Positions 1-55,865 of a DNA stretch of 55,865 bases are shown piece by piece (position 1 is the stretch's first letter; every line of letters starts with the position of its first letter). The stretch spans positions 1-55,865 of the forward strand of contig JAFWBD010000040.1 in assembly GCA_017507325.1 (NCBI GenBank), read 5' to 3'. The translations under genes were made by a program, and so were the position numbers. The notes below the pieces were generated by a model that had not been told where the DNA came from, searched no databases, and saw only the letters and a list, made by a program, of their open reading frames with translations. Origin of the DNA: Clostridia bacterium. Lineage in GTDB: Bacteria; Bacillota; Clostridia; Oscillospirales; SIG627.

Positions 1-180
1 CGCCGTAAGGCGTGTATATCATCCGCAACTTGTTGCGGTATATCATCAACACAAAGTGTTGTATATCATCCAGCTGCAGGGAAATACACGCTGGCGCGTG
101 ATGAGATACAGCCCCAAAGGGGCTGATGATATGCACCGCACTTCGTGCGGCGATGATATGCCAAGCCTGCGGCTTGGATA
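1..180. repeat. Mirrored hairpin-linker element 1 (left edge clipped)
   Basis: Linkers TATATCATC at 15-23, 39-47 and 62-70 are followed by the inverse form at 100-108 (GATGAGATA), 125-132, 152-159 and a partial GATA at 177-180. Between them are short hairpins with 3-4 nt loops: 1-12 (CGCC/GGCG), 23-38 (CCGCAA/TTGCGG), 48-60 (AACAC/GTGTT), a degenerate centre 71-99, then 109-125, 136-150 and 161-177. The linker orientation flips at the centre. One more left linker is expected just before base 1. The right end touches the tRNA-Leu terminator. No coding function is seen. Confidence 0.85.
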
Positions 181-212
181 AAAAAATCCGATGCTTTCGC
201 ATCGGATTTTTT
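181..212 (-). terminator. Intrinsic terminator of tRNA-Leu
   Basis: A perfect 14-bp stem (181-194 with 199-212) closes a TTTC loop. Read leftward, the stem ends in a run of six T and directly follows the encoded CCA of the tRNA. Confidence 0.85.
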
Positions 213-214
213 GG

Positions 215-298
215 TGCGAGAGACGGGACTTGAACCCACATAGAATTACTTCCACTAGCACCTCAAGCTAGCGCGTCTGCCAATTCCGCCACTCTCGC
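215..298 (-). tRNA. tRNA-Leu (anticodon GAG)
   Basis: On the minus strand the acceptor stem GCGAGAG pairs with CTCTCGC. The anticodon stem CTAGC/GCTAG holds the loop TTGAGGT, giving anticodon GAG. A long variable arm typical of tRNA-Leu and a T-loop TTCAAGT are present. CCA is encoded at 212-214 immediately downstream. Confidence 0.95.
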
Positions 299-313
299 AT
301 AGGAACGAATGGT

Positions 314-342
314 ATTATAATTCGGAAAAGCAATTTTGTCAA
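314..342 (-). promoter_or_regulatory. Sigma-A promoter of tRNA-Leu
   Basis: On the minus strand there is TTGACA (337-342), a 17-bp spacer and TATAAT (314-319), about 16 bp before the tRNA 5' end. Both boxes match consensus. Confidence 0.85.
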
Positions 343-535
343 GAGTTTTTTTAAATCTTTTTTCAAAAAAGAAAATCCAATATACTGTCGCGGCAAATTA
401 ATTGACTGCAGGCAAAGAAAAAACGAAAAACGTCCTCTCCCCCTCTTGGTGACATCGGTCACACTTTCTTTTTCAGGACATATTCTGTCAATGAGCCTGC
501 CGATTTCGGCAGGTAGCAACGAAAGGGGATTCACT

Positions 536-625
536 ATGAACTGTGCTTGCAATCTTTTCAACAAAGACGTTTTACTTTGGGTGATTCTGATCGCTGTCGT
601 TATTCTTCTTTTCTGCTTCGCATAA
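536..625 (+). CDS. 29-residue single-pass membrane peptide
   Basis: The reading frame encodes 29 residues: a Cys-containing head (MNCACNLF), a short polar stretch (NKD), then a hydrophobic helix (about residues 13-29) with a late Cys. A good ribosome site (GAAAGGGG) lies 7 nt before the ATG, and a rho-independent terminator follows at 664-700, which argues for a real expressed unit. Very short Cys-rich bitopic peptides of this type are common in Clostridia, but I do not recognise a named family. A small inverted repeat (CCTGCC/GGCAGG, about 496-513) sits just upstream of the ribosome site. Function unknown. Confidence 0.7.
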   Translation: MNCACNLFNKDVLLWVILIAVVILLFCFA

Positions 626-663
626 AGAAAAAAACGCTACCGTAACTTTTTGACCCCAAAGGC

Positions 664-700
664 AACATCACACCGACCGCTTGGTCGGTGTGATGTTTTT
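664..700 (+). terminator. Terminator between the small peptide gene and ybbR
   Basis: A 15-bp stem (664-678 with 683-697), a GCTT loop and a downstream T-run on the plus strand. It lies between convergent genes; the minus-strand side has only a weak T-tract. Confidence 0.8.
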
Positions 701-704
701 GGTT

Positions 705-1976
705 TTATTTTGTGATTTCCACTTCAACGGTGTAATTCCCCACCGCATAATACTTTCCTTCGCTGGCAGAGGTCTGTACGATCTGCACGGGCACCTCTGC
801 TTTTCCGACGGTATCCAGATACGAGAGATCGATATTCAAATAGAAATCATTCAAGGTGGCCGCCGACAGCACGTTGCCGCCGCCGCGAATCTTGAATTCC
901 AGATAATCATCCGCGAAGTCGTAGGTCAGACCGCCCGAAGGCGCTGTAACCGCCACGTGGGTATGAGAAAGATTCATCCGAAGGGTACGGAAGGTGTAAT
1001 CCTCCAGCACCATACTGACCGCGATATCGCCCAGGGTTTCTCCAAGCTCAACGCCGTCGGGCAGGACAAGCTGTCCCGGAGACAGGGTTGCTTCATAGTG
1101 ATTGGCATCCAGGCTTTGCTCATCCAGAATCAATGCAGGAATGCTATTGACCGAATCGATCAGCGCGGGATCCCCCTTAATGATCACGCTTTTCGGAGAA
1201 ACGTTGTAGCTTAGGCCGTTGCCTTCCCACCAGCCGTTTTTGCTTTTCACAGTCAAGGGAACCTCTTTGGTTTTGTAAACCTCCAGCTGAACCCGAATGT
1301 TGCGCTCGGGCATGATCACGTAGCGGGAATTGATGACTCTGCCATCGGAATTGCAAAGCTCGTAAGGAGCATTTCTCTCAAATCCCGTGGTGACTTGACC
1401 CAAATCTCCCGTGGAAACCTTGGCGTAGGAGATCTGCTCCAGGATGGTTTTCGGCCCCTTCACCAAAATGGCGGAAAGTGCCGGCACCGCATCGATCCCG
1501 ATGCCCGCATCGGCCGTATAGCTGCCCAATTCCACCCGAACGGGAATGGAAAGAGAGATGGTCTGATCCACAAACAGCGTGGCCTTTTGCGGGAAGCATT
1601 CGAAGAGCTCCGCCCCCTCCGGCACCAAAACGCTGATCTCAGGCTGATAGTTTCCGGGACGGTTGATGGAGCTGAGATCCAAATAGGCCTCCAGATCACT
1701 GTTTTTGATCTTATTCAGATCACTGCGCTTTCCCACCAAGGTGATATCCACCGTATTCTCACCGCCCTCGATCACCGAGAAGGAGGAAGAGAGCGACTGC
1801 ATGGAAACGGGAACGGAATGGAAGGTTTTTCGATAATCCGGAGATTCCGCATCCTGCACGTAAAACCAAAGAACCAAGGCGGCAAACAGCGAAAACAAGG
1901 CTCCCAGAAAGGAATAGCCGCGACGGTTACGGTTTGTTTTTTCACTTTTGCTTTTCTTCTCTTTTGTCTTTGTCAT
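705..1976 (-). CDS. ybbR: YbbR-domain protein, CdaA regulator
   Basis: Membrane-anchored regulator of diadenylate cyclase. The 423-residue product has a basic cytoplasmic N-terminus, one transmembrane helix (about residues 20-39, GYSFLGALFSLFAALVLWFY) and a long extracytoplasmic part with repeated YbbR beta domains. The ATG at 1976 is chosen because AAAGGAGG lies at good spacing upstream; a longer frame reaching 2051 has no such site. It overlaps the end of cdaA by 35 bp, so the two are translationally linked. CdaR/YbbR is known in Bacillota to modulate CdaA. In many Bacillota glmM comes next in the operon; here the operon ends instead at a hairpin. Confidence 0.92.
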   Translation of the reverse strand: MTKTKEKKSKSEKTNRNRRGYSFLGALFSLFAALVLWFYVQDAESPDYRKTFHSVPVSMQSLSSSFSVIEGGENTVDITLVGKRSDLNKIKNSDLEAYLDLSSINRPGNYQPEISVLVPEGAELFECFPQKATLFVDQTISLSIPVRVELGSYTADAGIGIDAVPALSAILVKGPKTILEQISYAKVSTGDLGQVTTGFERNAPYELCNSDGRVINSRYVIMPERNIRVQLEVYKTKEVPLTVKSKNGWWEGNGLSYNVSPKSVIIKGDPALIDSVNSIPALILDEQSLDANHYEATLSPGQLVLPDGVELGETLGDIAVSMVLEDYTFRTLRMNLSHTHVAVTAPSGGLTYDFADDYLEFKIRGGGNVLSAATLNDFYLNIDLSYLDTVGKAEVPVQIVQTSASEGKYYAVGNYTVEVEITK

Positions 1977-2841
1977 TCCCGCTGCCTCCTTTCTCCTTTT
2001 CTCCTCTGCGCTTGATGATACTCTTTTTCTCCCGATCGATGCCGAATTCATTGATCAAGCGATGCCGCAGAGCGCGAAGGGCAACCCCGCGGTCGATTTC
2101 TCCGTTTTTGGCCACGGAAACCGCTCCCGTTTCCTCGGAAACGATGATAACGAAGGCATCGCTGATCTCCGAGACGCCCAACCCCGCACGGTGGCGGGTT
2201 CCCAATTCATTGGGGAGATTGGGATTTCCCGTCAAGGGCAAAAAACAACCGCAGGCATGGATTCGCCCGTCGCGAACGATCATCGCACCGTCGTGAAGGG
2301 GCGCCTTGTTGAAAAAGATATTTTCAATCAAATGCTTGTTTACGGCGGCATCCACGACCACGCCCGTTAAGATCTCGTCTCCCAAGCGGGTATTTCGTTC
2401 CAAAACGATCAAAGCTCCCGTTTTGGCCTCCGAAAGATCGGTCACCGCAAGACAGATCTCCTCGATCATTTTTTCCTCATAGCTTTCCTGCGCTTCCGTG
2501 ATGTTTTTCAGATTTCGGAAATTGCCGCCCATTTTTTCCAGAGCGCTTCGAAATTCCGGCTGAAAGATCACGATCAAGGCGATCAAGCCCACGTCAAAGA
2601 CGGTTTCCAGAATATAGTTGAGGGCATTCAAGCCCAGAAAATCGCTGATCCACATCACCAGCAATACGGCAAAAATACCCAGTGCCAATCTGCCGGCTCT
2701 TCTTTGGCGCACAAAGCTGAATGCATAATATATAATGAAGGAAACGATCAAAATATCCAAAATATCAAAGATACCGATGGATAGGATCTGATTCCAGATA
2801 TAATAGAAAAAATCGCCGACCGATCGAAGCATATTGGACAT
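1942..2841 (-). CDS. cdaA: Diadenylate cyclase CdaA (c-di-AMP synthase)
   Basis: Condenses two ATP into c-di-AMP at the membrane. Of 299 residues, three N-terminal membrane helices (about 20-42, 52-70, 74-92) are followed by a DisA_N/DAC domain carrying LHDGAMI (DGA at 184-186) and GTRHRAG (RHR at 216-218), the two signature motifs of the cyclase. The tail is lysine-rich. GAGGAGAA precedes the ATG. It lies 38 bp downstream of htpG and overlaps ybbR. Length and topology match the family, and no key residue is missing. Confidence 0.96.
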   Translation of the reverse strand: MSNMLRSVGDFFYYIWNQILSIGIFDILDILIVSFIIYYAFSFVRQRRAGRLALGIFAVLLVMWISDFLGLNALNYILETVFDVGLIALIVIFQPEFRSALEKMGGNFRNLKNITEAQESYEEKMIEEICLAVTDLSEAKTGALIVLERNTRLGDEILTGVVVDAAVNKHLIENIFFNKAPLHDGAMIVRDGRIHACGCFLPLTGNPNLPNELGTRHRAGLGVSEISDAFVIIVSEETGAVSVAKNGEIDRGVALRALRHRLINEFGIDREKKSIIKRRGEKEKGGSGNDKDKREEKQK

Positions 2842-2879
2842 ATTTCTTCTCCTCGTTTTCCAATCAATACAGAATGAAA

Positions 2880-4715
2880 TTATGCGTTATACAAAAGATC
2901 AATGCTGGAATCGATAAATTCCTGCAATTCCTCCCGCGTAAAGCCGCGCTGAGAGATCACCGCGATCATATACACCTGTTTGGCCAAGGCCTTGGCCTTT
3001 TCCTTGGTTTTTTCATCGGCGCTGAGACCTGCAATGCGGGCGATCAGGGGGCAATTCATATTGACCACCAAGGTCACCTCATCCTCGGGGACGGAGATTC
3101 CCTCCAGCTTCCCCGAATACTGCTTCAGAATCTCGCCGAGACGGCGCTTTTCCTCCGCCAAGGTCAAGAGCGCGGGGGTCTTTGAGGACTTCATCACCTC
3201 TTGCACCACCGTGACCTTTTCGGGGATCACACTGCGGAACACCTCAGTCAACGCCTCGTTTTCCTCAGCCTTTTCCTCTGCCTTCAGCACCTGATCCATT
3301 TCGGAATCGATCCGAACGAAATGAACGGCGTGATCCTGCATTTCCAGGAAGGAAAGGAAGCGGGAATCCAAAATTCCGTCCATCACGGCAACAGAGATCT
3401 CCTGCTCGCGGAAAAGATTGATATAGCCCACCTGCTGCAGCAGATCGTTGGTATAATAAACGGTATTTTCCTCTCCCTTCCCCCGATTCTTTTCCAGATA
3501 TTCGGGAGCGGTCAGATATTCGTTTTCCGTGGTCTTATAAAGGATGATATCCTTGACGCGATCAAAGAATTTGGAATCGCGGGTACAGCCGTATTCCACA
3601 AAGGGCTTCACATCATCCCAGATCTCCTCCAGCTTTTTACGGTCGTTTTGGAAGAGACGATTGAATTTATCGCAGATCTTTTTGGTGATGTGACCGGAGA
3701 TCTTAGCCACGTAGCCGCTGTTTTGCAAATAGCTGCGGGAAACGTTCAAGGGAAGCTCGGGGCAATCCAGGACCCCCTTTAAAAGCATCATATACTCGGG
3801 GATAACTTCCTTGATATTATCGGCCACAAAAACTTGATTGTAATAGAGCTTGACCTGCCCCTCAAGGCTGGCATATTCATCCAAAAGCTTGGGAAAATAC
3901 AAGATGCCCTTGAAATTCAGCGGAAACTCCGCATTGATATGAATATAAAAGAGCGGGTCCCGAGGATCCCCGAACACCTTGTGATAAAAGGCGAGATATT
4001 CCTCCTCGGTGCATTCCGACGGGCTTTTGAGCCACAAGGGATTCGGATCGTTAATGGGGGCATCCTCTCCCCCGTTTTCCCCCAGAACGGTCAAATAAAT
4101 GGGAACGGGCATAAAAGCGCAATAGGTATCCAGAACCGCCTTCACCTTTTCGCGGGAAAGATATTCCTTTTCCTCCTCGGTAATGTGAAGGATGATCTCC
4201 GTGCCTCTTGTGCTTCGGGTGCCCCCCTTCATCTCATAGTCGCCCGCATCCGTGCAGGTCCAGAAGGCACTCTGAGCACCCTTTTCAAAGGAAAGGGTAT
4301 TGATGTCCACGCGGGAAGCAACCATAAAGGCAGAATAAAAGCCCAGGCCGAAATGGCCGATAATACCGCCGGAGCCCTCGCTTTCTCCCTCGTATTTCTC
4401 AATGAACTCCAAAGCACCCGAAAGAGCGATCTGGTTGATATAGCGATCGATCTCCTCCGAGGTCAAACCGATTCCGTTATCCACGATACGGATCTCGCCG
4501 AGGGCGGGATCCAAAATGACCTGAATTCGGTAATCCTCCTCGCACTCGGCCTTTCCCAAGGAAACCAAGCGCTTCATTTTGGTGATGGCATCACAGGCAT
4601 TGGACACAAGCTCTCTGAGAAAAATATCCTTATCGGAATAGAGCCACCGTTTGATAACGGGAAAGATGTGCTCAGTATCCACACTGATTCCGCCGTTTTT
4701 CTTCATTTCTTCCAT
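2880..4715 (-). CDS. htpG: Molecular chaperone HtpG (Hsp90)
   Basis: ATP-dependent cytoplasmic chaperone of 611 residues, close to the usual bacterial length. The N-terminal GHKL ATPase shows IFLRELVSNACDAITK (catalytic Glu and Asn), IVDNGIGL and IGHFGLGFYSAF. Middle and C-terminal domains follow and the protein ends in LLYNA without a eukaryotic-type tail. AAGGAGG is placed before the ATG at 4715. It follows a small bitopic-protein gene by 23 bp and precedes cdaA by 38 bp, so it is in the rimM-ybbR operon. That is an unusual partner for cdaA. Confidence 0.95.
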   Translation of the reverse strand: MEEMKKNGGISVDTEHIFPVIKRWLYSDKDIFLRELVSNACDAITKMKRLVSLGKAECEEDYRIQVILDPALGEIRIVDNGIGLTSEEIDRYINQIALSGALEFIEKYEGESEGSGGIIGHFGLGFYSAFMVASRVDINTLSFEKGAQSAFWTCTDAGDYEMKGGTRSTRGTEIILHITEEEKEYLSREKVKAVLDTYCAFMPVPIYLTVLGENGGEDAPINDPNPLWLKSPSECTEEEYLAFYHKVFGDPRDPLFYIHINAEFPLNFKGILYFPKLLDEYASLEGQVKLYYNQVFVADNIKEVIPEYMMLLKGVLDCPELPLNVSRSYLQNSGYVAKISGHITKKICDKFNRLFQNDRKKLEEIWDDVKPFVEYGCTRDSKFFDRVKDIILYKTTENEYLTAPEYLEKNRGKGEENTVYYTNDLLQQVGYINLFREQEISVAVMDGILDSRFLSFLEMQDHAVHFVRIDSEMDQVLKAEEKAEENEALTEVFRSVIPEKVTVVQEVMKSSKTPALLTLAEEKRRLGEILKQYSGKLEGISVPEDEVTLVVNMNCPLIARIAGLSADEKTKEKAKALAKQVYMIAVISQRGFTREELQEFIDSSIDLLYNA

Positions 4716-4738
4716 TGAAATACCTCCTTATTTTGCAA

Positions 4739-5200
4739 TCAATCGGGATTTTTAATCATAATGACCGTCATCACAAAGGAAGCGGTGGGGGTTTCCACCG
4801 TCAAAACCGAGCCGGGCTTGACGGATACTCCCGCAACGGTATAGCCGTTTTCCGTTTCGTTGGCCGTAGCTTCCATTTTGCAGGTCAAGGTTAAAACCTC
4901 AATCATATCGTTTTCATCGTTTTGATTCTGATAGACCGTTTCGTTTTCCGTTACGGAGACCAGCTTTCCGAAATACACCTTGGTATCGGAAAACACCAGC
5001 ACCTCTCCCGCCTCGGGATGATTATGAGCCTCCTCGGTAACGTTTTCCACAAGGAAGGTGATCTCCACCGTTTCCCCGTCGGCTCGCCCCAAAAAGGAGC
5101 GGATCTGACTTTGGAACACCGTTGCCAAAACGCAAACGGCGGCCAAAACAAATAAAATGACGTCCAACACGGAAAAACCGATTTTTTTTCGCTGATTCAC
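4739..5200 (-). CDS. Small bitopic membrane protein, DUF4330-like
   Basis: I choose the GTG at 5200, which has GAGGAGG upstream; this leaves one base between its start and the preceding stop codon. The 153-residue product has a basic cytoplasmic start (VNQRKKIGFS), one membrane helix (about 10-30) and an extracytoplasmic beta-rich domain. The order (IxxLDVILF helix, then a small beta domain with repeated valines) resembles DUF4330 proteins of Clostridia, recalled but not verified. It shares this layout with the next upstream gene, so the two look like diverged paralogues. The role is unknown; context suggests the cell envelope. Confidence 0.65.
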   Translation of the reverse strand: MNQRKKIGFSVLDVILFVLAAVCVLATVFQSQIRSFLGRADGETVEITFLVENVTEEAHNHPEAGEVLVFSDTKVYFGKLVSVTENETVYQNQNDENDMIEVLTLTCKMEATANETENGYTVAGVSVKPGSVLTVETPTASFVMTVIMIKNPD

Positions 5201-5201
5201 G

Positions 5202-5609
5202 TTATTTTGCCTCCTCTTCCGTTTCTTCCACCGTAAGGATTCTTCCCTCACGAACCGATCTTGCCGTTTCCAGCACAAAAGATTCCCCTTGCACGGGAAT
5301 TCCATCCCAAAGGGTGCAAACCAAAAAGAACTCCTTATGGCCGTTTTGCTCGGAAAGCTCGCTGACCTCCTCCACCCGACCGATCCTTTGGCCGTCCGAC
5401 CCGAAGAGGCTGTCCTCTGCTCTGGGAATTGCGTGGAGAAGAGGCTCCTCATAGCGAACCATCACCTCAACGCGATAAAAGCGGCGATCCTCGGCCGCCT
5501 CGGCGTTTTCCAAGGCCACGTACACCACGATGCTCAAGACGAGACCCGCGATCAAAAGGAAAAACACGTCCAAATAGGAAAAGCTGAGATTTCTTTCTTT
5601 TTTCTTCAT
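5202..5609 (-). CDS. Small bitopic membrane protein, paralogue of the downstream gene
   Basis: About 135 residues: a basic start (MKKKERNLSF), one membrane helix (about residues 11-33, LDVFFLLIAGLVLSIVVYVA) and a charged extracytoplasmic domain of about 100 residues. A GTG at 5621 would extend it by four codons, but the GGAGG ribosome site lies inside that extension, so an ATG at 5612 or 5609 is preferred. The FSYLDVFF / FSVLDVIL pattern at the helix start is shared with the next gene. The gene starts a few bases after the stop of the polytopic membrane protein, so the three are probably made together. Confidence 0.6.
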   Translation of the reverse strand: MKKKERNLSFSYLDVFFLLIAGLVLSIVVYVALENAEAAEDRRFYRVEVMVRYEEPLLHAIPRAEDSLFGSDGQRIGRVEEVSELSEQNGHKEFFLVCTLWDGIPVQGESFVLETARSVREGRILTVEETEEEAK

Positions 5610-5625
5610 CATTTCCTCCACAATT

Positions 5626-7299
5626 TCAATAGGGCAAGCGGATCTCTTCCCTCTCCGAGATGCGGCTCATGGCCCGCGGAAAGGAGAGCAGAAGGAAAAG
5701 AAGCACGAACAGACGGTAATCGGGCAGAACGCCTTGTACGCAGATGCACAAAAAGGCCGCCACGGAGCAAAAGCTCGCCAGCACTCTTGCGTGAACGTCC
5801 TCCGAACGGGAGCGATGGGGCAAACGCAAAAGCTCAAACACATAAAAGCCCAAAAGCAGTGCAACGAGAAGAAGCCACCAGATCCCTCCGACGGAGCGGA
5901 TCAGGCTGAACAATCCCGCTGTTTTTTCCCCGAGGGCGATGCCTCCGATCCGAAAGCCGAAGGCAGACAGAAGCTGCTCAAAAACAGAGACGGGGAAGAT
6001 TCGGGTGGCAAGATAGATCAAAAGCCCCGTGACCGTGATCCACACCAAGGAAAAGCGGGAGGAGAACAGGAGATACACGACCAGTGTCACCGCAACCGTC
6101 ATCCAAAGACTGCTGTTTCTGACGAAAAACAGCCCTGCCAGAAGGAAAAACACCGTCAGAAGACAAAAAGCTCTTTGACCGAAGGAGGAAGCCAAGCGGA
6201 TGCGCCCCACAGCCAAGGGAAGGAGCATTGCCAACACACATCCAAGCTCCGCCGTCGGCTTTATAAAAAAGAACGTTTCCAAAAAAGGATGATTCAAAAA
6301 CAGTGTCGGTCGGAAAAGCAGGATCATTTCTCTGCAAACGAGAAAGGCGGAGGCGGAAAAGGCGGCAAAGCACAGCGTTGACAAAAAACGATCCGCACTG
6401 TCCAGGCTTCGCAAAAGGCCCGCAGAAGCAAAATAGATCAAGAGCAGGGAAAGGAAAGTTGATGCCCTTTGGGGAACGGAGGAAAAAAGCACCGGAAGCA
6501 AAGCCAAAACCACCACGGGATCCATCGGGGAAAACACCAGACTTCGCTTTCCCACACAGCTTTTCAAAAACAGCGAAAGAGCCGTGGCGGCGATCAGAAA
6601 TATAAGCTGCTCCCTTTCCAGGAAAAGGCACCCCGCGCCGCAAAGAGCCAGTCCCGCCTCGGGAAAGCACAGAACAAAGCACAAAACCGAAAGCCAAAGC
6701 AGAACCCGAAGCAAAAGCAAGGGAGAAAAGAACACGGAAAGGCCGCCGAACAGCATTCCGAAGAACACCATGTATCCCAAATGATCCTCTCCCTCGGCGC
6801 GGGGGATCTTCCATTCCCGCACCCCGAAGAAGGGCTTTACGACACTGCAGAAAAGAAAGCTTCGCCGAAGCCCTTCCGCAACGTTCCATCGGGAAAAAAC
6901 GCAAAGGATGGTGATAAACAGCAGAGAAACTCCGAAAAGCAGATGCTCCTGATCTCCCGCCACAAGAGGAAGCCACTCCCCTGCAAAATAGGAGAGGATC
7001 TGCAAAAAGCCGCAGATGAAAAAGAGGATTCCGAAGGAACGGATCCTGGTCAAAAGAAGCTCACGGATTCCCTTTCGGAACAGACCCACAAAAAAGCTCT
7101 GCTCCGAGGCCTTGGCCAATGCGGTTTTGATTTTGATTCGGTACGTTTGTGCGGGAAAGCGCCCGAAAAATTTCTCTTTCGGGTTTGCGGCTTTTTCCTC
7201 CTGAGCTGAGGAAAAGCTTCTGAGCGGACGGTACAAAAGGCACTCGCCCAAATCCGCAAGCAAACGCGAAAGCGAAAAGAAGCTTTCATTTTTCGCCAT
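5626..7299 (-). CDS. Polytopic membrane protein, O-antigen ligase/polymerase-like
   Basis: 557 residues with an amphipathic N-terminus of about 80 residues and then roughly 12 hydrophobic segments. Late segments with a large loop and an SSRFSLVWITVTGLL stretch recall the Wzy/WaaL-type O-antigen ligase superfamily, but I see no decisive motif, so the assignment is tentative. AAAGGAAA precedes the ATG at 7299. It lies 18 bp after trmD and just before two small bitopic proteins, suggesting the three form an envelope-related set inside a translation/RNA-modification operon. A transporter or another polyprenyl-linked glycan enzyme are alternatives. Confidence 0.55.
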   Translation of the reverse strand: MAKNESFFSLSRLLADLGECLLYRPLRSFSSAQEEKAANPKEKFFGRFPAQTYRIKIKTALAKASEQSFFVGLFRKGIRELLLTRIRSFGILFFICGFLQILSYFAGEWLPLVAGDQEHLLFGVSLLFITILCVFSRWNVAEGLRRSFLFCSVVKPFFGVREWKIPRAEGEDHLGYMVFFGMLFGGLSVFFSPLLLLRVLLWLSVLCFVLCFPEAGLALCGAGCLFLEREQLIFLIAATALSLFLKSCVGKRSLVFSPMDPVVVLALLPVLFSSVPQRASTFLSLLLIYFASAGLLRSLDSADRFLSTLCFAAFSASAFLVCREMILLFRPTLFLNHPFLETFFFIKPTAELGCVLAMLLPLAVGRIRLASSFGQRAFCLLTVFFLLAGLFFVRNSSLWMTVAVTLVVYLLFSSRFSLVWITVTGLLIYLATRIFPVSVFEQLLSAFGFRIGGIALGEKTAGLFSLIRSVGGIWWLLLVALLLGFYVFELLRLPHRSRSEDVHARVLASFCSVAAFLCICVQGVLPDYRLFVLLFLLLSFPRAMSRISEREEIRLPY

Positions 7300-7317
7300 A
7301 TGATTTCCTTTCCCGAC

Positions 7318-8010
7318 TTACGGATCCTCCAAAAGATCCGGCCGTTTTTTCTCTGTTAATTTCCGCGCCTCTTCTCTGCGCCATTTTTCAATATTTTCAT
7401 GGTGGCCGCTGATCAGAACCTCGGGCACGGTGACCCCTCTGAAATCAAAGGGGCGTGTATATTGCGGGTATTCCAAAAGATTTTGGGTGTGGCTTTCCTT
7501 TTCGTGGCACTCCGGATCCGCCAGGACCCCGTCGATCAGGCGGGAGACGGCATCCACCAGCACCGTAGCGGGGATCTCGCCTCCTGTCAGAACGTAATCC
7601 CCAATGGAGATCTCTTCATCCACGATGGCATCGATGGCTCTTTGATCCACGCCCTCATAATGACCGCAAAGGATCACAATATGAGAAAGCCTTGAGAGCT
7701 CTCTTGCTTTTTTCTGAGTAAAAACGGTCCCCTTGGGAGACATATAAACGGTATAGGGCTTTTGGGGGAATTCGGCGGTGATGGCATCGAAGCAATCACA
7801 AATGGGATCGGGCTTCATCAGCATTCCCTTGCCGCCGCCGTAGGGCGTATCATCCACTCGGCGGAATTTATCCTTGGAATAATCGCGGATGTTATGAGCA
7901 AACACCTCCACGATTCCGTTTTTGCGGGCGCGGCCGATGATGCTCTCGCCCAAAACCGTATCCACCAGTTCAGGGAACAGCGTCATAATATCAAAGCGAA
8001 TGGCAGCCAT
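7318..8010 (-). CDS. trmD: tRNA (guanine37-N1)-methyltransferase TrmD
   Basis: Methylates G37 of tRNAs from S-adenosylmethionine, using the SPOUT fold. 230 residues with the family signatures DTPYGGGKGMLM, ILCGHYEGVDQR and SIGDYVLTGGE (knot region), and a C-terminal helix domain. The ATG at 8010 shares one base with the rimM stop codon (TGATG), a classic translationally coupled pair. The usual downstream rplS is absent; a membrane protein follows. Confidence 0.97.
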   Translation of the reverse strand: MAAIRFDIMTLFPELVDTVLGESIIGRARKNGIVEVFAHNIRDYSKDKFRRVDDTPYGGGKGMLMKPDPICDCFDAITAEFPQKPYTVYMSPKGTVFTQKKARELSRLSHIVILCGHYEGVDQRAIDAIVDEEISIGDYVLTGGEIPATVLVDAVSRLIDGVLADPECHEKESHTQNLLEYPQYTRPFDFRGVTVPEVLISGHHENIEKWRREEARKLTEKKRPDLLEDP

Positions 8011-8516
8011 CAGTCGAAGATCCCTTCGGGAGCGTGGACAAAAACGCCCTTTTCAAGATCGATCCGATCCACCCATTCCTTCACGTATGGAAAATACGCT
8101 TCCCTTCCCGAGGGCAGCCGAACCGAAAGCAATTCTCCCGCGCCGCGGGAGCTGATTTCCGAAATCTTGCCGTACTCCCTGCCGCTTTCGGACTCGACGA
8201 GCGGAAGGCCGATCAAATCGGCAAAAAAAACCTTTTCGCCCCGAGGATCGATCTGACTGCGGGATACGTATAAGGTCTTTCCCTTATAGATCTGTGCCTT
8301 TTCCACGGAATCGATCCCGCAAAAGGACACCAAAAGCAAGTCTCCCTGACGGCGGACGGTGTTCAATTCCAGAGGATTCTCTTCCCGCGGGGCAGGATAA
8401 AGATTCTTTACCCCCGATAAGGGCTGATCCCCATCCAGCCAACACTCGAATTTCACCTCTCCCCGCAAAGCATGGGTGTTTCTGACCAAGCCCGCTTCCA
8501 AAAAGTCCTGCTTCAT
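8010..8516 (-). CDS. rimM: 16S rRNA processing protein RimM
   Basis: Assembly factor for the 30S head that binds S19 through a C-terminal PRC-barrel. The 168-residue product begins with LEAGLVRNTHALRGEVKFE, the conserved N-terminal RimM motif, and has the PRC part VFFADLIGLPLVESE. It is the first gene of the leftward operon, downstream of a promoter at 8556-8585, and is coupled to trmD by a one-base overlap. A GAGGGG element precedes the ATG. Confidence 0.93.
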   Translation of the reverse strand: MKQDFLEAGLVRNTHALRGEVKFECWLDGDQPLSGVKNLYPAPREENPLELNTVRRQGDLLLVSFCGIDSVEKAQIYKGKTLYVSRSQIDPRGEKVFFADLIGLPLVESESGREYGKISEISSRGAGELLSVRLPSGREAYFPYVKEWVDRIDLEKGVFVHAPEGIFD

Positions 8517-8555
8517 GATGAACCCCTCAAAAAATGTAATTTCAATTCTTCCTTT

Positions 8556-8585
8556 ATTATATCACAAAAATACCTTGGGCGACAA
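8556..8585 (-). promoter_or_regulatory. Promoter of the rimM-ybbR operon
   Basis: On the minus strand there is TTGTCG (8580-8585), an 18-bp spacer and TATAAT (8556-8561), about 40 bp before the rimM ATG. Confidence 0.65.
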
Positions 8586-8694
8586 TAGTTTTTTCATCTT
8601 TTTCAAAGATTTCCCGTTTTTTTAAGCTTTTCTCCCCTCAAAGAAAAAAGCGACGCTCCGCCAAAAAACTTTTTCAATAATTTCAAGTTTCCTA

Positions 8695-8723
8695 TTGACA
8701 AATACACTTGACCTTGCTATAAT
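8695..8723 (+). promoter_or_regulatory. Promoter of the rpmG-secE-nusG-rplKA operon
   Basis: Perfect TTGACA (8695-8700), a 17-bp spacer and perfect TATAAT (8718-8723). A leader of about 85 nt with short hairpins (for example CCGCC/GGCGG near 8780) precedes rpmG. Confidence 0.9.
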
Positions 8724-8813
8724 GGAAGAACCTCTCGGGGTCTTTTTTTATGGAAAGATTCCCTCGGAGGGAGAATAACCGCCCCAAGGCGGATCACGAT
8801 TCGGAGGATTATC

Positions 8814-8963
8814 ATGAGAGAGAGAATCACACTGGCTTGCACCGAATGCAAGCAGAGAAATTACGATACGATGAAGAACAAGAAGAACAACCCCGACAGA
8901 TTGGAAATGAACAAGTACTGTCCCTTCTGCCGCAAGCACACTCTTCATAAGGAAACCAAGTAA
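8814..8963 (+). CDS. rpmG: 50S ribosomal protein L33
   Basis: 49 residues, the normal L33 length. It contains CTEC and CPFC, the two CxxC zinc knuckles of the zinc-binding form. CGGAGGA lies before the ATG at 8814. It is first in the rpmG-secE-nusG order typical of Bacillota. Confidence 0.95.
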
Positions 8964-8984
8964 AATTTGATAGGAGAACAAAAA

Positions 8985-9272
8985 ATGGCAGAAGAAATCA
9001 AGAACAATTCCGCCCCGACTGCTCCTGAAAAAAATGCAAACAAGGTAGAAGCCAAGAAGGAAAAGAGCTCCAAGCCCGGCTTAGTAAAGAGGTGCGCAAA
9101 TTTCTTTAAAGAGTATCGCAGCGAGCTGAAGAAGGTGGTTTGGTATCCCAAGGATCGCGTGATCCACGATACCGGAATCGTTGTAGCCGCTTTGGCTGTC
9201 TGCGGTCTTGCCATCGGTCTTTTGGATCTTCTCTTCACCCAGATCATTCTGCTTCTGGGCAAAATCGGCTGA
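8985..9272 (+). CDS. secE: Preprotein translocase subunit SecE
   Basis: Essential small subunit of the SecYEG channel. 95 residues: a hydrophilic Lys/Ala-rich N-terminus of about 30 residues, then the conserved amphipathic segment FFKEYRSELKKVVWYPKD and a single membrane helix to the end. The ATG at 8985 has AGGAGA upstream; an in-frame start at 8967 would overlap that site. It sits 21 bp after rpmG and 20 bp before nusG. Confidence 0.95.
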   Translation: MAEEIKNNSAPTAPEKNANKVEAKKEKSSKPGLVKRCANFFKEYRSELKKVVWYPKDRVIHDTGIVVAALAVCGLAIGLLDLLFTQIILLLGKIG

Positions 9273-9292
9273 TCGTTTTAAAGGAGTCGACT

Positions 9293-9823
9293 ATGCTGGA
9301 AGACAATCTCACCCCCCACTGGTACGTTGTACACACCTATTCGGGCTATGAAAACAAGGTTGCCGTGAATCTGGAAAAGATCGTAGAGAACCGCAAGGTC
9401 GGCAACTTGATTCATGCGATCAAGATCCCCATGGAGAAGGTGCCCGAATCCGAGGGTGGAGACGGCGTAGCAGAGCGCAAGATCTTCCCCAGCTACGTGC
9501 TGGTGAAGATGATTATGAACGATGAAAGTTGGCACATTGTCCGCAACACCACGGGTGTAACCGGATTTGTCGGCCCCGGATCGATGCCGGTGGTTCTTTC
9601 CGACGAGGAGGTTGCCGCACTGGGTGTGGAAACCGCCACCGAATCCCTGCCCTACAAGGTGGGCGACAAGGTTCGCGTGACCGACGGCCCCCTGGCCGCA
9701 CACATTTCCTCCGCTGTTGTGGAAGAAATTTCCGCCGACTTCAAAAAGGTCAAGGTGCTGGCCGATCTTCACGGAAGAAGCACCAAAATCGAACTGGATT
9801 CCGCTTGGGTCCAAATTTTCTGA
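9293..9823 (+). CDS. nusG: Transcription termination/antitermination factor NusG
   Basis: RNA-polymerase-binding elongation factor that also links transcription to translation. 176 residues, with the NGN domain (WYVVHTYSGYENKVAVNLE, then ERKIFPSYVLVKM) and a C-terminal KOW domain (KVGDKVRVTDGPLAA). The ATG at 9293 follows AAGGAG. Length is normal and no insert domain is seen. Confidence 0.97.
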   Translation: MLEDNLTPHWYVVHTYSGYENKVAVNLEKIVENRKVGNLIHAIKIPMEKVPESEGGDGVAERKIFPSYVLVKMIMNDESWHIVRNTTGVTGFVGPGSMPVVLSDEEVAALGVETATESLPYKVGDKVRVTDGPLAAHISSAVVEEISADFKKVKVLADLHGRSTKIELDSAWVQIF

Positions 9824-9855
9824 TTATTTTGGTTTAACGCCCGAGAGGGCTTAAA

Positions 9856-9914
9856 CAACTGCCCGTAAGGCAGTTGTGGGAGGGAATCAAAACTTCGGTT
9901 CCCGCCATACCACG
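9856..9914 (+). promoter_or_regulatory. rplK leader hairpins (putative L11-operon leader)
   Basis: Between nusG and rplK are a hairpin CAACTGCC/GGCAGTTG (9856-9876) and then a GTGGGAGGG ... CCCGCCATACCAC paired element ending at 9913, just before the rplK ribosome site. A similar GTGG...CCAC element upstream of rplK is familiar from other Clostridia, suggesting a ribosomal-protein autoregulatory site. The ligand is not determined. Confidence 0.5.
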
Positions 9915-9928
9915 AAAGGAGTACCATT

Positions 9929-10354
9929 ATGGCAAAAAAAATCGTAGCTTACGTTAAGCTCCAGCTTCCCGCTGCAAAGGCAATGCCCGGCCCCCCTGTC
10001 GGCCCTGCCCTCGGTCAGCACGGTGTTGCAATCCCGAATTTCTGCAAGGAATTCAACGAGCGCACCAAAAATGACATCGGTTTGATCATCCCCGTTGTCA
10101 TCACCATTTACTCTGACAGAACCTTCTCCTTTATTACCAAGACTCCTCCCGCAGCCGTTTTGGTGAAGAAGGCCGTTGGAATCGAATCCGGTTCTGCCGT
10201 TCCCAACAAGACCAAGGTCGCAAAGCTGACCCAGGAACAGCTCCGCGCCATTGCAACTCAAAAGATGCCCGATTTGAACGCATCTTCCGTTGAGACTGCG
10301 ATGAGCATGATCGCCGGAACCGCACGCAGTATGGGCGTGACGGTGGAAGAGTAA
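9929..10354 (+). CDS. rplK: 50S ribosomal protein L11
   Basis: Binds the GTPase-associated region of 23S rRNA. 141 residues, normal length. Starts [18 protein letters not shown] and contains [19 protein letters not shown] and GTARSMGV, all conserved. AAAGGAG lies before the ATG. rplA follows 18 bp later. Confidence 0.98.
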
Positions 10355-10372
10355 GAAAGGAGCGAGGCTAAC

Positions 10373-11065
10373 ATGAAAAAAGGAAAGAAATATCAGGCAA
10401 GCGTTGCCGCATTCGATACTCACAAGCTCTACGAGAGCGACGAGGCTTTCGAGAACGTGATCGCTTCCGCCAAAGCAAAATTCGACGAGACCATCGAGCT
10501 GCACGTTCGTTTGGGTGTTGACTCCCGTCACGCTGACCAGCAGGTTCGCGGCGCGGTCGTTCTCCCCAACGGTACCGGTAAGAAGGTTCGCACCTTGGTA
10601 TTCGCCAAGGGTGACAATGCAAAAGCTGCTGAAGAGGCCGGCTCCGATTACGTCGGCGCTGAGGACTTGGTGGCTAAGATCCAGAGCGAAAACTGGTTTG
10701 AGTTTGACGTTGTGATCGCTACCCCCGATATGATGGGTGTCATCGGTCGTTTGGGTAAGATCCTCGGACCCAAGGGCTTGATGCCCAACCCCAAGGCCGG
10801 CACCGTTACCCCCAACGTTGCCAAGGCTGTTCAGGATGCAAAGGCCGGTAAGATCGAGTACCGTCTCGACAAGACCAACATCATCCACTGCCCCATCGGA
10901 AAGGCTTCCTTCGGTAAGGAAAAGCTCGTTGAGAACTTCGACGCTTTGATGGGCGCTATCATCAAGGCAAAACCCGCCGCCGCCAAGGGCCAGTACATTA
11001 AGAGCTGTGTGGTTGCTTCCACCATGGGCCCCGGCGTTAAGGTAAACACCGCCAAGCTTGCATAA
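10373..11065 (+). CDS. rplA: 50S ribosomal protein L1
   Basis: L1-stalk protein and, in other bacteria, translational repressor of its own operon. 230 residues, normal length. Contains [36 protein letters not shown] and [19 protein letters not shown] precedes the ATG. It is the last gene before the separate rplJL unit. Confidence 0.98.
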
Positions 11066-11071
11066 AGGCAC

Positions 11072-11100
11072 TTGACAAGTAAACCGATACGTGTTATAAT
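11072..11100 (+). promoter_or_regulatory. Promoter of rplJL
   Basis: Perfect TTGACA (11072-11077), a 17-bp spacer and TATAAT (11095-11100). It starts 7 bp after the rplA stop codon, so rplJL has its own promoter. Confidence 0.9.
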
Positions 11101-11104
11101 ACTT

Positions 11105-11225
11105 TTGTTGCCTAAGACAACAGGTAAGGATCTCCTTTGAAAGCCTCTGGCGCCTGTCGAGGAAACATTCCATTCTGCTTCGATGCATAACGGGACATTT
11201 CTTCGACCGGAGAAATGTCCTTTTT
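11105..11225 (+). ncRNA. Ribosomal protein L10 leader
   Basis: The untranslated leader of rplJ carries the hallmark start TTGCCTAAGACAACAGGT, a CTCCTTTGAAAGCCTCTGGCG segment with a pairing partner CGCCTGTCGAGG, and a terminal hairpin (11193-11220). This matches the known Bacillota L10 leader, bound by L10(L12)4 for feedback control of rplJL. Confidence 0.85.
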
Positions 11226-11226
11226 G
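11193..11226 (+). terminator. Attenuator hairpin of the L10 leader
   Basis: GGACATTTCT (11193-11202) pairs with AGAAATGTCC (11211-11220), followed by TTTTTG. It is 36 bp before the rplJ ATG, so termination here would block rplJL. Confidence 0.8.
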
Positions 11227-11261
11227 TTGTTTTGCTAAATTTGAAAACGGAGGTAAATACA

Positions 11262-11777
11262 ATGCCCAGTGCAAAGATTCTTGAAAAGAAGCAGGCAGAA
11301 TGTGCCGAGCTGACAGAGAAGATCAAGAGTTCCGTTGCAGGCGTTCTGGTAAGCTACACCGGTATTACCGTGGAGCAGGACACCCAGCTGCGTAAGGCTC
11401 TTCGCGAAGCAGGCGTTGACTACAAGGTTTACAAGAATTCCATGATCGGAAGAGCTTGTGACGCTTGCGGTTACGGCGAAATCAAATCTCATCTGGACGG
11501 CATGAACGCTCTTGCTGTTTCTGCAACCGATCCCATTGCTCCCGCCAAGATCTTGAAGGAATATGCTGACAAGATCGAAACCTTCCAGCTCAAGGCAGGT
11601 TACATTGACGGTGGCGTTATTGACACCGCGGCTGTTACCGAGCTTGCGAACACTCCTTCCAAGGAAGAAATGCTCTGCAAGATCATGGGCAGCATGATGG
11701 GTCCCCTGTACGGTTTGGCTTACGTTTTGCAGGCCAAGATCGACAAAGAAGAGTCCGGCGAAGCTGCCGAGGCCTAA
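11262..11777 (+). CDS. rplJ: 50S ribosomal protein L10
   Basis: Stalk base protein that anchors L7/L12 dimers. 171 residues from MPSAKILEKKQAE. Contains GITVEQDTQLRKALREAGV and YKVYKNSMIGRA, conserved in L10. The ATG at 11262 has GGAGG upstream; an in-frame start at 11232 lies in the attenuator region and is rejected. Regulated by the leader at 11105-11225. Confidence 0.97.
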   Translation: MPSAKILEKKQAECAELTEKIKSSVAGVLVSYTGITVEQDTQLRKALREAGVDYKVYKNSMIGRACDACGYGEIKSHLDGMNALAVSATDPIAPAKILKEYADKIETFQLKAGYIDGGVIDTAAVTELANTPSKEEMLCKIMGSMMGPLYGLAYVLQAKIDKEESGEAAEA

Positions 11778-11829
11778 GTCCTATTTTTTAACAAACTAAT
11801 TTTAAGATTATAATTCGGAGGTAATTAAA

Positions 11830-12204
11830 ATGGCTACTGAAAAGACTGCTCAGATTTTGGAAGAAATCAAATCCCTTACCATTCTTGAAATGAAAGATCT
11901 CGTTTCCGCTCTCGAAGAGGAATTCGGCGTTTCTGCCGCTCCCGTTGCTGTTGCCGGTGCTGCCGCTCCCGCTGCTGCTGCCGCTGAAGAGAAGAGCGAG
12001 TACGACGTTGTGATGACCAACTTCGGTGCTAAGAAGCTCGACGTTATTAAGGTTGTTCGTGAGATCACCGGTTTGGGTCTGAAGGATGCAAAGGATCTCG
12101 TTGAAGGCGTTCCTTCCAAGATCAAGGAAGCTGTTTCCAAGGCTGATGGCGATGAAATCGTGAAGAAGCTGACCGAAGCAGGCGCTTCCGCTGAATTGAA
12201 GTAA
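11830..12204 (+). CDS. rplL: 50S ribosomal protein L7/L12
   Basis: Flexible stalk protein that recruits translation GTPases. 124 residues: an N-terminal dimer domain, an Ala-rich hinge ([11 protein letters not shown]) and a C-terminal domain with [26 protein letters not shown] lies before the ATG. A terminator follows 35 bp after the stop. rpoB, the usual next gene in bacteria, is not here. Confidence 0.98.
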
Positions 12205-12238
12205 GAATCAATTCTTTTCTACCCGTCCAACAAAAAAG

Positions 12239-12273
12239 GAACATTTGTCTACCAAGACAAATGTTCTTTTTTT
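12239..12273 (+). terminator. Terminator of rplJL
   Basis: A 12-bp perfect stem (12239-12250 with 12255-12266), loop ACCA and seven T. The next hairpin-linker element begins at the end of the T-run. Confidence 0.9.
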
Positions 12274-12446
12274 GAATGATGTTTGCCTTCGGCAAATGAT
12301 GGCGGCTTCGCCTAATGATGCTCGCTTCGCGAATGATGTGTGCCTTACGGCACATTGGAGCAAACATCGCATCATTGCAAAGCGGAGTGGAGCAACATCA
12401 TATTTGCGAAGCAAATGCATCATATCGCCGCAGGCGATGCTTCATT
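12274..12446. repeat. Mirrored hairpin-linker element 2
   Basis: Left linkers AATGATG at 12275-12281, 12295-12301, 12314-12320 and 12332-12338; inverted right linkers CATCAT(T) at 12370-12376, 12396-12401, 12418-12423 and CTTCATT at 12440-12446. Hairpins between them: 12282-12294 (loop TTC), 12301-12312, 12322-12332, the central TGTGCC/GGCACA (12339-12354), a degraded TTGC/GCAA (12375-12395), ATTTGC/GCAAAT (12402-12416) and ATCGCC/GGCGAT (12424-12438). Exactly four plus four linkers and three plus centre plus three hairpins. Confidence 0.88.
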
Positions 12447-12474
12447 TGACAAACCGAGGGTTTTGTGATACAAT
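12446..12474 (+). promoter_or_regulatory. Promoter of the 12496 gene
   Basis: TTGACA (12446-12451), a 17-bp spacer and TACAAT (12469-12474). The -35 box is formed by the last linker of the hairpin element. Confidence 0.75.
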
Positions 12475-12495
12475 TACTTGTAGAGGCGATTTATA

Positions 12496-12969
12496 ATGTT
12501 GTTGCTAAATTATGATTTTTATGATATTTATGCGGTGCTGATATCGTTCCGAAATGACCCATCAAATACATTTAACGAGAAGATTGCCAAAACTATAAAA
12601 GCATTGTTAGAATCGCCCCAAGTGGATAATTTAATCGAATCCAATATAATTCGCCGCTCGATTGCAGAAATAGAAAATCTTGATATTGAACTGCTCGCTT
12701 GGATCAAAACAAACAATATATACACGTACGGGCAAAAGGTTATCAAAGAAGAAACTGCTTATCATATATTGTCCGCAGGATTTGCAGAGCTGTTGGTTTG
12801 CTTAAAAGATGAAAACTATAAGCGTTTTGAGGATTTGGCAGATGCGTTGCATAATGTTCCGATTATTCTCTCAGAAAGCCCAAGAAACTGTTTAAAACGA
12901 ATAAAGATAGAAATATCTACTTATCGAAAGGAATGGAACAATTCATTCTTAAAGGATATCATAAGGTAA
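12496..12969 (+). CDS. Uncharacterised 157-residue protein, AT-rich gene
   Basis: Not recognised. The product is soluble, mostly helical in appearance, with no signal peptide, membrane segment or cysteine cluster; it starts MLLLNYDFYDIYAVLISFRN. GAGGCG stands before the ATG at 12496 and a good promoter lies 22 bp upstream, so expression is likely. Codon use is AT-rich and unlike the flanking ribosomal genes (many ATA, TTA and AAT codons; its Asn-Val pair is AATGTT against the local habit), which points to acquisition. It stands alone between a hairpin element and a lipoprotein gene. Size and solitary position would fit an immunity-type orphan, but nothing seen proves that. Confidence 0.6.
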   Translation: MLLLNYDFYDIYAVLISFRNDPSNTFNEKIAKTIKALLESPQVDNLIESNIIRRSIAEIENLDIELLAWIKTNNIYTYGQKVIKEETAYHILSAGFAELLVCLKDENYKRFEDLADALHNVPIILSESPRNCLKRIKIEISTYRKEWNNSFLKDIIR

Positions 12970-13085
12970 CGGACACCTTTTTGGCGTTTTCACCTACACT
13001 TATGCACCGTTTGCGCCTTTCTTCGCACAAAAGGACGGGTAAGTTTTTTTGTTATAGTTTTTTTGCAATATCCTTCATTTTCCCC

Positions 13086-13114
13086 TTGATTTTTTCGTCA
13101 ATTCGTTGTATAAT
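13086..13114 (+). promoter_or_regulatory. Promoter of the repeat lipoprotein gene
   Basis: TTGATT (13086-13091), a 17-bp spacer and TATAAT (13109-13114), 33 bp before the ATG. Confidence 0.75.
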
Positions 13115-13147
13115 GTCAAAAAGGATTAAACTTAGGAGATCGTTTAC

Positions 13148-13759
13148 ATGAAAAAGCTATTTTGCTTCTTTTTGATGGTTGCCGTTTTGATGGCATTTTG
13201 CAGTTGCGATACGACTGACGTTACCACAACCGGAACCAATGAAGATGCTTCTACCAAAACCGAAGCCTCCACAGATTCCGGCAATGTGACCGAACCCGAC
13301 AGCGAAACGGAAGGTGGCAACAGTACCGAGCCCGCTACCGAGCCCGCTACCGAGCCTACTACTGAGCCCGCTACCGAGCCTTCCACCGGCGGAACCGAGA
13401 ACCCCGGTCAGGGCGGAACTGAGAACCTCGGTCAGGGCGGAACCGAGAACCCCGGTCAGGGCGGAACTGAGAACCCCGGCCAGGGCGGAACTGAGAACCC
13501 CGGCCAGGGCGGAACTGAGAACCCCGGTCAGGGTGGAACCGAGAACCCCGGTCAGGGTGGAACCGAGAACCCCGGTCAGGGCGGAACTGAGAACCCCGGC
13601 CAGGGCGGAACTGAGAACCCCGGTCAGGGTGGAACTGAGAACCCCGGTCAGGGCGGAACCGAGAACCCCGGTCAGGGCGGAACCGAGAACCCCGGTCAGG
13701 GCGGAACCGAGAACCCCGGCATCGGCGGTGTTATCCAAACCCCCATCGTTCCCATGTAA
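13148..13759 (+). CDS. Putative lipoprotein with fourteen GGTENPGQ repeats
   Basis: 203 residues. The signal peptide MKKLFCFFLMVAVLMAFCSC has the length and hydrophobicity of a lipoprotein signal; the second Cys of FCSC could be lipidated, although the residues before it are not ideal. After a Thr/Glu/Ser-rich part with TEPA repeats, residues 81-192 are fourteen 8-residue units, mostly GGTENPGQ, and the protein ends VIQTPIVPM. No enzymatic domain is present. The charge and Pro/Gly content suggest an extended surface stalk or spacer. The DNA repeat (24 bp) makes the gene prone to length change. AGGAGA lies before the ATG and a terminator follows. Confidence 0.75.
   Translation: MKKLFCFFLMVAVLMAFCSCDTTDVTTTGTNEDASTKTEASTDSGNVTEPDSETEGGNSTEPATEPATEPTTEPATEPSTGGTENPGQGGTENLGQGGTENPGQGGTENPGQGGTENPGQGGTENPGQGGTENPGQGGTENPGQGGTENPGQGGTENPGQGGTENPGQGGTENPGQGGTENPGQGGTENPGIGGVIQTPIVPM
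13388..13723 (+). repeat. Tandem 24-bp repeat, 14 copies, in frame
   Basis: 336 bp = 14 x 24 bp, each coding Gly-Gly-Thr-Glu-Asn-Pro-Gly-Gln; copy 2 has Leu for Pro and copy 14 Ile for Gln. Copies differ mainly at third positions (ACC/ACT, GGT/GGC), in a mosaic suggesting repeated unequal exchange. Confidence 0.95.
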
Positions 13760-13767
13760 GCTTTTAT

Positions 13768-13798
13768 GATTCCTCGCCTTCGGGCGGGGAATTTTTTT
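13768..13798 (+). terminator. Terminator of the lipoprotein gene
   Basis: Stem TTCCTCGCC/GGCGGGGAA around a TTCG tetraloop, then seven T. Confidence 0.85.
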
Positions 13799-13823
13799 GC
13801 GGTAAAAAGCCCACAAAAAATAG

Positions 13824-13857
13824 AGCCGATTCGGAAAAACATCTTTCCGAATCGGCC
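13824..13857 (-). terminator. Terminator of the 17432-13909 operon
   Basis: Inverted repeat GCCGATTCGGAA/TTCCGAATCGGC; read leftward it is followed shortly by a T-rich tract (TATTTTTTG). It lies 52 bp after the last gene of the leftward cluster. Confidence 0.75.
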
Positions 13858-13908
13858 CTTTGCTTTGCAAATTCAATTTGTAAAAGCCGTGAAAAAACGA
13901 CCGTGCAA

Positions 13909-14886
13909 TCAGTACATTCCTTCGCAATCGGGACAGATCTCGCTCAAGAAGACCTCTCTTCCCCCCTCCTCGCGGGAGCGAATTCCGCCGATGACCAATT
14001 TCATTAACTCTACGGTTTCCGCAAAGGGAAAGGGCTCCTCGCCCGTACGAAGCCAATGGACGAATACGTCCAGCTGTTTTTTAAAGGAATAATAAGAATC
14101 CGTGTCCACCAACTGACGGGAGGCAGCAGTGCCCATCAGAATCACCCCGGCTCCTGCCATTCCGATTCCCTGAATGACGCTGACGTCGCACCCGCTCTTG
14201 TGCTTGATATGAAGCACGGCGTGCTCGTAGCTGCCCGTATTCCGAACCGATACAAAGCCCTGCCCCAAAAAGGGATAGATACCCTCCAGAGCGTGAATTC
14301 CGTAGGTTTCATACTTTTTGGCCATCGTAGAAATGATGTGGAAAAGCTTGCCGAATTCATAATGGTTTTCATACAGCATTTCATTGCCCTTTTTATACCG
14401 AAGCGAAGAGGAAGAAATGAATTTTGCCCCGTCCCGACGCCATTTGATGAAGGTGCGCAGATCCTCTTCCCGATTGACAAGGGGCTTATCAATAAACATC
14501 GGGATGCCCGCTTCCACGAAGGGGCGGCAACGCTCCACGTGCTCATCGCCCACGTCGGTGGCCACGATCACCGCATCCACCTTTCCGATCATTTCAGTAG
14601 GATCATCGTACACCGTGGGGATCAGAGCCGCTCTGGCCATATGCTCGGCCTCCTCCCGCTCCGCATAGCCCGTACAGCAAATACAAGTAATTTTAGCTCC
14701 GGGAATTCCAAAGGTATGAGGGGGCTGCTTTTCCAGATATCTTGGGATCACGGGAAAGCCGCAGCTTTCCATTTCCACGGGATCATAGCCGTTGAACATG
14801 GCGCTCCAGGAATACGGATGCCCGTTGCCCTCGGTCATACCGAGAATCCCAATACGAAGTTCTTTTTCTCCAAGAGGAAAATTCAT
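13909..14886 (-). CDS. Gfo/Idh/MocA-family oxidoreductase
   Basis: NAD(P)-dependent sugar or polyol dehydrogenase family. 325 residues: an N-terminal Rossmann part (LRIGILGMTEGNG, a lengthened glycine loop), AVIVATDVGDEH, and DKPLV in place of the usual EKP, then the C-terminal beta-sheet substrate domain. The ATG at 14886 is chosen for its GAAAGGAG site. It ends a four-gene operon with an aldo/keto reductase, an HpcH-type aldolase and an SDR, so it probably acts on an intermediate of the same sugar or sugar acid. Substrate unknown; the acidic, Cys-rich end (EICPDCEGMY) is not typical of the family. Confidence 0.8.
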   Translation of the reverse strand: MNFPLGEKELRIGILGMTEGNGHPYSWSAMFNGYDPVEMESCGFPVIPRYLEKQPPHTFGIPGAKITCICCTGYAEREEAEHMARAALIPTVYDDPTEMIGKVDAVIVATDVGDEHVERCRPFVEAGIPMFIDKPLVNREEDLRTFIKWRRDGAKFISSSSLRYKKGNEMLYENHYEFGKLFHIISTMAKKYETYGIHALEGIYPFLGQGFVSVRNTGSYEHAVLHIKHKSGCDVSVIQGIGMAGAGVILMGTAASRQLVDTDSYYSFKKQLDVFVHWLRTGEEPFPFAETVELMKLVIGGIRSREEGGREVFLSEICPDCEGMY

Positions 14887-14904
14887 CGCAATTTCTCCTT
14901 TCAA

Positions 14905-15825
14905 TCAATTCTGAGGCTTCGGACGGGACAAGACCTTCATAATTTCGGGGATGTCCACCTCAGCAAATTCTGCTTGCAAGGTCTCCTTCACCGCCGAGGA
15001 AAGGGCGGGGGCATCGAAATAAGAAATGTTCTCCCGCACCTGCTCGGGGGTATCGGCGCCCAAAACGAGGCTGGTTACCCCTGCGGTATCCCGCATAAAG
15101 GCGATGGCCAGCTGAGCCACGCTCATATTCTCTGCGGCGGCAATTTCCCGCAAAAGGCGGATCTTCGGAACGGCGTGCTCCAAAAGGATCGGATCCGTGA
15201 TCTGATCGGGGTTCAGGAAAAAGAGCCCCTGCAGAAATACGCTGCGCACGAACACGGTGTAGTTTTGCTCCTTCAGGCGGGAAACGGTTCCCGAAGCAAT
15301 CAATCTCTGATCAAAAATGCTCATGGGCACTTGCGTTGCGGTAAACTGCGGATAACGGAGCATTTCCTCAATATCCTCTCGGGTATAAACCGAAACACCG
15401 ATGGCATCGGTATAACCGCATTTTACGATTTTTTCCATAGCAGTCGCCAGCTTTTCACAGTGATCGAAAAGATCCACGGAATTGTGGAGCAAAACGCAAT
15501 CCACCTTTTTGACGCCGAGCTTTTCCAGGGACGTTTCAATGGAATTCATCACGTGGGCCTCAATATTGCAAGAGGGATCCTTTGCCACGCGGATCTTGGT
15601 GGTGATATGGGGAATCTCTCCCTCCCAGGTCTTCAAAAACCTTCCAATCACCTCCTCAGAATTTCCGTAGGCTCGGGCGGTATCCAAAGAATGAACGCCG
15701 TTTTCAAAGGCGGCGCGCAGCATTCGAAAGCTTTTTTCTTCATCGGGCTTTCCGTTTTCATTGGCAATGCCGTAATTCATTCCCAATTGAACGGTTCCGA
15801 TGGTCATAAGGGACGGTTTTTTCAT
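14905..15825 (-). CDS. Aldo/keto reductase
   Basis: NAD(P)H-dependent reductase with a TIM barrel, 306 residues. The catalytic set is visible: Asp and Tyr in SLDTARAYGNSEEVIG, Lys in HITTKIRVAK and His in VDCVLLHNS. MSVAQLAIAFMRD and LVLGADTPEQVRENI match the cofactor-binding C-terminal part. It lies 18 bp before the MocA-type dehydrogenase and 9 bp after the aldolase gene, within the operon. Likely role: aldehyde or sugar oxidoreduction in the same catabolic route. Confidence 0.87.
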   Translation of the reverse strand: MKKPSLMTIGTVQLGMNYGIANENGKPDEEKSFRMLRAAFENGVHSLDTARAYGNSEEVIGRFLKTWEGEIPHITTKIRVAKDPSCNIEAHVMNSIETSLEKLGVKKVDCVLLHNSVDLFDHCEKLATAMEKIVKCGYTDAIGVSVYTREDIEEMLRYPQFTATQVPMSIFDQRLIASGTVSRLKEQNYTVFVRSVFLQGLFFLNPDQITDPILLEHAVPKIRLLREIAAAENMSVAQLAIAFMRDTAGVTSLVLGADTPEQVRENISYFDAPALSSAVKETLQAEFAEVDIPEIMKVLSRPKPQN

Positions 15826-15834
15826 AGTGCCTCC

Positions 15835-16620
15835 TTATTTGATCGCGACAATATCACGATCGGAAACCGCCTTGGCCAGATCGCCGAAATAGTGATACAA
15901 GGCTACCACGTCCGCACCGGTGCTGATAAAGGTATACCCCATTTGCACCAAGGAATCAAAATTGGCGGCACCGCCTATGGTTCCCGCAAATTTTCCGTAT
16001 TTTCTGGCAGTAGCGGCTACCAGACGGCGGGTTTCATCCACGCGGGGATCCGATCCTGCGGGCGCACCGATTCCCTGCGCAAAATCCGCAGGCCCGAAAA
16101 AGATCATATCGATGCCGGGAAGGGCGCAGATCTCCTCCAATTCCGCCAAGGGCTCGGGATCCTCGATCTGTACCACGGTGAAGCGCTCCTCGTTGGCTTC
16201 CTTGATGTAATCGGCGGCACGAACCATACAGAATTTACCGTCGGCATTGCCACCGTCGATGGGGCGGCGGCCGATGGGATGAAACTTGGTGTAATAGACG
16301 ATTTTTTTGGCCTCCTCCAGACTCATCAAATGAGGAACCATGATCCCTGCGGAATCCGCCTCCAGGGGACGGCAAATGTCGCTGTAGCACCCCTTGGAAA
16401 CACGGGTCAAAACGTCAACGTCGTAAGCCTTGGCGGCACGAACGGCATCCTCCACCGAGGTCATATTGTTGGGAACGTGCTCCAGATCGATCCAAATGCA
16501 GTCGAAGCCGCACATAGCGGCGATCTCCGCACAGCGGGGATCGGAAAGATTGAGCTTGGTGCAGGTGGCTACCTTTCCCGCTCTCATTTGCCGCAGAACA
16601 CGGCTTTGTCTCATATGCAT
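15835..16620 (-). CDS. HpcH/HpaI-family class II aldolase
   Basis: 261 residues of the pyruvate-dependent, metal-using aldolase family (HpaI, GarL, RhmA). Signatures are FDCIWIDLEHVP near the N-terminus, metal-binding VVQIEDPEPLAELEEI and DMIFFGPADFAQGIG. Start chosen at 16620 with GAGGGAGGG upstream; a start at 16641 would overlap the previous stop. Members cleave 2-keto-3-deoxy sugar acids or related hydroxyacids into pyruvate and an aldehyde. With an SDR, an AKR and a MocA dehydrogenase beside it, a sugar-acid breakdown path is the best guess; the exact substrate cannot be read from sequence. Confidence 0.85.
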   Translation of the reverse strand: MHMRQSRVLRQMRAGKVATCTKLNLSDPRCAEIAAMCGFDCIWIDLEHVPNNMTSVEDAVRAAKAYDVDVLTRVSKGCYSDICRPLEADSAGIMVPHLMSLEEAKKIVYYTKFHPIGRRPIDGGNADGKFCMVRAADYIKEANEERFTVVQIEDPEPLAELEEICALPGIDMIFFGPADFAQGIGAPAGSDPRVDETRRLVAATARKYGKFAGTIGGAANFDSLVQMGYTFISTGADVVALYHYFGDLAKAVSDRDIVAIK

Positions 16621-16637
16621 TTTGCTTCCCTCCCTCA

Positions 16638-17432
16638 TCACTTGGCGGAATAGCCGCCGTCCACGGGGATCACGGTTCCCGTGGTGTACAAAGAGGCATC
16701 GGAGGCCAAATAAACCACAATGCCCTTTACGTCTTCATCATTGGCCATACGGCCGAGGAAGGTGGCACGGGAATATTCCTCCACGAAGGCGGGATGCTGA
16801 TTGTTGAACAAGCCTCCCAGGGCAAGGCAATTGCAACGAACGTTGAACTGCCCGTAATAAGCGGCCAAAAAGCGGGTGAAATTATGCATACCGCCCTTGT
16901 GGTAGAAGTAATCGGCTCCGCCCCAGCCGCCCATCTGCCCATTGGTGTCCTTATAAAGGGTCTGATTGGAGCCGAGACTTCCCATATAGGAGCCGATGTT
17001 GATAATAGAGCCGCTCTTCTTCTCCTCCATAATCTGTCCGAAGGCGCGGGTCACGGCGAAAAAGCCGCTGCCGTTGATGGCGAGGCTCTTGGTAAAGCCC
17101 TCGATGTCTCCGAAAAATCCGCCCTTAAAATTGCCGCGCATCACGGAATTGTTGACCAGAACGTCCACGGTGCCGAAGCGATCCAAAATACGCTTTTTCA
17201 TATCCAGAATGGAGCTTTCATCGCCTTGATCGTAACTTTCGCCGTACACCTCAAGGCCGCGTGCGCGAAGCTCCTCGGCATACTTTTCATTCTTTTCCAG
17301 ACTGCGAGAGGCGGTGATCACCACTGCGCCTGCCTCGGCCAAGGCCTCGGTCATCTGACTTCCGTACAGCCCGTAGCCACCTGTAATCAAGGCTACCTTT
17401 CCCTTCAGGGAAAACATATCCAATACGTTCAT
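16638..17432 (-). CDS. SDR-family oxidoreductase
   Basis: Short-chain dehydrogenase, 264 residues. The cofactor loop is TGGYGLYG; VLVNNSVM replaces the usual NNAG; IINIGSYMGS carries the catalytic Ser and YFYHKGGMHNF the Tyr-x3-Lys pair. The end VIPVDGGYSAK is typical of the family. A 15-residue insertion between the Ser and Tyr motifs (LYKDTNGQMGGWGG) probably shapes the substrate pocket. First gene of the leftward cluster, transcribed from the promoter at 17516-17544 and divergent from an AraC regulator. Likely a sugar, polyol or gluconate-type dehydrogenase. Confidence 0.87.
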   Translation of the reverse strand: MNVLDMFSLKGKVALITGGYGLYGSQMTEALAEAGAVVITASRSLEKNEKYAEELRARGLEVYGESYDQGDESSILDMKKRILDRFGTVDVLVNNSVMRGNFKGGFFGDIEGFTKSLAINGSGFFAVTRAFGQIMEEKKSGSIINIGSYMGSLGSNQTLYKDTNGQMGGWGGADYFYHKGGMHNFTRFLAAYYGQFNVRCNCLALGGLFNNQHPAFVEEYSRATFLGRMANDEDVKGIVVYLASDASLYTTGTVIPVDGGYSAK

Positions 17433-17471
17433 GAACTTTCTCCTTTTTCCTCCGAAAATTCTCTCTCGTTC

Positions 17472-17544
17472 TTGACGAAGTCCAAAACGAAAGGTATACT
17501 AAAGAGGGTAATCCCATTGTAACCCTTGCCCGAGCAACTGTCAA
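17472..17544. promoter_or_regulatory. Face-to-face promoters of the SDR operon and the AraC gene
   Basis: Minus strand: TTGACA (17539-17544), 17 bp, TACAAT (17516-17521), firing toward the SDR gene. Plus strand: TTGACG (17472-17477), 17 bp, TATACT (17495-17500), firing toward the AraC gene. The two start points would fall within a few bases of each other (about 17507-17509) and each transcript crosses the other promoter, so they should compete. Confidence 0.65.
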
Positions 17545-17606
17545 TTCGATTCCGTTACAACTTTTAAAAAACAGTTCCCCTTTTTCAAGTCATAGGAGGG
17601 TTTGCT

Positions 17607-18464
17607 TTGCCTTTTGTATTTTCGACCGCCGTGGACGGCACCAATTTTCACATTCGGGTTTCACCGAATTTCGTTCACAGACAGATCCTTCCGAACGAAA
17701 GACCCCACAAGCATTTTTTCATTGAATTCCACTATATCTATTCCGGAGAAGAAACGCTGATCCTTCCCAAGGAAAACCGAGAATTCCGCTTGACCCCCGG
17801 CACCATCACCATGATCCCCTGCGAAACCTATCACTACGTCAAAACCAAGGAGGAGACAGGGGTGGAGCGCTTCTGCTTTAATTTCAGCATTGACGCCAAT
17901 TCCGAAACGGACAATCCCCCTCTGCAGATCTTTCGGGAGGCAAAAGAGGTTCTTGTTTTCAAGGAAGAAGCGGTGACGGAGCAAATGAATCGCTGTCGGG
18001 CTCTTCTGGAGGACGTGACCGATCCCCTTCGAGAGACCCGTGAGGGCTTTCTGCTGCTGGAGACCGCAATGGAGATCTTCCGTCGGATCGCGGGAAAAAT
18101 GAACCTTGCCCCCAAGCCTTCCAAAACCAAGATGCGGCAAAAATGGCTCATTGAGGAGCACATCTGGCACCGCTATCATACCGGCGGCGGGCTGGAGGAA
18201 TTGGCCGAGCGGCTTTATTTGAGTCAGCGTCAAACAAGAAAGCTCATCCGTCAGTTTTATGGGGAGGATTTTAAAACCCTGATCGTTCGCCAACGGATGG
18301 AAATTGCCGAAATCCTCATCCGCGAGCAGGAGGACAGCCTGGAGGTGATCGCGGAAAAGGTGGGGTACCGTTCCTATTCCGGCTTTCATCTGGCTTTCGT
18401 ACGCAGCTTCGGCTGTACCCCGGGCGAATATCGCCTGCGGGTCTTAGGACAGGATTCCCCCTGA
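17607..18464 (+). CDS. AraC-family transcriptional regulator
   Basis: 285 residues. An N-terminal cupin-like sensor (about 25-95, with HKHFFIEFHYIYSG and PGTITMIPCETYHYV) and a C-terminal pair of helix-turn-helices (about 185-285, LEELAERLYLSQRQTRKLI and IAEKVGYRSYSGFHLAF) ending in the signature FGCTPGEYR. The start codon is TTG at 17607, supported by AGGAGGG at 17595-17601; no ATG is suitably placed. It is divergent from the SDR-aldolase cluster and the most likely regulator of it, probably responding to a sugar or sugar acid. It may also affect the large gene downstream. Confidence 0.87.
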   Translation: MPFVFSTAVDGTNFHIRVSPNFVHRQILPNERPHKHFFIEFHYIYSGEETLILPKENREFRLTPGTITMIPCETYHYVKTKEETGVERFCFNFSIDANSETDNPPLQIFREAKEVLVFKEEAVTEQMNRCRALLEDVTDPLRETREGFLLLETAMEIFRRIAGKMNLAPKPSKTKMRQKWLIEEHIWHRYHTGGGLEELAERLYLSQRQTRKLIRQFYGEDFKTLIVRQRMEIAEILIREQEDSLEVIAEKVGYRSYSGFHLAFVRSFGCTPGEYRLRVLGQDSP

Positions 18465-18654
18465 GAAAAGTCCATTTCGGAAAGGCGTTTTTTTCGAAAT
18501 TGCTTCTCCTGAAAAGAAGACATGATTTTGCAAAAAAACGGGACATTGTTTTATCAAGAAAACATTATTTTATCCATTTACTTTTGCCGTTTCCGATGGC
18601 AAAATGGCTTCAATGAAAATTTTCCCGATTTTCAAAAAACAAAGGAGATTTCAG

Positions 18655-21600
18655 ATGTCAAACACCGAACCGAAAAAAGCATATCCGAGGGTTGAAAATC
18701 CCTTCACCCCCGAAATGCTGAAGTCCTTCCCGAAGGCAACGCCGAATTCAACTCCCGAGGAAATGCGCAAGATCTGCCTCGATTTTATGAGACTGCAGCT
18801 TTCCTTCCGCTGGGTTCCCAGCGAGGACTTCGAATACGTCATCCGCAGTGCCAAACGCCCCGTAAAGCTTTCCACCGATACGGTTTATGCAGGTCTTCCC
18901 TACGTCAATCTCGGCTCCGGAAGCATTTACCGCGTTGCGGAATTCATTGATCCCGAGACCGGCGTTTTCGATATTTCCGAATTGAAAGAGGATCCCCAAA
19001 TTTTGGGAAATGCCTGCACCGGCGCCGCTTGCATCGCCTGGGCTCGCTGTATTTCCTCCGCCAAGATGACCTATACCAGCGGTATGACCCAATTGATGGG
19101 CTACGTAAACGTTGGGCCGTATTCCTATATGAAGGAGCTTCCCCTGTTCATTAAGGGTCCCTACACCATCAAGGAGGATCCCCAGAGACTCCACGATTAC
19201 ACCGCACACAACATCGGTCTTGAAATGGGCCGCGAGGTGATGCTGGAATGCTACGCCGCCTTAAAGCCTGCCGACGGTGTTCACAGCCGCGGTCACGTTC
19301 GTATGGTTTCCGACGTTCACGTGGAGAGAGATGAAAACGGCAACGTTGACGGAGAGAAGAGCTACATTCTGTATATGGATCAGGTGGGCACGCCCTACAA
19401 CACCGAGGTGATCGAAAAAGAAGACGGAACCAAGGAAAGAATTTACCATACCGATCTTCTGCAGGAGGACGGGACCCCCGTTTACGTGCAGGGCGGAATC
19501 GATATCAAGGTGGATTTTGACACGCTGTTCAAGAAGCACTACATTCCCTTCACCTTTAAAGAATTCATCGGTGAAAAGAAATACGAAAAGGCTTTGATGC
19601 GCACCAACGGCATTCTGCGCACCACCTTCAATACCGAGCACCTTAAGGAAATCGTTCTGACGGCAAACTATCCGATCTCGGATGCTTTCATCACCGTTAC
19701 CTCCAAGGAGGGCAAGCTTCTATATAAGGACGTTTACCGTTACCGTACCCACCATCGCTACGATGCACCTCTGAAATCCATTCTGAAGCTGGACGAATTG
19801 AAGCAATTTGAAAACGGAGAAAACACCCTGGACATTCAATTCCAGCTGTACAACGGCACGCTGATCAAGAGCTGGAAGGGCTTTAACGGAACCCTTTGTC
19901 CCGGAAAGACCGCAACCGAATTGGAAGAGGACGATTTGAACGTTGACGAGAAGCTCAAGGCCATCCCCATTGCCAAGGAGGGGATGACGCCCGAGGAGCT
20001 CCGTAAGATCTGCGTAGACTTTATGAAGCTGCAGCTTTCCTTCCCCTATAAGATCAGCGAAGATTTGAATTATTGGGTGGAAAGACAGAATCACAAGGTA
20101 TATTGGAAAAAGGAAGAGGTACACGCCGGCATTCCTTACGTGAACGTAGGCTCCGGCAGCATTTACCGCTGGATGGAGTATTACGATCCCAAGACGGGCG
20201 TTGTGGATCTTTCCGAATTGGGCCGTAACAAGAGAGTCTTCGGAAATGCCTGCTCCGGCGGCTGTGCCACCTCTTGGGCCAGATGTATCACCTCCGTTCC
20301 CTTGGGCTGGACACACCAGATGACCCAGGCAAGAGGTGTCATTCCCGTGGGTCCCTACACCTACCGCAAGGACATTGAAAGCTTTTCCAACCCCGAAAAA
20401 TACACCGCCAAAACCGTATGTCTGGAAAACGGCGAGCAGACGATGTTTGAATCCTATGCTCTGCTTCAGCCCGCCGACGGTCTGAATAACCCCGGTCACA
20501 TCCGTATGGCCACCGGCATCCCCACGGTGGTTCGCCGCGAGGACGGCAGCATTGACGGAGAGAAGAGCTTTGCCATCTACAGCGATCAGGTTATGGTAAC
20601 ATTCGAGCAGTTCCACGCAAGACAGCAGAAATGCGGCGACTGGTACGTGACCCAAGGCGGCGTAGACGCCAAGATCTCCTTTAAGGAGCTGTATGACACC
20701 GGATATCTGCCCTTCACCTTCAAGGAATTCTTGGGGCAGGCCTCCGTTCCCAAGGCTCTGGCGCTCCCCAATATCCGCAAAATCAATTTCAACGTGGATG
20801 AGCTCCGCGAGATCAGTGTGAAATTTAACTTCCCCATGTCCGACGCTTTCTACACCATCACCGACGTTAACGGAAAATTGGTGATGGACGGCGTATGGCG
20901 CACACCTCAATTTGCAACCTATGAAATTCCTCTTTGGCGCATTCTTCCCTTGAATGAAATGAAATTGAGACTGGAGCCCTTTGAAGGACCTTACGTTTTG
21001 GAGATTCAGTTCCAGCTCTACAACGGGCAGCGGCTCAAGGGCATAAACGGCTTTAAGGGGAACATCATTCCCGGTAAAGAGGGCACCTCTACCACAGTTC
21101 ACGGAAAGAATCTGGCAGAGCAACTGAAGGCCATTCCCATTGCCAAACCCGGTATGAGAGATTTCCGTCTCCGTCAGATCTGCCTGGATTATATGAAGCT
21201 CCAGTGCCAATTCCCCCACATTCTCAGCGAGGACGTCAATTACGTCATCATCAGCCAGAAGAAGCCCCGTCCTCTGCACGCAGGCATGGTACACGGCGGA
21301 CTGCCTTACGTTACGGCAGGCTCCGGTAACCTTTACCGTGTGCTGGAGGCCCTGGATCCCGAAACGGGCGTTCTGGATGCTTCCATGGACTGCATCAAAT
21401 ATGCAAGATACTTCGGAAACGCTTGCTCCGGCGGCGTAGGAACCTCCTGGAGCCGTGTCATCAACTCCGCAAACTTCTGCTACACCAAGGGAATGACCAA
21501 GAAGAACGGCTTTCTTCCCATCGGCCCCTACCGTTATGACACGGAGATCGAGGAATTTTATTCCAAGCGCTCCTCCGACGGCGCTACCTACAATCCCCGA

Positions 21601-22239
21601 ACCATCTGTCAGGACAACGGCGAGCAGACGATGTTTGAATCCTATGCGCTGATGATTCCCGCAGACGGTGTGGTCAATACCGGTCACGTTCGTATGAATT
21701 CGGCTTATCCCCACGTGGTACGAAACGAGGATGGCACCATTGACGGTGAAAAGAGCTACACTCTGATGACCGAGCAGGTATGCTATGCCACTCACCCCAA
21801 TCATACCCGCATTCACCCCGACGGCACTCATTACACCGCTATGGGCTTTGTGGATATGAAATACAGCTTCAAGAATCTGTTCGATACCTACTATATCCCA
21901 TTCACCTTCAAGGAATTCATCGGTGAAAAGGAAGTGGAAGAGGGCAAGGTTGAGGTCAGCTGTCAGAGACATACGGTCTTCGGAGATCATCTGGAAAATG
22001 CGACCCTTTCCTCCAACTTCCCCATTTCCGACGTATTTACAGAGATCACGGACGCAAACAACAACGTGGTATTCCGTCACGTTTACCGTTCTCCCGTATT
22101 CTTCTGCAACAAAATGAAGCTTGGCGATATCCTCCCCTTGGCCGATATGCACGCCAATGCAGGCAATCACATTCGCATTACCTGCCAATTGTATAACGGC
22201 GAAAAGCTCGTCGCTTTCGACGCCGCTTGGAAGGCATAA
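18655..22239 (+). CDS. Three-module protein with repeated Cys/His hydrolase-like domain
   Basis: 1,194 residues, not a family I can name. Three homologous modules of about 360-400 residues (about 35-420, 445-810, 835-1194). Each begins LRKIC-[LV]-DFMKLQ, then a YV-GSGS-IYR block, a GNAC motif (Cys121, Cys533, Cys924) followed by SWAR-type helix residues, a PADG-x(5)-GH-[VI]-RM motif (His214, His615, His1011), DGEKS, PFTFKEF, and a C-terminal beta part ending QFQLYNG. The order Cys at a helix start, then His about 90 residues later, recalls NlpC/P60 or other papain-like hydrolases; this is inference. There is no signal peptide or membrane segment. Start at 18655 has AAGGAG. Monocistronic, with its own terminator. 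Confidence 0.75.
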   Translation: MSNTEPKKAYPRVENPFTPEMLKSFPKATPNSTPEEMRKICLDFMRLQLSFRWVPSEDFEYVIRSAKRPVKLSTDTVYAGLPYVNLGSGSIYRVAEFIDPETGVFDISELKEDPQILGNACTGAACIAWARCISSAKMTYTSGMTQLMGYVNVGPYSYMKELPLFIKGPYTIKEDPQRLHDYTAHNIGLEMGREVMLECYAALKPADGVHSRGHVRMVSDVHVERDENGNVDGEKSYILYMDQVGTPYNTEVIEKEDGTKERIYHTDLLQEDGTPVYVQGGIDIKVDFDTLFKKHYIPFTFKEFIGEKKYEKALMRTNGILRTTFNTEHLKEIVLTANYPISDAFITVTSKEGKLLYKDVYRYRTHHRYDAPLKSILKLDELKQFENGENTLDIQFQLYNGTLIKSWKGFNGTLCPGKTATELEEDDLNVDEKLKAIPIAKEGMTPEELRKICVDFMKLQLSFPYKISEDLNYWVERQNHKVYWKKEEVHAGIPYVNVGSGSIYRWMEYYDPKTGVVDLSELGRNKRVFGNACSGGCATSWARCITSVPLGWTHQMTQARGVIPVGPYTYRKDIESFSNPEKYTAKTVCLENGEQTMFESYALLQPADGLNNPGHIRMATGIPTVVRREDGSIDGEKSFAIYSDQVMVTFEQFHARQQKCGDWYVTQGGVDAKISFKELYDTGYLPFTFKEFLGQASVPKALALPNIRKINFNVDELREISVKFNFPMSDAFYTITDVNGKLVMDGVWRTPQFATYEIPLWRILPLNEMKLRLEPFEGPYVLEIQFQLYNGQRLKGINGFKGNIIPGKEGTSTTVHGKNLAEQLKAIPIAKPGMRDFRLRQICLDYMKLQCQFPHILSEDVNYVIISQKKPRPLHAGMVHGGLPYVTAGSGNLYRVLEALDPETGVLDASMDCIKYARYFGNACSGGVGTSWSRVINSANFCYTKGMTKKNGFLPIGPYRYDTEIEEFYSKRSSDGATYNPRTICQDNGEQTMFESYALMIPADGVVNTGHVRMNSAYPHVVRNEDGTIDGEKSYTLMTEQVCYATHPNHTRIHPDGTHYTAMGFVDMKYSFKNLFDTYYIPFTFKEFIGEKEVEEGKVEVSCQRHTVFGDHLENATLSSNFPISDVFTEITDANNNVVFRHVYRSPVFFCNKMKLGDILPLADMHANAGNHIRITCQLYNGEKLVAFDAAWKA

Positions 22240-22253
22240 GAGCCAAAAAATCG

Positions 22254-22285
22254 GAACAGCACGGTGCACCACCGTGCTGTTCTTT
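22254..22285 (+). terminator. Terminator of the three-module gene
   Basis: A 12-bp perfect stem (22254-22265 with 22271-22282) followed by a short T-run, 14 bp after the stop codon. Confidence 0.8.
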
Positions 22286-22298
22286 CTGTAAGATCAGC

Positions 22299-22335
22299 AA
22301 AATGCCCGACCTTCCGAAAGAAGATCGGGCATTTT
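22299..22335 (-). terminator. Terminator of rpe
   Basis: AAAATGCCCGA and its inverse around an inner AAGA/TCTT-type stem; read leftward it ends in TTTT, 17 bp after the rpe stop codon. Confidence 0.75.
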
Positions 22336-22351
22336 CCGAACGAATACGATT

Positions 22352-22996
22352 TTATTTCAGGAAATCTCTGACCGTAGCAGCAACGTCCTTCGAGCCGAAC
22401 ACCGCAGAGCCGGCCACCAAAACGTTTGCGCCGCGCTCCTTGACGATGTGCGCATTTTCCAAATTGATACCGCCATCCACCTCCAGATCGATGGGTCTGC
22501 CGATCTTTTGAATGGCCGCATTCAACTTCTCCAAATTGGGCATCGCCTCGGGCATAAACTTCTGCCCGCCAAAGCCCGGTTCCACCGTCATCACAAGGGC
22601 CAGATCCAATTCATTCAGGAAAGGAACCATCAAGGAAGCATCGGTATGGGGCTTAACACTCATACCGGCACGGATCCCGTAGGAATGGATCTTCTCGATC
22701 ACCTCGCGATGATTCTCGCAAGCCTCGTAATGGAAGGTGATGATATCGGCACCTGCCTTGGCAAAGGCATCGATATAGCGGATGGGATCTTGGATCATCA
22801 GATGAACGTCAAAAACAATGTCGCAAACCTTGCGAATGGAGGCAATCATTCCCGGTCCAAGGGAAATATTGGGGACGAACATCCCGTCCATCACATCCAA
22901 ATGGAGATACTCTGCTCCATTCTCATACACTTTTTTAATTTCGGTGGCAAGGCAGGAAAAATCGGCCGCCAAAACGGAGGGTGCTAATTTAATCAT
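22352..22996 (-). CDS. rpe: Ribulose-phosphate 3-epimerase
   Basis: Interconverts ribulose 5-phosphate and xylulose 5-phosphate in the pentose phosphate pathway. 214 residues in a TIM barrel: KLAPSVLAADF, HLDVMDGMFVPNIS (metal His and Asp), VFDVHLMIQDP, VMTVEPGFGGQKF, DLEVDGGIN and VAGSAVFG are all present. The start at 22996 has GGGAG 8 nt upstream; an earlier ATG at 23017 lacks a good site. It stands alone, with a 14-bp palindrome between its -10 box and start codon. Confidence 0.95.
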   Translation of the reverse strand: MIKLAPSVLAADFSCLATEIKKVYENGAEYLHLDVMDGMFVPNISLGPGMIASIRKVCDIVFDVHLMIQDPIRYIDAFAKAGADIITFHYEACENHREVIEKIHSYGIRAGMSVKPHTDASLMVPFLNELDLALVMTVEPGFGGQKFMPEAMPNLEKLNAAIQKIGRPIDLEVDGGINLENAHIVKERGANVLVAGSAVFGSKDVAATVRDFLK

Positions 22997-23031
22997 TTGA
23001 AAAACTCCCATTTTCATCTTTTTACAAAATC

Positions 23032-23059
23032 TGTCACAAGTGACACCGACAAGATTATA
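23032..23059 (-). promoter_or_regulatory. rpe -10 box and perfect palindromic operator-like site
   Basis: On the minus strand TATAAT lies at 23054-23059; no good -35 is seen. Downstream, inside the leader, is TGTCACAAGTGACA (23032-23045), a perfect 6-2-6 palindrome suited to a dimeric regulator. The position suggests a block to early elongation. Confidence 0.5.
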
Positions 23060-23206
23060 TCATAATATAAAAACGGGTGCAACACTTTTTTGCCAATCCC
23101 CGCAACTTTTTTAAAAAGCTCCACCGCACCGCGGAAGCCGACGTAAAAAAAGCAGGAATCCTCCGAAACCATCTTCCGAACGGGCGGTGTTTTCATAAAA
23201 CGCCGA

Positions 23207-24034
23207 TCAAATTTCGATCCGAGCGGTTCCGTCTTTGGCCACAAGGTGCTCCCGAACGCCCATTTCCTCCATCCATTTGCGGGTTTCCAAGGTTTTCCAT
23301 TTGCCCGTATCGGGACCCGCCCCGCCGTCATTCTCCCAAATGCAGGCAGGGGTCGGCCAAAGACAGCAAGCGGGGCGAACAGCCTCGTAAAAGCTTCGAT
23401 TGACCCCCAATTGACCGTGGTGTGCCATTTGCGTGTAATCGGCCCGAAGAGCCTCGGGAGGATACATCCGAAGAAGCTCCTCGCCCCCCTCTTCTCCCAG
23501 ATCCCCCAACAGGAGGATCTTTTTTTTCGGCCCCTCGATCATCAGAACGGCAGAGGAATTGTTGATGAAATTTCGTTTCACGTCAAAATTCGGATTGATG
23601 GTTCGAAGAACGCGAACTCTCACCTCGCCGAAGGAAAACGCATCTCCTCGGCAAATGGGCGTATACCGATCTTTGTATTGAGCCAGAACGTCAGGGAGCG
23701 CGTTCCACATTTCCCGTTCCACCCCGCCGTGGGCCCGATGAGCCGGACAGCGCTCGAGGGTCTCCTGATCAGGGAAGGCGGCGTAGAGCCTTCCGAGAGG
23801 CGGAACCTTCTTTTGATTGTGAAGAGCAAAAAACGCTCCGATATGATCGTGGTGAGGATGGGTAAAGAACCAGGCATCCACCCGATCTCTACCGTTACTT
23901 TCCAAAAGTGTGAGGATCTGCGATGCCTCCTCCATCAATCCGCCGTCGAATATCACCGTTTGATCCTCGCTCAATAGGACGGCGCCGAAGCTTTGATAGG
24001 ATCCGAGGGAACCCAATAAGTAAAAAAAGGCCAT
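23207..24034 (-). CDS. Metallo-beta-lactamase-fold hydrolase
   Basis: 275 residues. The metal site HPHHDHIG is intact, with KKILLLGDLGEEGG and QMAHHGQLG giving the further ligands; this pattern resembles the hydrolase domain of ComEC-type proteins. There is no membrane or DNA-binding part, so it is a free-standing soluble enzyme. It starts two bases after the stop of the histidine phosphatase gene, so the two are co-translated. Substrate unknown; phosphodiester or nucleotide substrates are usual for this subgroup. Confidence 0.8.
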   Translation of the reverse strand: MAFFYLLGSLGSYQSFGAVLLSEDQTVIFDGGLMEEASQILTLLESNGRDRVDAWFFTHPHHDHIGAFFALHNQKKVPPLGRLYAAFPDQETLERCPAHRAHGGVEREMWNALPDVLAQYKDRYTPICRGDAFSFGEVRVRVLRTINPNFDVKRNFINNSSAVLMIEGPKKKILLLGDLGEEGGEELLRMYPPEALRADYTQMAHHGQLGVNRSFYEAVRPACCLWPTPACIWENDGGAGPDTGKWKTLETRKWMEEMGVREHLVAKDGTARIEI

Positions 24035-24036
24035 TT

Positions 24037-24669
24037 TTAAAACCCCGTTACCATATCGCCCATAAAATCATCACGGCTGTATTCCAAAAGGGAAAAGGCT
24101 CCTTTTTGATAGACCGCCGTGGTTACCGAAGCGTTGGTCGGCCACGGCAAGGGCGAAAGCTCCTCTTTGTCTGCCCCCTTCCAAAGAGAGGCGAGAACCC
24201 GAATGGGGGTGGCGTGGGTGAAAAGGAGAACCGTTTTCCCAAGGTTTTCCTCAGCGATCCGAAGTGCCTCCTTTTCCAAACGGTCGGCCAGCTCCATGAC
24301 ACTTTCTCCCCCGTCGCATCGGGAACGAAAGAAATCCGTTTCCCAAAAGGAAAAGGATTCCCGATAGCGCGCCTCCAGATCTGAAAACGGCTTATTTTCC
24401 CAATCGCCCGCAAAGATCTCCCGAAGCGAAACGCTTTTTTCCACCGCCATTCCCTTTCGGCGGGCAGTATGCAGAGCGGTGTGATAGGCACGTTTCAGAT
24501 CGCTGGAAACAATGCGATCTGCCGGAATCGCCTCCAAAAAATCAGCGGTTTTTTCCGCCTGAAGGTGCCCCAATTCCGTCAGATCCAAATCGGTATGTCC
24601 CAAGAATAAATTTTTCAGATTCCCCTCGGATTGACCGTGGCGAACCAAGATCAAGCTGGTTTTATCCAT
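24037..24669 (-). CDS. Histidine phosphatase (phosphoglycerate mutase-like)
   Basis: 210 residues of the branch-1 histidine phosphatase superfamily. The phospho-His motif is LILVRHGQSEGN, with GHTDLDLTELG and IVSSDLKRAYHTA; the second His is in LLFTHATPIRVLA. It lacks the insertions of dPGM, so a broad phosphatase (CobC or adenosylcobalamin-phosphatase type, or general sugar phosphatase) is more likely than glycolytic mutase. First gene of a two-gene unit with the metallo-hydrolase, behind the promoter at 24701-24729. Confidence 0.85.
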   Translation of the reverse strand: MDKTSLILVRHGQSEGNLKNLFLGHTDLDLTELGHLQAEKTADFLEAIPADRIVSSDLKRAYHTALHTARRKGMAVEKSVSLREIFAGDWENKPFSDLEARYRESFSFWETDFFRSRCDGGESVMELADRLEKEALRIAEENLGKTVLLFTHATPIRVLASLWKGADKEELSPLPWPTNASVTTAVYQKGAFSLLEYSRDDFMGDMVTGF

Positions 24670-24700
24670 AACGTTTTTCTCCCTTTGAAAGGCTTATTTC

Positions 24701-24729
24701 ATTATATCACGTTTTTCTTCATTCGTAAA
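24701..24729 (-). promoter_or_regulatory. Promoter of the histidine phosphatase unit
   Basis: Minus strand: TTTACG (24724-24729), 17 bp, TATAAT (24701-24706), 32 bp before the ATG. Confidence 0.65.
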
Positions 24730-24733
24730 GCCC

Positions 24734-25561
24734 TCAAAAGCCCTTGCCCCGAACGTAACGGGCGTCCGTAACCACGGTAAAGGCGGCACTGTCACAGCTC
24801 TGAACGGTTTTCAAAAGCCGTGCCACCTCACGGTTTTTTACCACACAAAGGAGAATCTTCTTCTCCTTTTTCTCATAAAAGCCCCGCGCATAGAGCTCCG
24901 TGACTCCGCGGGAAAGCCCTGCGGCAATTTTCTCGGCAATGCTTGAGGCATGCTCCGAAACGATAATAACCGATTTGGAGAAGCTTCCTCTGACCAGCAC
25001 CGTATCCATGACCCGATTGCTGACATAAAGAGAAACCAACGAAAGAAAAATCAGATCCCCATCGCCCAAAAGCACGCCTCCCGCCAAAATGATGATTCCA
25101 TCCAAAATCAAAACGGTGGCGGAAAAAGGGAGACGGGGAAAAATCTTTTTGAGTATGACCACCGCAAAATCGCTCCCTCCGGTGGAGCCCCCCGCCAAGC
25201 AAGCAATTCCCACTCCCAGCCCCACAAGAGCGCCTCCGAACAGAGCCGAAAGGAGACTTTCTCTGCAAAAAGACGGTATGGGCTCCAAAGCTTTCAGCCA
25301 AAGAGAAAGCAGTGCGATCCCAACGGTATTTTTCCAAAGCTCCTCCCTCGGAAGGATTTTGATTGCAAGGACAAAAAGGAGCCCGTTGATGCCGAAGGAA
25401 AGGGCGGATACCGATAGGCCAAAGCGGTAAAACAGCACCGTGGAGATCGTTCCGACCCCTCCCGTGCTGATTTTGGCGGGAAGCAAAAAGGCGCAAATGC
25501 CAAAGGCAACGAGAAAAGTACCTGCGGCGATCTTTGCTGTCGCGGTCAAAGTTTTTTTCAT
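24734..25561 (-). CDS. YitT-family membrane protein
   Basis: 275 residues: about five membrane helices (DUF161/YitT_membrane) with the family motifs ISTGGVGTISTVLF, GLGVGIACLAGGSTGGSD and SLYVSNRVMD, followed by a C-terminal cytoplasmic DUF2179 domain (about 195-275). Members are widespread in Bacillota as putative transporters of unclear substrate. It stands singly behind the nagB terminator. Confidence 0.88.
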   Translation of the reverse strand: MKKTLTATAKIAAGTFLVAFGICAFLLPAKISTGGVGTISTVLFYRFGLSVSALSFGINGLLFVLAIKILPREELWKNTVGIALLSLWLKALEPIPSFCRESLLSALFGGALVGLGVGIACLAGGSTGGSDFAVVILKKIFPRLPFSATVLILDGIIILAGGVLLGDGDLIFLSLVSLYVSNRVMDTVLVRGSFSKSVIIVSEHASSIAEKIAAGLSRGVTELYARGFYEKKEKKILLCVVKNREVARLLKTVQSCDSAAFTVVTDARYVRGKGF

Positions 25562-25646
25562 CTCATTCTCCCAAAAGCTTTTCCTTTACCTTTCCCGAAA
25601 GAGAAGGAAAATATCAAAAAAACGCTTTGTTTTCTCGGAGGGAGAA

Positions 25647-25682
25647 TAAAAAATCCCGACCTTCCTCAAAGGAAGGTCGGAA
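25647..25682 (-). terminator. Terminator of the glmM-nagB unit
   Basis: A 10-bp perfect stem CCGACCTTCC/GGAAGGTCGG (25656-25680); read leftward it is followed by GATTTTTTATT. It lies directly after the nagB stop codon. Confidence 0.85.
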
Positions 25683-25686
25683 AAAA

Positions 25687-26397
25687 TTATTCCTCGGTGT
25701 AAATGACGGTCACATCGGGGTGAAGCTGGAGAATAGAGGCGGGTACCTGAGGGGTAATGGGGCCGAAAAAGGCCTTCTTCAGGATCTCCTCCTTCTTTTT
25801 GCCGTTGACCACCATCAAAATCTTTTTGGCCTGCATAATGGCCTGCATACCCATGGTAACGGCTTTCTTGGGTACGTCCTCCTCCTTTTCGAAGAAGCGG
25901 GCGTTCGCGGTAATGGTGGAGGGATCCAACACCACCTCGTGGGTTTCCTTTACGAAAACGTCATTAGGCTCGTTAAAGCCGATGTGTCCGTCGATTCCGA
26001 TGCCCAGAAGCTGTAGATCGATTCCACCCAATCTCTCGATGCGGAGATCGTATTCGCTGACCTCCTTTTCAATATCGGGAGCACAACCGTTGGGCACAAA
26101 GGTGTGAGCGAGGTCGATATTAATGAGAGAGAAGAGGTTTTTGTTCATAAAATAACGATAGCTTTGCTCGTTTTCCACGGGCAAGCCCACGTATTCATCC
26201 AAATTGACCGTGGTGACCTCGGAAAAATCCACGTCTCCCTGAGCGCAAAGCTCACCGAGACGGGCATAGGTTCCGATGGGGGTGGAGCCCGTGGCAAGAC
26301 CCAGCACGGAATTGGGCTTGGAGATCACCTGTGCCGCGATGATATTGGCGGCTTGGCGACTCATTTTTTCATACGAATCAACTGTAAAAAATTTCAT
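25687..26397 (-). CDS. nagB: Glucosamine-6-phosphate deaminase NagB
   Basis: Converts glucosamine 6-phosphate to fructose 6-phosphate and ammonia. 236 residues, normal length for the Bacillus-type enzyme. Motifs are LGLATGSTPIGTY (phosphate loop), VTTVNLDEYVGL (catalytic Asp) and LLGIGIDGHIGFNEP (catalytic His and Glu). It lies 27 bp after the beta-helix gene, in the same leftward unit as the HTH-GlmM fusion. That unit therefore pairs an enzyme that uses GlcN-6-P for wall precursors with one that drains it. Confidence 0.96.
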   Translation of the reverse strand: MKFFTVDSYEKMSRQAANIIAAQVISKPNSVLGLATGSTPIGTYARLGELCAQGDVDFSEVTTVNLDEYVGLPVENEQSYRYFMNKNLFSLINIDLAHTFVPNGCAPDIEKEVSEYDLRIERLGGIDLQLLGIGIDGHIGFNEPNDVFVKETHEVVLDPSTITANARFFEKEEDVPKKAVTMGMQAIMQAKKILMVVNGKKKEEILKKAFFGPITPQVPASILQLHPDVTVIYTEE

Positions 26398-26424
26398 TTT
26401 TTCCTCCGTTCCGATTTAAGAAAA

Positions 26425-27084
26425 TCACTTTTTTAATACAACGGTGACGCGATCCTTCACAATGCTTTCCGACGCATACACGCCGCGCAGAGAATTCAGC
26501 GGATACACCGAGGTGTTCTTTCCGATGACGGTTCCCGGGTTCAAGACACACTGGGAGCCGATATTGGCGCCGTCCGCCAAGATGGCACCTACCTTTCGCA
26601 GACCCGTTTCATAATCCTTTTCCCCGTGGATCACAACGGATTGCCCGTCGTTCTTCAAATTGGAGCAGATCACCCCCGCTCCCACGTGAGCGCGGTTTCC
26701 GAGAACGGAATCCCCCACGTAATTATAATGCGGGGCCTGAACCCGATCCAACAGAACACAGTTTTTGAATTCCGAGGAATTTCCCAGAACACAGTTCTCG
26801 CCCGTGATGACACAGCCTCTCAAATACGCACCCGGGCGGATCACCGTTCCCGAACCGATCACGCAGGGACCCTCGACCGTAGCTGTGGGGTACACCGTAA
26901 CGTTTTCCCCTACCAGAACCTGATCGGAATAAAGCCGATATCCCGGGATTCCCTCTCGAATCAAGGAAAGCACGTATTCTTTGATTTTGGGGAGCATTTC
27001 CCAAGGGTATTCGCTGTTTTCAAACAAAAGCTTCAAATAAGAGGTTTGGCAATCAAACAGATCCCTCGTCTTAATTTCTTTCAT
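26425..27084 (-). CDS. Left-handed beta-helix nucleotidyl/acyltransferase-like protein
   Basis: 219 residues. About 50 N-terminal residues are helical; the rest is hexapeptide-repeat beta helix (VTVYPTATVEGPCVIGSGTV, then further turns to VYPLNSLRGV), like the C-terminal half of GlmU or related UDP-GlcNAc/glucose-1-P transferases. No N-terminal nucleotidyltransferase domain is present, so it is a free-standing beta-helix protein. Start at 27084 with GGAGAGGGGG; it overlaps the end of the GlmM fusion by 14 bp. Context suggests acetylation or binding of a hexosamine phosphate, possibly the GlmU acetyltransferase step. Confidence 0.75.
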   Translation of the reverse strand: MKEIKTRDLFDCQTSYLKLLFENSEYPWEMLPKIKEYVLSLIREGIPGYRLYSDQVLVGENVTVYPTATVEGPCVIGSGTVIRPGAYLRGCVITGENCVLGNSSEFKNCVLLDRVQAPHYNYVGDSVLGNRAHVGAGVICSNLKNDGQSVVIHGEKDYETGLRKVGAILADGANIGSQCVLNPGTVIGKNTSVYPLNSLRGVYASESIVKDRVTVVLKK

Positions 27085-28693
27085 CAACGCCGTGCCCCCT
27101 CTCCTCGATCACCGAAATGATGCGGGCGGCATACTCCTCGCAAAGCTCGGCCGTTTCGCTCTCGATCATCACACGGACAACGGGCTCGGTGCTGCTGGGA
27201 CGGATCAGCACCCGACCGTTGGAATCGATCAGACGCTCCACCTCGGCGATGACGGCGGCTACGGCCTCATCCTGCAACACGGACTCTTTATTTTTCACAC
27301 GGACGTTTTTGGTACACTGGGGATAAAGCTTGACGGGAGAAGCAAGCTTAGACAGAGAGGTTTTGGAATCGCATACCTCCTCGGTCATCATAATGGCGGT
27401 CAAAAGACCGTCTCCCGTGGTGGCATACTTTTTCAGAATGATATGCCCCGATTGCTCTCCGCCCAGGGTATAATCATTCCGATTCATACATTCGTAAACA
27501 AAGCGGTCGCCCACCTTGGTTTGCACACAGCGGATCCCTTCCTTGGCAAGGCTCTTCATAAGGCCGCTGTTGGACATCACGGTGGCCACCAAGGTATCCT
27601 CATTGAGCATACCTCGGGATTTTAAGCGTTTTCCCAAAATATACAGCATCCGATCGCCATCCACCACGTTTCCGTTTTCATCCACGGCAATACAGCGGTC
27701 ACAGTCACCGTCAAAGGCAAAGCCCAGATCCAGGTGCTGATCCTTCACCAATTGACAAAGCGCCTCGATATGGGTGGAGCCGCAATTGCTGTTCACGTTC
27801 AAGCCATCGGGCTCGGCGCCGATCATGTAGGTCTGCGCGCCCAGTGCTCCGAACACGGATTTGGCAATCATCCAGGAAGCGCCGTTGTCGCAATCCAGAC
27901 CAATGCGAAGATTTCTATAGGAATGGGAAGCAAGATAAATCAAATAGGCCACGTAGCGATTTCGCCCCGCCACGTAATCCACGATGCATCCGATCCGATC
28001 CCTCGTTGCCAAGGGCAGATCCGAGGCAGACAGCCCCAAGGCCTTCAGGTTTCCGTCCAAATAGGCTTCAATGAGAGAGGTGACGGAATCATCGGGCTTT
28101 TCCCCGTAGCGATTGATGATCTTGATCCCGTTATCATAATAGGGGTTGTGGGATGCGGTGATCATAATACCGCAATCAAAGCCATCCTCACGGGTAACGT
28201 AAGAAACGCTGGGGGTGGTGGTCACGTGGAGCATATAGGCATCGGCACCCGAGGCGGTGATGCCCGCCACGATGGAATACTCCAGCATATAGCTGGAACG
28301 GCGGGTATCCTTACCGATCACGATGCGGGGACGGTACCCAACCTTGTTGCATCCCGAAAGGGGCGAAGAAAAATACCAGCCCAAAAAGCGACCCACCTGA
28401 TACGCCTGAATGGAGGTCAGATTGATGTTGGCCTCTCCGCGGAAGCCATCCGTACCGAAATAGCGGTTCGGGCCGCCCGTATTCCGAGCGATCTCCATAT
28501 CCTCCCGAAGAAGCTCATCCGTAGAAATATCAAACAGCTGACAAAGCTGCAAAACCTTTTCGATCTGCGGCATCGCCTGATCCATTTCCCATTTGGAAAC
28601 CGACTGACGGGACACCGAAAGCTTTTCCGCCAGCTGCTCCTGAGAAATTCCGACGGCGGTGCGAAGCTTGACTATTTTTTCACCAATGGTCAT
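27071..28693 (-). CDS. Phosphoglucosamine mutase fused to an N-terminal XRE HTH domain
   Basis: 540 residues. Residues 1-62 are a Cro/C1-type helix-turn-helix (GISQEQLAEKLSVSRQSVSKWE). From residue 77 the chain is a complete alpha-D-phosphohexomutase: RYFGTDGFRGEAN, catalytic loop ITASHNPYYDNG (Ser181), metal loop FDGDCDR (328-333), sugar loop GGEQSGH (411-417) and phosphate loop RPSSTEPVVRV (498-508). Phosphoglucosamine mutase is the best substrate guess from the cluster (nagB, beta-helix). The two parts are in one uninterrupted frame from the ATG at 28693, preceded by AAAGGAG. The fusion suggests a trigger enzyme that controls its own promoter. Confidence 0.9.
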   Translation of the reverse strand: MTIGEKIVKLRTAVGISQEQLAEKLSVSRQSVSKWEMDQAMPQIEKVLQLCQLFDISTDELLREDMEIARNTGGPNRYFGTDGFRGEANINLTSIQAYQVGRFLGWYFSSPLSGCNKVGYRPRIVIGKDTRRSSYMLEYSIVAGITASGADAYMLHVTTTPSVSYVTREDGFDCGIMITASHNPYYDNGIKIINRYGEKPDDSVTSLIEAYLDGNLKALGLSASDLPLATRDRIGCIVDYVAGRNRYVAYLIYLASHSYRNLRIGLDCDNGASWMIAKSVFGALGAQTYMIGAEPDGLNVNSNCGSTHIEALCQLVKDQHLDLGFAFDGDCDRCIAVDENGNVVDGDRMLYILGKRLKSRGMLNEDTLVATVMSNSGLMKSLAKEGIRCVQTKVGDRFVYECMNRNDYTLGGEQSGHIILKKYATTGDGLLTAIMMTEEVCDSKTSLSKLASPVKLYPQCTKNVRVKNKESVLQDEAVAAVIAEVERLIDSNGRVLIRPSSTEPVVRVMIESETAELCEEYAARIISVIEERGHGVDERN

Positions 28694-28726
28694 AAACCGT
28701 AAATCTCCTTTTCAACGATTGCTACC

Positions 28727-28791
28727 ATCATAACAAGTCCGCCACAAAAAATCAAGCAACCCGACTTTGATATTTTAGCAACCCCAGGTTG
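28727..28791 (-). promoter_or_regulatory. Promoter and candidate operators of the HTH-GlmM gene
   Basis: Minus strand: TTGATT (28750-28755), 17 bp, TATGAT (28727-28732). Just upstream is the inverted repeat CAACC-CCA-GGTTG (28779-28791), and its half-site AGCAACC occurs twice on the plus strand, at 28755-28761 (touching the -35 box) and 28778-28784. The layout suits repression by the HTH domain of the product; this is inference. Confidence 0.55.
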
Positions 28792-28923
28792 ACAAAATGT
28801 GTCATACCTTTGAAAAAAACGTAAAATTGATGGAGAATGAGCCTTTAAAAAGTAAAATTTACTTTCCAAACGCATCATCATCCTATACAGTATATCAAGA
28901 GAGATTCGGTTTTATGACAAAAT

Positions 28924-29691
28924 TCAGATCACACTGCAATAATGAGGCAAGGCTTTCAGAAATTCTTCGTCCGAAAGCTTTTCCACCTCCGAAAGAGACG
29001 GTCTTGCAAGGCCTCTGGCACGCTTTGCCGCCTCTGTAAACAATGCCAAGCGCTCGGCCACCAAGGAGGCATCTGCCTCCTTCGGGTCGATCCCTCTCAG
29101 GATCACGTCAAACCCCGAGGCGCAAAGCTCGTTTCCGCAGGCAAAGGCCTCCTCCATACGCTCCAGGGTAACGCCGCCCGTTAAAAAGGTGGGGCAATAA
29201 TCAAAGGTAGGAGCGGCGTGGAGCGATTTGGAAAAGGAAAAATCGGGCCCCAGCACCTTGATGAAGGTGGCTCCCGCACGCATTTGGCGGAGCGCCTCGC
29301 CGCCCGTTTGAGCGGTGGGGAACATCAAATGGGTAGCGGCATAGCGGGAAAGGGTCTCGTCGGAAAACGGAAGCATGGAAACAAAGCCGTCCGTAAAAGG
29401 GGCCAATTCCTCCAAGGTCATCAGTTGCGGCACCTTGGCCTTCATTTGAGACACAATGGGCGCCGAATCGATGGTGCTTCCCACCACCACCGTAAATTCG
29501 GGATATTTTTGCTTTAAGGTGGGGATCACACAAGCGGCATCCTCGCGGCGGAGGGTATATTCGATCACCTCGACCCCGGCCAGACGGCATCCCTCCAAAA
29601 GGGTTTCGGTATTCCATTCATCCTTTACGAAAATCGGCACGAAGGCCTGACGGTAAAGCTTACGGTAATGATGAAACAGTGTGCGGTTCAT
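28924..29691 (-). CDS. KDPG/KHG aldolase-like protein
   Basis: Class I aldolase family of KDPG/4-hydroxy-2-oxoglutarate aldolase, 255 residues, a little longer than the usual 210. Motifs are FVPIFVKDEWNTETLLEGC, VEVIEYTLRREDA (family: IEITLR), FPTAQTGGEALRQM and ATFIKVLGPD, whose Lys is the Schiff-base residue. The start at 29691 forms an ATGA overlap with the AGE gene. In this operon (NagB2, NagA, AGE epimerase) it may cleave a keto-deoxy sugar acid; the substrate is not clear. The C-terminal 40 residues are an extra helical tail. Confidence 0.8.
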   Translation of the reverse strand: MNRTLFHHYRKLYRQAFVPIFVKDEWNTETLLEGCRLAGVEVIEYTLRREDAACVIPTLKQKYPEFTVVVGSTIDSAPIVSQMKAKVPQLMTLEELAPFTDGFVSMLPFSDETLSRYAATHLMFPTAQTGGEALRQMRAGATFIKVLGPDFSFSKSLHAAPTFDYCPTFLTGGVTLERMEEAFACGNELCASGFDVILRGIDPKEADASLVAERLALFTEAAKRARGLARPSLSEVEKLSDEEFLKALPHYCSVI

Positions 29692-30983
29692 TTTGCTTCC
29701 TCCCAAGATTCCAAAAGTTCGATCATTAAGGCAACGTTACGAATGATATGGTAAGGGTCCTTCACGGGCAAGGCCACCACCTTCTCCTGCGGTTTTCCCT
29801 CACGGGTGCGGATCTGAATCCATTCTCCCACCGAACGGTCGGGGTTGGGGAAAACGGAAAAAGCATAATCAAAGGATCTCTCGAACCACTCCTTAAAATA
29901 AGAGTCTTTCGTTTTGGCGTACATAAGGAGCAGGGTGTACATCGCTTCGGAATGAACCCACCAGAGCTTGCTCCCCCAATCATCCAGCACCAATTTCATT
30001 TGCGCCTCCTCGGCGGTATCGCCGGGGGTATAGGCGGTATCAAGACCGTCACAAGGGACGAAATGCAAGAATCCGCCGAATTTTGGATCCCAGCCCAATT
30101 CCACCGTGGCCTTGGCAACGCGGCCGATCCGATCCAGCTCCGCCTCGGCGGTGCCGAGGATCTCGGCGGCATCCCACTGGAACCACAGATCCTCCAGGGT
30201 GTGACCCGGATTGATATGCTGACCGAAAAGATTCGGGGCAAAGGTATTGTCAGAATATTTGAATTCGTGGATCAGATCCGCCTCATCCCGAAAGATCTCA
30301 AAAACCTCTCTGTGGCAAAGGGCGATCCGCTCGCGGAGAATTTCGGCATAGGAGGGATCGAAGGTGAGGGCCGCACGGTACATTTCACAGCACAGATGGG
30401 TCAGGATCATCGGCTTGGCGTGGGACTGATATCCCTCGGGAACGGGATACGGCAAGGAACGGTAGCAATCGGAGCGATAGCGATCCCAAACGGAATCCCC
30501 CAATCTCTTGGCAAAAAGCCAGCTTTCCTCATCCTTTGCGGCGCGGGAATACAAAGAAAAGCCCATCACCACAAAGCAATCGGCAGAGATGCTCAGATCA
30601 TATCCCTCGTATCCCTCAAGACCCTTGGGGGAGCCGTCCTGCTCGGTGAGAAAAACACAGCGGTAATCGTCCTTTGCCACCAGAGCGTGGCGGAGCATAA
30701 AATCTCTCCCGCTCTTGGCATAACGCAAGAAGAGCTCCCGCTCCTCCCGAGAAAAGGTATCTCCCTTTAGCAGAGCGAGCTTGGAAAACATCCACAGAAA
30801 ACGCCCCTGCGACCACAGATATTTATCCTTGGAAACCAGGCGGCTTCCGTCGTTGGAAAAGCAGTTCAAATAACCGCCGCATTCCTCATCCAAACAGCGG
30901 GGCATCCAAAAGGAGAGCAGATTCTCCTTCAATTCCCTTTTCAAAAATTCAAGGGTTCTTTTGGCACAAAATTCCGTTTTCAC
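29688..30983 (-). CDS. N-acylglucosamine 2-epimerase (AGE) family protein
   Basis: 431 residues forming the alpha/alpha barrel of the AGE family. SFWMPRCLDEECGGYLNCF near the N-terminus and KLWWVHSEAMYTLLLMYAKT near the C-terminus are typical, the latter bearing the catalytic His. Members interconvert ManNAc and GlcNAc, or epimerise other sugars (cellobiose, mannose). It overlaps nagA by 4 bp and the aldolase by 4 bp (ATGA), so the three are tightly co-translated; this favours an amino-sugar role feeding NagA and NagB. Confidence 0.83.
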   Translation of the reverse strand: MKTEFCAKRTLEFLKRELKENLLSFWMPRCLDEECGGYLNCFSNDGSRLVSKDKYLWSQGRFLWMFSKLALLKGDTFSREERELFLRYAKSGRDFMLRHALVAKDDYRCVFLTEQDGSPKGLEGYEGYDLSISADCFVVMGFSLYSRAAKDEESWLFAKRLGDSVWDRYRSDCYRSLPYPVPEGYQSHAKPMILTHLCCEMYRAALTFDPSYAEILRERIALCHREVFEIFRDEADLIHEFKYSDNTFAPNLFGQHINPGHTLEDLWFQWDAAEILGTAEAELDRIGRVAKATVELGWDPKFGGFLHFVPCDGLDTAYTPGDTAEEAQMKLVLDDWGSKLWWVHSEAMYTLLLMYAKTKDSYFKEWFERSFDYAFSVFPNPDRSVGEWIQIRTREGKPQEKVVALPVKDPYHIIRNVALMIELLESWEEAK

Positions 30984-32113
30984 CGTACGACCTCCCCAAA
31001 AGAAATTACGTTTTTCACTTCAAAATCACGCGTCATCACCACAACGTCCGCATCCATTCCCGCCGCAAGCCTTCCTTTTCGGGAGAGCCCCATCAGACGG
31101 GCGGGAACCTCCGTTGCGGAGCGGATCGCATCTTCTGCGGGAATGCCTGCACGAACGCAGGTTCGAATCAAGCGATCCGAGGTGGCAACGCTCCCCGCAA
31201 AGGCACTGCGATCGGGCAATTTTGCCACGCCGTCCTCCACGATACAGCGCACACCGCCGATATCGAATTCCCCCTCGGTCTCAAGCCCGGCGGCCTCCAT
31301 GGCATCGGTCACCAAGGCAAGGCTTCCGCTTTTTTTGCATTTAAAGGCAAGGCGAAGCAATTCCTTGGGCAAATGGCAGCCGTCTGCGATCAATTCGGCG
31401 CAAATATCATCCCGCAGATAGGCGGCCTCCAGCACCCCCGCAACGCGGAAGCCCTGCTCCCGCCGCACCGTAGAGGTGCAGGAATACAGATGGGTGATCA
31501 AGCGGCATCCGCGGTCGGCCGCCCGCTCCATTTCGGCGCAGGTCGCATCGGTATGAGCGGCAGCGGGGACGACTCCGTGGGATTTCAAGGCCTCCAAAAA
31601 GGCAAAGTCCTCATCCAATTCGGGCGCGTAATCCCAACGGGCAATGGAATGCTTCTCCAAGAATTCCTTGTATTCCCGCGGATCGGGACGGCGCAGGGCA
31701 CTGGAATTCTGAGCACCCGTTTGCTTGGGAGAAAGATAGGGTCCCTCCAAATGAATGCCGCCGATAACGGGATTTCGCTTCCAAACCCGCTCCACCGCGC
31801 AAACGGCCTTTTCCAAAACCTCAAAATCGGTAGATACGACGGTGGGGAAAGCGGTGGTGGTACCGTGCATCAGATGGGTTTGGATCGCTGCCTCCACCGC
31901 CTCTTCGGTGCCGCGGGCAAAATCAAAGCCCCCGCCGCCGTGAAGGTGGATATCCACAAAGCCCGGCAGTACCAGACAGCCCTCGGCATCCCACTCCCGC
32001 CCATGAGGCAAAAAGCCCCCCAGCTGCAAGATGCTTCTTCCCTCCAGATACAGATCCGCCTTGCGGAAAACACCGTCCGCAAAGCAATATCCGTTTTTGA
32101 TACAAGTGATCAT
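30980..32113 (-). CDS. nagA: N-acetylglucosamine-6-phosphate deacetylase NagA
   Basis: Removes acetate from GlcNAc-6-P. 377 residues with the amidohydrolase metal set: GFVDIHLHGGGG, GIHLEGPYLSPKQTGAQ (Glu), VPAAAHTDA, LITHLYS and LVTDAMEAAG (Asp). It begins 101 bp downstream of the second nagB gene and ends in an ATGA overlap with the AGE gene. Product and neighbours together form a GlcNAc-6-P to fructose-6-P route. Confidence 0.95.
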   Translation of the reverse strand: MITCIKNGYCFADGVFRKADLYLEGRSILQLGGFLPHGREWDAEGCLVLPGFVDIHLHGGGGFDFARGTEEAVEAAIQTHLMHGTTTAFPTVVSTDFEVLEKAVCAVERVWKRNPVIGGIHLEGPYLSPKQTGAQNSSALRRPDPREYKEFLEKHSIARWDYAPELDEDFAFLEALKSHGVVPAAAHTDATCAEMERAADRGCRLITHLYSCTSTVRREQGFRVAGVLEAAYLRDDICAELIADGCHLPKELLRLAFKCKKSGSLALVTDAMEAAGLETEGEFDIGGVRCIVEDGVAKLPDRSAFAGSVATSDRLIRTCVRAGIPAEDAIRSATEVPARLMGLSRKGRLAAGMDADVVVMTRDFEVKNVISFGEVVR

Positions 32114-32214
32114 TTTTCCTCCGTTTTGAAAAAAGACTTGATTTTTCGGCTTTTCCTATGATATAAATTTCGTATGGAAAGCCAGCTCCGAAAATCGGAG
32201 AAGGCTTGACGGAT

Positions 32215-32985
32215 TTAAGACAAAAGCTTTCCGCTGTCGGGATCCAGATAAAGCGTGGCGTGGGGGTGATTTCTCATCACCGTGGCGGGGCAATCCTCCG
32301 TTACGGGACCCTCTACCGTAGCCCGAACGGCTTCGGCCTTGGTGGCAGCGGGAACCGCGCAGAACAGATGCTTTGCGGACATCAACGTGGGGATCGTCAA
32401 GGTCAAGGCGTGGGTAGGCACCTGATCCAAGGAGGGGAAGCATCCGTCGTTCACCTGCTGTGTTCTGCATTTTTCATCCAGCTTTGCGATTTTGATGACC
32501 TCGGGATCGCCAAACTTTGCCACACCGGGATCGTTAAAGGCGATATGGCCGTTTTCGCCGATGCCCAAGAACACCACGTCCGGCGGGGTTTGGGTCAAAA
32601 CCTCGGCATAACGGCGGCACTCCTCGGCAGGATCCGAGGCATATCCGCGGATATACTCCACGCTCTTCATTTTTCTTTGACCGAAAATATGATCGTCAAG
32701 ATAGCGAGCAAAGCTGTGCTCATCTCCGCAGGGCAGGCCGACGTATTCATCCATATGCATCGCATTGACGCAGGACCAATCGATCTCTTCACATTCCAAA
32801 AGGCTTGCCAGCACCTCATTCTGAGAGGGAGCGGCGGCAAAAATAATATTGACCTCCCCCTTCTCGGCAATGATATTTGCCAGAATGCCTTTTGCCTCCT
32901 CGGCAACTGCCTTTCCCATTTCCAAACGGGAGCCGTACTGCTTCACAACCAAGCGATCCACCTTTTGTTCCTTTAACAAAGCCAT
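32215..32985 (-). CDS. Second NagB-type glucosamine-6-phosphate deaminase/isomerase
   Basis: 256 residues, NagB family but a different branch from the 25687 gene. Motifs are FAAAPSQNEVLASL (phosphate loop without the usual GSTP), NAMHMDEYVGLPC (Asp) and VFLGIGENGHIAFNDP (His, Glu). Start at 32985 with AAAGGAAAG; an in-frame extension to 33057 runs through the promoter and is rejected. First gene of the nagA-AGE-aldolase operon. The divergent loop could mean a different phosphosugar, so I leave the symbol blank. Confidence 0.88.
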   Translation of the reverse strand: MALLKEQKVDRLVVKQYGSRLEMGKAVAEEAKGILANIIAEKGEVNIIFAAAPSQNEVLASLLECEEIDWSCVNAMHMDEYVGLPCGDEHSFARYLDDHIFGQRKMKSVEYIRGYASDPAEECRRYAEVLTQTPPDVVFLGIGENGHIAFNDPGVAKFGDPEVIKIAKLDEKCRTQQVNDGCFPSLDQVPTHALTLTIPTLMSAKHLFCAVPAATKAEAVRATVEGPVTEDCPATVMRNHPHATLYLDPDSGKLLS

Positions 32986-33016
32986 TTTAATTCTTTCCTT
33001 TCCAATTTCATTTTTT

Positions 33017-33022
33017 AGTATA
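33017..33022 (-). promoter_or_regulatory. Extended -10 box of the nagB2-nagA operon
   Basis: TGC-TATACT on the minus strand, 32 bp before the ATG at 32985, in an AT-rich tract; the -35 is a poor T-run. Confidence 0.5.
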
Positions 33023-33102
33023 GCACAAGTATTCACACAAAAAAATATCAAAAACAATAAATAAAGATTCTATTTTCCCAAAAAGCTTTAACCGCACCGC
33101 CC

Positions 33103-33921
33103 CTAATCTTCTCGAAGCACGGCCAAGATCTCCGCGGCATCCTTCAAAACAAGATCGGGCTTGACGGGCGATTCCCGCAGAATGGCAGGGGTGGTCTCCC
33201 CACTCATCACCAAAACCCCGAGGCATCCCGCCCGAAGACCGCTTTCCACGTCGGTATAAATGCGATCGCCCACCACAGCCGTTTTTTCCGGCAGAACGCC
33301 TGCCTCCTCCATTGCCAATTGAGGCATCAGTGCCTCGGGCTTTCCGATCACCACGGGGCGCTGACCCGTGGCACGGAAGATCATATCGCAAACGCTTCCG
33401 CAATCGGGGACAAAGCCGAATTCCGTGGGGCAAACGTAATCGGGATTGGTGGCAATATAGGGAATTTTACGGGTACAGAGAAGATAGGAAACGTCTCTGA
33501 GTTTTTGAAAGGTCAATTCCGTATCAAAGCCCATCACAATGCACTGCGCCCGCTCGGGATCAAAGGTGGTTTCAAAGCCGGCACGCTCAAATTCCTCCCG
33601 AAGGGATTGGGTTCCGCACACGTAGAGGCAGGCATCGGGATGGTTTTTCTTCAAATAATACACCGTAGCCTGCGCCGAGGTGATAAAGTCCCCCCGATCG
33701 GAATCGATCCCCATCTTTTTCAATTTGATCACGTAATCCGCAACGCTCTTGGAGGAATTGTTGGTCATAAAGCGATACTGCTTTCCCCTTTTTTTCAAAT
33801 CGGAAAGAAGCTCTGCGGTAAAATCGAACAATCGGTTTCCCAGATACAGCGTTCCGTCCATATCGAAGAGAAACAGTTCTGTCTCCTTCAAGCATTCAAG
33901 CTTCTGTCGGCGGTTTTCCAT
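33103..33921 (-). CDS. HAD-IIA family phosphatase (NagD/p-nitrophenyl phosphatase-like)
   Basis: 272 residues. Motif I is LFLFDMDGTLYLG, motif II FMTNNSSKS, then a C2-type cap, KPEALMPQLAMEEAG and VGDRIYTDVESGLRAG (motif IV). This is the NagD-like subclass, cytoplasmic phosphatases of sugar phosphates and nucleotides. Start at 33921 has GAGGGGG; an extension to 33996 has none. It lies 118 bp upstream of the nagB2 operon in the same direction, with a separate promoter for nagB2 between them. Confidence 0.88.
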   Translation of the reverse strand: MENRRQKLECLKETELFLFDMDGTLYLGNRLFDFTAELLSDLKKRGKQYRFMTNNSSKSVADYVIKLKKMGIDSDRGDFITSAQATVYYLKKNHPDACLYVCGTQSLREEFERAGFETTFDPERAQCIVMGFDTELTFQKLRDVSYLLCTRKIPYIATNPDYVCPTEFGFVPDCGSVCDMIFRATGQRPVVIGKPEALMPQLAMEEAGVLPEKTAVVGDRIYTDVESGLRAGCLGVLVMSGETTPAILRESPVKPDLVLKDAAEILAVLRED

Positions 33922-34115
33922 TGCAATCCCCCTCGGGTCGTATTTAAACGTATTGTACCACAAAGCTTCAAAAATCGCAAGCCCTCTTCCCTGCAAAAAG
34001 CCGCAAAAGCACTAATTTTGTATTCATTTAAGGATGCATTGTTATGATAGATTCGGAATTTGTTTTTCCCTTGCGGACCAATATAGAAATTCAAAAAAGG
34101 AAGTGAATCCGAGAA

Positions 34116-34790
34116 ATGAGAATTTTACTTGCCGAGGATGAGCGTTCCCTCGCCAGAGCGATCTCCCGATTGCTGGAAAAGAATTTTTACTCCGTGGATA
34201 CCGTTTATAACGGCGCCGATGCCCTGACCTATTTGGAAAACGGGCATTACGACGCCGCTATTTTAGACATTATGATGCCCGAGATGGACGGGATCACCGC
34301 CCTGAAGAAACTGCGGGAGAAGGGCGACCAAACCCCTGCTCTTTTCCTTTCCGCCCGTGCAGAGATTACCGATCGCATCCGCGGATTGGACAGCGGTGCC
34401 AACTATTATCTGACCAAGCCCTTCGAAACGGAAGAATTGATGGCGGTTCTCCGCGCCATCACCCGTTCTCCGCAGGAGGTGGACAGCAAGATCCGCGTGG
34501 GCAATATCGCGCTGGACCGAAACACCTTTGAATTGAGCTCCGCGATGGGCGAATTCCGCTTGACCAAAAAGGAATTCCAGCTACTGGAGCTTTTGATGTC
34601 CAATCCTCACCACATCATTTCCACCGAGCGCTTAATGGAAAAGATCTGGGGCTACGATTCCGATACCGAAGCTACGGTGGTTTGGGTATACGTCTCCTTT
34701 TTGAGAAAAAAATTCGCCGCCTTAGGCGCAAATCTGAAAATTCGCTCGCACCGCAATGCGGGCTACTCCTTGGAACAGATCGATGATTAA
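34116..34790 (+). CDS. OmpR/PhoB-family response regulator
   Basis: 224 residues. The receiver domain (1-120) has the acidic pocket AEDE, phospho-acceptor Asp in AILDIMMPEMDG, LFLSARAE and YYLTKPF (Lys). The C-terminal winged helix (about 128-222) includes LTKKEFQLLELLMSNPHHII and TVVWVYVSFLRKKF. It overlaps its kinase gene by 8 bp (34783-34790). Targets unknown; no nearby gene is an obvious partner except the kinase. Confidence 0.93.
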   Translation: MRILLAEDERSLARAISRLLEKNFYSVDTVYNGADALTYLENGHYDAAILDIMMPEMDGITALKKLREKGDQTPALFLSARAEITDRIRGLDSGANYYLTKPFETEELMAVLRAITRSPQEVDSKIRVGNIALDRNTFELSSAMGEFRLTKKEFQLLELLMSNPHHIISTERLMEKIWGYDSDTEATVVWVYVSFLRKKFAALGANLKIRSHRNAGYSLEQIDD

Positions 34791-36003
34791 AAAGCTGAAG
34801 CGGAAATTTCTCGCGCTTTCCATGTCCTCTCTGTTTATTCTTCTCTCTTTGATCCTTGTGGGAATGAACGGTATCAATTACGGTATTTTGACCAAGGAAG
34901 CCGACGAGATCCTCGAGCTGCTCTCCTGCAACAAAGGCAGCTTTCCCAATGATTTTGAAAGACCTCCGCACCCCTTGCCTCCCCATCTGTCCCCGGAAAC
35001 GCCCTACGAATCCCGCTATTTTTGGGTGCTGACCGATGAGGCGGGCAAAGAGCTTGCCTGCGACGTTTCCAAGATCTCCTCGGTTGATCGGGAGAGTGCC
35101 GTCGGATACGCCAAAAAAGCGCTGTCAAAGAAAAGCGAATCGGGCTTTCTGGGCATCTACCGTTTTTCCGTTCAAAAGGAGGGAGACCTCACCCGCATCA
35201 CCTTTTTGGATTGCGGACGGCAAATCGATTCCTTTCGAACGTTCTTTTTCACGGGAATTCTGATGGCTGCCGCGGGCTTTTTGGCTGTATTTTTGATCAT
35301 TTTTCTTCTTTCCGAGCGCATCCTGCGGCCGATCCGAGAAAGCTACGGGAAGCAAAAGCGCTTTATTACCGATGCGGGGCACGAGATCAAAACGCCCTTG
35401 ACCGTCATACACGCCAACGTGGAGATTTTAAAAATGGAATTGGGCGAAAACGAAAGCCTTGCCGATATTGATCAGCAGACCCGCCGATTGCATTCTCTGA
35501 CGGAGGAATTGATCCGGCTGGCTCGCATGGAGGAGAAAACGATGATGAAAATCGACTTTCCTCTCTCTGACGTGGCCACCGAATCGGTTCAACCCTTTCA
35601 GCGAACCGCCGCTCAGCAAAAAAAGCACCTAACCCTTCACATTCAGCCCAATCTGACTTTGACGGGAAATAGCGGTATGATTCAAAATTTGATCGGTATT
35701 TTGATGGAAAACGCCATCAAATATTCCCCTGCTGAGGGAGAAATTGTGTTTCGTTTGGAAAAGCAAGGTCGGAATTTGATTCTTTCCGTATTCAATACCA
35801 CCGAAAGCAGGATCGCTCCCTCTCAGCTGGATCGAATTTTCGATCGATTCTACCGAGCGGATGATTCCCGCAACTCCGCCACGGGCGGCCACGGAATCGG
35901 TCTTTCCATTGCCAAGCGTATCGTAGAGGCACACGGCGCAAAAATTTCCGCCTCCTCCCCGCAAGACCGAGCCTTTTTGATCAGCGCCACCTTCCCCTGC
36001 TAA
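34783..36003 (+). CDS. Sensor histidine kinase
   Basis: 406 residues: membrane helix 1 (about 10-32), an extracytoplasmic sensor of about 120 residues with a Pro-rich stretch (ERPPHPLPPHLSPE), helix 2 (about 158-180), HisKA with FITDAGHEIKTPLTVIHANV (phospho-His), and HATPase with LMENAIKYSP, FDRFYRADDSRNS and HGIGLSIAKRIVEAHGA. No HAMP domain is evident. The chosen start overlaps the regulator stop and has GGAAC upstream. Forms a two-component pair with the preceding gene. Confidence 0.92.
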   Translation: MIKKLKRKFLALSMSSLFILLSLILVGMNGINYGILTKEADEILELLSCNKGSFPNDFERPPHPLPPHLSPETPYESRYFWVLTDEAGKELACDVSKISSVDRESAVGYAKKALSKKSESGFLGIYRFSVQKEGDLTRITFLDCGRQIDSFRTFFFTGILMAAAGFLAVFLIIFLLSERILRPIRESYGKQKRFITDAGHEIKTPLTVIHANVEILKMELGENESLADIDQQTRRLHSLTEELIRLARMEEKTMMKIDFPLSDVATESVQPFQRTAAQQKKHLTLHIQPNLTLTGNSGMIQNLIGILMENAIKYSPAEGEIVFRLEKQGRNLILSVFNTTESRIAPSQLDRIFDRFYRADDSRNSATGGHGIGLSIAKRIVEAHGAKISASSPQDRAFLISATFPC

Positions 36004-36068
36004 AAAACGCTCCCCTCGAAATGGGAGAGCGCGATAACGAAGGATTCACATAAGTGATTCGAGCGTGC

Positions 36069-36238
36069 CCATAATGAATTGCCCTAAATGGCATGAATTG
36101 GCTTGCGCCGTGAATGGAACTTCGTTCATGAATTGCCTTCGGCATGAAAAAAATAGCAATTCAATTCATGAAAACAATGTTTTCAAATCATGAAGCCGTC
36201 AGGCTTCCATTCATGACGCAAAGCGTCCATTCATTACG
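36069..36238. repeat. Mirrored hairpin-linker element 3
   Basis: Left linkers ATGAATT at 36074-36080, 36093-36099, (TGAATGG) 36111-36117 and 36128-36134; inverted right linkers AATTCAT at 36163-36169, AAATCATG 36185-36192, CCATTCATG 36207-36215 and CCATTCAT 36227-36234. Hairpins: GCC/GGC 36081-36092, GGC/GCC 36100-36109, GAAC/GTTC 36117-36127, centre 36135-36162, GAAAAC/GTTTTC about 36170-36184, AAGCC/GGCTT 36193-36206 and GACG/CGTC about 36215-36227. Four plus four linkers again. Confidence 0.85.
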
Positions 36239-36265
36239 ATCCGGAGAAAATTGTCTGAAGCAACG

Positions 36266-36318
36266 CAAAAGCACTTATGACAAACGTTTTATTCGTTATC
36301 ATAAGTGCTTTTTGTTAA
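36266..36318 (+). terminator. Strong hairpin with T-tail, probable terminator
   Basis: AAAAGCACTTATGA pairs with TCATAAGTGCTTTT, with an inner AAACG/CGTT extension and TTTTTGTT after it. The A-run on the other side lets it serve leftward transcripts of the SGNH genes as well. Confidence 0.75.
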
Positions 36319-36366
36319 AACTTCGTTAAGAGCATTCACGCTAAATGAGGAGAGCGTTTTTTGCTT

Positions 36367-37047
36367 TTACAGAAGATCATCCAAAAGCTCGCGGATAAAA
36401 TCCATAAACATGGCATAGCCGCGGGGATTGAGATGAACCCCATCGGAAGCGAAAATATCCTCGCGGATCAAATCGTAATCCCCTGCATCCTCGGGATTTT
36501 CAAAGAAGAAGGGCTGATCCACCAGAGACACGAAATGGCAGTTTTCCGTTTTGGCACAGAAATCCTCCAGGATTTCATTGAATTCCGCGCGGTGGCGGGT
36601 GGCCATACTCTTTTCGCCCTTACGCTTCAAGGTAGGAACGGCACCGAAGCAATAAACGGGAATTCCGGGGAAATCCGCCTGCGTCCAATTGACCACGCGG
36701 GCCAAAATCTCCATAACCTCCTTGGCGCTGTAGCCAAAGCCCAAATCGTTCCCGAAGGTTGCCACAACCAGTGCGCGGGGCTCATAGGCGCGAACCATAC
36801 GGTCGTAGTAATAAAGGAGATCGTCGGCACTGCTGGTCCCGAAGCCGTGGTTCACAATGGCCTGAGATCCGTCCTTCATACGAACCTCTTCCTCCAAAAC
36901 GGGATTTTCCTTGAAGCTTGTAATCACGGAGCAACGGGTAAAGAGGGAATGTCCGTAAAACAGAATCTTACCCTTTACCATCGGCATGGATTCATAGCGG
37001 GTGATCCGATTCTCAAAGCGCTTCACCTTCAATCTGGATCCGTACAT
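36367..37047 (-). CDS. SGNH/GDSL hydrolase, paralogue 1 of 4
   Basis: 226 residues, cytoplasmic (no signal peptide). Block I is KILFYGHSLFTR, with GHS in place of GDS but the Ser kept; block II NHGFGTSSADDLL; block III VATFGNDLGFG (Asn); block V ASDGVHLNPRGYAMF (Asp and His). So the Ser-His-Asp set is complete. Likely esterase or deacetylase on a small or carbohydrate substrate. Last of four tandem paralogues of identical length; its ribosome site and first codons are nearly identical to those of copy 2 (AAGGAGAAAAATCA), showing recent duplication. Confidence 0.85.
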   Translation of the reverse strand: MYGSRLKVKRFENRITRYESMPMVKGKILFYGHSLFTRCSVITSFKENPVLEEEVRMKDGSQAIVNHGFGTSSADDLLYYYDRMVRAYEPRALVVATFGNDLGFGYSAKEVMEILARVVNWTQADFPGIPVYCFGAVPTLKRKGEKSMATRHRAEFNEILEDFCAKTENCHFVSLVDQPFFFENPEDAGDYDLIREDIFASDGVHLNPRGYAMFMDFIRELLDDLL

Positions 37048-37092
37048 TGATTTTTCTCCTTTTTGTTTTGTAAAAAGCGGTAAACAGTCAAA

Positions 37093-37773
37093 TTACAGAT
37101 ACTGATCAAAAAGCTCGCGGATAAAATCCATAAACATCGCGTAGCCCTGAGGATTCAAATGTGTGGAATCGGCTGCAAAAATATCCTCACGGATCAAATC
37201 ATAATTTCCTGCATCCTCGGGATTTTCAAAGAAAAAGGGCTGATCCACCAGAGACACAAAATGGCAATTTTCCGTTTTGGCGCAGAAATCCTCCAGGATT
37301 TCATTGAATTCCGCGCGGGAACGGGTGTAACGGTTCTTTTCACCTTTGCTCTTCAAGGTAGGAACGGCACCGAAGCAATAAACGGGAAGCCCCGGAAAAT
37401 CCGCCTGCGCCCACTGAACCACACGGGCCAGAACCTCCATCACTTCCTTTGCACTGTAGCCAAAGCCAACATCGTTGGCGTGGGAGGCCAAAACCAGAAC
37501 GCGGGGCTCATAGGCGCGGACCATACGGTCGTAATAATAGAGCAGGTCATCGGCGCTGCTGGTGCCGAAGCCGTGGTTCACAATGGCCTGAGATCCGTCC
37601 TTCATACGAACCTCCTGCTCCAAAACGGGATTCTCCTTGGATTTGGTGATCACAGAGCAGCGAGTAAAAAGAGAGTGGCCGTAAAACAAGATTTTTCCCT
37701 TCTCCACGGGGAAAGATTCGTAGCGGGTGATTCTGTCCTCAAAGCGCTTCACCTTCAATCTGGATCCGTACAT
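37093..37773 (-). CDS. SGNH/GDSL hydrolase, paralogue 2 of 4
   Basis: 226 residues from the ATG at 37773 (AAGGAG upstream; a longer frame to 37839 has no site and would overlap the upstream paralogue). Closest to paralogue 1: LLYYYDRMVRAYEPR, SLVDQPFFFENPEDAG and FDQYL end. Block I GHSLFTR; block III LASHANDVGFG, where the Gly before Asn is changed to Ala; block V AADSTHLNPQGY. Catalytic residues remain. Spacing to the upstream gene is 40 bp. Confidence 0.85.
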   Translation of the reverse strand: MYGSRLKVKRFEDRITRYESFPVEKGKILFYGHSLFTRCSVITKSKENPVLEQEVRMKDGSQAIVNHGFGTSSADDLLYYYDRMVRAYEPRVLVLASHANDVGFGYSAKEVMEVLARVVQWAQADFPGLPVYCFGAVPTLKSKGEKNRYTRSRAEFNEILEDFCAKTENCHFVSLVDQPFFFENPEDAGNYDLIREDIFAADSTHLNPQGYAMFMDFIRELFDQYL

Positions 37774-37813
37774 TGATTTTTCTCCTTTTTCATTTAAATT
37801 CAAAACAGACAAA

Positions 37814-38494
37814 TTACAGATACTGATCGAAAAGCTCACGGATCATATCCATAAACATCGAATAGCCCAGCGGATTAAAGTGCCCCTTGTCGGCGGCGTA
37901 AATATCGTCACGAACCTTGTGGCGATCGCCCACGTCCTCGGGATTGGCATACAAAAAGGGCTGCTTCAACATAGAAACGTAAGTGCAATTCTCTTTTCTT
38001 GCGCAATAATCCTCCAAAATCTGATCGAATTCATCACGCAGACGGGTGCTCGCATCCACGATGCCGACGTTCTTCAATCCGGGAGCAGGGCCAAAGCAAT
38101 AAACGGGAAGGCCGGGGAAATCCGCCTGGGCCCAATCGATCACACGAGCCAGAATCTCCATAATCTCCTTGGCGCTGTAGCCGAATCCGATATCGTTTCC
38201 GCCGGTGGCCAAAACCAGAACGCGGGGCTTATAGGGGCGAACCATACGGCTGTAGTAATAAAGGAGGTCATCGGCACTGCTGGTTCCGAAGCCGTGGTTG
38301 ATGATAGCCTTGGAGCCATCCTTCATACGAACCTCTTCTTCCAAAACGGGATTGTCCTTGGAACCCGTAATGAAGGAACAGCGGGTGAAGAGAGAGTGCC
38401 CGTAAAACAGAATTTTCCCCGTCTCCACGGGAAGGGATTCATAGCGGGTGATTCTGTCCTCAAAGCGCTTAACTTTTAACTTGGAACCGTACAT
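37814..38494 (-). CDS. SGNH/GDSL hydrolase, paralogue 3 of 4 (most divergent)
   Basis: 226 residues. Block I GHSLFTRCSF; block III LATGGNDIGFG; block V AADKGHFNPLGY. The middle part differs from the others (PAPGLKNVGIVDASTR, YVSMLKQPFLYANPEDVG), the region that usually shapes the substrate site. ATG at 38494 with AAGGAG. Same operon as the other three. Confidence 0.85.
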   Translation of the reverse strand: MYGSKLKVKRFEDRITRYESLPVETGKILFYGHSLFTRCSFITGSKDNPVLEEEVRMKDGSKAIINHGFGTSSADDLLYYYSRMVRPYKPRVLVLATGGNDIGFGYSAKEIMEILARVIDWAQADFPGLPVYCFGPAPGLKNVGIVDASTRLRDEFDQILEDYCARKENCTYVSMLKQPFLYANPEDVGDRHKVRDDIYAADKGHFNPLGYSMFMDMIRELFDQYL

Positions 38495-38536
38495 TTCTCA
38501 TTCTCCTTTTTTATCAAAAATCTATCATTCTCGGAC

Positions 38537-39217
38537 TCACAAAAGATCGTCCAAAAGCTCACGAATAAAATCCATAAACATAACATAGCCCTGCGGATTC
38601 AAATGATTCCGATCCGAAGCAAAAATATCCTCACGGACCGAATCATAATCCCCTACGTCCTCGGGATTCTCAAAATAGAAGGGCTGATCCACCAAGGAAA
38701 CGTACTCACAGTTTTCCTGCCTTGCGCAAAAATCCTCCAAGATTTGGTTGTATTCGGTGCGGAAGCGGGTGTAAAAGTTTTTCTCTCCCTTATGCTTCAC
38801 ATCGGGATCAAAGCCGAAGCAGAAAATACGAATTCCCGGAAAATCCGCTTTGGCCCAATTGACCACGCGTGCCAGAATCTCCACCACTTCGCTCGGAGAA
38901 TATCCGTAGGCGACGTCATTGCTCCCCGTGATCAAAACCAATGCGCGGGGCTCATAAGGGCGGACCATACGGCTATAGTAATAAAGAAGATCATCGGCAC
39001 TGCTGGTTCCGAATCCGTGGTTGATGATGGCCTGAGACCCATCCTTCATGCGAACCTCTTCCGCCAAAACAGGATTGGCCTTGGAACCCGTGATGAAAGA
39101 ACAGCGGGTGAAAAGAGAGTGACCGTAAAACAAAATTTTGCCCTTTTGTATGGGAACAGATTCGTATTTTTCAATCCTGTCCTCGAATCGTTTTACCCTC
39201 AATCGAGATCCAAACAT
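38537..39217 (-). CDS. SGNH/GDSL hydrolase, paralogue 4 of 4 (promoter-proximal)
   Basis: 226 residues from the ATG at 39217, chosen for GGAGGAG; an upstream in-frame start at 39280 lies in the promoter. Block I GHSLFTRCSF; block III LITGSNDVAYG; block V ASDRNHLNPQGY. It reads SLVDQPFYFENPEDVG like copies 1 and 2. It is first in the operon behind the promoter at 39252-39280. Confidence 0.85.
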   Translation of the reverse strand: MFGSRLRVKRFEDRIEKYESVPIQKGKILFYGHSLFTRCSFITGSKANPVLAEEVRMKDGSQAIINHGFGTSSADDLLYYYSRMVRPYEPRALVLITGSNDVAYGYSPSEVVEILARVVNWAKADFPGIRIFCFGFDPDVKHKGEKNFYTRFRTEYNQILEDFCARQENCEYVSLVDQPFYFENPEDVGDYDSVREDIFASDRNHLNPQGYVMFMDFIRELLDDLL

Positions 39218-39251
39218 ACTTCTCCTCCTTGGGAAGATTGATACCCCTCTG

Positions 39252-39280
39252 AGTATACTATTAATCAAAAAAGAAATCAA
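39252..39280 (-). promoter_or_regulatory. Promoter of the SGNH operon
   Basis: Minus strand: TTGATT (39275-39280), 17 bp, TATACT (39252-39257), 35 bp before the ATG. Confidence 0.75.
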
Positions 39281-39541
39281 GTTTTTTTTAAATTTTTTAA
39301 AATTTCATCCATTTTTCGTTCCTTGCAGGTTTTTTAGCATCGAAAAGTCTATTTGCAAAGCACCCGAAGCGATGATGAAAGCTGCACCCCGCCGCCATTC
39401 TTCGAGGGGCAGGCGCCATACTTGTGGCGAAGATTATGTAATGTATTTGGCATTTTTGCTCACGGTCTGTTGCATTTTAATGGCAGCGCAAACACCCATT
39501 TTCCGGCTTTTTGGTATAATCCTCAACTCTTTTGGAGCTTC
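39281..39541. other. Gene-free stretch between SGNH and GH28 genes
   Basis: After a T-rich tract (39281-39330) I see no convincing gene. Short open frames exist on both strands but none has a ribosome site and a plausible protein. The part 39360-39540 is more GC-balanced and could be the remnant of a lost gene. Confidence 0.4.
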
Positions 39542-39570
39542 TTGACATTTGTGACGATGTTTGTTACAAT
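39542..39570 (+). promoter_or_regulatory. Promoter of the GH28-type gene
   Basis: TTGACA (39542-39547), 17 bp, TACAAT (39565-39570), 33 bp before the ATG. Confidence 0.8.
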
Positions 39571-39603
39571 TTCAACATAATGATTCACACAAGGAGGCAT
39601 CCA

Positions 39604-40938
39604 ATGCTTAACTGCAATGTAAAAGGCTATGGCGCTAAAGGTGACGGTATTACCTTAGACACTGTTGCGATCCAGGCAGCCATCGATGACTGCTGCGCCC
39701 ACGGTGGTGGACAGGTCATACTGGAAGACGGCAAATTCCTTTGCGGTCGTATCAATCTGAAGAGCGGTGTTGATCTGCATATTGAGCAGGATGCTGTTCT
39801 TCTCGGTTCTACCGACTACCGGGATTTTCCGGAGATAGAAACCACATACTGGGATACCCGGTACGCTGTTCGTTTTAACAAGCGCTGCTTTATCTATGCA
39901 GAATGCTGTGAAGATATCAGCATCACCGGCAGAGGTATCATCGACTGTCAGGGACATGCCTATGTGACTCCCATGACAGAAGAACAGATCAGCAAGCGCC
40001 CCCACATGTCCTACTGGCAAACCCCGATGCCCCTGCCTGCGGATTTTGTGCCTCTGCCCATTTCCGACACCAATGTGGGCACCTACCCCCACAATCTGGA
40101 TCCCAGAAAGACCAGCCTTGCCCCTGCCCGGGTAGTATTTTTCATCGGTTGTGAAAATGTGCTTGTGGAAAATGTCAAAATGCGCAATCAGTACGGCGGC
40201 TGGGGCTACTGGATCTGCGACTGCTATAACGTCCACTTTGATCATGCGGATATTCGCTCCGCTGTAGACATCCCAAATAACGACGGTATTCATATCAACT
40301 GCTGCACCGATGTAAACATCTCCAACTGCAACATCACCAGCGGCGACGACTGCATCGTAATCCGCGCATACAGCGCACTGTTAAAAGAAAACAAGCCCTG
40401 CGAAAAGGTTTGTGTTACCAACTGCAACCTGACCAGCCACACCTGCGCTATTCGCATTGCCTACATTAACGATGGTGTGATGCGAAACATGACCTTCTCC
40501 AATCTGAACATCACCGAATCCTGCAGCGGCATCACAATGCGCCTGCCGGGCAATCCCAACGAAATGCGTATGTCCGACCAAGGCCGTGAAGCAACGCTCA
40601 TCGAAAACCTCAGCTTCAGCAACATCACCATCGACCGCAACTATATGTTCCCGGTGCGTATTGAAATTGCTGAAAACAACATGTGTACCGGCATACGCAA
40701 CATCTATTTCAGCAACATTCACGCCTTCTCTGCCAGAATGCCTATGATCAAAGGCAGAGCCGACTGCCATGTGGAAAACGTGTACTTTACCGATTGCCAC
40801 TTCACCCAAATTCCTTACGAAACTATGAATACCAAGTATTCCGACCGTATGGCAAAGCTGAACTTCCCCCTCACCCCGGTGGAATTCAGCATGGTGGATA
40901 ACCTTGTGCTGAATAACACGGTGTTTTCCGTTAAATAA
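39604..40938 (+). CDS. Glycoside hydrolase family 28-like protein
   Basis: 444 residues, polygalacturonase-type right-handed beta-helix. The N-terminus NVKGYGAKGDGITLDT is the pectate-lyase/GH28 cap motif; NNDGIHINCC (family NTDG) and TSGDDCIVIRAYS (family GDDC) supply catalytic Asp residues; the usual GHG and RIK motifs are not clear, SHTCAIRIAY standing near the RIK position. No signal peptide, so it would act on imported oligosaccharides. Start at 39604 with AGGAGG. Codon style is foreign: seven of nine His/Asn/Asp/Tyr-Val pairs use NAT-GTN, against nearly none in its neighbours. Confidence 0.85.
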   Translation: MLNCNVKGYGAKGDGITLDTVAIQAAIDDCCAHGGGQVILEDGKFLCGRINLKSGVDLHIEQDAVLLGSTDYRDFPEIETTYWDTRYAVRFNKRCFIYAECCEDISITGRGIIDCQGHAYVTPMTEEQISKRPHMSYWQTPMPLPADFVPLPISDTNVGTYPHNLDPRKTSLAPARVVFFIGCENVLVENVKMRNQYGGWGYWICDCYNVHFDHADIRSAVDIPNNDGIHINCCTDVNISNCNITSGDDCIVIRAYSALLKENKPCEKVCVTNCNLTSHTCAIRIAYINDGVMRNMTFSNLNITESCSGITMRLPGNPNEMRMSDQGREATLIENLSFSNITIDRNYMFPVRIEIAENNMCTGIRNIYFSNIHAFSARMPMIKGRADCHVENVYFTDCHFTQIPYETMNTKYSDRMAKLNFPLTPVEFSMVDNLVLNNTVFSVK

Positions 40939-41174
40939 GCAAATCGAACTTTTCCCGCGGCCAGATACTTTCATATGTAAAAATAACAAGTATGTGCATT
41001 ATTGTTATGTGGAACATTAGTCCGCTATTGATGAAGCCTAATCATACGCAAGGCAAAGGCAATTGATTTATCAATTAAAATATTCTTCATATTGAACCTC
41101 CGTTCCAAAAAAATTATATCATATATTTGTATTTGCAAAGATTTTAACAGCATTATTCATCAGCGCAGCGTCTT
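40939..41174. other. AT-rich intergenic stretch after the GH28 gene
   Basis: No gene is supported and no good terminator for the GH28 gene is seen. Composition falls to strongly AT-rich after 41040. Confidence 0.35.
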
Positions 41175-41287
41175 CATTATTCATTCTTCATTAAAAAATC
41201 CGCGTGGAGGGAATGAATAATGAATGATGAATAATAAAAAATGAATAATACAAACAAAAATCCGCATTCTTGCGAACGCGGATTTTT
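41175..41287. repeat. Degenerate inverted repeat with terminator-like hairpin
   Basis: ATTATTCATTCTTCATT (41177-41193) is an imperfect inverse of AATGAATGATGAATAAT (41219-41235). Next comes the hairpin AAAAATCCGC/GCGGATTTTT (41256-41287) with an inner TTC/GAA stem. The ATTCAT/ATGAAT words resemble the linkers of the mirrored elements, so this may be a decayed or partial relative. Confidence 0.5.
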
Positions 41288-41457
41288 GTTTGGGACGTGT
41301 GTCCGATTTAGATGCAAAACCGTGTGTGGCTGGTTTAGATGCACGTGGGTTTTGCAGAGGGTACAATAACCCACAGGCGTGTATGGGAGTTAAAAGGTTC
41401 CACGACCTACCGGACTTTTAACGCCATGCTTGCAAACGAAGCCTATGTAATTAATGA

Positions 41458-41486
41458 TTGATTTGTTCATGTTTTTATGTTATAAT
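41458..41486 (+). promoter_or_regulatory. Promoter of the 41509 gene
   Basis: TTGATT (41458-41463), 17 bp, TATAAT (41481-41486). Its position rules out coding starts before about 41493 in the downstream frame. Confidence 0.75.
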
Positions 41487-41508
41487 AGTTCAAAGGGAGG
41501 GTGATGTT

Positions 41509-42039
41509 TTGAAAATTAAAAGTAATGTTATATTAATTTTATTGTCTATTGCAATTTTAGTTGCTTGTGTGTTGACTGTGATTTTAAATGAAAATGCCGC
41601 AATTTCTTTTAATTCTGCCCCGGCAATTGTATTTGGCATTTGCTCCTCCGTTTATGCTATTATTGCCTTTGCGAATAAGGAACAGGGCAACCTCTTCTTG
41701 TTGGGAAGAAATAAATTATCGATTGCTATTTTACGTTCGCTCAGTGACGATAAACCCAATACAGATCGCGATGAATACAAAAAGGAATTTGCGCTTTCCG
41801 CATTCATCTTCTGTGCTTCCGTTCCACTATATATACCGCTTGCGTTTTTTGCGAAAAGCTTTTATGCAACACTGGCATCGGCACTTTCTGTGACGATTTT
41901 GAGAATTTTGTTTGCGTTTATATTGGTGTTAGTTCCTCGAATAATTAAAAATGCACAAGACAAAAAGCAAAGTCGTATCAAGGATGACGCAGATAGAAAA
42001 AAGCAAGAATATCGTGAATCAATGGGAAAATGGAAATAA
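41509..42039 (+). CDS. Uncharacterised four-helix membrane protein
   Basis: 176 residues from a TTG start at 41509, with AAAGGGAGGG 7 nt upstream; the promoter just before excludes longer frames. Hydrophobic segments at about 6-26 (VILILLSIAILVACVLTVIL), 35-55, 95-120 and 130-150, then a charged tail (KNAQDKKQSRIKDDADRKKQ). The pattern recalls small immunity-like or regulatory membrane proteins, but I recognise no family. The gene is AT-rich with many TTA and ATA codons, unlike most genes to its left, and its Asn-Val pair is AATGTT, so it may be acquired. Confidence 0.6.
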   Translation: MKIKSNVILILLSIAILVACVLTVILNENAAISFNSAPAIVFGICSSVYAIIAFANKEQGNLFLLGRNKLSIAILRSLSDDKPNTDRDEYKKEFALSAFIFCASVPLYIPLAFFAKSFYATLASALSVTILRILFAFILVLVPRIIKNAQDKKQSRIKDDADRKKQEYRESMGKWK

Positions 42040-42060
42040 TACAACAAAATTAAATGTTAA

Positions 42061-42105
42061 AAATCCGCATCAAAGGAACGAACCATTGATGCGGATAAAT
42101 TTTTA
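42061..42105 (+). terminator. Terminator of the 41509 gene
   Basis: AAATCCGCATCAA pairs with TTGATGCGGAT across a 12-nt loop, followed by AAATTTTT; 22 bp after the stop codon. Confidence 0.7.
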
Positions 42106-42252
42106 GAATGCCTGATTATTAGATACAATTTGTATTAACGCTTTTTAACATTTCCTAACTGGTGTGACGGTCCGAATCTATCCACGGTTTTGCTTCTGTG
42201 GGAAATCTATATCAAAAAATGCATTTCGCTGGTTCGAATCTGTCTACAGCCC
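42106..42252. other. Intergenic stretch with two tRNA T-arm-like words
   Basis: GGTCCGAATCTATCCAC and GGTTCGAATCTGTCTAC occur about 60 bp apart. The core GGTTCGAATC is the usual T-loop of tRNAs, but no acceptor stem or cloverleaf can be built around either. No gene is seen. Confidence 0.35.
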
Positions 42253-42426
42253 GAAATGAATGAAATCGTGCGTTGCACGATGAAATCCGAGCAAGCTCGG
42301 ATGAAATCTTCGTCGTTCCGCTTCAGATGAAATTAAATCCGCCTCTACATCCTGCCGTAAGGCAGATTTCATCGCGAAGCGATTTCATCCACCGCAGGTG
42401 GATTTCTTCCGCCGACGGCGGATTTA
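42253..42426. repeat. Mirrored hairpin-linker element 4
   Basis: Left linkers ATGAAAT at 42260-42266, 42280-42286, 42301-42307 and 42327-42333; inverted right linkers ATTTCAT at 42366-42372, 42382-42388, then ATTTC (42402-42406) and ATTT (42422-42425). Hairpins: CGTGC/GCACG 42267-42279, CCGAG/CTCGG 42287-42300, an imperfect one 42308-42326, centre 42334-42365 including CTGCC/GGCAG, then CGC/GCG 42373-42381, CCACC/GGTGG 42389-42401 and CCGCC/GGCGG about 42408-42420. The clearest case of the family. Confidence 0.9.
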
Positions 42427-42429
42427 GTT

Positions 42430-42463
42430 GCAAAAAGCACCTGCTTGCGCAGGTGCTTTTTGC
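42430..42463 (-). terminator. Terminator-type hairpin next to the tRNA-Gln tail fragment
   Basis: A 15-bp perfect stem GCAAAAAGCACCTGC / GCAGGTGCTTTTTGC (42430-42444 with 42449-42463). Read leftward it ends in T5 and directly follows a copy of a tRNA 3' end. Confidence 0.75.
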
Positions 42464-42500
42464 TGGCTGGGATACCTGGACACGCTAAGCTGTCGAACCG
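42464..42500 (-). pseudogene. Truncated copy of the tRNA-Gln 3' end
   Basis: TGGCTGGGATA (42464-42474) is identical to the encoded CCA, discriminator and acceptor strand of the intact tRNA-Gln (42640-42650), followed by CTGGA and, after a gap, CGAACC of the T-arm. No cloverleaf can form. Both the fragment and the intact gene abut a terminator hairpin. Confidence 0.6.
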
Positions 42501-42602
42501 GCTTTGCGTGAGATTAGTTGGATTAGTAATGTTTTCAGTACGCAAAGCCTTAGTAAATCCGTTTTTACGGATTTACGGGTTCTTCGTCCGTACACTCATA
42601 CG

Positions 42603-42640
42603 AAAGATAGCCATACGGCAAGCGCCGTATGGCTATCTTT
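42603..42640 (-). terminator. Terminator of tRNA-Gln
   Basis: AAAGATAGCCATACGGC pairs with GCCGTATGGCTATCTTT around a short loop; read leftward it ends in TTT, directly after the tRNA CCA. Confidence 0.75.
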
Positions 42641-42642
42641 GG

Positions 42643-42715
42643 CTGGGATAGCTGGACTCGAACCAGCGGATGCAGGAGTCAAAGTCCTGTGCCTTACCGA
42701 CTTGGCGATATCCCA
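42643..42715 (-). tRNA. tRNA-Gln (anticodon UUG)
   Basis: Minus strand: acceptor TGGGATA/TATCCCA, D-arm with AAGTCGGTAAGGC, anticodon stem CAGGA/TCCTG around CTTTGAC giving TTG, T-arm GCTGG-TTCGAGT-CCAGC, discriminator G and encoded CCA at 42640-42642. Confidence 0.95.
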
Positions 42716-42727
42716 TTAACAGATGAA

Positions 42728-42756
42728 ATTATATCATAGTTTTTTATGCTTGTCAA
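42728..42756 (-). promoter_or_regulatory. Promoter of tRNA-Gln
   Basis: Minus strand: TTGACA (42751-42756), 17 bp, TATAAT (42728-42733), 13 bp before the tRNA 5' end. Confidence 0.85.
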
Positions 42757-42807
42757 CCTTTTTTTCAAAAAATATAGCAATAAAGAGTTGTATAGCCGCA
42801 TTATTCC

Positions 42808-42836
42808 TTGACAAATTATGTAAGGTATGATATACT
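42808..42836 (+). promoter_or_regulatory. Promoter of the GrpB-Nudix/mntP unit
   Basis: TTGACA (42808-42813), 17 bp, TATACT (42831-42836), 48 bp before the ATG. Confidence 0.8.
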
Positions 42837-42884
42837 TAATTAGTTAAATGCAGTCAGAATGATTTAAGAAGGGGGATACGGCAT

Positions 42885-43820
42885 ATGTCGCAAGCTAAAA
42901 GAGAAACAGTCAGACTGATGTCATATACTCCCGAATGGGCGGAAACGGGCGCGCTCGTTAAGCGAGAGCTGTTGTCGGTGCTTGGCAACAGAGCGATAGA
43001 GATAGCGCACGTCGGAAGCACCGCTATTCCAGGAATGAAAGCTCGTCCGATAATTGACATTGCCGTGGGCGTGCGCTCATTTGAGCACATCCCTGAGCTT
43101 TACGGGGAGCTTGCCGTACTCGGCTACAATCATCGCGGTGATACCAATAGCGACAGCCAAATATTTTTGACTGCTCTCAAAAACCGTTATAACGTTTATA
43201 TTCACATAGTTATTCACGGGAAAACGCTTTGGAATTCTTATGTAGTTTTTTGCGATTGCCTGAAAAAAGACGCCGAGACCCGTCAAAAATACGAGCAGCT
43301 TAAAATAAGTCTTGCTACCAGATTTGCCTTTGACCGCAGGTCATATACAGCGGGCAAGAGTGAGTTTGTTCGCAGAACGCTTCGTCTTAAAGGCGACATA
43401 AAGGAGCGCTCCTGTGGCGCGGTTGTTTGGCGTAAGAGAGGCGGCAGACGTCATTACCTCATTATACAGAACCGTTCAGGTCATAACGGCTTCCCGAAAG
43501 GGCATATGGAATACGGCGAGAGCGAGGCGCAAACCGCTTTGCGAGAGATTCGCGAGGAGACCAGCCTTGAGGTTACGCTCGACACCTCGTTCCGCGCCGA
43601 GTACAGATACCTTGTAGACGGATATATCCATAAAAGCGCGCTATATTTCCTTGCAAGCTACACAGATGGCAACTTCAAGCCTCAAAAAGGCGAGGTGTAC
43701 GGTATATGGCTTCTTCCGTACGAGGAAGCGCTTGAGCAGCTTGATTACGAGCAGGACAGAAGAATTCTTAGGCAGGCGGAAAAGCGTCTGGCTGACGCCG
43801 AGGCAAAATCTAAAAAATAA
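42885..43820 (+). CDS. GrpB-Nudix fusion protein
   Basis: 311 residues. Residues 5-165 are a GrpB/UPF0157 domain of nucleotidyltransferase fold (HVGSTAIPGMKARPIIDIAV is the signature). Residues 170-305 are a Nudix hydrolase with the box GHMEYGESEAQTALREIREETSLEV, matching GX5EX7REUXEE and normally binding Mg. The Nudix part most resembles Ap4A/bis(5'-nucleosyl)-tetraphosphate hydrolases by its RSCGAVVWRK start and GFPKGH. Start at 42885 with GGGGGAT. mntP follows 42 bp later. The joint role, perhaps making and clearing an unusual nucleotide, is inference. Confidence 0.85.
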   Translation: MSQAKRETVRLMSYTPEWAETGALVKRELLSVLGNRAIEIAHVGSTAIPGMKARPIIDIAVGVRSFEHIPELYGELAVLGYNHRGDTNSDSQIFLTALKNRYNVYIHIVIHGKTLWNSYVVFCDCLKKDAETRQKYEQLKISLATRFAFDRRSYTAGKSEFVRRTLRLKGDIKERSCGAVVWRKRGGRRHYLIIQNRSGHNGFPKGHMEYGESEAQTALREIREETSLEVTLDTSFRAEYRYLVDGYIHKSALYFLASYTDGNFKPQKGEVYGIWLLPYEEALEQLDYEQDRRILRQAEKRLADAEAKSKK

Positions 43821-43862
43821 CGGTTACGGGTTACGCCGTTTATGTATCAGGAAGGATAGATA

Positions 43863-44444
43863 ATGTTTATTTTAGAGAGCTTTTTGCTCGGTGTGGCGCT
43901 TGCAATGGACGCCTTTTCGGTTTCGCTTGCTAACGGTTTAAACGATCCGGGAATGAAAAAGCCGAAGATACTTTTGATTTCGGGTACGTTTTCATTTTTT
44001 CAGGCGCTTATGCCGTTTATCGGTTGGATATGCGTTAAAACGGTGCTTACCAAATTCACCGTATTTGAAAAATTTATTCCGTATATAGCTCTTGCTTTGC
44101 TTGGTTATTTAGGCGGAAAAATGCTTTGCGAGGGAATAAAGAACGGCCATTGTGAAGGGTCGGGCATGTGTGAAATAAAGAAGCTTGGACTCAGCGCTCT
44201 TATCATTCAGGGCATAGCGACGTCAATTGACGCCTTGTCCGCGGGACTTGCGTTTATTAGCTATTCGCTTTTCGAGACGCTTGTCAGCGTGCTTATAATT
44301 GCCGCTGAAACCTTCGTTATCTGTACCGCGGGTGTTATAGTTGGCAAAAAATTCGGTACGGTAATTGAGGGAAAGGCAAATATCCTCGGCGGAGTTATCC
44401 TAATAATTATCGGACTTGAAATTTTTATCAAGGGAGTATTTTAA
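43863..44444 (+). CDS. mntP: Manganese efflux pump MntP
   Basis: 193 residues with six hydrophobic segments and the family motifs LGVALAMDAFSVSLANG near the start and GIATSIDALSAGLAF in the middle; the paired Asp residues are those needed for Mn export. AGGAAGGAT precedes the ATG. No room exists for a yybP-ykoY manganese riboswitch directly upstream (42 bp), so expression probably depends on the GrpB-Nudix promoter. Confidence 0.92.
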   Translation: MFILESFLLGVALAMDAFSVSLANGLNDPGMKKPKILLISGTFSFFQALMPFIGWICVKTVLTKFTVFEKFIPYIALALLGYLGGKMLCEGIKNGHCEGSGMCEIKKLGLSALIIQGIATSIDALSAGLAFISYSLFETLVSVLIIAAETFVICTAGVIVGKKFGTVIEGKANILGGVILIIIGLEIFIKGVF

Positions 44445-44456
44445 AGCTTTAAATAT

Positions 44457-44493
44457 AAAAAGACTCGCTCAGGATGTCCTGAGCGAGTCTTTT
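44457..44493. terminator. Bidirectional terminator between mntP and the APH gene
   Basis: AAAAGACTCGCTCAGGA pairs with TCCTGAGCGAGTCTTTT; A-runs and T-runs on both sides let it stop both convergent genes. Confidence 0.9.
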
Positions 44494-44496
44494 ACG

Positions 44497-46430
<1,934 letters not shown>

Positions 46431-46450
46431 TTAATATTGCTCCTTGGAAG

Positions 46451-48595
46451 TTATTTTCTTTTAAAACGGTGTTCTATTTCACCCTTGGTAAGCTCAAAAG
46501 CGACAGGACGCCCGTGAGGACAGAAGCGTATAGAGCTGTCCGTCAGGACTCGCTCGCATATCCACTTGATATGCGCCTCATCGTAGAGTCTGCCCGCCTT
46601 TATTGCCGCCTTGCAGGACGCTTGATATAACGCCTGCTCGAAGAATATCCTTTTGGTTACCTCAAGGCTTCCCGTTCCCGCGGCAAGCTGACCGCATACG
46701 GTTACAAACAGCTCCTCCGCCTCGTTTGCGGATATGCCGGAAGGGATAGCGTTTATGTTTACCGAATGCGGAAGGTCGCTCTGGGTGAAATCAAAGCCCA
46801 TCGCAAGTATTTCCTCACGGTAGGTCTGCGCCGCGTCAAGCTCCTCGCCCGAAACCGTTACTGTGATAGGCACGAGCAGTATCTGGCTGTCAGAGCCTTT
46901 ATCGAGATTTTGCTTCATATCCTCGAAAAGTATTCTCTCGTGCGCCGCGTGCTTGTCAATTAATAGCAGCGTTCCCTCGCTTTCAACCATAACGTAGGAG
47001 TTGAATGCCTCGCCCAGATACTTATAGGGCGGAACGTCCTTTATCTCCTTGGTAGCCGAGGGGCGCGGTATCGCACTTACGGAATAATCGGGGGGGTTCT
47101 CGGTTACGGGTGCGCTTGAAAGCTCCTTTAATGCTGATACCGTTACTGCAATCTCCTGCTTTGAGGATTTTTCCTGAGGCTTTTTCGGAGCAGAAACGGG
47201 AGTGGAAATCGGTGAGCCGGCAGGCTCGTTTTTATAAGTCTCTGCAATTGACTTTTTAGGCTCAACCGTGCGGATATCGCTATTGGAAACCTCGGTTGCT
47301 TTTGAGCTTGACGTAGTAATTGTATTGTCAAGCGAGTTGTCAAATGCAAAGGGCACAGAGGGCTTTTCACCGTTAGCTGAGCCCTTGCCGAAGCGCAGAT
47401 GGGGCGGAAGCTCCTCTGCGTGCTTAGTGTATAAATGCATGTCGGAGACTGCCTGAGCGCGCTTTTCCTGCATTTGCATAGAGAGCTGCTCGCCCTTTCC
47501 CGTCTGTATATCGCTTGGGGACTCTTTAAGCGGAACAAAGCCGCTTACTATTCGTGCCTCTCTGCGAGCCTCCTCTTTGGTTTTCAGCGAAAGCTCCGGA
47601 CGGGGAAGCTTGTCCTCAAGCGCCGTACGGACGGCGGAGTATACAGAATCAAATACCGCCTGCTCGTTAGAAAACTTAACCTCAAGCTTTGCGGGGTGAA
47701 CGTTTACGTCAACGAGCGCGGGGTGAATTCTTAACTCCAGAACGCATACGGGAAACTTTTCCGACGGTATATAAGAGTTGAACGCCTGCTCGATAGCCGC
47801 CATTGCGGTGCGGCTCTTAACGTAACGTCCGTTTATGAAGAAGTTCTGGTAATTTCGGTTGGCTCGGACGTTTTCGGGCGTTCCGATGTAACCCAGAACC
47901 TCAATTCCGCCCGTCATTCCGTGAACCTCTACTAATTTTTTCGCAAAATCTCTGCCAAGAACCGCGTAAACGCAGTTTTTAAGATTTCCGTCGCCCTCGG
48001 TAGAGAAGCGCAGCTGACCGTCGGATATAAACTTTATCGACAGGTCGGGGCGTGAAAGCGCGATTTTCTCAACGACAGCGGCGCAGGCAAGAGCCTCCGA
48101 GGTATCTTTTTTTAGAAATTTACGCCTTGCGGGTATATTGGCAAAAAGCTCCTCGACTATTATTGTCGTGCCGTTAGGACAGCCGCTTTCGATAATCTCT
48201 CTTATCTCTCCGCCAACGCAGGTGAGTACGGTTCCCATTTCGCTATCCTTAGTTTTCGTCATGATACGCAGTGTGGATACAGAGCCGATAGCGGCAAGAG
48301 CTTCGCCTCGGAAGCCGAGCGTGATTATACTGTCAAGGTCTCCCTCGGTACGGATTTTACTCGTGGCGTGTCGCTTGATACAGACGGGAACGTCGTCCCG
48401 AGACATTCCGCAGCCATTATCGGAAACTCGCATAAAGGTGATACCGCCTCGCTTTATCTCTACTGTTACGGCGGTAGCGCCTGCGTCTATCGCGTTTTCA
48501 AGCAGCTCCTTGATTACGGACGCCGGGCGGTCTACTACCTCTCCCGCGGCTATGAGGTTGGCTACCTGAGGGTCAAGAATGTTAATAATTCCCAT
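46451..48595 (-). CDS. mutL: DNA mismatch repair protein MutL
   Basis: 714 residues. The N-terminal GHKL ATPase includes IAAGEVVDRPASVIKELLEN, DNGCGM and GFRGEALAAI; a low-complexity linker of about 200 residues (about 330-540) follows; the C-terminal dimer domain has LLLIDKHAAHERI and ends ACKAAIKAGR and CPHGRPV. An endonuclease-type DMHAAHERxxYE motif is partly kept (DKHAAHERILFE), as in Bacillota that lack MutH. It follows mutS by 15 bp. Confidence 0.96.
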   Translation of the reverse strand: MGIINILDPQVANLIAAGEVVDRPASVIKELLENAIDAGATAVTVEIKRGGITFMRVSDNGCGMSRDDVPVCIKRHATSKIRTEGDLDSIITLGFRGEALAAIGSVSTLRIMTKTKDSEMGTVLTCVGGEIREIIESGCPNGTTIIVEELFANIPARRKFLKKDTSEALACAAVVEKIALSRPDLSIKFISDGQLRFSTEGDGNLKNCVYAVLGRDFAKKLVEVHGMTGGIEVLGYIGTPENVRANRNYQNFFINGRYVKSRTAMAAIEQAFNSYIPSEKFPVCVLELRIHPALVDVNVHPAKLEVKFSNEQAVFDSVYSAVRTALEDKLPRPELSLKTKEEARREARIVSGFVPLKESPSDIQTGKGEQLSMQMQEKRAQAVSDMHLYTKHAEELPPHLRFGKGSANGEKPSVPFAFDNSLDNTITTSSSKATEVSNSDIRTVEPKKSIAETYKNEPAGSPISTPVSAPKKPQEKSSKQEIAVTVSALKELSSAPVTENPPDYSVSAIPRPSATKEIKDVPPYKYLGEAFNSYVMVESEGTLLLIDKHAAHERILFEDMKQNLDKGSDSQILLVPITVTVSGEELDAAQTYREEILAMGFDFTQSDLPHSVNINAIPSGISANEAEELFVTVCGQLAAGTGSLEVTKRIFFEQALYQASCKAAIKAGRLYDEAHIKWICERVLTDSSIRFCPHGRPVAFELTKGEIEHRFKRK

Positions 48596-48610
48596 TTTTT
48601 TAAATCTCTT

Positions 48611-51196
48611 TTACGTTAGTTTTTTAAGCTCAAAAATAAAATTAAGCGCTTCAATAGGTGTAAGTGTGTTTATATCGCAGGATTTCAGCTTTTCGACTAT
48701 CTCGGCGTTCTGTATATCCTCAAACGAGAGGTTAAAGCCGCTTTCTTCCTTCTTTGCGGTCCTTTCGGGGCGGTAAACATCACCGCTTTCGATATCACCG
48801 AGGACTTCCTTGGCGCGCTTTATTATTTCGTTTGGAACTCCCGCAAGCTTTGCTACCTCAATTCCGTAGCTTTCGTCGGCGCTTCCTCTTACAATCTTTC
48901 GAAGGAAGATAATATCGTCGCCCTTTTTCTTTGCGGCGATATTGTAGTTGATGACGCCGTCTATTTCGCCTTCAAGCGAGGTAAGCTCGTGATAGTGTGT
49001 GGCAAAGAGGGTTTTTGCGCCGAGCCTTTTGCCCGCGGTGTATTCCGCTACCGCCTTGGCTATACTCATTCCGTCGAAGGTGCTTGTGCCTCTGCCAATT
49101 TCGTCGTATATAATAAGCGAGCGCTTTGTGGCGTTTTTAAGTATATAAGCAACCTCGTTCATCTCTAACATAAAGGTGGACTGACCGGAAGCTAAGTCGT
49201 CGGAAGCTCCTACACGTGTAAACAGCTTATCAACGATACCTATATGTGCGTCGCTTGCCGGAACAAAAGAGCCGACCTGCGCCATAAGAGTAATGATAGC
49301 GACTTGACGCATATACGTTGATTTACCCGCCATATTCGGACCTGTGATAAGCATAAGCCTGTTTGACGAGGTATCAAGCTCTGTGTCGTTAGGGACGAAA
49401 TAACTGTCTCGGACGAATTGCTCAACCACGGGGTGCCGTCCGTCCTTTATAGAAATACGGTCGTCGTAGCTTATTTCGGGGCGCACGAAGTTATTTCTTG
49501 ACGCCACCTCGCTAAGACTTACGTAAACGTCTAATAGCGCAAGAAGCGAGGCGTTGCTTTGTATCTGCTTGGTAAACGAAGCGGTCTTATCACGCAGAAC
49601 GCAGAACATATCGTATTCAAGGGCGCAGATCTTTTCGGAAGCGCCCAGAATTGCGTTTTCAAGCTCTTTAAGCTTTGGTGTAATGTATCTTTCCGCGTTA
49701 GCCAGGGTTTGCTTTCTTATGTAGTAATCGGGAAGCGGCTCGCCCTTATTTGCGTTTGTTACTTCGAGGTAGTAGCCGAAAACTCTGTTATATCCGTATT
49801 TCAGCTTGCTTATACCCGTTATCTGACGCTCCTCCTCGACAAGAGCTTCAAGGTAGCCCTTGCTATTGTCAAGCAGTCCGTGAAGTCGGTCAAGCTCCTC
49901 GTTTATGCCCTTGTTTATCATACCGCCCTCGCGCACCGTAAGAGGCGGCTGTTCAACTATTGAGCTAAGCAGCAGATTTATAAGCTCGTCAAGAGGGTCG
50001 AGGGCGTTTTTCAGCTCAACTAACTCCTCGCAGACAGTGTCCTGCATAAGCTCTATAACGGGCTTAACCACCGAGACGGTCTCAGCTATGGCGCGAAGGT
50101 CTCTGGCGTTTGCCGTGCCGTAAACTATCTTAGCCATAAGTCGCTCTATATCAAGCACTGAGCGAAGCGTTTCCCCAAGCTCCTCGCGGAGCATATAATT
50201 ATCCTTTAGCTCGCCCACCGCGTCCTGACGCCTTGCAATATAGTGAGTATTGACAAGCGGTAGCTCTATCCATTTGCGGAGAAGTCTTGCGCCCATTGAG
50301 GTACGGGTACGGTCAAGCACCCAAAGCAGAGACCCCTTTTTCTCTTTGGTTCTCATAGTCTCGCAAAGCTCAAGATTGCGTCTTGTGTTAGGGTCTATTT
50401 CAAGGAACTGTCCGTCGGTGTATACGTTGATATTCTTTATGTACGACGTATCGGATTTCTGCGTTGCGGCAATGTAGGAAATAAGCGCGCCGACGCAGGA
50501 TACTATGACGGGGTTTTCAAGACCGAGCTCTGAGTAATTCTTACCGAACTGTCTCTTTACCGTCAGAATGGCGTTCTCGTACGAGAAATTCTCCTCGCAG
50601 CCATCGTTCACCACCGCGCGCAGACGCTCGGAAAAATACTCCTTTAACCGCTTATGCTCGCTTAGCGGCACGTTGATTAGCGCTTCTCTCGGACTGTACG
50701 CCTCGGACTCGGTGATTATTTTGCTGATTATATCGCCGTCTTTAAGAAGGGTGGCGTTAATATCGCCCGTTGAGGCGTCGGCAAAGGCAATTCCGGCCTC
50801 GTTTCCGCGAACACATATAGCGCAAAGATAGTTATACTGCTTGTCGTCCAGCATTGCGTTGTCGGTTACTGTACCGGGGGTAACTATGCGAACTATATCT
50901 CTTTTAACAAGACCCTTTGCGGTAGCAGGGTCCTCCATCTGCTCGCAGATAACTACCTTATGCCCTTTTGCGACGAGACGGGAAATGTAGGTGTCCGCCG
51001 CGTGATAGGGAACTCCGCACATAGGCGCTCGCTCCGCCTCTCCGCAGTCTCTGCCGGTAAGGGTTAGCTCAAGTATCTTTGAGGCGGCCTTGGCATCGTC
51101 GAAAAACATTTCGTAAAAATCGCCTAAGCGATAAAACAGAAACGCGTCGGGGTACTGTTTTTTGATTTCCAAATATTGAAGCATCATTGGAGTCAT
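48611..51196 (-). CDS. mutS: DNA mismatch repair protein MutS
   Basis: 861 residues, standard MutS1 length. Mismatch-binding LFYRLGDFYEMFFDDA (Phe and Glu wedge), core and lever domains, then the ABC ATPase with GPNMAGKSTYMRQVA (Walker A), IYDEIGRGTSTFDG (Walker B) and LFATHYHEL. It begins 30 bp after miaB and is followed by mutL; the miaB-mutS-mutL order is common in Bacillota. Confidence 0.97.
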   Translation of the reverse strand: MTPMMLQYLEIKKQYPDAFLFYRLGDFYEMFFDDAKAASKILELTLTGRDCGEAERAPMCGVPYHAADTYISRLVAKGHKVVICEQMEDPATAKGLVKRDIVRIVTPGTVTDNAMLDDKQYNYLCAICVRGNEAGIAFADASTGDINATLLKDGDIISKIITESEAYSPREALINVPLSEHKRLKEYFSERLRAVVNDGCEENFSYENAILTVKRQFGKNYSELGLENPVIVSCVGALISYIAATQKSDTSYIKNINVYTDGQFLEIDPNTRRNLELCETMRTKEKKGSLLWVLDRTRTSMGARLLRKWIELPLVNTHYIARRQDAVGELKDNYMLREELGETLRSVLDIERLMAKIVYGTANARDLRAIAETVSVVKPVIELMQDTVCEELVELKNALDPLDELINLLLSSIVEQPPLTVREGGMINKGINEELDRLHGLLDNSKGYLEALVEEERQITGISKLKYGYNRVFGYYLEVTNANKGEPLPDYYIRKQTLANAERYITPKLKELENAILGASEKICALEYDMFCVLRDKTASFTKQIQSNASLLALLDVYVSLSEVASRNNFVRPEISYDDRISIKDGRHPVVEQFVRDSYFVPNDTELDTSSNRLMLITGPNMAGKSTYMRQVAIITLMAQVGSFVPASDAHIGIVDKLFTRVGASDDLASGQSTFMLEMNEVAYILKNATKRSLIIYDEIGRGTSTFDGMSIAKAVAEYTAGKRLGAKTLFATHYHELTSLEGEIDGVINYNIAAKKKGDDIIFLRKIVRGSADESYGIEVAKLAGVPNEIIKRAKEVLGDIESGDVYRPERTAKKEESGFNLSFEDIQNAEIVEKLKSCDINTLTPIEALNFIFELKKLT

Positions 51197-51225
51197 AATT
51201 AATGACCTTGCCTTTCAAAGTTAAA

Positions 51226-52656
51226 TCAGTCTTTTTTAATAAATCTGCCGAAAAGCTCGTGCGCCTCGGCTTTTTCAACGTAGAAGTAAGCGTAATCACC
51301 GATAAGAGAAGCGTCGCCTTCAAAATGTATAAGACGGTTGGTTTCCGTTCTTGCGGTAAGCCTTGCTCCGTCAGTTTTACTTACGTCCTCTACAAGCGCC
51401 CGTACGGTCTTTCCAACGGAATCAAGATATTTTTCCTTTCCTATTGCGGTCTGAACGTCGAGCAGTCTGCGAAGCCTCTCACCCTTGATATCCTCGGGTA
51501 TCTGTCCGTCCATTTCAGCGGCGGGAGTGCCGTTGCGGCGAGAGTATATGAAGGAATAGACGTTATCGAAGCGAACCCTTTTCAGAATTTCGAGAGTTTC
51601 AAGGAACTCCTCCTCGGTCTCCGTAGGGAATCCCACTATTATATCGCTTGTAATCGCTATATCGGGAATTTTTTTCTTCATGTAATCCACAAGATACAGA
51701 TAGCGCTCGATGTCGTAATGTCGGTTCATTGCCTTCAAAATTCTGTCGCTTCCCGACTGAAGCGGAAGATGGAAGCGACGGGCGATACCCACCTTGTTCT
51801 TTTTAGGGGGATTTTCCGCTATAACGTCAATAAGCCTCTCGGTTGCGTCTTTGGGGTGGCTCGTCATAAAGCTGATTACCGCCTCTCCGTCAAGACGGCA
51901 TATGTCGCTTAGCAGGTCAGCAAAGCCGTAATTTTCTCTGCCTGCGGGAGAGTATGAGTTTACGTTCTGACCGAGAAGGGTTATTACCTTTACTCCGTCC
52001 TTTATCAGCGCCTTGATTTCGCTTAGCACCGCCTCAGGCTCACGGCTGCGCTCACGTCCGCGTACGTACGGAACGATACAGTAGGAGCAGAAGTTATTAC
52101 AGCCGTACATTACGGACACCCAAGCGTCCGCCTTTCCGGGCTCGCGTTTTACAGGTAAGTCCTCCGCAATAACGCAGGCGTCGCTATCTATTCTGAAAAT
52201 ACGTTTTTTTTGAGTCAGTGTCTCGTAAAGCGTCTCGGGCAGTCGGTGGATAAGAGTCGTGCCGAGCAGGAAATTAATGTAGGGGTATCTCTTTTTTATA
52301 TCGTTTATCCTATGCTCTTGTGATACCATGCAGCCGCAAACGCCTATTATAAGCTCCGGGTTTGCCTCCTTGCAATGCTTGAAGCCTCCCGTTATCGAAA
52401 GCGCTTTAAGCTCGGCGTGCTCGCGCACGGCGCAGGTGTTCACGAGGATAAGGTCGGCTTGCTTTGGGTCAGCGGTTTTTTCGTAGCCCATCTGCTCCGC
52501 CATTCCGAGAAGCCTTTCGCTGTCCGCCTCATTCTGCTGACAGCCGAAGGTCTGAATATAGACCTTTTTGTTTCCGCCCGTGATGCTTTTGACGTCGGAC
52601 ATAAACTTATATTGCTTTGAGATTTCCTCTTTTGAGAGTATAACGCTTTTTTTCAT
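51226..52656 (-). CDS. miaB: tRNA-2-methylthio-N6-dimethylallyladenosine synthase MiaB
   Basis: Radical-SAM methylthiotransferase acting at A37 of tRNAs. 476 residues: an N-terminal UPF0004 domain (VYIQTFGCQQNEADSERL, with cluster Cys residues, and NTCAVREHAE), radical SAM motif CNNFCSYCIVPYVRGRERSR, and a C-terminal TRAM domain. Located 6 bp after the Gx transporter gene. Confidence 0.96.
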   Translation of the reverse strand: MKKSVILSKEEISKQYKFMSDVKSITGGNKKVYIQTFGCQQNEADSERLLGMAEQMGYEKTADPKQADLILVNTCAVREHAELKALSITGGFKHCKEANPELIIGVCGCMVSQEHRINDIKKRYPYINFLLGTTLIHRLPETLYETLTQKKRIFRIDSDACVIAEDLPVKREPGKADAWVSVMYGCNNFCSYCIVPYVRGRERSREPEAVLSEIKALIKDGVKVITLLGQNVNSYSPAGRENYGFADLLSDICRLDGEAVISFMTSHPKDATERLIDVIAENPPKKNKVGIARRFHLPLQSGSDRILKAMNRHYDIERYLYLVDYMKKKIPDIAITSDIIVGFPTETEEEFLETLEILKRVRFDNVYSFIYSRRNGTPAAEMDGQIPEDIKGERLRRLLDVQTAIGKEKYLDSVGKTVRALVEDVSKTDGARLTARTETNRLIHFEGDASLIGDYAYFYVEKAEAHELFGRFIKKD

Positions 52657-52662
52657 TATGAC

Positions 52663-53175
52663 CTATCCTTTGGTAATGGCTTTGACTTTGAGAAAACGGT
52701 GAATTATAACCGCCGTAAGACTTCCCGTTATAAGAGAAACGAGAAGCAGTATGGGGAGATAGAAGGTAAGAACGTAGTGTCCAAAGAACACGGCGCAGGC
52801 AAGACACTGACCGATATTGTGCATAGCGGCAGACATAACGGACAGTCCCATAACGCCTAAAAATCTGCTCAGTATCAGCTTGTAGAGCAGAAGCGCGGCA
52901 AGCGCAAGCGCTCCTCCCGCAAGTGAGAACCAGAACGAAGTAACGCTTCCGAACAGCAGAGCCGAGAGGGTTATCCTCGCAATCGAAACGGCGCACGCGT
53001 ACCCGTAGCCGAGCATAAAAAACGCAAGCATTACCGCAATATTGGCAAGACCGAGCTTGAAGCCCGGAATCGGTATTATCAGGCTAATCGGGAGAATAGC
53101 CTCAACGTATGAAAGGATAAGACCGAAGGCGGTGAAAAGTGAGCAATAGGCGAGCTTATCAGCCTGCGACCGCAT
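52663..53175 (-). CDS. Gx transporter family protein (Hpre_diP_synt_I)
   Basis: 170 residues with about five membrane helices and the family pattern ILPISLIIPIPGFKLGLANI plus SALLFGSVTSFWFSLAGGALA. The family was once labelled heptaprenyl diphosphate synthase component I, but the protein looks like a small ECF-type transporter subunit. Start at 53175 has AGGGGGGAT; a longer frame to 53229 lies inside the NusG_II gene. It overlaps that gene by 17 bp. The pairing with NusG_II is recurrent in Bacillota, and from memory such a pair also occurs in flavin-based extracellular electron-transfer loci. Confidence 0.85.
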   Translation of the reverse strand: MRSQADKLAYCSLFTAFGLILSYVEAILPISLIIPIPGFKLGLANIAVMLAFFMLGYGYACAVSIARITLSALLFGSVTSFWFSLAGGALALAALLLYKLILSRFLGVMGLSVMSAAMHNIGQCLACAVFFGHYVLTFYLPILLLVSLITGSLTAVIIHRFLKVKAITKG

Positions 53176-53539
53176 CGTAATCCCCCCCTTCGTTACCGAC
53201 GAGCCTGATAGAGACACGGGCGGGGGCACAGACGATTATCTGCCCCTCCTTGCTTATTTTTCCGCTATGGGAGCAGATGGCGTTTTCGCAGGTGGTTTCA
53301 CTTACCCAAACCTCGCCGTTTTTTACAGTAACGGTAAGGGCTATGCCCTCGCTTTCAATAGGTATATCGGTGTCGGTTTTCAGAGAATATTCTGTTTCCT
53401 TGCCGTCAACGCTTATTACGAGCGCGCTTCCGCTGCCTTTACCAAGCCCAAGCAGAAAAAGAGTCAGCGCAAGCGCAAGAATAGCGGCGAAAACGGCGGC
53501 GTCCCACCGTGTGAAAAGCTTAAATTCACTCTTTTTCAT
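53159..53539 (-). CDS. NusG domain II-containing membrane-anchored protein
   Basis: 126 residues: a basic start, one membrane helix (about 14-34, AAVFAAILALALTLFLLGL), then an extracytoplasmic NusG_II beta domain with WVSETTCENAICSHSGKIS, whose paired Cys and His resemble the motif of this family and could bind a cofactor or metal, and IIVCAPARVSIRL. First gene of the leftward run ending at the APH gene. It has a palindrome in its promoter region. Unrelated in function to transcription factor NusG. Confidence 0.87.
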   Translation of the reverse strand: MKKSEFKLFTRWDAAVFAAILALALTLFLLGLGKGSGSALVISVDGKETEYSLKTDTDIPIESEGIALTVTVKNGEVWVSETTCENAICSHSGKISKEGQIIVCAPARVSIRLVGNEGGDYDAVAG

Positions 53540-53575
53540 CGCTTTTATCCCCTCGCGCGTGTAAACATAATAACT

Positions 53576-53590
53576 ATACTAAGTTAGTAT
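53576..53590. promoter_or_regulatory. 15-bp palindrome in the NusG_II promoter region
   Basis: ATACTAA-G-TTAGTAT, a perfect 7-1-7 palindrome 37-51 bp before the ATG of the NusG_II gene, within an AT-rich tract containing TATACT-like boxes. It could be an operator. Confidence 0.5.
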
Positions 53591-53646
53591 ATCATATACC
53601 GCGACAGATTTCAACAGTATTTTGTGAATTAATTATCATTGAAGCG

Positions 53647-53681
53647 CAAAAAAGCTCCACTGCGGTCAATGGAGCTTTGTA
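53647..53681 (-). terminator. Terminator of the nitroreductase gene
   Basis: AAAGCTCCATTG and its inverse around a short loop; read leftward it ends in T6, directly after the stop codon. Confidence 0.8.
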
Positions 53682-53682
53682 C

Positions 53683-54198
53683 TTAAATATTCTCGATGGT
53701 TTCCGACTTATCTCTGTACTGAGAGTGTAAGGCGGCAGGCTCAGCGGTATCTGACGGATATCCAACGGGGAGCAGAGCAGTAACAATCACATTTTCGGGA
53801 AGCCCAAGCGCGTTTTTGACGTCATCGGAGTTGAAATAACCGACCCAGCAGGAGCCTATACCTAGACTCGCCGCCATCAGCATCATATGCGTTGTTACTA
53901 TCGCGGCGTCAGTTTCTCCCGAATCGTACGGAGGCATAAGCTTATTCTTCCAAGAGCGCTCTTTATCGTAGCCGATAACCAGAACAGTCGGCGCGTCAAA
54001 GGTGAATTTGCAGACTGATGCAAGCTTTCTTCTGCTTTCCTCACTTTTCGCAACAAAAATTCTTTGAGGCTGAAAATTCCTTGCCGTTGGAGCTACTCGA
54101 CCTGCTTCAAGTATTAAATCAAGCTCTTTTTCGGTGATAGGCTCAGGACTGAATGAACGGACAGAATATCTGTCCTTAGCTAATTTTAAAAAATCCAT
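53683..54198 (-). CDS. Nitroreductase-family protein
   Basis: 171 residues, FMN-dependent NAD(P)H oxidoreductase fold. Starts LKLAKDRYSVRSFSPEPITE; the FMN-binding Arg-Ser-x-Arg is kept as RYSVRSF; ARNFQPQRIFV and LMAASLGIGSCWVGYF are typical. It is one of the short single-domain members; substrate unknown. Single gene with its own terminator. Confidence 0.88.
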   Translation of the reverse strand: MDFLKLAKDRYSVRSFSPEPITEKELDLILEAGRVAPTARNFQPQRIFVAKSEESRRKLASVCKFTFDAPTVLVIGYDKERSWKNKLMPPYDSGETDAAIVTTHMMLMAASLGIGSCWVGYFNSDDVKNALGLPENVIVTALLPVGYPSDTAEPAALHSQYRDKSETIENI

Positions 54199-54293
54199 AC
54201 TGTTCTCCTTATGTTACTAAGACTGCTTATGCTTAAATCAAGAAATAAGGTTTTCGGGTTACGTCAAACGTGTATTTTAACGAGTATACCGTA

Positions 54294-54956
54294 TCACCAA
54301 ATAAAAGGTATCAGTCGGTATTTGACCTTCGTCTTGTATTCCGCATAACCCGTCAGTCCCTCGGTTAATACTTTTTCTTCGTTCAATATGCGGATAACCG
54401 TTACTGTCGGATAAAGAGCAAACGGTATAAGCCCCCAGAATGAGCCGAGAATAAGCGGCAGAGGTAAAAACATGAGAAGTGTCGCAAGGTACATCGGGTG
54501 TCGGACAACGCCGTAAAGTCCTGAGCTGATAACCCTCTGTCCTTCCTGTATCTCCACAGTGCGTGAAAGGTATGCGTTTTCGCGCATAACCTCGGCGTAC
54601 ATTCCGTAGCCGAGCAAAAATAGCGCGGAGGCTGTTATTACAAGCCAAAGCGGAACGCTCGACCAACTAAAACGGAAATCAAGCGCGGATATAATAAATC
54701 CGATAGGGAACATCAAACCCGAAAGCGCGATAACGCCCTGCTGAGCCTTTTCTTTTTCCTTGTTATTAAGGCGTTTTTCAAGAAGCGCGGGCGCTTTGAC
54801 GAGCAGAACGACACCCATTATCAGCATAGGTATAAACAGCAATGCGATAAACAGCCAAGCTCCCGGATAAAAAAACGTCCAAGCGGGAAGAAACAAAAGA
54901 GCGCCGACCAAAATAAGCCCGAAGATGAACTTCGTAAGCGCATTGATAATAAGCAT
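54294..54956 (-). CDS. Isoprenylcysteine carboxyl methyltransferase-like membrane protein
   Basis: 220 residues with about five membrane helices. The C-terminal half has the ICMT/PEMT signature: VISSGLYGVVRHPMYLA, then RILNEEKVLTEGLTGYAEYKTKVKYRLIPFIW with the Glu-Glu pair binding S-adenosylmethionine. Start at 54956 with AAAGGAG. Bacterial members methylate lipids or small molecules; the substrate here is unknown. Spacing of 95 bp to the nitroreductase leaves room for separate expression. Confidence 0.85.
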   Translation of the reverse strand: MLIINALTKFIFGLILVGALLFLPAWTFFYPGAWLFIALLFIPMLIMGVVLLVKAPALLEKRLNNKEKEKAQQGVIALSGLMFPIGFIISALDFRFSWSSVPLWLVITASALFLLGYGMYAEVMRENAYLSRTVEIQEGQRVISSGLYGVVRHPMYLATLLMFLPLPLILGSFWGLIPFALYPTVTVIRILNEEKVLTEGLTGYAEYKTKVKYRLIPFIW

Positions 54957-55128
54957 CGTGCGATTGCTCCTTTCTTGTAAAATAAACTACACTCTCGACG
55001 TGGGTGGAGGAGTACAAAAGGTGTATTTTTATGCCTAAAACGGGGGTTGTAAAGCCAAAAGGTATATTTTATAGGGTTGGAAAGTAACACATGTTCCTGA
55101 TTTTTAGCAGTTTTGGGAAACATACCAT

Positions 55129-55812
55129 TCAAGTATAAATGATTACTTCTTGTGTTTTTTTCTTGCGTAAATATACCTTTAACGGCAAACCTAACTTGAT
55201 TTTTAAGGCTTGGTGCGGACACGCTTCAACACATCTCAGGCATCGAATACAATTACTGTTTGTTTTGCCCGATTTTATCGCTCCAAAGGAGCAACGCTCG
55301 GCGCAAAGATTGCACCCACTGCAATCTGCGTTTTTTTGTATCGTGAGTCCAAGCTTGCTTCTTAGTTTTGGAAAAACATCCGCCAAAGGATTTTTATAAA
55401 GTTTGGGGATTTGTATATACGAAGGCTCTTTGACTTTTTCAACGATGTGCTTTAATTTATCAAAATCACAGAAAACATCGTCATTGTCTATGTAGGAGTG
55501 CTTTGTAGGGATATACGCTCCCGCAACAATATTCTTTTGATAGTTTTTTTGAATTTCATATAGAACATTTCCACAGCACATTTTTCCGTACGTAGCAATA
55601 GCCGTTAGATTTTCAACCGATACATTCTTCAAAAAATGCTTTACAATATCGGGGATATTTTGACAGTGCACAGGAAATACAAGGACGAGATTTCGATAAT
55701 GCTCCGCACATTTTGTTTCTATATCCACAAGTGGATACCCTAATTGATTTGCAAAGTATGTCGCGATTGCCTTGCTCTGACCTGTATTTGAATAAAAAAC
55801 AACCGCGTTCAT
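55129..55812 (-). CDS. EFR1-type flavodoxin-ferredoxin protein
   Basis: 227 residues. The N-terminal flavodoxin-like part (VVFYSNTGQSKAIATYFA binds FMN phosphate) is fused to a C-terminal dicluster ferredoxin (CSGCNLCAERC and CIRCLRCVEACPH, two 4Fe-4S clusters). This matches the EFR1 family of anaerobes, a presumed cytoplasmic electron carrier. Start at 55812 with GGGAG; it shares ATGA with the preceding gene. A GTG at 55842 is less likely. Its Asn/Asp-Val pairs are all NAT-GTN, unlike the core genes, so it may be acquired. Confidence 0.87.
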   Translation of the reverse strand: MNAVVFYSNTGQSKAIATYFANQLGYPLVDIETKCAEHYRNLVLVFPVHCQNIPDIVKHFLKNVSVENLTAIATYGKMCCGNVLYEIQKNYQKNIVAGAYIPTKHSYIDNDDVFCDFDKLKHIVEKVKEPSYIQIPKLYKNPLADVFPKLRSKLGLTIQKNADCSGCNLCAERCSFGAIKSGKTNSNCIRCLRCVEACPHQALKIKLGLPLKVYLRKKKTQEVIIYT

Positions 55813-55865
55813 CGTTCTATGTACTCCCGCATGATTGCGCACTCTGGGATTTCGTCAAGCGAAAA
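55809..55865 (-). CDS. C-terminal end of a gene cut by the window edge
   Basis: The last 18 codons of an open frame (ending MREYIER) run from the window edge to a TGA at 55809-55811, overlapping the EFR1 ATG by 4 bp (ATGA). Such overlap and the continuous frame suggest a real upstream partner, too short here to identify; a small regulator is possible. Confidence 0.5.
   Translation of the reverse strand, partial: FSLDEIPECAIMREYIER

Follow-up and report, generated by a model that had tools for sequence, protein, structure and literature searches.

A mirrored string of short hairpins and conserved linkers in the genome of a Clostridia bacterium is, on balance, probably the cis-acting part of a short selfish element resembling rRNA intervening sequences (IVS), with linkers recognised by the 23S rRNA-intervening sequence protein (IVP). 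The evidence comes from the architecture of the string and its recurrence, from linkers that match between the two halves and are inherited together with the IVP, from placement at tRNAs and terminators, from presence and absence between relatives, and from near-identical copies across genera. The string lies in a stretch of 55,865 nt, all of which was analysed (hereafter, the window; GenBank assembly GCA_017507325.1, contig JAFWBD010000040.1, positions 1 to 55,865).

As the sequence-only reading had described, the string (window 42260-42426) contains four ATGAAAT-type and then four ATTTCAT-type linkers, with hairpins interspersed. The exact linkers are ATGAAAT at 42260, 42280, 42301, and 42327, and ATTTCAT at 42366 and 42382; the count of four plus four holds only if the degenerate ATTTCTT (42402) and ATTTAGT (42422) are included. 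Of the seven hairpins claimed, six are good, and one (42308-42326) is imperfect. The fold z-score is -4.6, with none of 200 shuffles folding as well. Two features had been missed: a pairing between two distant segments, X and X', and a terminator-like head hairpin. As this hairpin is present at one end only, the element is not symmetric. Read head to tail, that is, on the minus strand, it consists of the head hairpin (42463-42430), X as the first arm of HP1, linkers L1-L3 alternating with HP2-HP4, X', and linkers R1-R4 alternating with HP5-HP7. In this direction, X' reads GGCGGATTTA and is exactly complementary to X. No IVP gene accompanies the focus copy, which is a solo string; a second copy, 94% identical over 242 bp, was found on another contig (C13). 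From tail to head, the parts are as follows.

42260-42266, minus strand: R4, the tail-most linker, ATGAAAT on the plus strand and ATTTCAT on the head-to-tail strand (sequence)
42265-42281: hairpin HP7, ATCGTGC-GTT-GCACGAT (inverted repeat)
42280-42286, minus strand: linker R3 (sequence)
42285-42302: hairpin HP6, ATCCGAGC-AA-GCTCGGAT (inverted repeat)
42301-42307, minus strand: linker R2 (sequence)
42308-42326: HP5, the imperfect hairpin (sequence)
42327-42333, minus strand: linker R1 (sequence)
42334-42343: X', the central copy, TAAATCCGCC on the plus strand, complementary to X (inverted repeat)
42352-42365: hairpin HP4, CTGCC-GTAA-GGCAG (sequence, folding)
42366-42372, minus strand: linker L3, ATTTCAT on the plus strand (sequence)
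42373-42381, plus flanking AT: hairpin HP3, CGC-GAA-GCG (sequence, folding)
42382-42388, minus strand: linker L2 (sequence)
42387-42403: hairpin HP2, ATCCACC-GCA-GGTGGAT (inverted repeat)
42402-42408, minus strand: deviating linker L1, ATTTCTT on the plus strand (sequence)
42408-42422: hairpin HP1, TCCGCCG-A-CGGCGGA, sharing one arm with X (inverted repeat)
42417-42426, minus strand: X, TAAATCCGCC on the minus strand, pairing in HP1 or with X' (inverted repeat)
42430-42463, minus strand: terminator-like head hairpin, GCAAAAAGCACCTGC/GCAGGTGCTTTTTGC (inverted repeat)
42464-42502, minus strand: probable degenerate copy of a tRNA 3' end beside the head, resembling the tRNA-Gln at 42640-42715 (sequence)
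42640-42715, minus strand: tRNA-Gln(ttg)

The same plan occurs elsewhere in the window, as had been noticed from the sequence, each time with a different linker: at 16-159, 12276-12423, and 36074-36234, and in degenerate form at 41155-41246. A detector of mirrored arrays that assumes no linker sequence found five in the window, including the focus string, and none in ten shuffles. It further found 74 in 1.07 Mb of fetched loci, which had been chosen for such matches, and none in shuffled copies of them. The full extents of the other window elements are listed below.

16-212, minus strand: element with ATATCA and then TGATAT linkers, adjoining tRNA-Leu
12238-12440, plus strand: TGATG-linker element between the rplL terminator and a promoter with a 157-aa gene
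36020-36356: TGAAT-linker element between two terminator arms (AAAAAACGCTC / GAGCGTTTTTT)
41155-41300: degenerate relative with ATTATTC heptamers, adjoining a terminator

The 157-aa gene that directly follows the rplL-side string (12496-12969) belongs to no Pfam family and has no homologue in the other fetched loci.

Searched with a pattern for one linker type, at least 116 DNA stretches matched, nearly all of them Clostridia MAGs, mostly from herbivore guts; the few matches in other phyla are probably due to chance. Sixteen viral contigs also matched this pattern, but the mirrored detector confirmed only one (L172), and a viral origin was rejected.

The sequence-only reading knew of no named element with this plan, yet half of the unit is Gut-1 of Rfam (RF01706). 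The two halves of the focus string match it in opposite orientations, and only the head half passes the curated threshold of 50 bits:

42361-42430, minus strand: Gut-1 match of the head half, 51.7 bits (Rfam)
42254-42312, plus strand: Gut-1 match of the tail half, 37.7 bits (Rfam)

As each half matches the model in mirror orientation, the Rfam "ncRNA" is half of a unit. Gut-1 was introduced as a noncoding RNA from the "human gut only" (Weinberg et al. 2010, PMC2864571). Like the focus halves, the motif consists of three hairpins whose sequences change, separated by GUGAAAU-type linkers; it covers half a unit and mainly one linker family, whereas the full unit is mirrored, carries X:X' and a terminator head, has an IVP gene in complete copies, and comes from ruminant and other gut MAGs (goat, sheep, deer, buffalo, and other records). 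Instead of one-stranded units of ∼77 nt, we observed convergent pairs of matches within one unit of ∼170 nt with X:X'. In the partially covered literature, we found no Gut-1 paper beyond PMC2864571 and none joining Gut-1 to IVP. An expressed structured ncRNA, as listed in Rfam, where the class is annotated as an sRNA gene, would explain why hairpins are kept despite changes in their stems. Still, we regard it as very unlikely, as one model fits the two halves on opposite strands, and the string is enclosed by a terminator and an outward promoter, with no promoter of its own recognised. An orphan RNA class that had been defined on half of its unit gains a genomic context and a protein partner.

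Gut-1 matches are present in 20 of the 22 genomes of the family, with 2 to 44 matches each (0 to 44 across the family); the two genomes without a match, G005 and G021, have no IVP either. The source MAG of the window (G000; 1.64 Mb, 72 contigs, 63% complete) has 27, often arranged as convergent pairs and often located at contig ends. The string element also accounts for many contig breaks in Clostridia MAGs. In G006, we observed unmirrored strings (L212-L217), each with five to six hairpins joined by TGAAAT linkers and with GTTATGGTTGATTTT at the end; they are near-identical at several loci.

The commonest form among 82 different arrays is X with three left linkers and X' with four right linkers. 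The statistics below rest on 54 canonical elements, mixed-type strings that were misparsed in some rows being left out. These elements carry 25 different X sequences (some differing in length alone), each with a complementary X', although the match is partly circular, X having been found by its complementarity. Perfect stems of at least 4 bp are present in 59-91% of hairpins, compared with 5-20% after shuffling, while each hairpin position has 24-36 different stems, which agrees with the earlier suggestion that shape is selected while stems change. The loops of the left half are rich in TTC and those of the right half richer in GAA/AAA, a difference that two inverted versions of a single design would show. 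As C(GAA)G forms a DNA mini-hairpin of very high stability, loops of this kind give a hint, but only a hint, of a DNA form.

Linkers fall into several types (TGAAAT, TGATAT, TGATGT, TGAAGY with Y standing for T or C, GCTAAAT, GGAATC, and others). Across types, linkers of the two halves match: in strings picked solely by their position upstream of IVP genes, to avoid circularity, we counted 74 complementary 5-mers, while the permutation mean was 27.4 and the maximum of 20,000 permutations was 55 (p≤5e-5, with related sequences not being independent). Covariation of linkers between halves, on which the sequence-only reading had staked its model, is therefore present at the level of linker types.

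That model stacks four-way junctions into a column, either in RNA or in extruded DNA, by nested pairing of the linkers. The complementarity of linkers between halves is in its favour, but it has the worst energy of the three folds compared. For the focus copy as RNA, the nested ladder yields -37.4 kcal/mol, compared with -47.0 when the hairpins form separately and -53.7 when X:X' pairs as well; as DNA, the respective values are -18.8, -31.2, and -31.1. The X:X' pairing, 10-12 nt long, competes with the ladder and occupies its outer rung. Moreover, the first left linker is often changed (AGAAAT, ATAAAT, TTCTAT) while its supposed partner is not, so strict rung pairing is not supported, and single linker changes go uncompensated. 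We rejected the ladder because it folds worse than separate hairpins, and consider the junction column highly improbable.

In complete copies, the order is a tRNA-CCA or a gene, a terminator, the hairpin string, a promoter, an IVP gene, and, in many cases, a swapped cargo gene. The gene that follows the string has ∼115 codons and belongs to PF05635, the IVP family (E-values 8e-26 and 2e-28; range for PF05635/TIGR02436, four helix bundle protein, 8e-26 to 2e-31); it is related to the solved structures 2RLD (E-value 1e-25) and 2GSC. A PF05635 ORF is present in complete copies elsewhere and is lacking in the focus copy. The family is represented in 16 of the 22 genomes of the bacterial family and in 45 of 148 genomes of the class. 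It is absent from the near-complete G014 (96%) despite seven Gut-1 matches, and from the source MAG, 63% complete, despite its 27. No PADLOC match was found for IVP, and a defence system was rejected as a candidate.

Among 31 IVP-anchored upstream regions, 27 contain a typed linker chain. The promoter (typically TTGAAA/TTGACT-17-TATAAT, for example ATTTCATTGACT-17-TATAAT) adjoins the last linker: the -35 box starts within 10 nt of it at 18 of the 31 loci, compared with 17% of shuffles, and the start codon follows the -10 box by ∼10-25 nt. Hence IVP transcription begins downstream of the string. This layout, together with linkers that track the IVP, is what would be expected of cis-regulatory DNA, namely an operator or insulator that separates the tRNA terminator from the IVP promoter, is bound by IVP in autoregulation of its own gene, and moves only passively with the operon. 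We find this reading rather unlikely, as many solo strings have no IVP and other subtypes reside in terminator loops, away from IVP.

On a tree of 51 IVPs, linker type, assigned by hand, requires 11 changes, the least possible number being 10; the shuffled mean is 32.3, and none of 200 shuffles is as low. Linker type is thus co-inherited with the IVP clade. The match suggests that IVP recognises the linkers; co-inheritance as one unit would produce the same pattern. It also makes the function of the S23/IVP protein, a long-standing question, directly testable.

IVP genes without a string have repeats of their own. Tandem heptamers were found upstream of 10 of 76 such genes (L265, L268, L280, L281, L298, L322, L275, L312, L321, and L323) and 1 of 217 controls. 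Examples are GCGGAAT, GTGCAGA, and AACCAGT, with almost no repeats at periods 5, 6, 8, or 9. Flanking inverted repeats of at least 11 nt accompany 11 of 38 string-less genes, compared with 2 of 107. By analogy, the string linkers may correspond to these heptamers. Downstream, the IVP has a conserved end (..INTAKE), often closely followed or overlapped by a second gene. L064 and L270 share a cargo gene (97.7% over 521 bp), although the two loci differ in both string type and IVP type, and a nucleotidyltransferase-like cargo gene is common to L050/L271 and L293. With the same cargo behind different IVP and string types, exchange of cargo seems to take place at the IVP end.

The placement of strings is also specific. 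Of 51 canonical strings, 22 begin 33-49 nt downstream of an intact tRNA, and a head hairpin of at least 8 bp precedes 45. Other subtypes are situated inside terminator stems, with flanking inverted repeats of 13, 12, 12, 8, and 7 nt, while mismatched flanks give a mean of 5.2 and a maximum of 9; a sixth copy was excluded, as its contig ends there. The window array at 36020-36356 is placed likewise, between terminator arms. In four of five congeners (the fifth, G004, was left out), a terminator follows rplL with no string, unlike in the window. Although G001 and G017 belong to different genera, their copies of a subtype headed by TTAGCGTG show 99% identity over 336 bp. The gene neighbouring the focus string is absent from all five congeners, so there is no empty site at the focus locus; at the level of these comparisons, neither a target-site duplication nor an empty site, at base resolution or between strains, was recognised.

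Two side observations concern the terminator ends. In the ATTATTC subtype (L275, L286, L312, L321), the tRNA terminator arm is X, and its exact complement is mid-array, as if the host arm had been copied. The heads of L012, L024-L027, L034, L037, L040, and L050 differ in their outer stems, while the apical TTTGTC-TACC-GACAAA is common, sometimes flipped to GGTA.

Reverse transcriptase (RT; PF00078) is absent from 21 of the 22 family genomes, and with RT in a single genome an RT-driven element was rejected. Y1 transposases are present in nine of the 22 and absent from the string-rich G002, G006, and G010; mobilisation by IS200/IS605 or RAYT was rejected, as strings do not correlate with Y1 presence. 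The known machineries of hairpin elements therefore do not fit. The Y1 genes of the nine genomes, the high and uneven copy number, the copies at contig ends, and the extragenic palindromes could still indicate a MITE- or REP-like repeat moved by an unrelated transposase, with IVP as a passenger. String elements indeed resemble REP/BIME-RAYT systems in being multi-copy strings of short extragenic palindromes in inverted orders. However, REP stems are conserved, whereas in the string elements it is the linkers that are kept and the stems that vary; linker type follows the phylogeny of the IVP, and the genomes richest in strings lack Y1. A conserved palindrome with a Y1/RAYT partner was thus not found, and we judge a MITE- or REP-like origin quite unlikely.

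There is a close resemblance to the IVS of 23S rRNA, which has a PF05635 protein, has been called selfish, sits in a hairpin, and carries heptamers upstream of the gene; in Coxiella burnetii, these are GACAGAT heptamers upstream of the S23 gene, with long terminal inverted repeats (PMC4990558). The string elements differ in being located at tRNA 3' ends and terminators, not within 23S rRNA, in having a promoter of their own for the gene and a mirrored hairpin string, and, in the focus copy, in being gene-less. By location, the focus string falls outside the classical 23S IVS family; it may nevertheless work like a selfish element, with IVP as the putative cognate binder. Two other systems share individual traits. 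The DGR accessory protein Avd is a four-helix-bundle relative of IVP, but DGRs differ by the RT that 21 of the 22 genomes lack. Group IIC introns insert at intrinsic terminators; RT is nearly absent in the family, and the window gave no match to an intron family.

Under the selfish-element reading, a complete element would comprise a terminator end, often just after the tRNA CCA, the mirrored string, a promoter, the IVP gene, and sometimes cargo. The IVP, a four-helix bundle that is a pentamer in solved relatives, would recognise the linkers, which would be exposed by the hairpins as short single strands of DNA or RNA between them. Through this recognition, the element may be marked to be copied into the hairpins of other terminators or next to them, and the focus copy would be a solo string whose IVP gene has been lost or was never present. 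It is conceivable, though we hold it only tentatively and as unlikely, that IVP and mirrored string form a distinct class of mobile elements without a known transposase or RT, homing to terminator and tRNA 3' trailer hairpins by an IVP-read linker code, and that Gut-1, the heptamers preceding IVP genes, and the intervening sequences of rRNA are different manifestations of this one class.

The window has two further repetitive regions. Positions 36367-39280 contain tandem paralogous genes of ∼226-250 aa with 77-78% identical DNA, and a 24-bp tandem repeat at 13388-13720 codes for GTENPGQG repeats in a 203-aa ORF.
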